From a virus: 24,084 bases of DNA. The notes under the pieces were generated by a model that had not been told where the DNA came from, ran no database searches, and saw only the letters and a program-made list of their open reading frames with translations. The stretch is from IMG/VR virus record IMGVR_UViG_3300010885_011661, positions 1 to 24,084 of that record. One strand, given 5' to 3'. Positions 1-24,084 of the stretch are shown one piece after another. How positions within the stretch are numbered: position 1 is the stretch's first letter; every line of letters begins with the position of its first letter. The translations under genes were made by a program, and so were the position numbers.

Positions 1-4
1 AGAC

Positions 5-424
5 ATGACTCAGGTTGGAACCCTAGTAGAACGTCTAGACACAACTATAGAAAAGCTAACTGAAGTTTCTACTACAGTATCACAACTTCTCGCCGTACAA
101 GGTAATAGATTAGAATTTCAAGAAAAAGTACAAGAACGTTTACAAGAGCTAGTAGAAAAGCGTAGACAAGAAACAGACATATCTATTAGAGACGTTTATA
201 AGCGTATCGAAAAAGTAGAAGCTGATTTATATTCTGAAATAGAGGCTACACAGAATAAAGTTCTAGTAGAGATTAAAGAAATGCGTGCAGAATCTACGAA
301 GCAACACGAAGAACTAAAGGGTAAAGTCAATCGTGTGGAGAAATGGATGTGGACATTGATGGGCGCCGCAACTGTACTAGGCGTGATAGTCAGACATTTA
401 GACTTTCCTCATTTGTTCGGATAA
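5..424 (+). CDS. Coiled-coil protein with C-terminal membrane anchor
   Basis: Unrecognised 139-residue protein. Residues 5-112 are almost entirely heptad-like and charged (rich in E, K, R, Q, with regularly spaced L, V and I), so a long coiled coil is expected. Residues 114-130 (WMWTLMGAATVLGVIVR) form one hydrophobic segment followed by a nine-residue tail, which suggests a tail-anchored inner-membrane protein facing the cytoplasm. No signal peptide is visible. Only four bases lie upstream of the ATG, so the true start could lie before the window and no ribosome-binding site can be seen. The size and plan resemble small phage membrane proteins of the XhlA type, but I see no diagnostic motif. 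The stop is followed at once by a consensus promoter, so this is probably the last gene of an upstream unit. Confidence 0.7.
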   Translation: MTQVGTLVERLDTTIEKLTEVSTTVSQLLAVQGNRLEFQEKVQERLQELVEKRRQETDISIRDVYKRIEKVEADLYSEIEATQNKVLVEIKEMRAESTKQHEELKGKVNRVEKWMWTLMGAATVLGVIVRHLDFPHLFG

Positions 425-428
425 CTAC

Positions 429-456
429 TTGACATTATCTATGAGACCTGTATAAT
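429..456 (+). promoter_or_regulatory. Consensus sigma70-type promoter before primase
   Basis: TTGACA at 429-434 and TATAAT at 451-456 match the -35 and -10 consensus perfectly, separated by 16 bases. Transcription would start near 463 and give a leader of about 35 bases before the primase ATG at 498. The site lies in the 73-base gap between two genes, as expected for an early phage promoter read by host RNA polymerase. The match is seen directly; early timing is inferred. Confidence 0.8.
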
Positions 457-497
457 CAGATATGTAGGTTAATATCATATAATGGATAAAGGTTATT

Positions 498-1541
498 ATG
501 TCACTAGTATGGTTAGATTCAAAGTATCTATCACTACTATCGTTTCGACTTAGAAACTTTAAACGTAAAGGTTCCAACCAGTGGAACTTTAGTTGTCCGT
601 ATTGCGGAGACTCCAAAGTTAAATCAAAAGCACGTGGTTATGTTTACCTTAAAAAAGGTAAGCTACGATACTATTGTCATAATTGCAGTATACCTAGTAT
701 TGATGTTCCTAAGTTAGTCAAGTATATAGATCCTGGTCTATACGACGAGTATATTAAAGATAAGTTGACTTCGGAGCCTATCAGGGAACAGAACAAGTCT
801 CCTGTACAAGAATTTGCTGATAAGATGAAGCCTCCTATCTTTGTTAATGATTCACCTCTAAAGCAGTTAAAGAAGATCTCTTCATTTAGTCCAGAGTCTG
901 TTGTTAAACAGTATGTGATGAACCGTAAGATTCCTACTGAATATCATTATAAGTTATTTTTTTGTAAAGAATTTAAGAAATGGGTTAATTCATTTATATC
1001 TGATAAGTTTGATACTGAATCCTTAACACGAGAAGAGCCAAGACTCATTATACCTTTCCTAGATAAAGAAAACAAGTTATTTGGATTCCAAGGTCGTTCT
1101 TTTAAGAAGACTACTGCCCTACGCTATATAACCATCATGCTAGATGAGGATAAACCTAAGTTATATGGTCTGGACACAGTAGATATTAACAAGGATATAT
1201 ATGTCGTAGAGGGACCTATAGATTCGATGTTCTTGCCTAATGCAATTGCTTCTGCTGGTTCTGATATTACGTCTAATCTTAATTATGTTACAGAAGATAT
1301 GTCTAAGTTTATTATTGTTTATGATAACGAACCTCGTAACAAAGATATCAACAAAAAGATAGCTCGAGCTATTGATTCTGGGTATCGTGTATGTATATGG
1401 CCAAATAGCCTAGAGTTGAAAGATATAAATGATATGCACATGGCTGGTATGAGTATACAAAAGATTGTTGACCTAATACAACAAAATACATACAATGGTC
1501 TAGAGGCTAAGTTAAAATTTGCAATGTGGAAGAAAAGTTAA
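498..1541 (+). CDS. 61: DNA primase, T4 gp61 type
   Basis: Primase that makes RNA primers for lagging-strand synthesis with the phage replicative helicase. The 347 residues match the usual T4 gp61 length (about 340). The N-terminal zinc ribbon uses C33, C36, C60 and C63 (CPYC and CHNC). The C-terminal half carries a Toprim-like fold: the EGPID motif with catalytic-type Glu238, and an acidic VYDNEPRN strand (D276, E278) where DxD is usual. The region near 188-215 with LIIPFLDKENKLFGFQGR is the conserved bridge seen in CHC2/Toprim primases. The ATG at 498 is preceded by AAAGG at 488-492. It is the first gene after the 429-456 promoter and heads a set of tiny overlapping genes. Helicase (gp41) is not in the window. 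Identification is firm; the exact metal site is inferred. Confidence 0.9.
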   Translation: MSLVWLDSKYLSLLSFRLRNFKRKGSNQWNFSCPYCGDSKVKSKARGYVYLKKGKLRYYCHNCSIPSIDVPKLVKYIDPGLYDEYIKDKLTSEPIREQNKSPVQEFADKMKPPIFVNDSPLKQLKKISSFSPESVVKQYVMNRKIPTEYHYKLFFCKEFKKWVNSFISDKFDTESLTREEPRLIIPFLDKENKLFGFQGRSFKKTTALRYITIMLDEDKPKLYGLDTVDINKDIYVVEGPIDSMFLPNAIASAGSDITSNLNYVTEDMSKFIIVYDNEPRNKDINKKIARAIDSGYRVCIWPNSLELKDINDMHMAGMSIQKIVDLIQQNTYNGLEAKLKFAMWKKS

Positions 1542-1548
1542 TTATGCA

Positions 1549-1698
1549 ATGTATATTTTAATCTTTAAGAAGTTCTTATGTAGAATTGGCTGGCACGACT
1601 GGAGTGTTTGGGATCAACCCAGATCTCTTCCTGATGGGAGGGCACAGCAATTTCGAGCGTGTGGTGAATGTAAAAAACAACAGAGACATATCTTTTGA
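1549..1698 (+). CDS. 49-aa putative zinc-binding protein
   Basis: Small ORF from ATG 1549 to TGA 1698. The protein has C11 and H16 in a CRIGWHDW context, and C38 and C41 in CGEC near the end, a C-x4-H...C-x2-C arrangement that could bind zinc. A small Cys/His-rich protein with a G-H-x-W motif followed by a CxxC knuckle is a common phage type (DUF1660-like), but I offer that only as a resemblance. The aromatic middle (HDWSVWD) looks like real protein rather than random sequence. The ribosome-binding site is weak; an earlier ATG at 1544 reads only five codons. It follows primase by 7 bases and precedes three more tiny genes. Function unknown. Confidence 0.6.
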   Translation: MYILIFKKFLCRIGWHDWSVWDQPRSLPDGRAQQFRACGECKKQQRHIF

Positions 1699-1718
1699 TA
1701 GAATAAGGGTATTATATT

Positions 1719-1871
1719 ATGACTAAGAATCGCTTAATTGCATTTAATGAAATGATACTAAAAGATCTTAAACGTAAACACAAGGGGTGTTCTGCTGAAG
1801 ATATGAAGGCTATATTTCTACGAGACATAGGTGAGCAAGAGGCTAAAATAAAAAGGATTAGTGAACTATGA
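1719..1871 (+). CDS. 50-aa hypothetical protein
   Basis: Small ORF that starts at ATG 1719 with AAGGGT at 1705-1710 as ribosome-binding site, and ends at TGA 1871. The product is basic and probably helical (many K, R, E, with L and I at regular intervals), with a single Cys24. No motif is recognised. Its stop overlaps the start of the next gene in an ATGA (1868-1871), a strong sign that both are translated and coupled. Confidence 0.6.
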   Translation: MTKNRLIAFNEMILKDLKRKHKGCSAEDMKAIFLRDIGEQEAKIKRISEL

Positions 1872-2023
1872 CTGTAGAAGAACTAGATCGTCAGGCTAGA
1901 ATATTGGCTAAGAGGATCGACAACACTAACATCTACGATCTTAATAGTACACGTGACAACCTGCGGGAAGCTGAACGTATTCGTAAAGAGTTTGTAAAGA
2001 TATATGGATTAGACGATGAGTGA
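1868..2023 (+). CDS. 51-aa hypothetical protein
   Basis: Starts at ATG 1868, sharing ATGA with the stop of the previous gene, and ends at TGA 2023. The product is charged and probably fully helical (MTVEELDRQARILAKRI, then REAERIRKEF), as in many small T4-like helical proteins. No catalytic motif. The next gene starts 8 bases before its stop (ATG 2016). Function unknown. Confidence 0.6.
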   Translation: MTVEELDRQARILAKRIDNTNIYDLNSTRDNLREAERIRKEFVKIYGLDDE

Positions 2024-2147
2024 TTATGAAGAAGCTATGGAACTACTAGAAAAAATCAAGCAGATAGCTGTAGACATCAATGATGAGAGAAAGATAGAGC
2101 TGCTCAAATATATTCAAGAAACACTTCAAGATTGGATGAACAGATGA
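2016..2147 (+). CDS. 43-aa hypothetical helical protein
   Basis: ATG 2016 to TGA 2147, overlapping both neighbours. The 43 residues form what looks like a two-helix acidic/basic hairpin (YEEAMELLEKIKQIAVDI, then ERKIELLKYIQETLQDW). No known motif. Membership of a continuous chain of overlapping small ORFs after primase is the main reason to call it a gene. Confidence 0.5.
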   Translation: MSDYEEAMELLEKIKQIAVDINDERKIELLKYIQETLQDWMNR

Positions 2148-2158
2148 GGAGTAAAGAA

Positions 2159-2314
2159 ATGACCATGGCTGAAGCTGTAGGAATTGCTCGTAGAACATTA
2201 GCAGAGCATTATGATTTATATTTAATTGATAGCAAAATGAATGGTAGAAATCTTGAAGGACATAAAGCCGCTGATGCTTATAATAAACTGGCAGAGAAAC
2301 ATTATGAAGGGTGA
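2159..2314 (+). CDS. 51-aa hypothetical protein
   Basis: The ATG at 2159 has GAGGAG at 2146-2151 seven bases upstream, which decides the start. An in-frame ATG at 2144 forms an ATGA overlap with the previous stop but lacks a ribosome-binding site, and an in-frame TTG at 2132 would lengthen it further. The product reads MTMAEAVGIARRTL at its N-terminus and ends AYNKLAEKHYEG; it is probably helical, with no catalytic motif. Function unknown. Confidence 0.6.
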   Translation: MTMAEAVGIARRTLAEHYDLYLIDSKMNGRNLEGHKAADAYNKLAEKHYEG

Positions 2315-2320
2315 TAAAGA

Positions 2321-2446
2321 GTGACAATTAATATTCCTGTTTGGCTATTATGGCTTATTGGTGTACCTCTTGGAATAATTGGTATTCTTCTTGCCGTGTT
2401 TGGTGCTATTATGATGTATGCTTTAAAGGATGGAATTTATAAATGA
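2321..2446 (+). CDS. 41-aa single-span membrane protein
   Basis: GTG start at 2321 with AAGG at 2307-2310; stop TGA at 2444-2446 overlaps the thyX ATG (ATGA, 2443-2446). Residues 5-35 are an unbroken hydrophobic stretch (PVWLLWLIGVPLGIIGILLA and onward), followed by a short charged tail (LKDGIYK). This is a minimal inner-membrane protein with one span. Its function is unknown; translational coupling to thyX is visible, but a functional link is not implied. Confidence 0.6.
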   Translation: MTINIPVWLLWLIGVPLGIIGILLAVFGAIMMYALKDGIYK

Positions 2447-3111
2447 GTGAAGTTAAGCTTGTAAGCATTACTCAACCGAATTATAAGTATACAGGTTGTG
2501 ATACTGCACAGGAACTAATCGGTTGGTGTGCTCGTGTATCGAATCCAGCTAACCAGCAAAACCATGCTACAGCTCCTAAACTGATTCAATCCCTACTTCG
2601 TGATAAGCATTGGAGTCCGTTGGAGATGGTAGATGTATCAATCGAAATCAAGACCACCAGAGATATTGCCCGTCAGATCCTGCGGCATCGTTCTTTCTCA
2701 TTCCAAGAGTACAGTCAGCGTTACGCCGATCCAACCAAGAATCTTGGATTTGTTACAAGGGAAGCGAGACTACAGGACACCAAGAATCGACAGGCATCCA
2801 TTGATGTAGAAGATGAAGAGCTAGAAAATCAATGGCTCGGTGCCCAGGAATCAGTACAAAATCTTGCAACCAAAGCATACAAGTGGGCTATTGAAAATGG
2901 TATTGCTAAGGAACAGGCTCGTGCTGTTCTTCCCGAAGGTATGACCGAATCGGTTATTATTATGAAAGGTTCACTACGTAGCTGGGCTCACTATTGCAAT
3001 CTACGTATGCAATGGGACACCCAAAAAGAACATCGTATTGTAGCAGAACAATGCTGGGAAATCATCGCTGAACAATTTCCTGCTATTGTTGGGGCTATGA
3101 AAGATGAGTAA
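2443..3111 (+). CDS. thyX: Flavin-dependent thymidylate synthase ThyX
   Basis: Makes dTMP from dUMP using methylene-tetrahydrofolate, FAD and NADPH. The 222 residues match the family length. The signature RHRx7S is present as RHRSFSFQEYS (R81-H82-R83 to S91), followed by QRY. The C-terminal third carries the conserved RSWAHYCNLRMQWDTQKEHR segment, close to the substrate-binding region of ThyX proteins. The ATG overlaps the upstream stop by four bases. With NrdA, NrdB, glutaredoxin and a MazG-like protein it forms the nucleotide-supply set of this phage. T4 itself uses the unrelated folate-type enzyme Td, so this is a functional replacement. Confidence 0.95.
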   Translation: MSEVKLVSITQPNYKYTGCDTAQELIGWCARVSNPANQQNHATAPKLIQSLLRDKHWSPLEMVDVSIEIKTTRDIARQILRHRSFSFQEYSQRYADPTKNLGFVTREARLQDTKNRQASIDVEDEELENQWLGAQESVQNLATKAYKWAIENGIAKEQARAVLPEGMTESVIIMKGSLRSWAHYCNLRMQWDTQKEHRIVAEQCWEIIAEQFPAIVGAMKDE

Positions 3112-3229
3112 TAATTTTTTATCTTGTTATGACATAGATACTAAACAATCAGAGTACTTCATCAAAGTGCTATATTCGGTTTATGAATATGTTAAACGAG
3201 TTGTACTCCGTAATCTGGTCAATTTATAA
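3104..3229 (+). CDS. Possible 41-aa protein
   Basis: ORF from ATG 3104 (inside the last codons of thyX, 8-base overlap) to TAA 3229. The product starts MSNNFLSCYDIDTKQSEYF and ends with a hydrophobic/basic helix (VYEYVKRVVLRNLVNL). There is only a weak ribosome-binding site (GGGGC at 3091-3095). The TATAAATA late-promoter-like box at 3225 overlaps its stop. It fills an otherwise empty gap and fits the overlap style of the region, but coding is uncertain. Confidence 0.35.
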   Translation: MSNNFLSCYDIDTKQSEYFIKVLYSVYEYVKRVVLRNLVNL

Positions 3230-3232
3230 ATA
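3225..3232 (+). promoter_or_regulatory. T4-type late promoter box
   Basis: TATAAATA, identical to the T4 late promoter -10 element read by gp55-bearing RNA polymerase. It lies 42 bases before the chosen glycosyltransferase start at 3275. The flank TATAAATAAC is shared with the box at 9684. The match is seen; use by a phage late sigma factor is inferred, since no gp55 or gp33 gene is in the window. Confidence 0.5.
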
Positions 3233-3236
3233 ACAA

Positions 3237-3265
3237 GGTTATTCGAATAGCCAGACTAGCTGGAG
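3237..3265 (+). promoter_or_regulatory. Leader hairpins at the glycosyltransferase RBS
   Basis: Two RNA hairpins can be drawn before the gene at 3275: GGUUAU-UCGA-AUAGCC at 3237-3252 and CCAG-ACUAG-CUGG at 3251-3263. They overlap by two bases, so only one forms fully at a time. The second uses the first two G of the GGAG ribosome-binding site (3262-3265), so it could lower translation. Regulation is inferred from pairing only. Confidence 0.35.
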
Positions 3266-3274
3266 TAAATGTGT

Positions 3275-4324
3275 ATGTCGTGTAAAGTATTATTCATTCT
3301 AAAAAGAAGACAAGATTATAATGCTATTGCACACAGTGCAAAAGGACTATCTACTGGATTATATAATTCTGCAGCATTTATGAATGATATGTTAAACGAA
3401 TCTGGTGTTAAAAGTGCACTAGAAGTTGCTATTGACAATAACTGCATAGATAGATTGGTAAATTTACATAAACCAACTCATGTAATTATTGAAGCACTAT
3501 GGGTTGTACCTAGTAAATTTAAAGTTCTTACTAAGCTACATCCTAATGTAAAATGGATTGTCAGAATTCACAGCGAAATGCCTTTCATGGCAGGTGAAGG
3601 AATGGCAATGGATTGGTTGGGTGAATACATTAAATTTCCTCAAATAAGTATTGGTGTTAATGCTCCTAGAATGTTGAATGAACTTAGAACATATCTAGCT
3701 ACTGCTAATTTTCAATACCCAGAAGAAATAGAAGATCGTGTATTCTATCTGCCTAATTTTTATCCACAAGAGTACACAACAAAGAAACATAATAGAAAAG
3801 AATGGATTGATATTAGTTGCTTTGGTGCAGTTCGTCCTCTTAAAAACCATATGGTTCAAGCAATTGCTGCAATCAAGTTTGCTAATAAAAGAGATCTTCA
3901 ATTACGATTCCATATAAATGGCGGAAGAATTGAAATGAAGGGAGACCCTATGATGCATAATCTTAGAGGGATGTTTAACCATCTTTCTGATTATGGACAT
4001 AAGCTGGTAGTCCATGAGTGGACACCCAGAGAAGAATTCCTTAAACTATGTGCGTCAATGGATATTGGAATGCAATGCAGTTTCAGTGAGACTTTCAATA
4101 TTGTATGTGCAGACCATATTAGTCAGGGGGTCCCTATTTTAGGGAGCAGAGAAATTCCCTGGTCCAACCCTTGGTTTGATGCAAAGCCCACTGATAGTGA
4201 TGATATTGCGAGAAAATTAAATCTCATTTATCGTTTTCCAAAGATAAATGTATGGTTAAATCAGTGTCATCTAAAACATTACACCAATGAAACAAGAGAA
4301 ATATGGATTAAGTATTTCTCTTGA
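3275..4324 (+). CDS. GT-B glycosyltransferase
   Basis: Predicted glycosyltransferase of about 349 residues with a GT4-like plan. The C-terminal half holds SCFGAVRPLKNHMVQAIAAI, the usual first segment of the donor-binding Rossmann domain, and then FSETFNIVCADHISQGVPIL, which matches the E-x7-E donor motif except that the second acid is Asp. The N-terminal half (VLFILKRRQDYN, then WIVRIHSE) is the acceptor-side domain. GGAG at 3262-3265 is nine bases before ATG 3275 but only three before the in-frame ATG at 3269, so 3275 is preferred. It sits alone between thyX and the dehydratase with its own late-type promoter box. Donor and acceptor cannot be told from sequence. Confidence 0.75.
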   Translation: MSCKVLFILKRRQDYNAIAHSAKGLSTGLYNSAAFMNDMLNESGVKSALEVAIDNNCIDRLVNLHKPTHVIIEALWVVPSKFKVLTKLHPNVKWIVRIHSEMPFMAGEGMAMDWLGEYIKFPQISIGVNAPRMLNELRTYLATANFQYPEEIEDRVFYLPNFYPQEYTTKKHNRKEWIDISCFGAVRPLKNHMVQAIAAIKFANKRDLQLRFHINGGRIEMKGDPMMHNLRGMFNHLSDYGHKLVVHEWTPREEFLKLCASMDIGMQCSFSETFNIVCADHISQGVPILGSREIPWSNPWFDAKPTDSDDIARKLNLIYRFPKINVWLNQCHLKHYTNETREIWIKYFS

Positions 4325-4347
4325 TATTATAAAATATAAATTATAAT
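4321..4347 (+). promoter_or_regulatory. Possible promoter before dehydratase
   Basis: TTGATA at 4321-4326 (one mismatch to the -35 consensus) and TATAAT at 4342-4347, 15 bases apart. The spacer is shorter than the usual 16-18, and the region is nearly all A/T, so the match could be chance. It lies in the 166-base gap before the dehydratase gene, where a promoter would make sense. Confidence 0.35.
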
Positions 4348-4354
4348 ATACTAG

Positions 4355-4432
4355 AGGTTTGATCTAGATACCAGAGTCCACGATAAGTTCACGGAGGTGG
4401 CAATGCTAGACAACATTCGTACCAAATCCTGA
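4355..4432 (+). other. Mini-ORF with strong RBS, possible gene remnant
   Basis: Within the 4325-4490 gap, GGAGG at 4393-4397 lies five bases before ATG 4403, which opens a nine-codon ORF (MLDNIRTKS) ending at TGA 4432. The same frame is open from 4355 and reads RFDLDTRVHDKFTEVAM before that ATG, with base composition like real coding sequence. Two readings are possible: a short leader peptide before the dehydratase gene, or the C-terminal scrap of a lost gene. Nothing else recognisable is in this gap. Confidence 0.35.
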
Positions 4433-4490
4433 GGTACAGTTCCATAAAAACATACAAAACGTTTAACTATGAAAAGGTGGATATAAAATA

Positions 4491-5519
4491 ATGAATAAGA
4501 CTATTTTGATTACTGGCGGCGCTGGCTTTATTGCTCATCACGTTATTGATAAGGTTTTAAGCGAAACAGATTGGAACATTGTATCTCTTGACCGTCTAGA
4601 CTATTCCGGGAATCTTAACCGCCTTAACGAAGTCGTTATGTCGCATCCTGTTGAGGAACGTAAGCGTGTCAAGATTGTACATCATGATCTTAAGGCAGAA
4701 CTAAATCCTCAGATTCGTAATCTTTGTGGGAGTGTGAATTATATTGCACACCTCGCAGCTGGATCTCATGTTGATAGATCAATCGATTATCCTATGGAGT
4801 TTATTTTAGACAATGTTGTCGGCACAGCTAATATCCTCGAATTTGCACGTCATCAAGATAACCTCGAACGGTTCATCTACTTTTCAACAGATGAAATTTT
4901 TGGACCAGCACCCAATGGTGTTAAGTACAAGGAAAACGATCGCTACAACTCTACAAATCCCTACTCAGCATCCAAGGCAGGTGGTGAGGAAATTGTTGTC
5001 GCATACGAAAATACCTACAAGCTACCAGCAATTATCACTCACACGATGAATGTTTTTGGGGAACGTCAACATCCCGAAAAGTATGTGCCCATGTGCATTA
5101 AGAGAGCTCGGGATGGTGAAGTAATTACAATTCACTCAAATCCAGAGAAAACTAAAGCTGGATCTCGTCATTATATTCACGCTGCTGATGTCGCAGACGC
5201 TCTTCTGTTCTTGCTCAACTATGAGGGTATGGATAAACTTCCAGTTGACTTTGGAGGTGCTAAGTGTCAGAAGTTTAATATCGTAGGTGCTGAAGAACTC
5301 GATAATCTTGAACTAGCTCAAATTATTGCGGATGCGCAGGGTAAGACTCTAAACTATGAAATGGTGGACTTCCATTCACAGCGCCCTGGACACGATCTTC
5401 GATACGCTCTTGATGGTAGTAAGATGGAGAAGATGGGCTGGACACCACAACCTGTACGAGAACGTTTGAAGCAGGTTATTGCATGGTCTCTTGAAAATAA
5501 TCGTTGGCTTAAATTATGA
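4491..5519 (+). CDS. rmlB: dTDP-glucose 4,6-dehydratase-like protein
   Basis: NAD-dependent extended SDR enzyme, 342 residues, the usual length of RmlB and related 4,6-dehydratases, which convert an NDP-hexose into the 4-keto-6-deoxy sugar. The NAD-binding turn is TGGAGFIA (8-15; the usual last Gly is Ala). FSTDEIFG places T133, D134 and E135 where 4,6-dehydratases have their catalytic Thr-Asp-Glu, and Y158-x3-K162 (YSASK) is the SDR catalytic pair. NPYSASKAGGE and a later RHYIHAADVADAL segment are also typical. The start has AAGGTGG ten bases upstream. The partners RmlA, RmlC and RmlD are absent here. The dTDP-glucose substrate is inferred; GDP-mannose and UDP-GlcNAc are alternatives. Its stop overlaps the next gene by four bases. 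Confidence 0.8.
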   Translation: MNKTILITGGAGFIAHHVIDKVLSETDWNIVSLDRLDYSGNLNRLNEVVMSHPVEERKRVKIVHHDLKAELNPQIRNLCGSVNYIAHLAAGSHVDRSIDYPMEFILDNVVGTANILEFARHQDNLERFIYFSTDEIFGPAPNGVKYKENDRYNSTNPYSASKAGGEEIVVAYENTYKLPAIITHTMNVFGERQHPEKYVPMCIKRARDGEVITIHSNPEKTKAGSRHYIHAADVADALLFLLNYEGMDKLPVDFGGAKCQKFNIVGAEELDNLELAQIIADAQGKTLNYEMVDFHSQRPGHDLRYALDGSKMEKMGWTPQPVRERLKQVIAWSLENNRWLKL

Positions 5520-5698
5520 AACAATATGTAGATATTACCACTCTTCGTTATGATGAAGAAAATGACGAGTACTATATAGTATCTAATCTGTTTGAAAAGG
5601 CTGGATTTAAAGAAGGTGATACGTTAAATTGGTCAGATAACGGTGATGGTTCTTGGTCTTTAACTAAAATAAAAGAGGAAAATAATAAAAATGATTAA
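5516..5698 (+). CDS. 60-aa AbrB-like small protein
   Basis: Small protein overlapping the dehydratase stop (ATGA, 5516-5519) and the nrdA start (5691). The core FEKAGFKEGDTLNWSDNGDG followed by SWSLTK resembles the swapped-hairpin AbrB/MazE fold (LLEKAGIKEGD... pattern), which usually binds DNA as a dimer. A similar size and position next to nrdA would suit a phage regulator, but no target or toxin gene is visible. The acidic N-terminal half (YDEENDEYYIV) is unlike a classic AbrB. Fold resemblance only; function unknown. Confidence 0.6.
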   Translation: MKQYVDITTLRYDEENDEYYIVSNLFEKAGFKEGDTLNWSDNGDGSWSLTKIKEENNKND

Positions 5699-7964
5699 TG
5701 TCGTCAAGAGAGATGGACAAAAAGAACCACTCAATATTGATAAGATCCATAAGGTAATAGAGTGGGCTTGTGAAAATCTTTCTAACGTATCTGTTAGTGA
5801 AGTAGAACTTGCATCAAGAATTCAGTTTTATGACAAAATTAAATCTACAGATATACATGAGACTTTAATTAAAGCTGCCTCTGAACTTATTACTGAAGAA
5901 ACTCCTAACTATCAGTATGTGGCTGGTCGGTTGATCAACTATAACCTCCGTAAGGAAGTGTATGGTAAGTATGAGCCAAACAGTCTATCTGCACACTATT
6001 TCTATGTTAAGAACGAAGGATATTATGACGAAGCATTAGTTGATGCTTACACTGATGAAGAGTGGAAAGAACTTGATCGTTACATCGATCACGACCGTGA
6101 CAATCTGCTGACATATGCAGCTATGGAACAGTTTCGGGGTAAGTACTTAATCAAGAACCGTGTTACTGGTCAGTTCTACGAAACACCTCAGATGGCTTTC
6201 ATGTTGATTGCCATGACACTATTTCAGAACTACAAGAAAGATCGAATCAAGTGGGTAAAGGAGCTATACGATGCAATCAGTACTTTTGATATTTCTCTTC
6301 CTACTCCAATTATGGCTGGAGTTCGCTCTCCTCAACGTCAGTTTAGCTCGTGTGTTCTTATCGAGACTGATGACTCTCTTGATTCCATCAACGCTACTGC
6401 ATCGAGTATTATAAAATATGTTTCACAAAAAGCAGGTATTGGTATTGGTGGCGGTTCTATTAGGGCTATTGGATCTCCTATACGGAATGGTGATGCTAGT
6501 CACACTGGTGTTATTCCTTTTTGGAAACATTTTCAGACTGCTGTCAAATCTTGTAGCCAAGGTGGTGTCAGAGGTGGAGCGGCGACACTCTATTACCCCC
6601 TATGGCATTACGAAGTGGAAGATCTTCTTGTCCTAAAGAACAATAAGGGAACAGAAGACAACCGCATTCGTCACCTAGATTATGGTGTGCAATTCAATAA
6701 GGTTATGTATGAAAGACTTCTTTCTGGAGGCAATATCACCCTCTTTTCACCTCATGATTGCCCGGATCTCTACGACGCATTCTTTCGAGATGTTGATGCG
6801 TTCCGTACACTCTATGAGAAATATGAGCGAAATACCAAAATCAGAAAAAAGACCATCGCTGCAATTGATCTCTTCTCAATCTTTATGCAAGAAAGAAAGG
6901 ATACCGGAAGAATCTATCTGATGAATGTCGATCATGTTAATGATCACGGTTCGTTTGATAAGAAGAAGGCATTGATTAAGATAAGTAACCTCTGTACAGA
7001 GATTACGCTTCCAACCTCTCCTCTAAAGGATATTAATGATGAAAATGCAGAAATATCTCTCTGTACGCTTTCGGCGATCAATATCGGAAAGATTAAAAAG
7101 CCAGATGATTTCGAAAAGCCATGCACCCTTGCGGTACGCGCTCTGGATGCCCTATTGGATTATCAGGACTATCCTGTTAGAGCCGCTGCTATTGGTACTC
7201 GCAATCGCCGTCCTTTGGGCATCGGTATTATTAATTTTGCTTATTGGCTGGCTCGTAATGACACTAATTATTCTAATCCAAACCTTGATCTTATTCATGA
7301 ATATGTTGAAGCATGGAGTTATTATCTTATCAAGGCTTCGGTAGACTTAGCTGAAGAATTCGGACCTTGCCCTAAGCATACAGATACTCTTTACTCCAGT
7401 GGAGTAATGCCTATTGATACATATAAGAAGGAAGTAGACGAACTTGTAAGTCCAACTTACAAGATGGATTGGGATAGTCTAGCATTGAAAGCTAGTGTAC
7501 ATGGTATTCGTAACTCTACATTAATGGCTCTAATGCCGTCTGAAACGAGCTCGCAGATCTCTAATTCTACTAATGGCATCGAGCCTCCACGTAGTCTTGT
7601 TTCTATCAAGCAGTCAAAGGATGGTGTACTTAAGCAGGTTGTTCCTGGTATAAGTCGTCTAAAGAATAAATATGAATTGCTATGGGATCAGAAGTCTCCG
7701 GAAGGTTATCTAAAGATTATGGCTGTTCTACAGAAATTTATTGATCAGGCCATCTCTGTTAATACATCATATAATCCTGCTCATTATGAAGACGGAAAAA
7801 TTCCTATGTCTGAAATGATCGGGCATATATTAATGCATTATAAGTACGGTGGTAAAACTCTTTATTACTTCAATACTAATGATGGCGCCGGGGAACTAAA
7901 CCTAGATACTCCTTTATCGTCTGGTGAAGTTGATGAGACGGATTGCGATAGTTGTAAAATCTAA
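5691..7964 (+). CDS. nrdA: Ribonucleotide reductase alpha subunit (class Ia)
   Basis: Large catalytic subunit of aerobic ribonucleoside-diphosphate reductase; it reduces NDPs to dNDPs with NrdB. It has 757 residues against 761 for E. coli NrdA. An ATP-cone begins at the N-terminus (VVKRDGQKEPLNIDKIHKVI), so allosteric control of overall activity is likely. Active-site residues are visible: C221 and C458 (redox pair, in FSSCVL and SLCTLSA), N433-C435-E437 (in SNLCTEI, thiyl radical site), and MPSETSSQISNSTNGIEPPR near the phosphate site. The radical-path YY pair is in KTLYYFNT. The C-terminal shuttle cysteines are C752 and C755 (CDSCKI), the contact for the glutaredoxin encoded at 12586. GAGGA at 5675-5679 serves ATG 5691. 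Intact, unlike nrdB. Confidence 0.97.
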   Translation: MINVVKRDGQKEPLNIDKIHKVIEWACENLSNVSVSEVELASRIQFYDKIKSTDIHETLIKAASELITEETPNYQYVAGRLINYNLRKEVYGKYEPNSLSAHYFYVKNEGYYDEALVDAYTDEEWKELDRYIDHDRDNLLTYAAMEQFRGKYLIKNRVTGQFYETPQMAFMLIAMTLFQNYKKDRIKWVKELYDAISTFDISLPTPIMAGVRSPQRQFSSCVLIETDDSLDSINATASSIIKYVSQKAGIGIGGGSIRAIGSPIRNGDASHTGVIPFWKHFQTAVKSCSQGGVRGGAATLYYPLWHYEVEDLLVLKNNKGTEDNRIRHLDYGVQFNKVMYERLLSGGNITLFSPHDCPDLYDAFFRDVDAFRTLYEKYERNTKIRKKTIAAIDLFSIFMQERKDTGRIYLMNVDHVNDHGSFDKKKALIKISNLCTEITLPTSPLKDINDENAEISLCTLSAINIGKIKKPDDFEKPCTLAVRALDALLDYQDYPVRAAAIGTRNRRPLGIGIINFAYWLARNDTNYSNPNLDLIHEYVEAWSYYLIKASVDLAEEFGPCPKHTDTLYSSGVMPIDTYKKEVDELVSPTYKMDWDSLALKASVHGIRNSTLMALMPSETSSQISNSTNGIEPPRSLVSIKQSKDGVLKQVVPGISRLKNKYELLWDQKSPEGYLKIMAVLQKFIDQAISVNTSYNPAHYEDGKIPMSEMIGHILMHYKYGGKTLYYFNTNDGAGELNLDTPLSSGEVDETDCDSCKI

Positions 7965-7987
7965 CATTTATAAAGAGTTTATAAAAT

Positions 7988-8677
7988 ATGAGTAAAATAA
8001 CTATATTTTATCATGTCTATATTCCAGAAGATCATCGTGCTGAATTCTGGAATTGGTGGTTGGATGAACAATTAGGGGTAATTGAAAAATCTGGTTTATC
8101 TAAGGTAGCAAATGTTAGACTTTATATTACTATGCCTGTATACTTACAACGGTTGGGGCAGTACGTATTTGAAAGTTTTAAAAATATAGTAGATGAATAT
8201 ATTAAAAAACGTTATGGCTTTGTTAGTTATATACAATATAGAGATGTCGGCGAAGAAAATTTATACGAAGGGGCCACTCTCATTCCTATGTGGGAATATA
8301 GTATAAATTTTCCTGGAGAAATAGTAGTATATATACATACTAAGGGTGTTCTAAGTATCGGAGTACAAACTAAATGTTGGCGAGAACTACTGAATGAGAT
8401 TATAATTAATCAGTGGAGAATGCGACTGTATGATATTAAAGATCATGATGTGGTTGGTGTTACGGATTTTAATCCAGCTATTATGAGTGGTAATTTCTTT
8501 TGGTCTAAAACAGATTATATCTCCACATTGCCAATGCCATATTACGCAGAAAATCGTTACAAGTATGAAAATTGGATTATGTTGAATAATCCAAACCGTA
8601 AAATAGTATTCAATATAGAAGGGTTCAATTTATATACTGATACTGTTATATACGACCAGTTACTAACAGGATTCTAA
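7988..8677 (+). CDS. Putative glycosyltransferase-like protein
   Basis: A 229-residue protein whose features suit a sugar transferase of the GT-A kind: VVYIHTKGV in the centre, a CWRELLNEIIINQWR helix, then HDVVGVTDFNP and SGNFFWSKTDYISTLP, the last like the SGNFWWA-x2-Y-x4-LP motif seen in hypothetical transferases of capsule and LPS loci. No classic DxD is evident, so catalytic activity is not certain. AAGAG about ten bases upstream supports ATG 7988. It sits between nrdA and nrdB, which are often adjacent in T4-like phages, so it looks like cargo inserted in the reductase operon. Its donor and acceptor are unknown. Confidence 0.55.
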   Translation: MSKITIFYHVYIPEDHRAEFWNWWLDEQLGVIEKSGLSKVANVRLYITMPVYLQRLGQYVFESFKNIVDEYIKKRYGFVSYIQYRDVGEENLYEGATLIPMWEYSINFPGEIVVYIHTKGVLSIGVQTKCWRELLNEIIINQWRMRLYDIKDHDVVGVTDFNPAIMSGNFFWSKTDYISTLPMPYYAENRYKYENWIMLNNPNRKIVFNIEGFNLYTDTVIYDQLLTGF

Positions 8678-8679
8678 AC

Positions 8680-8868
8680 ATGCCAGAATATATAAAAATT
8701 AATAGCGATATGTGGGAAGATGCAGGAACGACCTATAAAGTTATTGATTATTTTAGTCGAAAGCCTAGATCATCCGCTGTGGAACTTACACTAGAACATC
8801 CTAACGGGCAAGAAATACATAGAGTAGTACCATATCACTGGATCGAATGGATCCCAGACGGAGAATAA
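8680..8868 (+). CDS. 62-aa hypothetical protein
   Basis: Starts at ATG 8680 with AGGA eight bases upstream and ends at TAA 8866-8868, two bases before the nrdB start. The sequence ([20 protein letters not shown], then [14 protein letters not shown]) suggests a small beta-barrel-like fold with a Trp-rich C-terminal end. No known family recognised. Its last codons hold the GGAG used as ribosome-binding site by nrdB, so the two may be translationally coupled. Confidence 0.65.
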
Positions 8869-8870
8869 AC

Positions 8871-9425
8871 TTGTCAGTCTTTAATATAGATAATAAAAAA
8901 AATCATCTTAGCCGTAATTGTTTTTTCGAGGAACCTGTAGATGTTGCTCGTTATGACAAGGTACGGTATCCTACGTTTGAAAAGCTAACTGAGAAACAGT
9001 TGTCTTTTTTCTGGCGGCCTGAAGAGGTAGAACTATCACGAGATAGTAAAGATTTTAAAGGCTTAAACGATCATGAAAAACATATTTTTACGTCTAATCT
9101 CAAGCGTCAAATCCTTCTTGATAGTGTACAGGGTCGTGCTCCATCTTTGGCTTTTCTCCCTATATGTTCGCTTCCTGAATTGGAAACCTGGATCCAGACT
9201 TGGGCGTTTAGTGAAACAATTCACTCCCGCTCTTACACTCATATCATTCGCAACGTCTATTCTGACCCTTCCAGAGTCTTTGATGAGATGTTGGGGATCC
9301 AGGAAATAGCTGATTGTGCTGCTAGTATCAGTAAGTACTATGATGAGTTGATTGAATATACAAATTTAGTAAATACTCATGGATATGAGTCAGAAATTGA
9401 AATTATCCAAGAAGAAAAGGAGTAA
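8871..9425 (+). CDS. nrdB: NrdB N-terminal half (split small subunit, cistron a)
   Basis: First half of the class Ia ribonucleotide reductase small subunit, which holds the diiron-tyrosyl radical. Start chosen at TTG 8871 because CGGAG (8859-8863) is seven bases upstream. With that start the residues fall on the E. coli numbers: W48, iron ligands D84 (LLDSVQG), E115 and H118, radical Y122 ([12 protein letters not shown]). An in-frame ATG at 8847 lacks a ribosome-binding site. The frame ends after 184 residues at TAA 9423-9425, in the linker after YYDELIE, although E. coli NrdB continues for about 190 more. The remainder is encoded from ATG 9428 in the -1 frame. It lacks the other ligands (E204, E238, H241), so it cannot form a radical cofactor alone. 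Confidence 0.92.
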
Positions 9426-9430
9426 TAATG
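9416..9430 (+). promoter_or_regulatory. Restart site between the two nrdB cistrons
   Basis: AAAGGAG at 9416-9422 is a near-perfect ribosome-binding site five bases before ATG 9428. The upstream cistron stops at TAA 9423-9425 within TAATAATG. This geometry favours termination-reinitiation. The downstream frame is open only back to 9401, so a -1 slip at the AAG codon (9417-9419) could instead give a fused protein, but no classic slippery heptamer is present. Confidence 0.65.
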
Positions 9431-9530
9431 AAACACGTATTAACACAATATGAACATAAAAAGAGACTATGGTTGACACTAAATGCAGTTAATGCATTAG
9501 AAGGTGTTCGCTTCTACGTTTCGTTTGCAT
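9428..9530 (+). CDS. nrdB: NrdB C-terminal half (cistron b), exon 1
   Basis: ATG 9428 opens the second NrdB frame. It reads MKHVLTQYEHKKRLWL, then AVNALEGVRFYVSFA, which aligns with the E. coli helix ending VNALEAIRFYVSFA. Exon 1 ends at T9530, the first base of a Cys codon; the genomic frame would otherwise hit TAG at 9530-9532. After removal of 9531-10635 the exons join in frame (103 + 482 bases = 195 codons), restoring A-C-S-W-A-F-A-E, the NrdB segment that carries the iron ligand equivalent to E204. Spliced product: 194 residues. Confidence 0.9.
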
Positions 9531-9683
9531 AGACATATATGTGCAATTAAAATGCTGTTAATTGCTGGAAACTCCTTAGAGCCTACATGCTACAATATCA
9601 TGTAATATGATATGAATGCTTTAATAAGTTGTAGGATTGGACAATCAGCAGCTAACACTTTTGCTTGAAGATGGGTATTTTTT

Positions 9684-9691
9684 TATAAATA
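9684..9691 (+). promoter_or_regulatory. Late-type promoter inside the intron P6 loop
   Basis: TATAAATA, identical to the T4 late promoter box, 22 bases before the homing endonuclease ATG at 9714. In T4 the td intron nuclease I-TevI is likewise driven by a late promoter within the intron. CTATAT (9693-9698) can pair with ATATAG (9718-9723) across the TAGGAG ribosome-binding site and the ATG, and a transcript starting near 9697 would lose most of the first arm. Match seen; regulation inferred. Confidence 0.55.
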
Positions 9692-9713
9692 ACTATATAT
9701 TAGGAGATAAACT

Positions 9714-10568
9714 ATGACATATAGAAAGATTTATAAAAAACATCATGGCAGTATTCCTGTTGATGATACAGGAAGAACTTATGATATCCATCATATCGAC
9801 GGTGATAGAAAAAACAATGATATAAAAAATCTTGTTGCACTATCTATCGAAGACCACTATCTAATACACCTAGAACAAAATGATTATCAAGCCGCAGCCG
9901 CAATAAGAATGCGTTGGGATAAAGATATCGCTGAAATATCAAAACTAAATTCTATTGCAGCTAAAAAAAGAGTTTCGGGAGGTATTCATCATTGGCTAGG
10001 TGATGGTAGTTATCAGAGAGACCAACAAGAAAAGTTGAAATCTTCTGGTGATTATTATCAATATTCACAAATTCATAAAGATAACATTTCTCATAGAAAT
10101 AAAGAATATTCTTCACAAGGAATACATAATTTTCAGACTGAAGAATCAAGAAATGCAGTGTCAGAAAGAAACCGTAAAAATATTGAAGCGGGAATTCATC
10201 CCTTTTGTAAAGGAATCGGTGCGGAAAATAGTAGAAACCGTATTATTGACGGCACACATCATTTCTTGAATAGCGACATCCAACGTAACAACTCAATGAA
10301 AGCTAAATTAGTCAATTCAATTAGAGTAAAACGTATCGATGTTGCGACAAATGATGAAGTTATCTTTATTGGAATATCAGATGCAATTAAACATACTCCT
10401 AACACAAAACGAAGAAGTATACAAAAAGCATATGAAACAGGAAAAAAATATTGTGGATATATGTGGATATCTTTAGGCAAAGGTGGAAGTTCAACGACTA
10501 TCTCTTCGGAGAGTACTGATCAAGTGATCGGGAAACACAGCACACCTTTTGGTGATGATATAGTCTGA
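9714..10568 (+). CDS. HNH homing endonuclease in nrdB intron
   Basis: Intron-encoded nuclease of 284 residues that would cut intronless nrdB alleles and spread the intron. The HNH core is near the N-terminus (H26-H27 in YDIHHIDGDRKNN, N34-N35, N39, H48). Next come four short G-[IT]-H-x-[FW] units at 90, 136, 160 and 180, spaced like NUMOD3-type DNA-binding repeats, and then an IENR1-like domain at about 203-254 (IDVATNDEVIFIGISDAI... GYMWISL). TAGGAG lies seven bases before ATG 9714. Residues 255-284 are encoded by the ribozyme core (P6 3' strand to P7), and the TGA directly follows P7, so this tail is ribozyme sequence read as protein. Translation would disturb folding of the intron, so timing of expression matters. 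Confidence 0.9.
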   Translation: MTYRKIYKKHHGSIPVDDTGRTYDIHHIDGDRKNNDIKNLVALSIEDHYLIHLEQNDYQAAAAIRMRWDKDIAEISKLNSIAAKKRVSGGIHHWLGDGSYQRDQQEKLKSSGDYYQYSQIHKDNISHRNKEYSSQGIHNFQTEESRNAVSERNRKNIEAGIHPFCKGIGAENSRNRIIDGTHHFLNSDIQRNNSMKAKLVNSIRVKRIDVATNDEVIFIGISDAIKHTPNTKRRSIQKAYETGKKYCGYMWISLGKGGSSTTISSESTDQVIGKHSTPFGDDIV

Positions 10569-10635
10569 TCTTATGGGAAACTATAAGCAGGGTAAGACCC
10601 GGAAAAGAAATAACGAATCTTTTCGAACACATATG

Positions 10636-11117
10636 GTAGCTGGGCATTCGCGGAAGTCAAAAAGATGGAGGGCAACGCGAAGATTATCAAACTCATCGCC
10701 CGTGATGAGAATGTTCACCTCGCCTCAACTCAGCAGCTCCTCAAACTTCTACCGAAAGAAGATGCAGACTTTGCACGCATACAAGAAGAGACACGATCTG
10801 AGTGTATTGACATATTTTATAAAGTGGTCGAGCAAGAAAAGAACTGGGCACGTTATCTATTTAAAGATGGTTCGATGATCGGTCTAAACGAAAAGCTACT
10901 GTGCTCTTATGTAGAATGGATTGCGGATAAACGTATGAGAGCTATTGGTCTCGATTCTCAATATAAGGCGAGTAGTAATCCACTACCTTGGACACAACGC
11001 TGGATAGCTGGATCAGATGTACAAGTAGCACCACAAGAAACACAAATTTCATCTTACCTTACTGGTTCGGTTAAACAAGATGTTACACAAGATTCATTTA
11101 AAGGTTTTTCTTTATGA
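10636..11117 (+). CDS. nrdB: NrdB C-terminal half (cistron b), exon 2
   Basis: Second exon of the split small subunit. It opens with the last two bases of a Cys codon and reads SWAFAEVKKMEGNAKIIKL onward. In the spliced 194-residue protein the iron ligands are E41 (AFAE), E59 and H62 (ARDENVH), the equivalents of E. coli E204, E238 and H241. The segment DGSMIGLNEKLLCSYVEWI and the VQVAPQETQISSYL stretch near the C-terminus match NrdB closely. The end DSFKGFSL is the tail that docks on NrdA. Radical-site Tyr and the other three ligands are on cistron a, so both polypeptides must assemble. The stop overlaps the next gene by four bases (ATGA, 11114-11117). Confidence 0.95.
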
Positions 11118-11302
11118 GAACAAAAGAAGAAGTTCTTTTTAATTTAGAGCATCGTGAAAAAATCTGCTGGGCTATGGCAGGAGTATTCCTACGTAATAAA
11201 GACGCGCATGGTATCCATGACATGGGTGTAGAAATTCAAGCGTTACAAAGAGCTATTCAAGAAATAAAAAATTTAGAGGACTCAAATAATGAAATGGATT
11301 AA
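11114..11302 (+). CDS. 62-aa hypothetical protein
   Basis: Starts in an ATGA overlap with the nrdB stop (ATG 11114); AAAGG at 11098-11102 may serve as ribosome-binding site. The product is mostly helical and charged (RTKEEVLFNLEHREKICWAM, then VEIQALQRAIQEIKNLE), consistent with a small two-helix or coiled-coil protein. No motif recognised. The next ORF starts before its stop (ATG 11289). Confidence 0.65.
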   Translation: MRTKEEVLFNLEHREKICWAMAGVFLRNKDAHGIHDMGVEIQALQRAIQEIKNLEDSNNEMD

Positions 11303-11423
11303 CTGCTCCGATTGCGGTGAAGAGTTTAGAGTCATTAGCGAAAGTCTAGAACCAGTAACATATTGTCCGTTGTGTGGCAATGTTCTGGAGGAAGAACTAG
11401 ATGAAGATGAAGAGGATTTCTAG
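11289..11423 (+). CDS. 44-aa zinc-ribbon protein
   Basis: ATG 11289 with GAGGA eight bases upstream (11276-11280), stop TAG 11421-11423. Two zinc knuckles, C6-x2-C9-G and C26-x2-C29-G, separated by 16 residues, are the plan of a rubredoxin-type zinc ribbon. A very acidic tail (EEELDEDEEDF) follows. Small zinc-ribbon proteins in phages may act as regulators or metal proteins; the target cannot be told. The overlap with the preceding gene and the Cys pattern make coding likely although it is short. Confidence 0.7.
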   Translation: MKWINCSDCGEEFRVISESLEPVTYCPLCGNVLEEELDEDEEDF

Positions 11424-11425
11424 TT

Positions 11426-11433
11426 AATAAATA
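11426..11433 (+). promoter_or_regulatory. Near-match to the late promoter box
   Basis: AATAAATA, one mismatch from TATAAATA, followed by AC as at 3225 and 9684. It lies in the only gap before the GIY-YIG gene, 34 bases before its chosen start. Homing endonuclease genes in T4-like phages are often late-expressed, which fits, but one mismatch in an A/T-rich gap is weak evidence. Confidence 0.3.
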
Positions 11434-11466
11434 ACTCCACTACTCTTTTTATTGTGGAGCGATATT

Positions 11467-11907
11467 TTGGCTTGGGTGTATAAAAATGAAGAGGTCCACG
11501 AGTTACCTGTGGATTGTGAAGCATTCGTGTATTTAATTACCAACAAAACAAATAATATGATGTATGTTGGTAAAAAACTAGCAAAGTTTAAAACTACAAA
11601 ACCGCCTCTTAAGGGTAAAAAGAATAAAAGAAGATCTACTAAAGAAAGCGATTGGCAAGATTACTGGGGGTCTAGTGAACGTCTTAAAGCAGATGTTGAT
11701 CTACTAGGCCCCGAAAACTTTATTAGAGAGATCTTGCATTTTTGTCCAAGTAGAGGTATTGCGAGCTATCTAGAAGCAAAAGTGCAATTCGAACGCCGTG
11801 TTCTAGAGACAGATAATTATTATAATGGTATTATTAATGTGCGTATAGGAGGATCTAATATCCTCAAAGAATATTTAAAAACATTAAACGATAAAGGAAT
11901 CCCATGA
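11467..11907 (+). CDS. GIY-YIG family nuclease, likely free-standing homing endonuclease
   Basis: About 146 residues with a GIY-YIG-like N-terminal domain: FVYLITNKTNNMMYVGKK takes the place of the GIY and YIG strands, followed by a basic patch (KGKKNKRRSTKESD), YWGSS, and FIREILHFCPS ahead of ASYLEAK, where the Glu of the catalytic core usually lies. Phage Seg-type endonucleases have this plan. Start: TTG 11467 is seven bases after GGAG (11456-11459); a TTG at 11452 lacks a ribosome-binding site. With no intron around it, it would be a free-standing element. It lies 350 bases after nrdB exon 2, so together with the HNH gene two mobile nucleases flank that exon. A host-DNA-degrading role is also possible. 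Confidence 0.7.
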   Translation: MAWVYKNEEVHELPVDCEAFVYLITNKTNNMMYVGKKLAKFKTTKPPLKGKKNKRRSTKESDWQDYWGSSERLKADVDLLGPENFIREILHFCPSRGIASYLEAKVQFERRVLETDNYYNGIINVRIGGSNILKEYLKTLNDKGIP

Positions 11908-11908
11908 G

Positions 11909-12304
11909 TTGTCCCAGGTACTTGAACATAAGCATTTAATTGTACGTGCTGAACTAAACAATCCTCCTAAATGTACAACAGCTATTAATCTATGGATGAA
12001 GAGTCTCATCGAACAAATCGGTATGAAGATTCTCATGGGTCCGTATTCAGTATATTCTGAAATGGTAGGCAATCAAGGATTGACAGCAGTCACTATAATT
12101 GAAACGAGTCACATTAGCGTCCATGTTTGGGATGAGTGTGAACCTGCCTTAATGCAGATGGATGTTTATACCTGTTCTACGCTCAATATTCAAGATGTAT
12201 TTGCAGCTATTGAATCTTTTGAACCATCTAAAGTAGAATACACCTACTTAGATAGAGAGCGAGGCTTGACTTTATTGGATAAAGGTGCTAAATATAATAA
12301 TTAA
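11909..12304 (+). CDS. speD: SpeD-like pyruvoyl-dependent decarboxylase
   Basis: Member of the S-adenosylmethionine decarboxylase (SpeD) family, which self-cleaves to make a pyruvoyl cofactor and feeds aminopropyl groups into spermidine synthesis. The 131 residues match the bacterial class 1B length. S67 (in ETSHIS) is the expected cleavage serine, H72 (SVHVWDE) and C89 (DVYTCS) the processing and catalytic residues. The residue just before the serine is Thr66, where Glu is usual. Start TTG 11909: the ATG at 11904 reads a 12-codon dead end. AAAGG at 11893-11897 is 11 bases upstream. Some phage SpeD relatives are reported to decarboxylate ornithine or arginine instead of AdoMet, so the substrate is open. 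No spermidine synthase is in the window. Confidence 0.8.
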   Translation: MSQVLEHKHLIVRAELNNPPKCTTAINLWMKSLIEQIGMKILMGPYSVYSEMVGNQGLTAVTIIETSHISVHVWDECEPALMQMDVYTCSTLNIQDVFAAIESFEPSKVEYTYLDRERGLTLLDKGAKYNN

Positions 12305-12319
12305 CAGGAGTGATATATA

Positions 12320-12589
12320 ATGGGTAAAAAAGTAACACGTAAGACTTATGTTTCTAAAGGCGTTCATAGTAATGTGGCCGCGAGTACTCTTAAAGCGGCA
12401 TCAAGAGGGGTTCCCTTGATCGACAAGGCGCTCAATAAACTGAAGGCATGGCGAGAGGGTAAGAATCCATGGATCACTATTCCAGGTCCGTCTAAGAATA
12501 TGCCTTTTATTAAGGTACGTGCTAATTCTTATTATGGCAATCCAAAGAATATCTCTTATGGTATCTATAAAGGAAAGACTGAAGAATGA
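12320..12589 (+). CDS. 89-aa basic hypothetical protein
   Basis: ATG 12320 with AGGAG at 12306-12310. The protein is strongly basic (many K and R, e.g. GKKVTRKTYVSKG, ALNKLKAWREGKNPW) and ends GIYKGKTEE. A nucleic-acid-binding role is possible on charge alone, but no motif is recognised. It overlaps the glutaredoxin start by four bases (ATGA, 12586-12589), so the two are coupled. Confidence 0.7.
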   Translation: MGKKVTRKTYVSKGVHSNVAASTLKAASRGVPLIDKALNKLKAWREGKNPWITIPGPSKNMPFIKVRANSYYGNPKNISYGIYKGKTEE

Positions 12590-12831
12590 ATATAATTGTT
12601 TATACTCTGCCTCACTGTTCTGCATGTGTAAATGCTAAGAGACTATTAGACTCTAAAGACATACCCTTTACTGAAACCATTATTAGTAAAGATATTCTAA
12701 CAGAAGATTTTGTAGAACAATTTCCTGAACAAAAAACTGCCCCCCTTATTATTATTGATGGAGTGAAAATTGGTGGATACGACGATCTCAGAGACTACTT
12801 CGACAACAAACCAGAGCTCCTTGCCGAGTAA
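12586..12831 (+). CDS. Glutaredoxin
   Basis: 81-residue glutaredoxin with the dithiol motif C11-S-A-C14 (in LPHCSACVNA) after a VYTLP strand, the cis-Pro signature TAPLIIIDG, and the GGYDDLRDYF helix start that binds glutathione. The size equals T4 NrdC and small Grx proteins. Its likely job is to reduce the shuttle cysteines of NrdA (C752/C755), which restores reductase activity in the infected cytoplasm. It is not next to nrdA but in the same block as nrdB. The next ORF begins inside its last codons. Confidence 0.92.
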   Translation: MNIIVYTLPHCSACVNAKRLLDSKDIPFTETIISKDILTEDFVEQFPEQKTAPLIIIDGVKIGGYDDLRDYFDNKPELLAE

Positions 12832-13072
12832 GCAAGAACTTATCAATCAGCTACGTCAACATACAGCTGATATTACTTTTACAAAAAAAGACGGTACCAA
12901 GCGGATTATGAAGTGTACGCTTGACGAAGCTGTCACTATAGTCTATGAAAAGAAAACAGACCGTACTCGTGAACCCATTGATAATATTCTACCCGTATGG
13001 GATTTAGAAGCAGGTGCGTGGCGTTCTGTTAATATTGATACCATTGAGGATATAAAATTTTATGTCATTTAA
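12821..13072 (+). CDS. Small phage protein with SH3-like beta fold
   Basis: 83 residues from TTG 12821, a start chosen because the upstream in-frame codons lie within the glutaredoxin gene; AGAG at 12813-12816 is a weak ribosome-binding site. The sequence ITFTKKDGTKRIMKCTLDEA, then ILPVWDLEAGAWRSVNIDTI, matches a common T4-like small protein pattern (KKDG...R..KCTL, then VWD...WR), probably a small beta barrel. Function unknown. A longer version from 12770 is possible but lies within the glutaredoxin gene. It overlaps the glycosyltransferase start by 11 bases. Confidence 0.65.
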   Translation: MPSKQELINQLRQHTADITFTKKDGTKRIMKCTLDEAVTIVYEKKTDRTREPIDNILPVWDLEAGAWRSVNIDTIEDIKFYVI

Positions 13073-14057
13073 GCGTAATGAACAGAACGCTAAATCTCAG
13101 GGTGGATCAGAATTGATGGCTGAACGTTTGTTCAGTTATCTGCCCACAGAGCTTACAGATCAATTTCAATTCACATTATCGCGTGTGCGGGAGCTAGAAG
13201 AAGACAAATATCGTATCTATTGGGTGCATGATTTGCCGTGGGATCCGGAACTACAACATCTAAAAGAATCTTCCTCCATCGCACGTTTCCATAAGATTGT
13301 TTTTTGTGGTAATTGGCAATACAATCAATTTCAGAATGTTCTAAATATTCCCTTCTCTCCTGATATTAGTGTTATTAATACAGGAATTATACCTCTTCAA
13401 CCTATTGCTAAAGATATCAATACTATCAGACTCATTTATACATCTACACCTCAACGCGGTCTAGAGATTCTAATACCTGTATTCGAAGAACTGTGCAAGC
13501 ATTTCCCTAATATACATTTAGACGTATTCTCTTCGTTTAAGATCTATGGCTGGGAACAACGAGACGCGGATTACGAAATTCTATACGACCGATGTCGCAA
13601 TCATCCTAATATCACATACCATGGTTTCCAGTCTAACGATGTAGTGCGTTCCTATGTAGAAAAAGCACACATCCTAGCATATCCATCTATTTGGATGGAA
13701 TGTAATTCTCAGTCTATTGCTGAAGCGATGTCTGGGGGTGCTATGGTAGTGGCACCTAATTATGGAGGTATCGTAGAAGGTACTGGTAACTTAGCAATGA
13801 CATATACTTTCTTGGAAGATAAGAATGCACATGCTAATCTTTTTTTTCAGATGATGGTACATGCTATACGCACAGTTAATACAGAAGAAATGCAAAATTA
13901 TCTACAGTTAGTTAAGATGTATGCAGATCATCGATACCATATCAACAACATCTCTAAGATCTGGGAAAATTTACTTGAATCTGTAGTTGCAACTGCGCCC
14001 TCTAAATCACTAGCACCTATACGCGCAACAAGTAATTACTTTGAGTACAAGCCATGA
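13062..14057 (+). CDS. GT-B glycosyltransferase (GT4-like)
   Basis: 331 residues, first gene of the sugar cluster. It begins NEQNAKSQGGSELMAERLF, the loop at the start of many GT4 enzymes. YTSTPQRGLEIL opens the donor domain and SIWMECNSQSIAEAMSGG with VVAPNYGG holds the donor motif E-x7-E (E in MECNSQSIAE). The HDLPWDPELQ segment is part of the acceptor side. GAGGA at 13046-13050 is 11 bases before ATG 13062. It overlaps the following HAD gene by four bases, consistent with one operon for making and using one sugar donor. The donor could be the heptose from the genes at 14054-16884, but that is inferred from position only. Confidence 0.8.
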   Translation: MSFKRNEQNAKSQGGSELMAERLFSYLPTELTDQFQFTLSRVRELEEDKYRIYWVHDLPWDPELQHLKESSSIARFHKIVFCGNWQYNQFQNVLNIPFSPDISVINTGIIPLQPIAKDINTIRLIYTSTPQRGLEILIPVFEELCKHFPNIHLDVFSSFKIYGWEQRDADYEILYDRCRNHPNITYHGFQSNDVVRSYVEKAHILAYPSIWMECNSQSIAEAMSGGAMVVAPNYGGIVEGTGNLAMTYTFLEDKNAHANLFFQMMVHAIRTVNTEEMQNYLQLVKMYADHRYHINNISKIWENLLESVVATAPSKSLAPIRATSNYFEYKP

Positions 14058-14380
14058 TTTATATTGTCGATATAGACAATACTATTTGCGATACTTATAT
14101 GGTTGACGGCAAATGGGACTATGAAAACTCGATACCTAATCTAGATCGTATCTCTAAAATAAATTCTCTGTTCGATGAAGGCCATACTATTAATTACTGG
14201 ACAGCACGAGGTTCTGGGTCTGGTTTAGACTGGTCTGAGCTCACTAAACAGCAACTAGATTCATGGGGATGTAAGTATCATGAAATTAGACTCGGAAAGC
14301 CATCCTACGATATCTGGATTGACGACAAAGCATTCAACGACAAACACTTCTTTGACTCCGATGGAAAATTGCCAATATGA
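14054..14380 (+). CDS. HAD phosphatase, capsule-biosynthesis type
   Basis: 108-residue HAD-fold protein without a cap domain. Motif I is D6-I-D8-N-T10 (IYIVDIDNTICDT), motif II T50 (YWTARG), motif III K82 (GKPSYD) and motif IV D90-D91 (WIDDKAFND). The size and TARGSGSGLDW stretch resemble the EcbF/BcbF capsule-biosynthesis phosphatases. In a cluster with a GmhA-like isomerase and an HddA-like kinase, it is a candidate to dephosphorylate heptose 1,7-bisphosphate, the step done by GmhB in bacteria. It is shorter than GmhB and lacks its zinc loop, so this is an inference from context. Overlaps both neighbours by four bases. Confidence 0.75.
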   Translation: MIYIVDIDNTICDTYMVDGKWDYENSIPNLDRISKINSLFDEGHTINYWTARGSGSGLDWSELTKQQLDSWGCKYHEIRLGKPSYDIWIDDKAFNDKHFFDSDGKLPI

Positions 14381-15345
14381 AAGTACTAGTGACCGGTCAC
14401 AGAGGGTACATTGGATCCGTGATGGTAGAGATGATGAAAGAGCTTGGAATTTTCTGTACTGGAGTTGATAATAACTATACACATACATCTATTGATCTCT
14501 TAACAGATTTATATATGAGTGTGAGTGTTAGTGAGTTACAACTGGCACAGATGGTTGTAAAAGAGGAAATTACACATATCTTTCACTTTGCAGCCTCTGC
14601 TGCTATTGCTGATTCAGTTACTAACCCAGCTCTTTATTACTGGAATAATATCGGGGAAACAGCTAAGCTGCTAGGTAATCTTCATGGTCTGGGCTGGAAG
14701 GGTAAATTTATCTTCTCTTCTACCGCTGCTGTCTATGGAGAAGACGGCTACCAGGCATATGAACATCAAGAGAAATCTCCTTGTAATCCGTATGGGCATT
14801 CTAAGTTAATGTGTGAGCAGGCTATCGAGGATATTTGTTCGAAAGCAGGAATTGATTGCGTTATTTTTCGTTACTTTAATGTAGCTGGCGCACATAGTAA
14901 AACCGGGGATCACTTAGATTCGGATCATATTCTTCCTAAGATCTGTTCTGCAATTTATGATAAGAAATGCTTTACGATAAACGGGAATGGGTACCAAACA
15001 AAGGATGGTACTTGTATTCGTGATTATGTGCATGTTCTAGATATTTGCCGCGCCCACTTACATGCTTCTGAATATTTAGAAACTAATCCTGGCATACATA
15101 CCTTTAATCTAGGATCCGGAGAAGGTTTTACTAATAAAGAAATAGTAGAAGCTTTTCAAAAGTATACAGGTGAAGAGCTTGAATACGTATACGGACCTAT
15201 GAGACCTGGTGATCCACCAGCGTTAATCGCTAACAACGATAAGTTTATCAGTAGGACTGGGTTTGAATATATACATACCGATCTTGAAAAAATTGTAACA
15301 TCCTCCTGGGAATGGTATAAAAAGTTTAGAACAAGGAATTTGTAA
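14377..15345 (+). CDS. galE: UDP-glucose 4-epimerase-like SDR protein
   Basis: 322-residue NAD-dependent epimerase with the GalE plan. G7-x2-G10-x2-G13 (TGHRGYIGS) binds NAD, FSSTAAVYG carries the catalytic Ser/Thr, and Y139-x3-K143 (PYGHSKLM) is the SDR pair. FRYFNVAGAH and the CIRDYVHVLDICRAHL region are highly typical of UDP-glucose 4-epimerase. It interconverts NDP-glucose and NDP-galactose or the GlcNAc/GalNAc pair; substrate specificity is open. The ATG overlaps the HAD stop by four bases, and its stop shares one base with the kinase ATG (TAATG). Confidence 0.87.
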   Translation: MKVLVTGHRGYIGSVMVEMMKELGIFCTGVDNNYTHTSIDLLTDLYMSVSVSELQLAQMVVKEEITHIFHFAASAAIADSVTNPALYYWNNIGETAKLLGNLHGLGWKGKFIFSSTAAVYGEDGYQAYEHQEKSPCNPYGHSKLMCEQAIEDICSKAGIDCVIFRYFNVAGAHSKTGDHLDSDHILPKICSAIYDKKCFTINGNGYQTKDGTCIRDYVHVLDICRAHLHASEYLETNPGIHTFNLGSGEGFTNKEIVEAFQKYTGEELEYVYGPMRPGDPPALIANNDKFISRTGFEYIHTDLEKIVTSSWEWYKKFRTRNL

Positions 15346-16283
15346 TGATTTTGGCAAAAGCTCCCATGCGAGTTTCCTTTTTCGGTGGTGGATCTGATAT
15401 CCCCGCACACTATATGAAATGGGGAGGTTCTACAATTTCAATGGCAATAGACAAATACGTCTATGTTACAGTAAATCATACTCCGCATGATCATATCAAA
15501 ATCTCGTATATGAAGCAAGAGCTTGTATACCATATTGACAATATCAAAAACGATATTGTACGTAATGCTCTATTATACTTTGGTATTGATAGTAATATCG
15601 AAATCACATCATTCGCTGATATTCCTACAATGGGGACCGGTCTTGGCGGATCCTCATCATTTACTTGCGCTCTTGTAGCTGCTCTTGCTGAATATAAAGA
15701 GCTTGAATATAATCCTTTTCAGATTGCAGAAACAGCTTGCTATATTGAAATTAATATGTGTGACTGGCATATCGGCAAGCAAGATCAGTACGCGGCCGCG
15801 ATGGGTGGTATGAATTATATCAAATATAGTATTGAGGATCACATTTCTGTGACAAGAATGGATTCCGGTCAGATTGAGTATTCCATGGTTCTTATACCCA
15901 CCAATATTCAACGACATGCAGCGGAGATACTTGATAATATTGACTTTAAATCCCGCCAGTTTGTAATACGCGAGTTGTCGTTGCTTGCCGATCTACATTG
16001 CAAAGATATACCTGAAGTAGAAGATTACGGTAAATTACTCAACCTTGCCTGGAATCTTAAGAAACAAATGGATGCGGGTATCTCTAATAATGCAATTGAT
16101 AATATGTATGATAGGTGCCTTGCTAACGGTGCTTTTGGTGCTAAGCTATTAGGTGCTGGCGGCGGCGGGTTTATGCTTGCATTAACTCGTGATAAAGATA
16201 AACTGAAAGAATCATTTTCAGACCGAGTGTGTCTAGATGTAAGAATTGCACAAGAAGGAGCTAAAGTTGTCTACAGAGACTGA
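15345..16283 (+). CDS. hddA: GHMP kinase, HddA-like (heptose 7-phosphate kinase)
   Basis: 312-residue GHMP-family sugar kinase. APMRVSFFGGGSDIP at the N-terminus, GTGLGGSSSFTCAL (ATP loop, motif 2) and KLLGAGGGGFMLAL (motif 3) are all present, along with GKQDQYAAAMGG, which is typical of the D-glycero-D-manno-heptose 7-phosphate 1-kinases (HddA) and related fucose kinases. In that pathway it converts heptose 7-phosphate to the 1,7-bisphosphate, after GmhA and before a phosphatase and a nucleotidyltransferase. It overlaps the GmhA-like gene by 17 bases. Heptose specificity is supported by the neighbour, not by any residue I can point to. Confidence 0.85.
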   Translation: MILAKAPMRVSFFGGGSDIPAHYMKWGGSTISMAIDKYVYVTVNHTPHDHIKISYMKQELVYHIDNIKNDIVRNALLYFGIDSNIEITSFADIPTMGTGLGGSSSFTCALVAALAEYKELEYNPFQIAETACYIEINMCDWHIGKQDQYAAAMGGMNYIKYSIEDHISVTRMDSGQIEYSMVLIPTNIQRHAAEILDNIDFKSRQFVIRELSLLADLHCKDIPEVEDYGKLLNLAWNLKKQMDAGISNNAIDNMYDRCLANGAFGAKLLGAGGGGFMLALTRDKDKLKESFSDRVCLDVRIAQEGAKVVYRD

Positions 16284-16884
16284 TTATACATTGGATAAGA
16301 TTTATATTCAACATACTAAGGCTATAGTACATGGCCTAGAGTCTATTGATCCATATAATTTTCAAAAGGCTGCTGATATTATCTGCGAAGCTATTAAGAC
16401 TCGTAGAAACATCTATACTATTGGCAACGGCGCATCGGCTGCTATTGCTCAGCACTGGGCTTGTGATTATACTAAAGGATGTTCTAATCTAAAACCCGAA
16501 GAGGGAAAGTTTCTTAAAGTAAGAGTACACTCTCTCGCAGCTAACATTCCTCTGATGACAGCTATTTCTAATGACGTGTCATACGATGAAGTTTATGCTT
16601 ATCAGATTGAACGTCTAGGGGCGCCAGGGGATGTATTGATCACTATTAGTAGCTCTGGCAATTCTCCTAACGTTGTTAGGGCTATCGAAGCCGCTATCGA
16701 AGAGAAGATGCATGTTATCACACTCACTGGATTCGAAGGAGGTAAGTCTAAGATAATGGCAGAAGAATACCTACATGGAGTTAATGTCCATGTAGATTGT
16801 CCAGAGTATGAAGCCACTGAAGATGTCCATCAGGCAATAATGCACATGATTGCAAAATATATTCGTCAGAAATTTTGGGCTTGA
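16267..16884 (+). CDS. gmhA: Phosphoheptose isomerase, GmhA-like
   Basis: SIS-domain isomerase, 205 residues, likely making D-glycero-D-manno-heptose 7-phosphate from sedoheptulose 7-phosphate. TTG 16267 is chosen because AAGGAG (16255-16260) is six bases upstream; an in-frame TTG at 16246 has no such site. The motif NIYTIGNGASAAIAQHWACD is the GmhA substrate loop, ISSSGNSPNVVRAIEAA is the SIS signature, and EYEATEDVHQAIMHMIAK is the C-terminal helix with the catalytic Glu/His pair of the family. It overlaps the kinase stop by 17 bases. With the kinase at 15345 and the phosphatase at 14054 it gives three of the four steps to a nucleotide-activated heptose; no nucleotidyltransferase is seen. 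Confidence 0.87.
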   Translation: MSTETDYTLDKIYIQHTKAIVHGLESIDPYNFQKAADIICEAIKTRRNIYTIGNGASAAIAQHWACDYTKGCSNLKPEEGKFLKVRVHSLAANIPLMTAISNDVSYDEVYAYQIERLGAPGDVLITISSSGNSPNVVRAIEAAIEEKMHVITLTGFEGGKSKIMAEEYLHGVNVHVDCPEYEATEDVHQAIMHMIAKYIRQKFWA

Positions 16885-16909
16885 CATTTTTAAAAAAACC
16901 TGGTACTGT
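16881..16909 (+). promoter_or_regulatory. Sigma70-type promoter with extended -10
   Basis: TTGACA at 16881-16886, a 17-base spacer, and TACTGT at 16904-16909 preceded by TG at 16901-16902, the extended -10 TGN pattern. It overlaps the last codons of gmhA and precedes the 361-residue gene at 16940 by about 30 bases. AGATATAG follows the -10, like other promoters here. A good candidate for the start of the replication block transcript. Confidence 0.7.
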
Positions 16910-16939
16910 AAGATATAGTGTGGAGAAAACGAGGAACAC

Positions 16940-18025
16940 ATGGCTATTTCGGTTAAGATTAAAACGAAGCCTAAGCAGATTACACGGTCCAAAATTAAAT
17001 CTATTGACGATAAGTATATGGGTCCCGAACCCATTCAGGTTTCTGACATTTCAGTTGCCCTGAACTGGTATAATTACATGCACGATAATGAGCAGGCTAA
17101 GGTCTGGATTATCGATTACATGAAGAAACAGGGTTACTCAAAACAAGATATCTCTGCATATCGACGAGCACCTAAGTATGCCACTATTAATACTGTAGGG
17201 TGGTTGTCTCGTATTCTTGCCAATGGCAATACACTAACAGATAAAAACTTTGAATTTATGAAGAGCCGCATTGCAACTATGATTGCTGCTGGAGGTAAAG
17301 AAGAGACTTCAGAGGCAGAGCCTGATAAGACTGTTGTGGACATTCAGGCTCGTGTGCAGGCTAAGATTAAGCAACTAATTACTGACTGCGAAGAAGCTGT
17401 GGACAAGGATCCGCAACTAAACATCTATGAGTGGCTTACTGGTAAGGAAGCGTCTATACAGGCTGCTAATGTACTTCGTGATTACTATGCCAAGTGTGCA
17501 GGGGACCACGAGCCGGACGAGTTTGATACTCGCGTTGAAAAGAAAAATCGGATAGAACTCAAGAAGTATTGGGAGGATTTTGTTCTTCTAATTGATCGAT
17601 ACTGCGGTAACAAGAAGGTTACTAAGGTACGTAAGCCGCGTGAAAAGAAAACAAAGTCTGCGGTTGATCTTATTAAGAATCTGAAGTATCAAAAGGACTA
17701 CGGTGCATTAAAGATTGTATCGGTAAACCCAGCAGAGATGGTGGGCTCTAGTCAGGTATGGACGTATAACACAAAGTATCGGAAATTAACTCGGTACGAT
17801 GCGGCTGGACCAAATGGAATCCAAGTCAAAGGTACTACTCTTGTTGGTTTTGATATAGAGAAGTCCTCCACTAAGAGTGTACGGAAACCCGAAGTTACTG
17901 TACCTGCACTACTGGGTGCCGGGCGTGTAGCCTTGCGAAAGTTCCTAGAAGAAATTAAAACTAATGATACTAAGCCTAACGGTCGGATAAATAATGATAC
18001 AATTATTTTGAGGATTGTTAAATGA
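16940..18025 (+). CDS. 361-aa conserved phage protein of unknown function
   Basis: A long protein with no recognised catalytic motif. It is basic and has an N-terminal helical half (DISVALNWYNYMHDNEQAKV, then YSKQDISAYRRAPKYATI), a central acidic/helical part, a very basic linker (KVRKPREKKTKSAVDLIKNL), and a C-terminal beta-rich part (VWTYNTKYRKLTRYD, then FDIEKSSTKSVRKPE). A basic linker between two domains suggests nucleic-acid binding. It begins a block read from its own promoter (16881) with a strong RBS (GAGGA, 16930-16934). I have a general memory of similar proteins in other T4-like phages but cannot name one. Overlaps the next gene by four bases. Confidence 0.8.
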   Translation: MAISVKIKTKPKQITRSKIKSIDDKYMGPEPIQVSDISVALNWYNYMHDNEQAKVWIIDYMKKQGYSKQDISAYRRAPKYATINTVGWLSRILANGNTLTDKNFEFMKSRIATMIAAGGKEETSEAEPDKTVVDIQARVQAKIKQLITDCEEAVDKDPQLNIYEWLTGKEASIQAANVLRDYYAKCAGDHEPDEFDTRVEKKNRIELKKYWEDFVLLIDRYCGNKKVTKVRKPREKKTKSAVDLIKNLKYQKDYGALKIVSVNPAEMVGSSQVWTYNTKYRKLTRYDAAGPNGIQVKGTTLVGFDIEKSSTKSVRKPEVTVPALLGAGRVALRKFLEEIKTNDTKPNGRINNDTIILRIVK

Positions 18026-18366
18026 CAAATAATGTAGTAGTATTTCCTAAGGCAAAGAAAGATACCCCTCCACAGTCTATTGAAGAGGTGTATTCAAAGG
18101 CGGAAGCAACCCGCAAAGAACATGTTGAATATGTAATAGATGAAGCGTTGTCTTTTGTATTTAATATGTGTTATGACGAGGGATTTGATCTACATCAAGA
18201 ACATTGTGTAAAGTCTACGGCAATGGTAGTAGAAGCATTAAGATCAGCTCTATATAACGCAGTACAAATACAGCATCCTCTGCAAGATGCAGCCGATAGT
18301 ATGTTTCAGAGTGAAGAAGAAGCTATTGCGCAAACAGAGAACATTTTAAATAATGATGACGAGTAA
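18022..18366 (+). CDS. 114-aa hypothetical protein
   Basis: ATG 18022 in an ATGA overlap with the 361-residue gene. The product has an acidic tail (QSEEEAIAQTENILNNDDE) and a helical core (HVEYVIDEALSFVFNMCYDE, then STAMVVEALRSALYNAVQI), with two Cys residues that do not form a motif. No family recognised. Coupled translation with the preceding gene suggests a shared role. Confidence 0.7.
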   Translation: MTNNVVVFPKAKKDTPPQSIEEVYSKAEATRKEHVEYVIDEALSFVFNMCYDEGFDLHQEHCVKSTAMVVEALRSALYNAVQIQHPLQDAADSMFQSEEEAIAQTENILNNDDE

Positions 18367-18372
18367 GAATAG

Positions 18373-18380
18373 TATAAATA
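18373..18380 (+). promoter_or_regulatory. T4-type late promoter box before RNase H
   Basis: TATAAATA in the 38-base gap before the RNase H gene, 24 bases upstream of its GTG. The match to the T4 late box is exact. Replication genes are mostly early in T4, so a late promoter here would add a second timing or be a chance match in A/T-rich spacer. Confidence 0.4.
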
Positions 18381-18404
18381 GATTCATATAATGAGGTATT
18401 TCAA

Positions 18405-19259
18405 GTGATTATTGTAGATTTCTCGCAAGTAATGATTTCTAATTTTATGACGCAGATTGGTAACCATACCAATATTCCTGTAGAAGAAGATCTAATGCGG
18501 CATATGATTCTTAATTCTTTACGGTCATATAATGCTAAGTATCGTAATGAGTATGGCGAGATGATTATCGCCTGTGATGATAAGAATTATTGGCGCCGTT
18601 CTTTGTTTCCATACTATAAAGCCAATCGTAAAAAGGACCGTGAAAAGTCTGAGATTGATTGGAATGCAATATTTGAAATCCTAAATAAGATTAAAGAAGA
18701 ACTGAAAACATATTTTCCGTATCGAGTTATTCAGATTGAAACAGCAGAAGCAGATGATATTATTGGCACGCTCGTACAAGAGCACGGTAACACTTCTGAA
18801 CGCATCCTTATCGTATCTGGTGATAAAGACTTTAAGCAGCTCCAGACCTTTATGAATGTACGTCAGTACGATCCTGTTCGCAAGAAATTTCTAGAAGAAA
18901 ACAATCCAGAACGTTATCTCCGTGAACATATTATGCGCGGGGATAAAGGAGACGGTGTACCTAACTTTCTTTCTAAGGATGATTGTTTTGTCCTTGATGT
19001 AAGGCAGAAGCCTATCTCTACAAAGAAACTAGATATCTGGCTTGAGTATACTGAGCCGGAGGCGTTCTGTGATGAGAATATGCTACGGGGCTACAAACGT
19101 AATGAACAACTAGTAGATCTTAACTTTATTCCTTCTAACGTGAAGCAGAATATTATGAATAACTATAACAACCAACAGGGAAAAGGGCGTGAAAAGCTGT
19201 TTAATTATTTTGTAGAACATAAACTAAAGAACCTTCTAACCGATATTGATCAATTTTAG
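18405..19259 (+). CDS. rnh: T4-type RNase H (5'-3' FEN exonuclease)
   Basis: 284-residue 5' nuclease of the FEN family; T4 Rnh is 305. It removes RNA primers and short DNA from lagging-strand fragments. Metal-binding acids are seen in order: IIVDFSQ (D5), ACDDKNYWRRSLFPYYKANR (D and the conserved R/K of the arch region), ETAEADDIIG, VSGDKDFKQLQ, and GDKGDGVPN for the helix-hairpin region. The GTG start at 18405 has GAGG at 18393-18396. It serves with the primase at 498 and presumably a polymerase elsewhere in the genome. Confidence 0.92.
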   Translation: MIIVDFSQVMISNFMTQIGNHTNIPVEEDLMRHMILNSLRSYNAKYRNEYGEMIIACDDKNYWRRSLFPYYKANRKKDREKSEIDWNAIFEILNKIKEELKTYFPYRVIQIETAEADDIIGTLVQEHGNTSERILIVSGDKDFKQLQTFMNVRQYDPVRKKFLEENNPERYLREHIMRGDKGDGVPNFLSKDDCFVLDVRQKPISTKKLDIWLEYTEPEAFCDENMLRGYKRNEQLVDLNFIPSNVKQNIMNNYNNQQGKGREKLFNYFVEHKLKNLLTDIDQF

Positions 19260-19270
19260 GACATTAAATA

Positions 19271-19684
19271 ATGGCTCGTAAATCTATTTCTTGGATTCTT
19301 GAATATACCTCTAAGCTACCTAACGATGAAGAAAAAGTAAAGTGTTTGCAAGCAAACGACTGCTCTTCTTTGCGTACAATTCTACAAGGAGCATTTGATC
19401 CTCGTATCAAGTGGCTACTACCTGAAGGCGCCCCTCCTTATACTGAGTGCGAATATCCTAATGTAGATAATATGCTATATTCTGAAACGCGCCGGCTGTA
19501 TCTATTTGTAGAAGGTGGCAATGATGATCTAAAGACTCTTAAACGAGAAGCTATGTTTATAGATCTACTACAATCTATTTCGCCTAATGATGCTAAACTT
19601 CTTATTGCAATTAAAGACAAGAAGTTACCATACGAAGGTGTAACTCCACAAATCGTACTAAAAGCATTTCCTGGACTTTTCTAA
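19271..19684 (+). CDS. 137-aa conserved phage protein
   Basis: ATG 19271, AGGAC nine bases upstream. The product has a helical start (SWILEYTSKLPNDEEKVKCL), a conserved-looking core (AFDPRIKWLLPEGAPPYTEC), and a helical/charged second half ending VLKAFPGLF. Small T4-like phage proteins with a WLLPEG-x-PPY motif are known to me only as domain of unknown function (DUF6433-like), which I cannot confirm here. No catalytic signature. Placed between RNase H and PhoH. Confidence 0.75.
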   Translation: MARKSISWILEYTSKLPNDEEKVKCLQANDCSSLRTILQGAFDPRIKWLLPEGAPPYTECEYPNVDNMLYSETRRLYLFVEGGNDDLKTLKREAMFIDLLQSISPNDAKLLIAIKDKKLPYEGVTPQIVLKAFPGLF

Positions 19685-19686
19685 CA

Positions 19687-19857
19687 ATGGCTAAAAAGAA
19701 TATTAATCGTTTTTCGAATAATGACTATGATGATGAACCCTATACTGGTCGCGGTTATCAAGAAGAACTAAAGCATCGCAGAAAAGAAAAACGTATGCGC
19801 AACGCTCTAAGGACATTGGATGTCAATGACCTACTATATTTAGATGAAGAATTTTAA
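19687..19857 (+). CDS. 56-aa hypothetical protein
   Basis: ATG 19687, two bases after the previous stop; its stop TAA 19855-19857 overlaps the next ATG by one base. The product is basic in the middle (QEELKHRRKEKRMRNAL) and acidic at both ends, ending LLYLDEEF. It is too short for most gene callers, but it fills its gap exactly and joins both neighbours, which supports it. Function unknown; a short RNA-binding or adaptor peptide is possible. Confidence 0.7.
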   Translation: MAKKNINRFSNNDYDDEPYTGRGYQEELKHRRKEKRMRNALRTLDVNDLLYLDEEF

Positions 19858-20162
19858 TGCCACTGTATGCTTTTAAAGATATAGAAACAGGAGAAGAGTG
19901 GGAAGAGCTCTTCTCCTTCTCTGCTAAGGATGAGTATTTAAAAACGAATCCTAGCGTCCAGCAGGTACTATGTACCCCAGCAATAATTTCAGGTATAGCT
20001 GGTATTACACACAAGAATGACTCGGGATTTAATGACATGCTAGGTCGTATCGCAGCTGCTAATCCCCATTCTCCTTTAGCACAAGTACATGGGTCTAAGG
20101 GAATTAAAGAATCTAAAACTAGAGAGGCAGTTAATAAGGCAAGATCCAGGCTACCTCTATAG
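19857..20162 (+). CDS. 101-aa conserved phage protein, FmdB-like start
   Basis: Starts MPLYAFKDIETGEEWEELFS, which resembles the first strand pair of FmdB-type zinc-ribbon regulators, but the usual cysteines are missing, so zinc binding is not expected. The C-terminal half, KNDSGFNDMLGRIAAANPHS, then IKESKTREAVNK, is a pattern I associate with small conserved proteins of T4-like phages. ATG 19857 overlaps the previous stop by one base. Function unknown. Confidence 0.75.
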   Translation: MPLYAFKDIETGEEWEELFSFSAKDEYLKTNPSVQQVLCTPAIISGIAGITHKNDSGFNDMLGRIAAANPHSPLAQVHGSKGIKESKTREAVNKARSRLPL

Positions 20163-20213
20163 ACTTTACATTATGGGAAAGTGATCACAATAATAGATCC
20201 GCAAGGAGTTCCC

Positions 20214-20966
20214 ATGGTTGCACGTACACCAAGACTAACCAAAAGACAACAGAAACTATCTGAAAAAGGTAATATAAAACTTGTTCCGACTATTAAACAA
20301 CAACACTTTAATTTAAAAGAAATTTATCCGATCACGGACAATCAAGTAAAAACTGTAGATGCTTATGTACTAGGTAAAAATTTATTTTTACATGGCTGTG
20401 CTGGTACAGGAAAAACCTTTTTAAGTATGTTTCTTGCGCTCAACGAAATTATGAATGAAAAATCTCCCCGTAAAAAACTTGTTATTATTCGCAATACACA
20501 GTCTTCGAAAGATCAGGGCTTTCTACCTGGTAATGCTAAAGAAAAGGGAGAAATTTTCGAAGCGGCTTACAGATCTATTTGCTGTGAATTATTCAATCGA
20601 GACGATGCTTACGAAATTCTTAAACAAAAAGGAATTATTGAATTCCACACTACTTCTTATCTTCGTGGCACCACTATTGAAAATGCAATTATTTTAGTAG
20701 ATGAAGTTCAGAATCAGAGATATGTTGAGCTAAGAACTGTCTTGACAAGAACTGGAGATAATAGTAGAGTAATACTTTGTGGAGATACAAAGCAGGATGA
20801 TCTATCTTCGACACGCTATAATGAAGTGTCTGGACTTAAAGATATGATGAAAGTGTTTGAACGTATGGGCTTTATGACTACTGTTCAATTTGGTATTGAT
20901 GATATTGTGCGATCTGGATTTGTGAAGTCATTTATTATCGCGGAGTATGAACTAGGATTATATTGA
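20214..20966 (+). CDS. phoH: PhoH-like ATPase
   Basis: P-loop ATPase of the PhoH family, 250 residues. Walker A GCAGTGKT at 61-68, RNTQSSKDQGFLPGN between the two Walker motifs, Walker B ILVDEVQN (D163, E164) and the sensor-like LCGDTKQDD. ATG 20214 is preferred because AAGGAG (20203-20208) is five bases upstream; an in-frame GTG at 20181 has no clear ribosome-binding site. PhoH is common in T4-like marine phages; proposed roles in RNA metabolism or phosphate stress are unproven. Overlaps the next gene by one base (TGATG). Confidence 0.88.
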   Translation: MVARTPRLTKRQQKLSEKGNIKLVPTIKQQHFNLKEIYPITDNQVKTVDAYVLGKNLFLHGCAGTGKTFLSMFLALNEIMNEKSPRKKLVIIRNTQSSKDQGFLPGNAKEKGEIFEAAYRSICCELFNRDDAYEILKQKGIIEFHTTSYLRGTTIENAIILVDEVQNQRYVELRTVLTRTGDNSRVILCGDTKQDDLSSTRYNEVSGLKDMMKVFERMGFMTTVQFGIDDIVRSGFVKSFIIAEYELGLY

Positions 20967-21649
20967 TGTTTAATATTGATCTCATTGAACTACCTAAACT
21001 GGTACGTATCGATGGGGAAATGAGATACTACGAAACGCCAACAGGAGAACGGTATCCTTCTGTTACTACAGTACTAGGCAATACAAAAGATAAATCTGGT
21101 CTAGACGCATGGCGTAAAAGAGTTGGAGAAGAAGAGGCAGACCGTACCATGAAACGCTCCGGCAGACGTGGTACGGCTGTCCATCTTATGTGTGAAAAAC
21201 TAGTTCTTAATCAGCCTATAGATTTTAAAGAAGAGATGCCGCTTAATGTAATGATGTTTAAGCAACTCGAAAAGTTTTTAACAGAAAATGTAAACGGCAT
21301 ACGAGTATCAGAAGGCTCTTTATTTTCTCACAAGCTCAAAGTAGCAGGGTCTGTGGATCTAGTTGCTAACTATCGCAACCACGCTGCTATTATTGACTTT
21401 AAGACCTCTGCAAAAAATAAGCGTAGGGACTGGATTGAAGATTACTTTATTCAAGCAGCTATGTACTCTTACATGTTATGGGAAATGACACAGCTATATC
21501 ATCCAAAATTGGTTATTGCTATTGCTATGGAAGAAGAGATTCTTCCACAGATCTTTGAAGAAGATGTTAACAACTGGTTAGACAAGGCTCGGGACCGTTG
21601 TAAACAATTTCATACTATAAATATTAGACATTCCAACATTATTCTATAG
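20966..21649 (+). CDS. PD-(D/E)XK nuclease, exonuclease-like
   Basis: 227-residue nuclease of the RecB/Cas4-like PD-(D/E)XK superfamily. The core is AGSVDLVANY (D131) followed by IDFKTSAK (D144-F-K146) and the downstream FIQAAMYSYML (motif Q-x3-Y), the order usual in this fold. An N-terminal YPSVTTVLG segment and the GRRGTAVHLMCEKL helix match phage exonucleases of this type. No Fe-S cysteine set of Cas4 is present. ATG 20966 shares one base with the PhoH stop; a TTG at 20963 is weaker. Likely processes DNA ends during replication, recombination or packaging. TATAAATA inside its last codons (21616) may be the promoter of the next gene. Confidence 0.85.
   Translation: MFNIDLIELPKLVRIDGEMRYYETPTGERYPSVTTVLGNTKDKSGLDAWRKRVGEEEADRTMKRSGRRGTAVHLMCEKLVLNQPIDFKEEMPLNVMMFKQLEKFLTENVNGIRVSEGSLFSHKLKVAGSVDLVANYRNHAAIIDFKTSAKNKRRDWIEDYFIQAAMYSYMLWEMTQLYHPKLVIAIAMEEEILPQIFEEDVNNWLDKARDRCKQFHTINIRHSNIIL
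21616..21623 (+). promoter_or_regulatory. Late promoter box within the nuclease gene end
   Basis: TATAAATA inside the last 12 codons of the PD-(D/E)XK gene, 34 bases before the secreted nuclease ATG at 21658. Exact match to the T4 late box. It lies in coding sequence, so chance is possible, but the distance to the next start equals that of the other candidate late promoters. Confidence 0.35.
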
Positions 21650-21657
21650 GTTATACT

Positions 21658-22302
21658 ATGAAAAGACTGCTAGTGTTTGCTTCTTTATTGCTCTCTAATC
21701 CTGTACATGCATCACCGTGCGATCAGTTCTTTCCAAATGGTAAAGAAATTGCTGTACCAGGCACTCAAGTTATATGTCGCTCCTTTTACGCAACTGTATA
21801 TGATACAAAGCACGAAGCTAACGTGTTCTCCACTGAGATAGACCATCCGAAAGGTAAAAAAGCACCTCGTGTTAGCTCATTCCATAGTGACCCAGCAGTA
21901 GTTAATTCTCCTACCCCCGAGGATTACACAAACACTGGTTTCGACCGTGGTCACATGACACCGGCTGCCGATTCGTATAGTGCCATTCAGAGTTATGATA
22001 CATTCTTCATGACTAACATAACCCCTCAATACCCTAACGTAAATCGTATTGCCTGGAAGAATCTAGAAAGTTCTGTCCGGGACATGTCTTTTAATTATGT
22101 TGTTACCGGTGCCTACTATGCCAACTACAACACTGTTATTGGTAAGCACAAGGTTCCAGTACCTACGTCGATCTATAAGATCGTATATCTAAAAGATGGT
22201 AGCATTAAAGCCTTTGAGGCGGACAACGTTAAGAAAAACAAACAAGCTAAACCTGTCGATATTGCAGTTATCGAAAAACAAACAGGAATTAAATTCCATT
22301 GA
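21658..22302 (+). CDS. Secreted DNA/RNA non-specific endonuclease (NUC/DRGH)
   Basis: 214 residues with an export signal: MKRLLVFASLLLSNPVHA, two basic residues, a short hydrophobic core and an AxA-like site after A18. C21 and C40 could form a disulfide in the periplasm. The catalytic motif D96-R-G-H99 (FDRGHMTPAAD), the metal Asn in TNITPQ, and WKNLESSVRDM identify the beta-beta-alpha-Me nuclease family of Serratia nuclease. It degrades DNA and RNA without sequence preference. A phage making a periplasmic or secreted nuclease could destroy DNA entering during superinfection, or salvage nucleotides outside the cell. It stands alone before the 22307 promoter. Confidence 0.9.
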   Translation: MKRLLVFASLLLSNPVHASPCDQFFPNGKEIAVPGTQVICRSFYATVYDTKHEANVFSTEIDHPKGKKAPRVSSFHSDPAVVNSPTPEDYTNTGFDRGHMTPAADSYSAIQSYDTFFMTNITPQYPNVNRIAWKNLESSVRDMSFNYVVTGAYYANYNTVIGKHKVPVPTSIYKIVYLKDGSIKAFEADNVKKNKQAKPVDIAVIEKQTGIKFH

Positions 22303-22306
22303 GGCA

Positions 22307-22335
22307 TTGACTTCTTTTTCTTTCTAAAATACTAT
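22307..22335 (+). promoter_or_regulatory. Sigma70-type promoter before MazG block
   Basis: TTGACT at 22307-22312, 17-base spacer, TACTAT at 22330-22335. Directly after the -10 comes TAATTATA, the same eight bases that follow the -10 of the promoter at 24003. It lies in the 60-base gap before the gene at 22363. The first part of the spacer is an unusual pyrimidine run. Confidence 0.65.
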
Positions 22336-22362
22336 TAATTATAGAGAAGGAAAGGAAATAAA

Positions 22363-22554
22363 ATGTCCTACACCACTTTCAACACTCCAGTCGAACCCAA
22401 ATGGCCAGACTATGGTTGCAACATCTACAAAGAAGGAATTTTTGTAGAGGGACGTATTTATCCTAACTATAGCGGAAACGCTATGATGGATGAAGTAAAA
22501 GATCTGAAGATGTTTGTTTTTAAACCTTCAGATGGATATAATATCGAATGGTAA
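22363..22554 (+). CDS. 63-aa hypothetical protein
   Basis: ATG 22363 with a strong purine ribosome-binding site (GAAGGAAAGGAAA). The product is rich in aromatic residues and prolines (PVEPKWPDYGCNIYKEGIF, then PNYSGNAMMDEVKDLKMF). It resembles no family I know; a small beta-fold protein is likely. It is the first gene after the 22307 promoter. Confidence 0.65.
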   Translation: MSYTTFNTPVEPKWPDYGCNIYKEGIFVEGRIYPNYSGNAMMDEVKDLKMFVFKPSDGYNIEW

Positions 22555-22565
22555 AAGGATATAAT

Positions 22566-22976
22566 ATGAATGTAATTGATCTAAACAAGTACGCGGACTT
22601 TGCTTTCGAACTAGCATCAGATGAAAGTAGGTTTATCGAATCTCTGATCTATCGTCTACGCACACTACACGATCATGAAACTGTAAACGTACCTCTACTG
22701 ATGGCAGCAGCAGCGGGTCTTAGTAGTGAAGGCGGTGAATTTAATGAAATTGTCAAGAAGATTCTATTCCAGGGTAAGCCTCTTAACGAGGAAAACATTT
22801 TCCATATGAAGCGGGAACTAGGCGATATTGCCTGGTACTGGATTAACGCATGTAATGCACTCGACCTAGATCCGAATGATGTTCTCGCCGAGAATATAAA
22901 CAAACTACAGTCTCGATACCCTGGCGGTGCCTTCGATGCCTCCTACTCTGAGAACCGAAAAGAGGGGGATATATAA
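22566..22976 (+). CDS. mazG: MazG-like nucleotide pyrophosphohydrolase
   Basis: 136 residues with an all-alpha NTP pyrophosphatase core: LSSEGGEFNEIVKKIL replaces the EExxE metal helix, RELGDIAWYWINACNAL gives the second metal site (ExxD), and NKLQSRYPGGAFD is the usual C-terminal end. It hydrolyses NTPs or dNTPs to monophosphates and may also lower ppGpp in phage-infected cells, an effect proposed for cyanophage MazG. ATG 22566 is six bases after AAAAGGA; an in-frame ATG at 22548 is less well placed. The next gene starts 14 bases after its stop. Confidence 0.87.
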   Translation: MNVIDLNKYADFAFELASDESRFIESLIYRLRTLHDHETVNVPLLMAAAAGLSSEGGEFNEIVKKILFQGKPLNEENIFHMKRELGDIAWYWINACNALDLDPNDVLAENINKLQSRYPGGAFDASYSENRKEGDI

Positions 22977-22989
22977 AAGGATCTTTATT

Positions 22990-23943
22990 ATGCCTAATAC
23001 TAAAAAAATTGCCGCATTATGTATGGTTCGTAATGAATCTGATATTATAGAGTTATTTTTAAAAATAAACTCCAGATCATTTGATGAATTTTTTATTCTA
23101 GATCACCTGAGTTCTGATACTACACCAGTAATTATAAATGAGTTACAAAAGACTGGTTTAAAAATTAATTATGTCAGATTGACAGATGGCGCATATATTC
23201 AATCCGAGTATACTACTGCTGCTGTGCGTAAAATTGCAATGTTAAATCAATTTGATTATATATTTCCAATCGATGCTGATGAATTTATCTCTTTTGATAA
23301 TAGCAATTCCTTATACGAAATAATTGCTAATTCGATTAATATCTATGAAACCGCAGTAGTTCCGTGGGTAACATATTGCCCTGTATCTGCGGATTATTTT
23401 AACAGACGTGCACCTTTATACGAAAATTTTAGAAAGAGAAGAGTAGAGCCTGAACAATATTATAAAGTGATTCTCGGTAATGAGTATGCAAAAAATTGTA
23501 TCATTAGACAAGGCAATCACTCTGCATCGAACGACAATATACCCGTCGACAATATACCCACCTGCGGACAGAAAATTCTTTCTATAGAACTTAATCATGT
23601 TCCAGTTCGTAGCGCAGAACAAATTATTCGCAAAGCAATTATAGGGAGTTACGCTGTTGCTCTGAAGAAAAACCGAGAACCTAGGGAATCTTTTCACTGG
23701 GATCTATTGGCAAGAGAGGTACGAGAAAAAAACTATCTACTGAATGGCGATGATCTTCTGAAAATTGCTATGCAATACAGTGTGCGTCCAGAGTATATGA
23801 TGTCAGACAACACCTTGGTAGACACAGGGCGGATAGGTCTAGAGGATGATGTGCTTGAGTATCCTGACCTAGCTAGGATCGATCTGTTAAAAACTTTTGA
23901 TTCTTTTATTTCAGAAGTGGTTTATCGAACACATAAATCTTGA
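22990..23943 (+). CDS. Family 2-type glycosyltransferase
   Basis: 317-residue GT-A enzyme. The start AALCMVRNESDIIELFL is the typical first strand of a GT2 domain, FILDHLSSDTTPVI follows, and IFPIDADEFI places the DxD (D95-A-D97) that binds metal and nucleotide sugar. IELNHVPVRS is the second conserved segment. ATG 22990 has AAAAGGA eight bases upstream; an in-frame ATG at 22927 lies inside mazG. A 12-base unit, GACAATATACCC, occurs twice at 23533 and 23548 (15-base period), duplicating DNIPx. Last gene before the terminator. Donor and acceptor unknown. Confidence 0.85.
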   Translation: MPNTKKIAALCMVRNESDIIELFLKINSRSFDEFFILDHLSSDTTPVIINELQKTGLKINYVRLTDGAYIQSEYTTAAVRKIAMLNQFDYIFPIDADEFISFDNSNSLYEIIANSINIYETAVVPWVTYCPVSADYFNRRAPLYENFRKRRVEPEQYYKVILGNEYAKNCIIRQGNHSASNDNIPVDNIPTCGQKILSIELNHVPVRSAEQIIRKAIIGSYAVALKKNREPRESFHWDLLAREVREKNYLLNGDDLLKIAMQYSVRPEYMMSDNTLVDTGRIGLEDDVLEYPDLARIDLLKTFDSFISEVVYRTHKS

Positions 23944-23961
23944 TACTCTTCTCTTTAAAAT

Positions 23962-23992
23962 AAAAAGCCGGCTTTCGAGTCGGCTTTTTTTT
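23962..23992 (+). terminator. Rho-independent terminator with UUCG loop
   Basis: A perfect-looking hairpin: GCCGGCU (23967-23973), loop UUCG (23974-23977), AGUCGGC (23978-23984), flanked by five A and followed by eight U (23985-23992), which extends the stem by A-U pairs. It begins 18 bases after the GT2 stop and ends the 22307 transcript. The A-run on the left could also make it work on the opposite strand. Confidence 0.92.
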
Positions 23993-24002
23993 CTTACGGC
24001 GA

Positions 24003-24031
24003 TTGACATATTTTAAAAAGAACGGTAGTGT
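24003..24031 (+). promoter_or_regulatory. Sigma70-type promoter after the terminator
   Basis: TTGACA at 24003-24008, 17-base spacer, TAGTGT at 24026-24031, followed by TAATTATA as at the promoter at 22307. It starts 10 bases after the terminator U-run and reads into the gene at 24061. The -10 has two mismatches to consensus, but the shared downstream octamer supports a common phage promoter type. Confidence 0.65.
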
Positions 24032-24060
24032 TAATTATAAGTTGAAAGAAGGAAGACGAA

Positions 24061-24084
24061 ATGATTAAGGTTTATCAGATCCAG
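24061..24084 (+). CDS. Start of an unidentified gene (cut by window)
   Basis: ATG 24061 reads MIKVYQIQ to the end of the window with no stop. AAGGAAG at 24049-24055 is five bases upstream, and the promoter at 24003-24031 is well placed for it. Eight residues are too few to identify a product. Confidence 0.6.

Follow-up and report, generated by a model that had tools for sequence, protein, structure and literature searches.

An intron at the T4 nrdB site with an I-TevIII-family endonuclease gene, very probably a mosaic variant of the T4 element, in the second nrdB cistron of an IMG/VR virus

Self-splicing of the T4 nrdB intron is established. This intron interrupts the Cys codon in F-A-C after its T, with GT in the next exon (TTTTGCGT, then 598 nt, then GTACC), and the nrdB intron of T4 and RB3, together with the endonuclease I-TevIII, is the described system closest to the locus reported here. 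T4 expresses its three intron endonucleases from middle or late promoters (PMC2988022), and in collaborative homing a free-standing endonuclease and an intron without an ORF converge on one site (PMC3984707). Moreover, one chain of a ribonucleotide reductase (RNR) in two polypeptides has counterparts in the split phage genes nrdA of Aeh1 (with mobE), nrdJ of phiYS40 and, as deposited, nrdB of Bp7. In the present study, a 24,084-base virus fragment from IMG/VR (the window, meaning the whole stretch of DNA that was analysed) was found to carry an element that shares with the T4/RB3 intron and I-TevIII the nucleotide site, the IA2 architecture (P7.1, P7.2, P9, P9.1 and P9.2) and the HNH_3 family. 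When compared with the T4 intron, the element of the window differs in a core that appears to be of another lineage, in an extended P5 arm, in its P3 and in a host gene that is apparently split; its length is 1105 nt, as against the 598 nt of T4 and ~1096 nt in HY03.

Intron borders and insertion site

In the window, nrdB lies downstream of nrdA and is read as two cistrons, with the intron inside cistron 2; the predicted NrdB is ~40% identical to that of T4. The features of this region are as follows.

5691-7964: nrdA, upstream of nrdB
8871-9425, + strand: nrdB cistron 1, N-terminal part (Pfam Ribonuc_red_sm, E 9e-22; phmmer alignment to E. coli R2)
9417-9422, + strand: Shine-Dalgarno sequence AAGGAG for cistron 2, 5 nt before its ATG
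9428-9530, + strand: nrdB cistron 2, exon 1, with the E204 equivalent (exon joining; E. coli R2 alignment)
9531-10635, + strand: group I intron, IA2-type, 1105 nt (Rfam match, helix pairing, T4 comparison, folding)
10636-11117, + strand: nrdB cistron 2, exon 2, with the E238 and H241 equivalents and the C terminus (Pfam Ribonuc_red_sm, E 4.5e-20; E. coli R2 alignment)

The 5' exon ends at 9530 with GTT TCG TTT GCA T, the intron extends from AGACATATATGTGCAA to CGAACACATATG at 10635, and the 3' exon starts at 10636 with GTAGCTGGG (GT AGC TGG). A U.G pair stands at the 5' splice site within P1, and the terminal base of the intron is G. When cistron 2 was read unspliced, a stop was encountered directly behind FA; when the intron was excised, an open cistron of 194 aa was obtained, reading F-A-C-S-W-A-F-A-E. 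In ~80 IMG/VR relatives, which are 76-81% identical over this part, the splice point is read through uninterrupted. The exact splice sites, the pairing of guide and exon, the final G and the in-frame A-C-S-W-A-F-A-E described in a first-pass annotation of this DNA were all confirmed, and the uninterrupted exons of the relatives agree with them.

The phmmer alignment to E. coli R2 placed the intron within the codon of Cys214 (E. coli numbering), between T and GT. The metal ligand Glu204 is represented by the E in NALE and precedes the intron by ten codons, and the Glu of FAFAE corresponds to residue 220, which is not a ligand; the earlier placement of the intron four codons before the E204 motif was thus wrong. 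When the site was compared with that of the T4 nrdB intron, as the annotation had proposed, the two were identical to the nucleotide, in the same codon and the same phase. The insertion nucleotide is also the same in HY03, S16 (where the 3' intron border was missed by our pattern), Bp7 and Klebsiella phage EI. Neither the intron nor the nrdB split occurred in any of ~150 environmental relatives, all with empty sites, a set drawn from two scans in which many loci share contigs. A pattern scan of IMG/VR for other introns at the nrdB site returned five chance matches, none of them in nrdB.

The ribozyme

The helices of the intron, all on the + strand, were drawn as listed below.

9525-9530 / 9541-9546: P1, exon UUGCAU with guide GUGCAA (pairing; also recovered by free folding)
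9553-9558 / 10537-10542: P3, UGCUGU with ACAGCA (pairing; four double changes relative to T4)
9562-9568 / 9645-9651: P4, enclosing P5 and the extended P5a/P5b arm (pairing; folding)
9582-9587 / 9630-9635: P5 arm, with P5b at 9595-9601 / 9607-9613 (pairing; folding)
9652-9664: 5' strand of P6/P6a (pairing; T4 comparison)
10496-10501 / 10560-10565: P7, with P7.1, P7.2, P3' and P8 between its strands, 10496-10565 in all (pairing; T4 comparison)
10570-10624: P9, P9.1 and P9.2 hairpins (pairing; T4 comparison; folding)

All drawn helices (P1, P3 to P9.2, P7.1 and P7.2) pair, including every one that the annotation had considered drawable (P1, P3, P4, a P5 arm and P6-P9), and the conserved group I core of P3, P4, P6, P7 and P8 is present with its P, Q, R and S elements. 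In P6/P6a, CACUUUUGC (9656-9664) pairs at nine positions with GCAAAGGUG (10477-10485), ~810 nt away across an ORF. Both P7.1, CUC(UUCG)GAG, and P7.2, CUGAUC(AAGU)GAUCGG, lie between P7 and P3'; these are the two hairpins previously noted as typical of IA introns, and their presence there is the feature of subgroup IA2. Unconstrained folding of the two halves recovered P1, P4, the P5 arm, P7.2, P8, P9, P9.1 and P9.2, with z-scores of -1.9 and -2.4. When 12 helices were compared with those of the T4 nrdB intron, all 60 of 60 pairs held (31 identical, 6 changed on one side, 23 changed on both, none broken), a result that is partly by construction because both structures were drawn by hand. Nonetheless, two sequences only ~59% alike would not be expected to show 23 double changes if they lacked structure.

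A covariance-model search, also proposed earlier, was carried out. It found a match to RF00028 at 10424-10587 (26.5 bits, E 2e-4 to 4e-3) and a weak second match at 9563-9681 (12 bits), but the main match falls below the curated cut-off of 50 bits, which is a database threshold and not a biological feature. In the same search, the nrdB introns of T4 (35.7 bits) and HY03 (35.6 bits) also scored below 50. Since the proven T4 intron misses the cut-off too, this threshold does not discriminate for nrdB introns that bear an ORF, and it was rejected as a judge of the intron; the low scores are due to the ORF within P6, which interrupts the match. These data, with the anatomy and the exact site read directly from the nucleotide sequence, support the first-pass annotation, according to which nrdB is split and its second cistron contains, at 9531-10635, a complete IA-type group I intron.

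The endonuclease gene and the two-cistron host gene

Two features lie in the loop between the halves of the ribozyme, and the second extends into the catalytic core.

9684-9691, + strand: TATAAATA, a T4-type late promoter octamer by its sequence, 22 nt before the HNH start codon (putative function)
9714-10568, + strand: HNH homing endonuclease ORF of the I-TevIII family, 284 aa (Pfam HNH_3, E 3e-10; PHROG 12324; tblastn; tree)

Residues 1-197 of the product of this ORF, which the first-pass annotation had left out, match PHROG 12324 ('intron-like DNA endonuclease', E 6e-37) and contain the HNH_3 domain and GTHHFL-type repeats, with the HNH motif residues intact in the alignment. The best matches in phage collections were I-TevIII orthologues, RB3 among them, at 38-40% identity over 197 aa. 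In a tree of 69 rows the ORF grouped with I-TevIII, which was also nearest by path, with support of 97/64, the SH-aLRT of this clade being only 64. The protein belongs to the I-TevIII family of homing endonucleases, and it would be expected to cleave and to promote homing. The C terminus is of another kind. The CxxC zinc-finger module of I-TevIII and of most environmental kin listed is absent, and in its place stand residues 200-262, for which NCBIfam and Pfam searches returned no family; we take them to resemble IENR1/NUMOD1 modules. An AlphaFold model of the ORF product was uninformative (pLDDT 31). The final ~30 codons are a read-through of P6', P7, P7.1, P7.2, P3', P8 and P7', whereas ORFs of the T4 family end at UAG in the 5' strand of P7. 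Because the ORF crosses the catalytic core, its translation could compete with folding.

When relatives were sought with the HNH sequence of the window alone, none was found; an alignment-led scan of IMG/VR brought out a large HNH_3 family. This little-described family (L177-L256) of environmental phages has GTHHFLGGE repeats and a terminal zinc finger, and two of its loci (L179 and L180) lie on contigs of nrdB relatives (L128 and L130, respectively).

The octamer TATAAATA occurs four times in the window (at 3225, 9684, 18373 and 21616), always on the + strand and 22-36 nt 5' of an ORF start, the three copies outside the intron being 24-36 nt away. It is not enriched overall (4 copies, 4.0 expected), and permuted octamers land in such positions 21% of the time. 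The same octamer lies upstream of the ORF in the T4/RB3 nrdB intron as well. Its placement suggests T4-type late transcription in this virus and late expression of the endonuclease. A T4-like hairpin masking the ribosome-binding site before the ORF was not significant in folding (z -0.3).

The host gene itself appears to be divided. Cistron 1 probably starts at TTG 8871 (an in-frame ATG lies upstream at 8847) and ends at 9423-9425, and the ATG of cistron 2 is at 9428. When aligned with E. coli R2, the equivalents of the ligands D84, E115 and H118 and of Tyr122 fell in cistron 1, that of E204 in exon 1, and those of E238 and H241 in exon 2. All six metal ligands and the radical tyrosine of a class Ia RNR small subunit are kept across the pieces, and, given that the ligands are spread over all of them, a working enzyme would need both cistrons as well as splicing. 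In common with the cases of Aeh1, phiYS40 and Bp7, one RNR chain would be made as two polypeptides; the window differs from these in that the break lies in the variable loop of nrdB before helix NALE, with a gap that holds no endonuclease gene.

Several features of the junction would also suit an error of assembly or sequencing, or else programmed -1 frameshifting, with no true fission of the gene and with the intron unaffected. The reading frames of the two cistrons differ by -1, an AAAA run stands where they meet, no stop interrupts the -1 frame across the join, and one extra base in the AAAA run would fuse them. The break falls in a loop, flanked by YYDELI and HKK, that is of different length in different relatives; the relatives are unsplit, and a pattern scan for a second contig of the virus with the same junction found none. 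On the other hand, the start codon of cistron 2 sits 5 nt behind AAGGAG, and AGGAG at that distance was found before just 3 of 574 other + strand ATGs (0.5%), a background that favours a true start; the other long genes of the contig, moreover, are unbroken. We therefore consider an error or a frameshift unlikely. Apparent frame breaks in other loci (L019, L023 and similar) proved to be matches into upstream sequence and not split genes. The first-pass annotation had called a split gene with an intron in its second cistron unusual. The combination is indeed rare but not unparalleled, since the nrdB of phage Bp7 was deposited in three pieces around the same nrdB intron. In that record (L163 2181-2857) the pieces are annotated as nrdB, nrdB' and nrdB'' around the I-TevIII intron, and either the gene is truly split a second time there or the record contains a sequencing error.

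Other genes of the window were also noted. A free-standing SegE-type GIY-YIG endonuclease gene lies directly 3' of nrdB at 11452-11904 (Pfam SegE_GIY-YIG, E 9e-31); PHROG 447, which matches it, carries the label 'NAD synthetase', probably a mislabel. An S-adenosylmethionine decarboxylase-like gene is found at 11909-12304 (PHROG 3125, E 1.6e-13), and sugar-epimerase, GHMP-kinase-like and SIS-domain genes, named by eye, stand in tandem at 13062-17000, perhaps as a phage cassette for surface sugars or nucleotide sugars. A match to Rfam AaHKsRNA41 at 23887-23992 (26.7 bits, cut-off 97) ends with a strong GC hairpin and a U run and is most likely an ordinary transcription terminator.

Origin of the element

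When the two halves of the intron were searched by blastn, the 5' half matched introns of the unrelated phages phiKp_21, phiR1-37, PBS1, Twort and KIL1, and the 3' half matched introns of BpSp, DSS3_VP1 and nepoznato, core matches reaching an E value of 8e-10; the T4 nrdB intron was matched only in islands of 20-22 nt. Core identity was 71% with BpSp, 66% with KIL1, 65% with Twort and 59% with T4 nrdB. The IA2 introns of BpSp, KIL1 (RNR beta gene) and Twort (RNR gene) are thus nearest in the core and share the P5a arm and P7.1/P7.2, but they lie in other genes or at other positions, this comparison covering the ribozymes. In Pseudomonas phage KIL1 (L262 1838-3304), a small intron interrupts the RNR beta gene after ...SAIDED and not at the FAC codon, and on sequence comparison the ribozyme lineage of the window also enters RNR beta genes at other positions.

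The same nucleotide site, an endonuclease of the same family that is closest to I-TevIII, and the same set of P9, P9.1 and P9.2 hairpins could all be accounted for by plain descent from a T4-type nrdB intron, whether vertical or by homing, with a core that merely diverged and a P5 arm lost in the T4 line. Yet the core is closer to that of BpSp than to that of T4, and the extended P5 arm is common to the window, phiKp_21, Twort, KIL1 and BpSp and lacking in T4. Moreover, a tree in which the window was forced together with the T4-site ribozymes was 13-16 log units worse, with p-AU values of 0.043 (all columns) and 0.008 (filled columns); that tree comprised 10 rows and 146-221 columns. Plain descent from the T4 type appears doubtful to us on these grounds. 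The evidence for a split in lineage is moderate, because the comparison rows other than T4 were chosen by their likeness to the window, and it suggests that the ribozyme core belongs to a lineage other than that of the T4-site nrdB introns. An inactive relic that does not splice, with NrdB lost or supplied by the host, would be in keeping with a gene also split upstream and an ORF that crosses the core; we regard it as highly improbable, given that the core helices, guide, terminal G, exon frame, metal ligands and HNH motif residues are all intact.

Taken together, these data suggest, with a probability of about 0.88, that a mobile IA2 intron in the second nrdB cistron is self-splicing and carries an I-TevIII-family homing endonuclease, a late promoter and a mosaic of ribozyme and C-terminal module. 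The group I intron itself is real and very probably still active and mobile, and we view it as a mosaic variant of the nrdB/I-TevIII element of T4. The intron would remove itself from the mRNA of cistron 2, and a class Ia small subunit would be assembled from two polypeptides, the second translated from the spliced message. The endonuclease would be a late product, translated from transcripts for which splicing is not required, and it would cleave, close to the codon of Cys214, those nrdB alleles that lack the intron, whereupon double-strand-break repair would copy the intron into the cut allele. By its sequence, the element combines a site and an endonuclease akin to those of T4 with a ribozyme core that appears to be of another lineage and a different C-terminal module of the endonuclease. 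The same site, a kindred endonuclease and a different ribozyme are consistent with one ribozyme having replaced another at a common homing site, and the simplest reading is that ribozymes were swapped at an endonuclease-defined site, as in collaborative homing. Through that process, a single endonuclease family could retain a site at which the ribozymes differ; in the window a free-standing partner was not seen, and the composite end state alone is present. We would give even odds to the fuller account in which one endonuclease family held the nrdB site while a ribozyme from an unrelated IA2 lineage was acquired and the DNA-binding end was swapped, an endonuclease-led assembly of an intron in a host gene of two polypeptides.

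The T4 nrdB intron site is now extended to environmental phages far from the T-evens. The element may provide a testable case in which a site and its endonuclease can outlive the ribozyme, and a NrdB of two chains, the second of them encoded by an intron-bearing cistron, would be a test case for split class Ia reductases.

Follow-up and report, generated by a model that had tools for sequence, protein, structure and literature searches.

A predicted exported Endonuclease_NS nuclease recurs at several genome positions in likely T4-like phages

Introduction

The family and fold of the NucA/EndoG-type nucleases are already known. Anabaena NucA is an extracellular enzyme, the Serratia marcescens nuclease is a secreted bacterial enzyme and endonuclease G (EndoG) is mitochondrial, whereas the protein analyzed here is encoded by a phage. 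Exported nucleases borne by phages are known as well, from the CJIE elements of Campylobacter and, as annotated genes, from jumbo phages. PMC4372405 describes the CJIE4 nuclease as an extracellular DNase with DNA-degrading and biofilm-removing activity. The experimentally tested exported phage-borne nucleases that we found come from integrated elements and alter the living host.

Here we describe a gene for a predicted exported nuclease within a 24,084-base stretch of DNA, hereafter the window, which is an entire virus record. What is new is the size and uniformity of the T4-like nuclease lineage to which this gene belongs. Among the papers listed by searches of the open-licence PMC literature, none dealt with exported nucleases in T4-like phages, which is no proof of absence.

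Results

The open reading frame at 21658–22302 (plus strand) starts with ATG and encodes 214 amino acids. It matches the Pfam family Endonuclease_NS (PF01223) with an E value of 1.2e-33 and 117 bits, against a cut-off of 23, over positions 12–217 of the 223-position profile, and it also matches the PHROG 'nuclease' family phrog_14168 (E 1.3e-29); a search of NCBIfam returned no family for it. By sequence, the closest solved structures are mitochondrial endonuclease G, Anabaena NucA, EXOG and Serratia nuclease. An AlphaFold model computed from a 50-row alignment reached a mean pLDDT of 91.5 and a pTM of 0.86, and its comparison by VIA gave a Z score of 25.1 with an rmsd of 2.0 over 194 residues for Anabaena NucA (2o3b) and a Z score of 22.5 for Serratia nuclease, while Foldseek matched it to mouse EndoG at an E value of 2e-15. 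The predicted fold, shared with NucA and Serratia nuclease, is the beta-beta-alpha-Me nuclease fold. The lowest-quality region of the model comprises residues 1–20, as is expected of a signal peptide.

The active site appears complete. The DRGH motif occupies residues 96–99 (21943–21954, plus strand), within which His99 is presumably the general base, by comparison with NucA and Serratia nuclease, and Asn129 (codon 22042–22044, plus strand) is presumably a Mg2+ ligand. Residues R71, D96, R97, G98, H99, N120, N129, W133, E137, R141 and K174 are identical in all 49 full-length phage proteins (48 relatives plus the window) and in 17 of 17 Xanthomonadales proteins. The spacing of H99, N129, E137 and R141 closely resembles that of NucA and Serratia nuclease. 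The mature nuclease is under strong purifying selection, with a pN of 0.135 and a pS of 0.79 between the window and one relative (L002). An earlier note on this DNA had proposed a non-specific nuclease on the strength of the DRGH motif, and the PF01223 match together with the full set of active-site residues bears this out. As predicted from its family, the enzyme should be of the Mg2+-dependent type that cuts both DNA and RNA.

The earlier note had further described a signal peptide at the start of the protein. The segment in question, residues 1–18 (21658–21711, plus strand; MKRLL..VHA|SPC), ends in V-H-A|S at residue 18. These residues belong to the longest possible reading of the frame: an in-frame TAG stop lies at 21625–21627, and neither ATG, GTG nor TTG occurs from there to the ATG at 21658. 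Furthermore, in 49 of 49 unique viral relatives (the window not counted, the shortened protein of locus L012 included), the start that our script picked nearest the aligned place is also ATG. We scored the N-terminus with a home-made rule, consisting of a basic residue near the start, an uncharged hydrophobic run and a small-x-small site. Of the 32 window genes, the nuclease alone passes, and all 49 unique viral relatives among the matches listed pass as well, compared with 7 of 234 other genes from 13 loci, a background obtained from a script output of 8/235 by removing L167, a nuclease that the filter had missed.

Among the 30 other phage rows of the alignment, mean identity to the window is 28% for residues 2–17 and 53% for the remainder, and it rises to 94% for residues 18–30, although this last figure and the conservation of the cleavage site are partly built in by retrieval with N-terminal peptides. 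The letters of the signal segment thus drift while its character is kept. Exactly two cysteines are present, both shortly past the predicted cleavage site: Cys21 (codon 21718–21720, plus strand) and Cys40 (codon 21775–21777, plus strand). Both of these, which the earlier note had pointed out, occur without exception in the 49 full-length phage proteins and in the 17 Xanthomonadales homologues. The invariant Ala18 and the two cysteines that follow fit a cut after Ala18 and one C21–C40 disulfide. The product of the window gene is very probably an exported nuclease, a prediction from sequence that agrees with the earlier proposal and with the signal-like N-terminus kept in every unique relative.

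A DNA-level search of the phage collection with the window sequence gave zero matches. Protein relatives were therefore sought with short peptide patterns, among them ASPCDQF and FPNGKE[IV], a procedure that favors relatives sharing this N-terminus. The first retrieval, in which five of six patterns lay outside the extreme N-terminus, yielded 11 loci, all with an N-terminus identical in kind. The second, with ASPCDQF and FPNGKE[IV], yielded 84 viral loci, of which the best 80 were used, with 47–74% identity to the query. Together the two sets comprise 88 loci, with some records present twice, and at least 49 unique proteins from IMG/VR. Bacterial matches numbered 402 loci; the best 80 of these were kept, and within those 80 identity does not exceed 43% and mostly extends over parts of the protein. 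Isolated phages hold remote relatives only (27 of 50,697 records, all below 60% identity); in Klebsiella phage K64-1, Xanthomonas phage XaC1 and Sinorhizobium phage Phosso, the nuclease begins with a segment that, judged by eye, is signal-like. One further match, labelled 'Acinetobacter phage MD-2021a' (L177, CAKLQH020000003.1), was rejected as phage evidence, since kup, aqpZ and an efflux gene surround its nuclease and the sequence looks like bacterial chromosome.

The alignment and tree drew on 31 of the 50 unique phage proteins, counting that of the window, together with 19 of the 80 bacterial loci, all hand-chosen for spread; four isolate-phage sequences brought the tree to 54 rows. A branch with support 100/99 separates the 31 phage rows from all others, a unity that is partly built in by the N-terminal peptide retrieval, and their closest neighbors are the isolate phages and Xanthomonadales. 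Recent capture of the nuclease from a host is disfavored by this tree and by the divergence from bacterial homologues.

The gene lies at several genome positions. In the window it directly follows a PD-(D/E)XK exonuclease gene (20963–21649, plus strand; phrog_298, E 2e-64; PF12705), and the second gene downstream encodes a MazG-like pyrophosphatase (22548–22976, plus strand; phrog_229, E 9.4e-44). We sorted 50 unique loci, window included, into classes by their neighboring genes, as called by a script that simply picks longest open reading frames. In class A (n = 3) the nuclease stands behind PhoH and the exonuclease; in class B (n = 28) it lies between a small gene and DNA polymerase, in the order regA-hsp20-c0-nuclease-polymerase; in class C (n = 3) it follows a UvsX/DnaB-type helicase pair; in class D (n = 6) it follows the sliding clamp gene with a tRNA-Asn in between; and in class E (n = 2) it follows nrdB. 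Class F (n = 2) places it near an endolysin-like gene (phrog_938), class G (n = 2) includes one locus whose vicinity holds a gene weakly matching a tail protein (phrog_13892, E 6.5e-07), and four loci were assigned to 'other'. Replication or nucleotide genes, not lysis genes, adjoin the nuclease in 42 of the 50 loci, and an endolysin-like neighbor occurs only in the two class F loci. In one of these (L010), the endolysin-like gene at 11301–11867 has a hydrophobic N-terminal segment and lies two open reading frames behind the nuclease. The occurrence of one lineage at several positions indicates that the gene moves among phages and is retained. No neighbor is common to the nuclease across its positions among the 50 loci, and a dedicated inhibitor gene next door is thus not evident.

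Upstream of the nuclease, the octamer TATAAATA occurs at 21616–21623 (plus strand), 42 nt 5' of the ATG and within the 3' end of the exonuclease gene. It is found four times in the window, against a chance mean of 4.02. Since the raw number equals chance, only its placing is informative: 4 of 4 copies sit 30–44 nt upstream of a same-strand gene start, versus 18 among 111 octamers composed of those letters. A scan of the window for sigma-70 promoters and terminators gave nothing above chance. Of 93 ATAAATA copies in 16 loci of these phages, 47 lie between −60 and −15 relative to a gene start, the top share among the permutations listed, and the next permutation, TAAATAA, overlaps it. Late-type boxes also precede Gp23 and other Gp23-region genes in two records (L171 and L172), and the paper on phage Melnitz treats TATAAAT as a known T4-like late promoter (PMC9004378). 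Given this placing near gene starts, the Gp23-region boxes and the Melnitz usage, the box at 21616 probably represents a genuine late-type promoter. The remaining copies of TATAAATA, at 9684, 18373 and 3225, precede an HNH endonuclease, RNase H and a glycosyltransferase-like open reading frame, respectively, so the distribution of late-type boxes extends beyond structural genes.

Across the 50 loci, a late-type box lies directly upstream of the nuclease in seven, namely all three of class A (the window among them), one of two in class G and three of four 'other' loci; the baseline is 22 of 182 other genes in 12 loci. A weaker CTAAATA precedes the nuclease in all three class C loci. Class B has no box directly before the nuclease in any of its 28 loci, and in 22 of them the box stands before hsp20, at the head of hsp20-c0-nuclease (for example in L104, L105 and L108), which suggests a late unit within the replication cluster. 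No box was found upstream of the nuclease in the 6 loci of class D or the 2 of class E, where 65 nt were searched, nor in the 2 of class F. The idea that the box generally travels with the gene is therefore rejected, given the absence of the box from classes D, E and F and its position two genes upstream in class B. Replication and nucleotide genes are usually expressed early or middle. The earlier note had taken the box at 21616 to indicate late expression, and that suggestion holds in part: the placing is credible and has a precedent at Gp23, but uniformly late expression is disfavored, because the neighbors are replication and nucleotide genes and classes D and E are boxless. Late supply is plausible for many relatives, though not for all.

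The window carries genes for T4-type RNase H, PhoH, primase, ribonucleotide reductase, thymidylate synthase and the PD-(D/E)XK exonuclease. The nearest relatives of its RNase H, at 51–52%, are those of cyanophages, of the Methylophilales phages Melnitz and of Stenotrophomonas phage DLP6. T4-type Gp23 is present in 7 of 31 longer nuclease-carrying records; a search for tyrosine integrase (PF00589), the one integrase type covered, found none in these 31 records, completeness being established for none of them, and was positive in 14 of 14 control genomes. Within the window, searches for Gp23 and for PF00589 integrase found neither. The nuclease-bearing phages are likely T4-like and lytic in lifestyle, judging by this gene content.

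Two other features of the window were recorded. First, nrdB is split (8847–11117): the part at 8847–9425 covers phrog_86 profile positions 44–209, the part at 10665–11117 covers positions 250–402, and an open reading frame for an HNH 'intron-like' endonuclease lies between them (9714–10568). In the relative L012, nrdB is undivided and the nuclease follows immediately behind it. Rfam reported no intron at the split nrdB at its cut-offs, and Rfam and ARAGORN found nothing on the window. Second, the regions 4491–5519 and 13062–16884 hold a sugar-nucleotide set comprising dTDP-glucose dehydratase-like, GalE, HddA-like kinase, GmhA-like phosphoheptose isomerase and glycosyltransferase-like genes, with the majority of matches under curated cut-offs; these genes may alter host surface sugars.

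Discussion

We tentatively place the main role of the nuclease at lysis, a choice to which we give a little under an even chance. Sec would carry the chain out unfolded, signal peptidase would cut after Ala18 and the C21–C40 disulfide would form in the periplasm. The Mg2+-dependent enzyme would then be active only in that compartment, and replicating phage DNA would be spared without an inhibitor protein. Less surely, the nuclease would be made mainly late and stay in the periplasm until the phage permeabilizes the inner membrane and the cell lyses, whereupon it would digest unpackaged DNA and RNA, the packaged genomes being shielded by their capsids. The periplasmic endonuclease I of E. coli is reported to reach chromosomal DNA at lysis and to be inhibited by cell RNA (PMC5739488). 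An enzyme of the DNA/RNA type should escape this shut-down and, unlike endonuclease I, stay active amid the flood of RNA at lysis. The earlier note had also raised salvage; this option is weak on general grounds, since a phage would gain scarcely anything from nucleotides that its enzyme frees in the periplasm or once the cell has lysed.

An unlikely but more specific form of the proposal is that a widespread T4-like lineage stockpiles a two-substrate periplasmic nuclease as a lysis-gated, RNA-insensitive weapon, which would do no harm as long as the inner membrane stays intact and would be freed on unpackaged DNA and RNA when the holin opens. Later-phage DNA in the periplasm has been proposed as one of the signals behind lysis inhibition in T4 (PMC6832632), so the same nuclease might also erase that signal and thereby tune the timing of lysis.

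The strongest alternative, which we regard as possible though somewhat doubtful, is superinfection exclusion, in which the exported nuclease would cut the DNA of later phages, plasmids or transforming DNA as it crosses the periplasm. Lytic T4 itself exports the periplasmic protein Spackle (gp61.3), whose signal peptide is cleaved and which is implicated in resistance to later T4 (PMC7650644), and in C. jejuni natural competence is reportedly shut off by the exported DNases of CJIE1, CJIE2 and CJIE4, and cells that lose the CJIE4 enzyme reportedly no longer degrade DNA (PMC4372405). The position of the nuclease gene, mostly among replication genes, would suit earlier expression. However, DNA delivered by a tail tube might at no stage lie free in the periplasm, and exclusion would be most useful early, yet late-type boxes are likely. 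The boxes tilt the balance slightly toward lysis, and the replication neighbors tilt it the opposite way.

That the main role is something other than lysis or attack on incoming DNA is improbable. One such role, rated as quite unlikely, would be in host fitness or the environment, the enzyme lowering extracellular DNA (in biofilm, or as viscosity) around infected cells or freeing nutrients, as cellular homologues do. Inactivation of the CJIE4 enzyme gene is reported to restore biofilm in C. jejuni (PMC4372405), but the lack of tyrosine integrase in all 31 longer records, incomplete as they are, makes a long-term benefit to a living host unlikely. We give little credence to a passenger gene that was acquired from a host not long ago and lacks any phage function: the family is common in bacteria, as the 402 matched loci attest, but the phage proteins form a single well-supported clade at several positions, with purifying selection and an invariant active site, and the bacterial homologues, at least the best 80 of 402, are distant and mostly partial. 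Least probable of all is a nuclease that is virion-associated, or that gets back into a cell at the next infection and attacks the DNA of the new host, since a cleavable Sec signal would take it out of the cytoplasm, where virions assemble, and its neighbors vary between phages, even though the box resembles that of structural genes and one class G locus lies near the weak tail-protein match.

Recurrence of close relatives in many similar phages points to a useful extracytoplasmic job for the predicted enzyme. The lineage recurs at several positions in T4-like phages that appear incapable of integration, and for that reason the nuclease should serve infection itself. It offers a concrete, deletable gene for asking whether phages manage extracytoplasmic nucleic acid, be it against rivals or at lysis.

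Among known systems, Anabaena NucA (PDB 2o3b, 1zm8) has the fold and active-site set of the window nuclease at 27% identity over the aligned part. NucA comes with an intracellular inhibitor, NuiA, according to the title of a structure entry, whereas no counterpart was seen near the phage nuclease. Mouse EndoG and the Serratia marcescens nuclease share the Pfam fold at about 22–30% identity. The Campylobacter CJIE4 nuclease (of the CJE1441 kind) is a phage-borne relative with 29.8% identity and a signal-like N-terminus; it differs in sitting in an element with an annotated phage repressor, unlike the T4-like window phage, in having no cysteines at the two aligned places and in occupying a separate long branch of the tree. 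The jumbo phages XaC1, K64-1/RaK2 and Phosso resemble the present case as large phages whose nucleases have a signal-like N-terminus and the two aligned cysteines, and the K64-1 nuclease carries the annotation 'periplasmic'. However, these proteins, with 28–34% identity, form a group apart from the window clade, and in XaC1 and K64-1 (L173 and L174) Met or Lys replaces R97 of DRGH.

E. coli endonuclease I (EndA) is not known to belong to the family of the window nuclease. It is likewise a non-specific periplasmic nuclease, and it is described as inhibited by RNA (PMC5739488). Finally, T4 Spackle exemplifies periplasmic export by a lytic T4-type phage, as proposed here, but it is described as a 97-residue lysozyme inhibitor (PMC7650644), whereas the window protein is a predicted nuclease.
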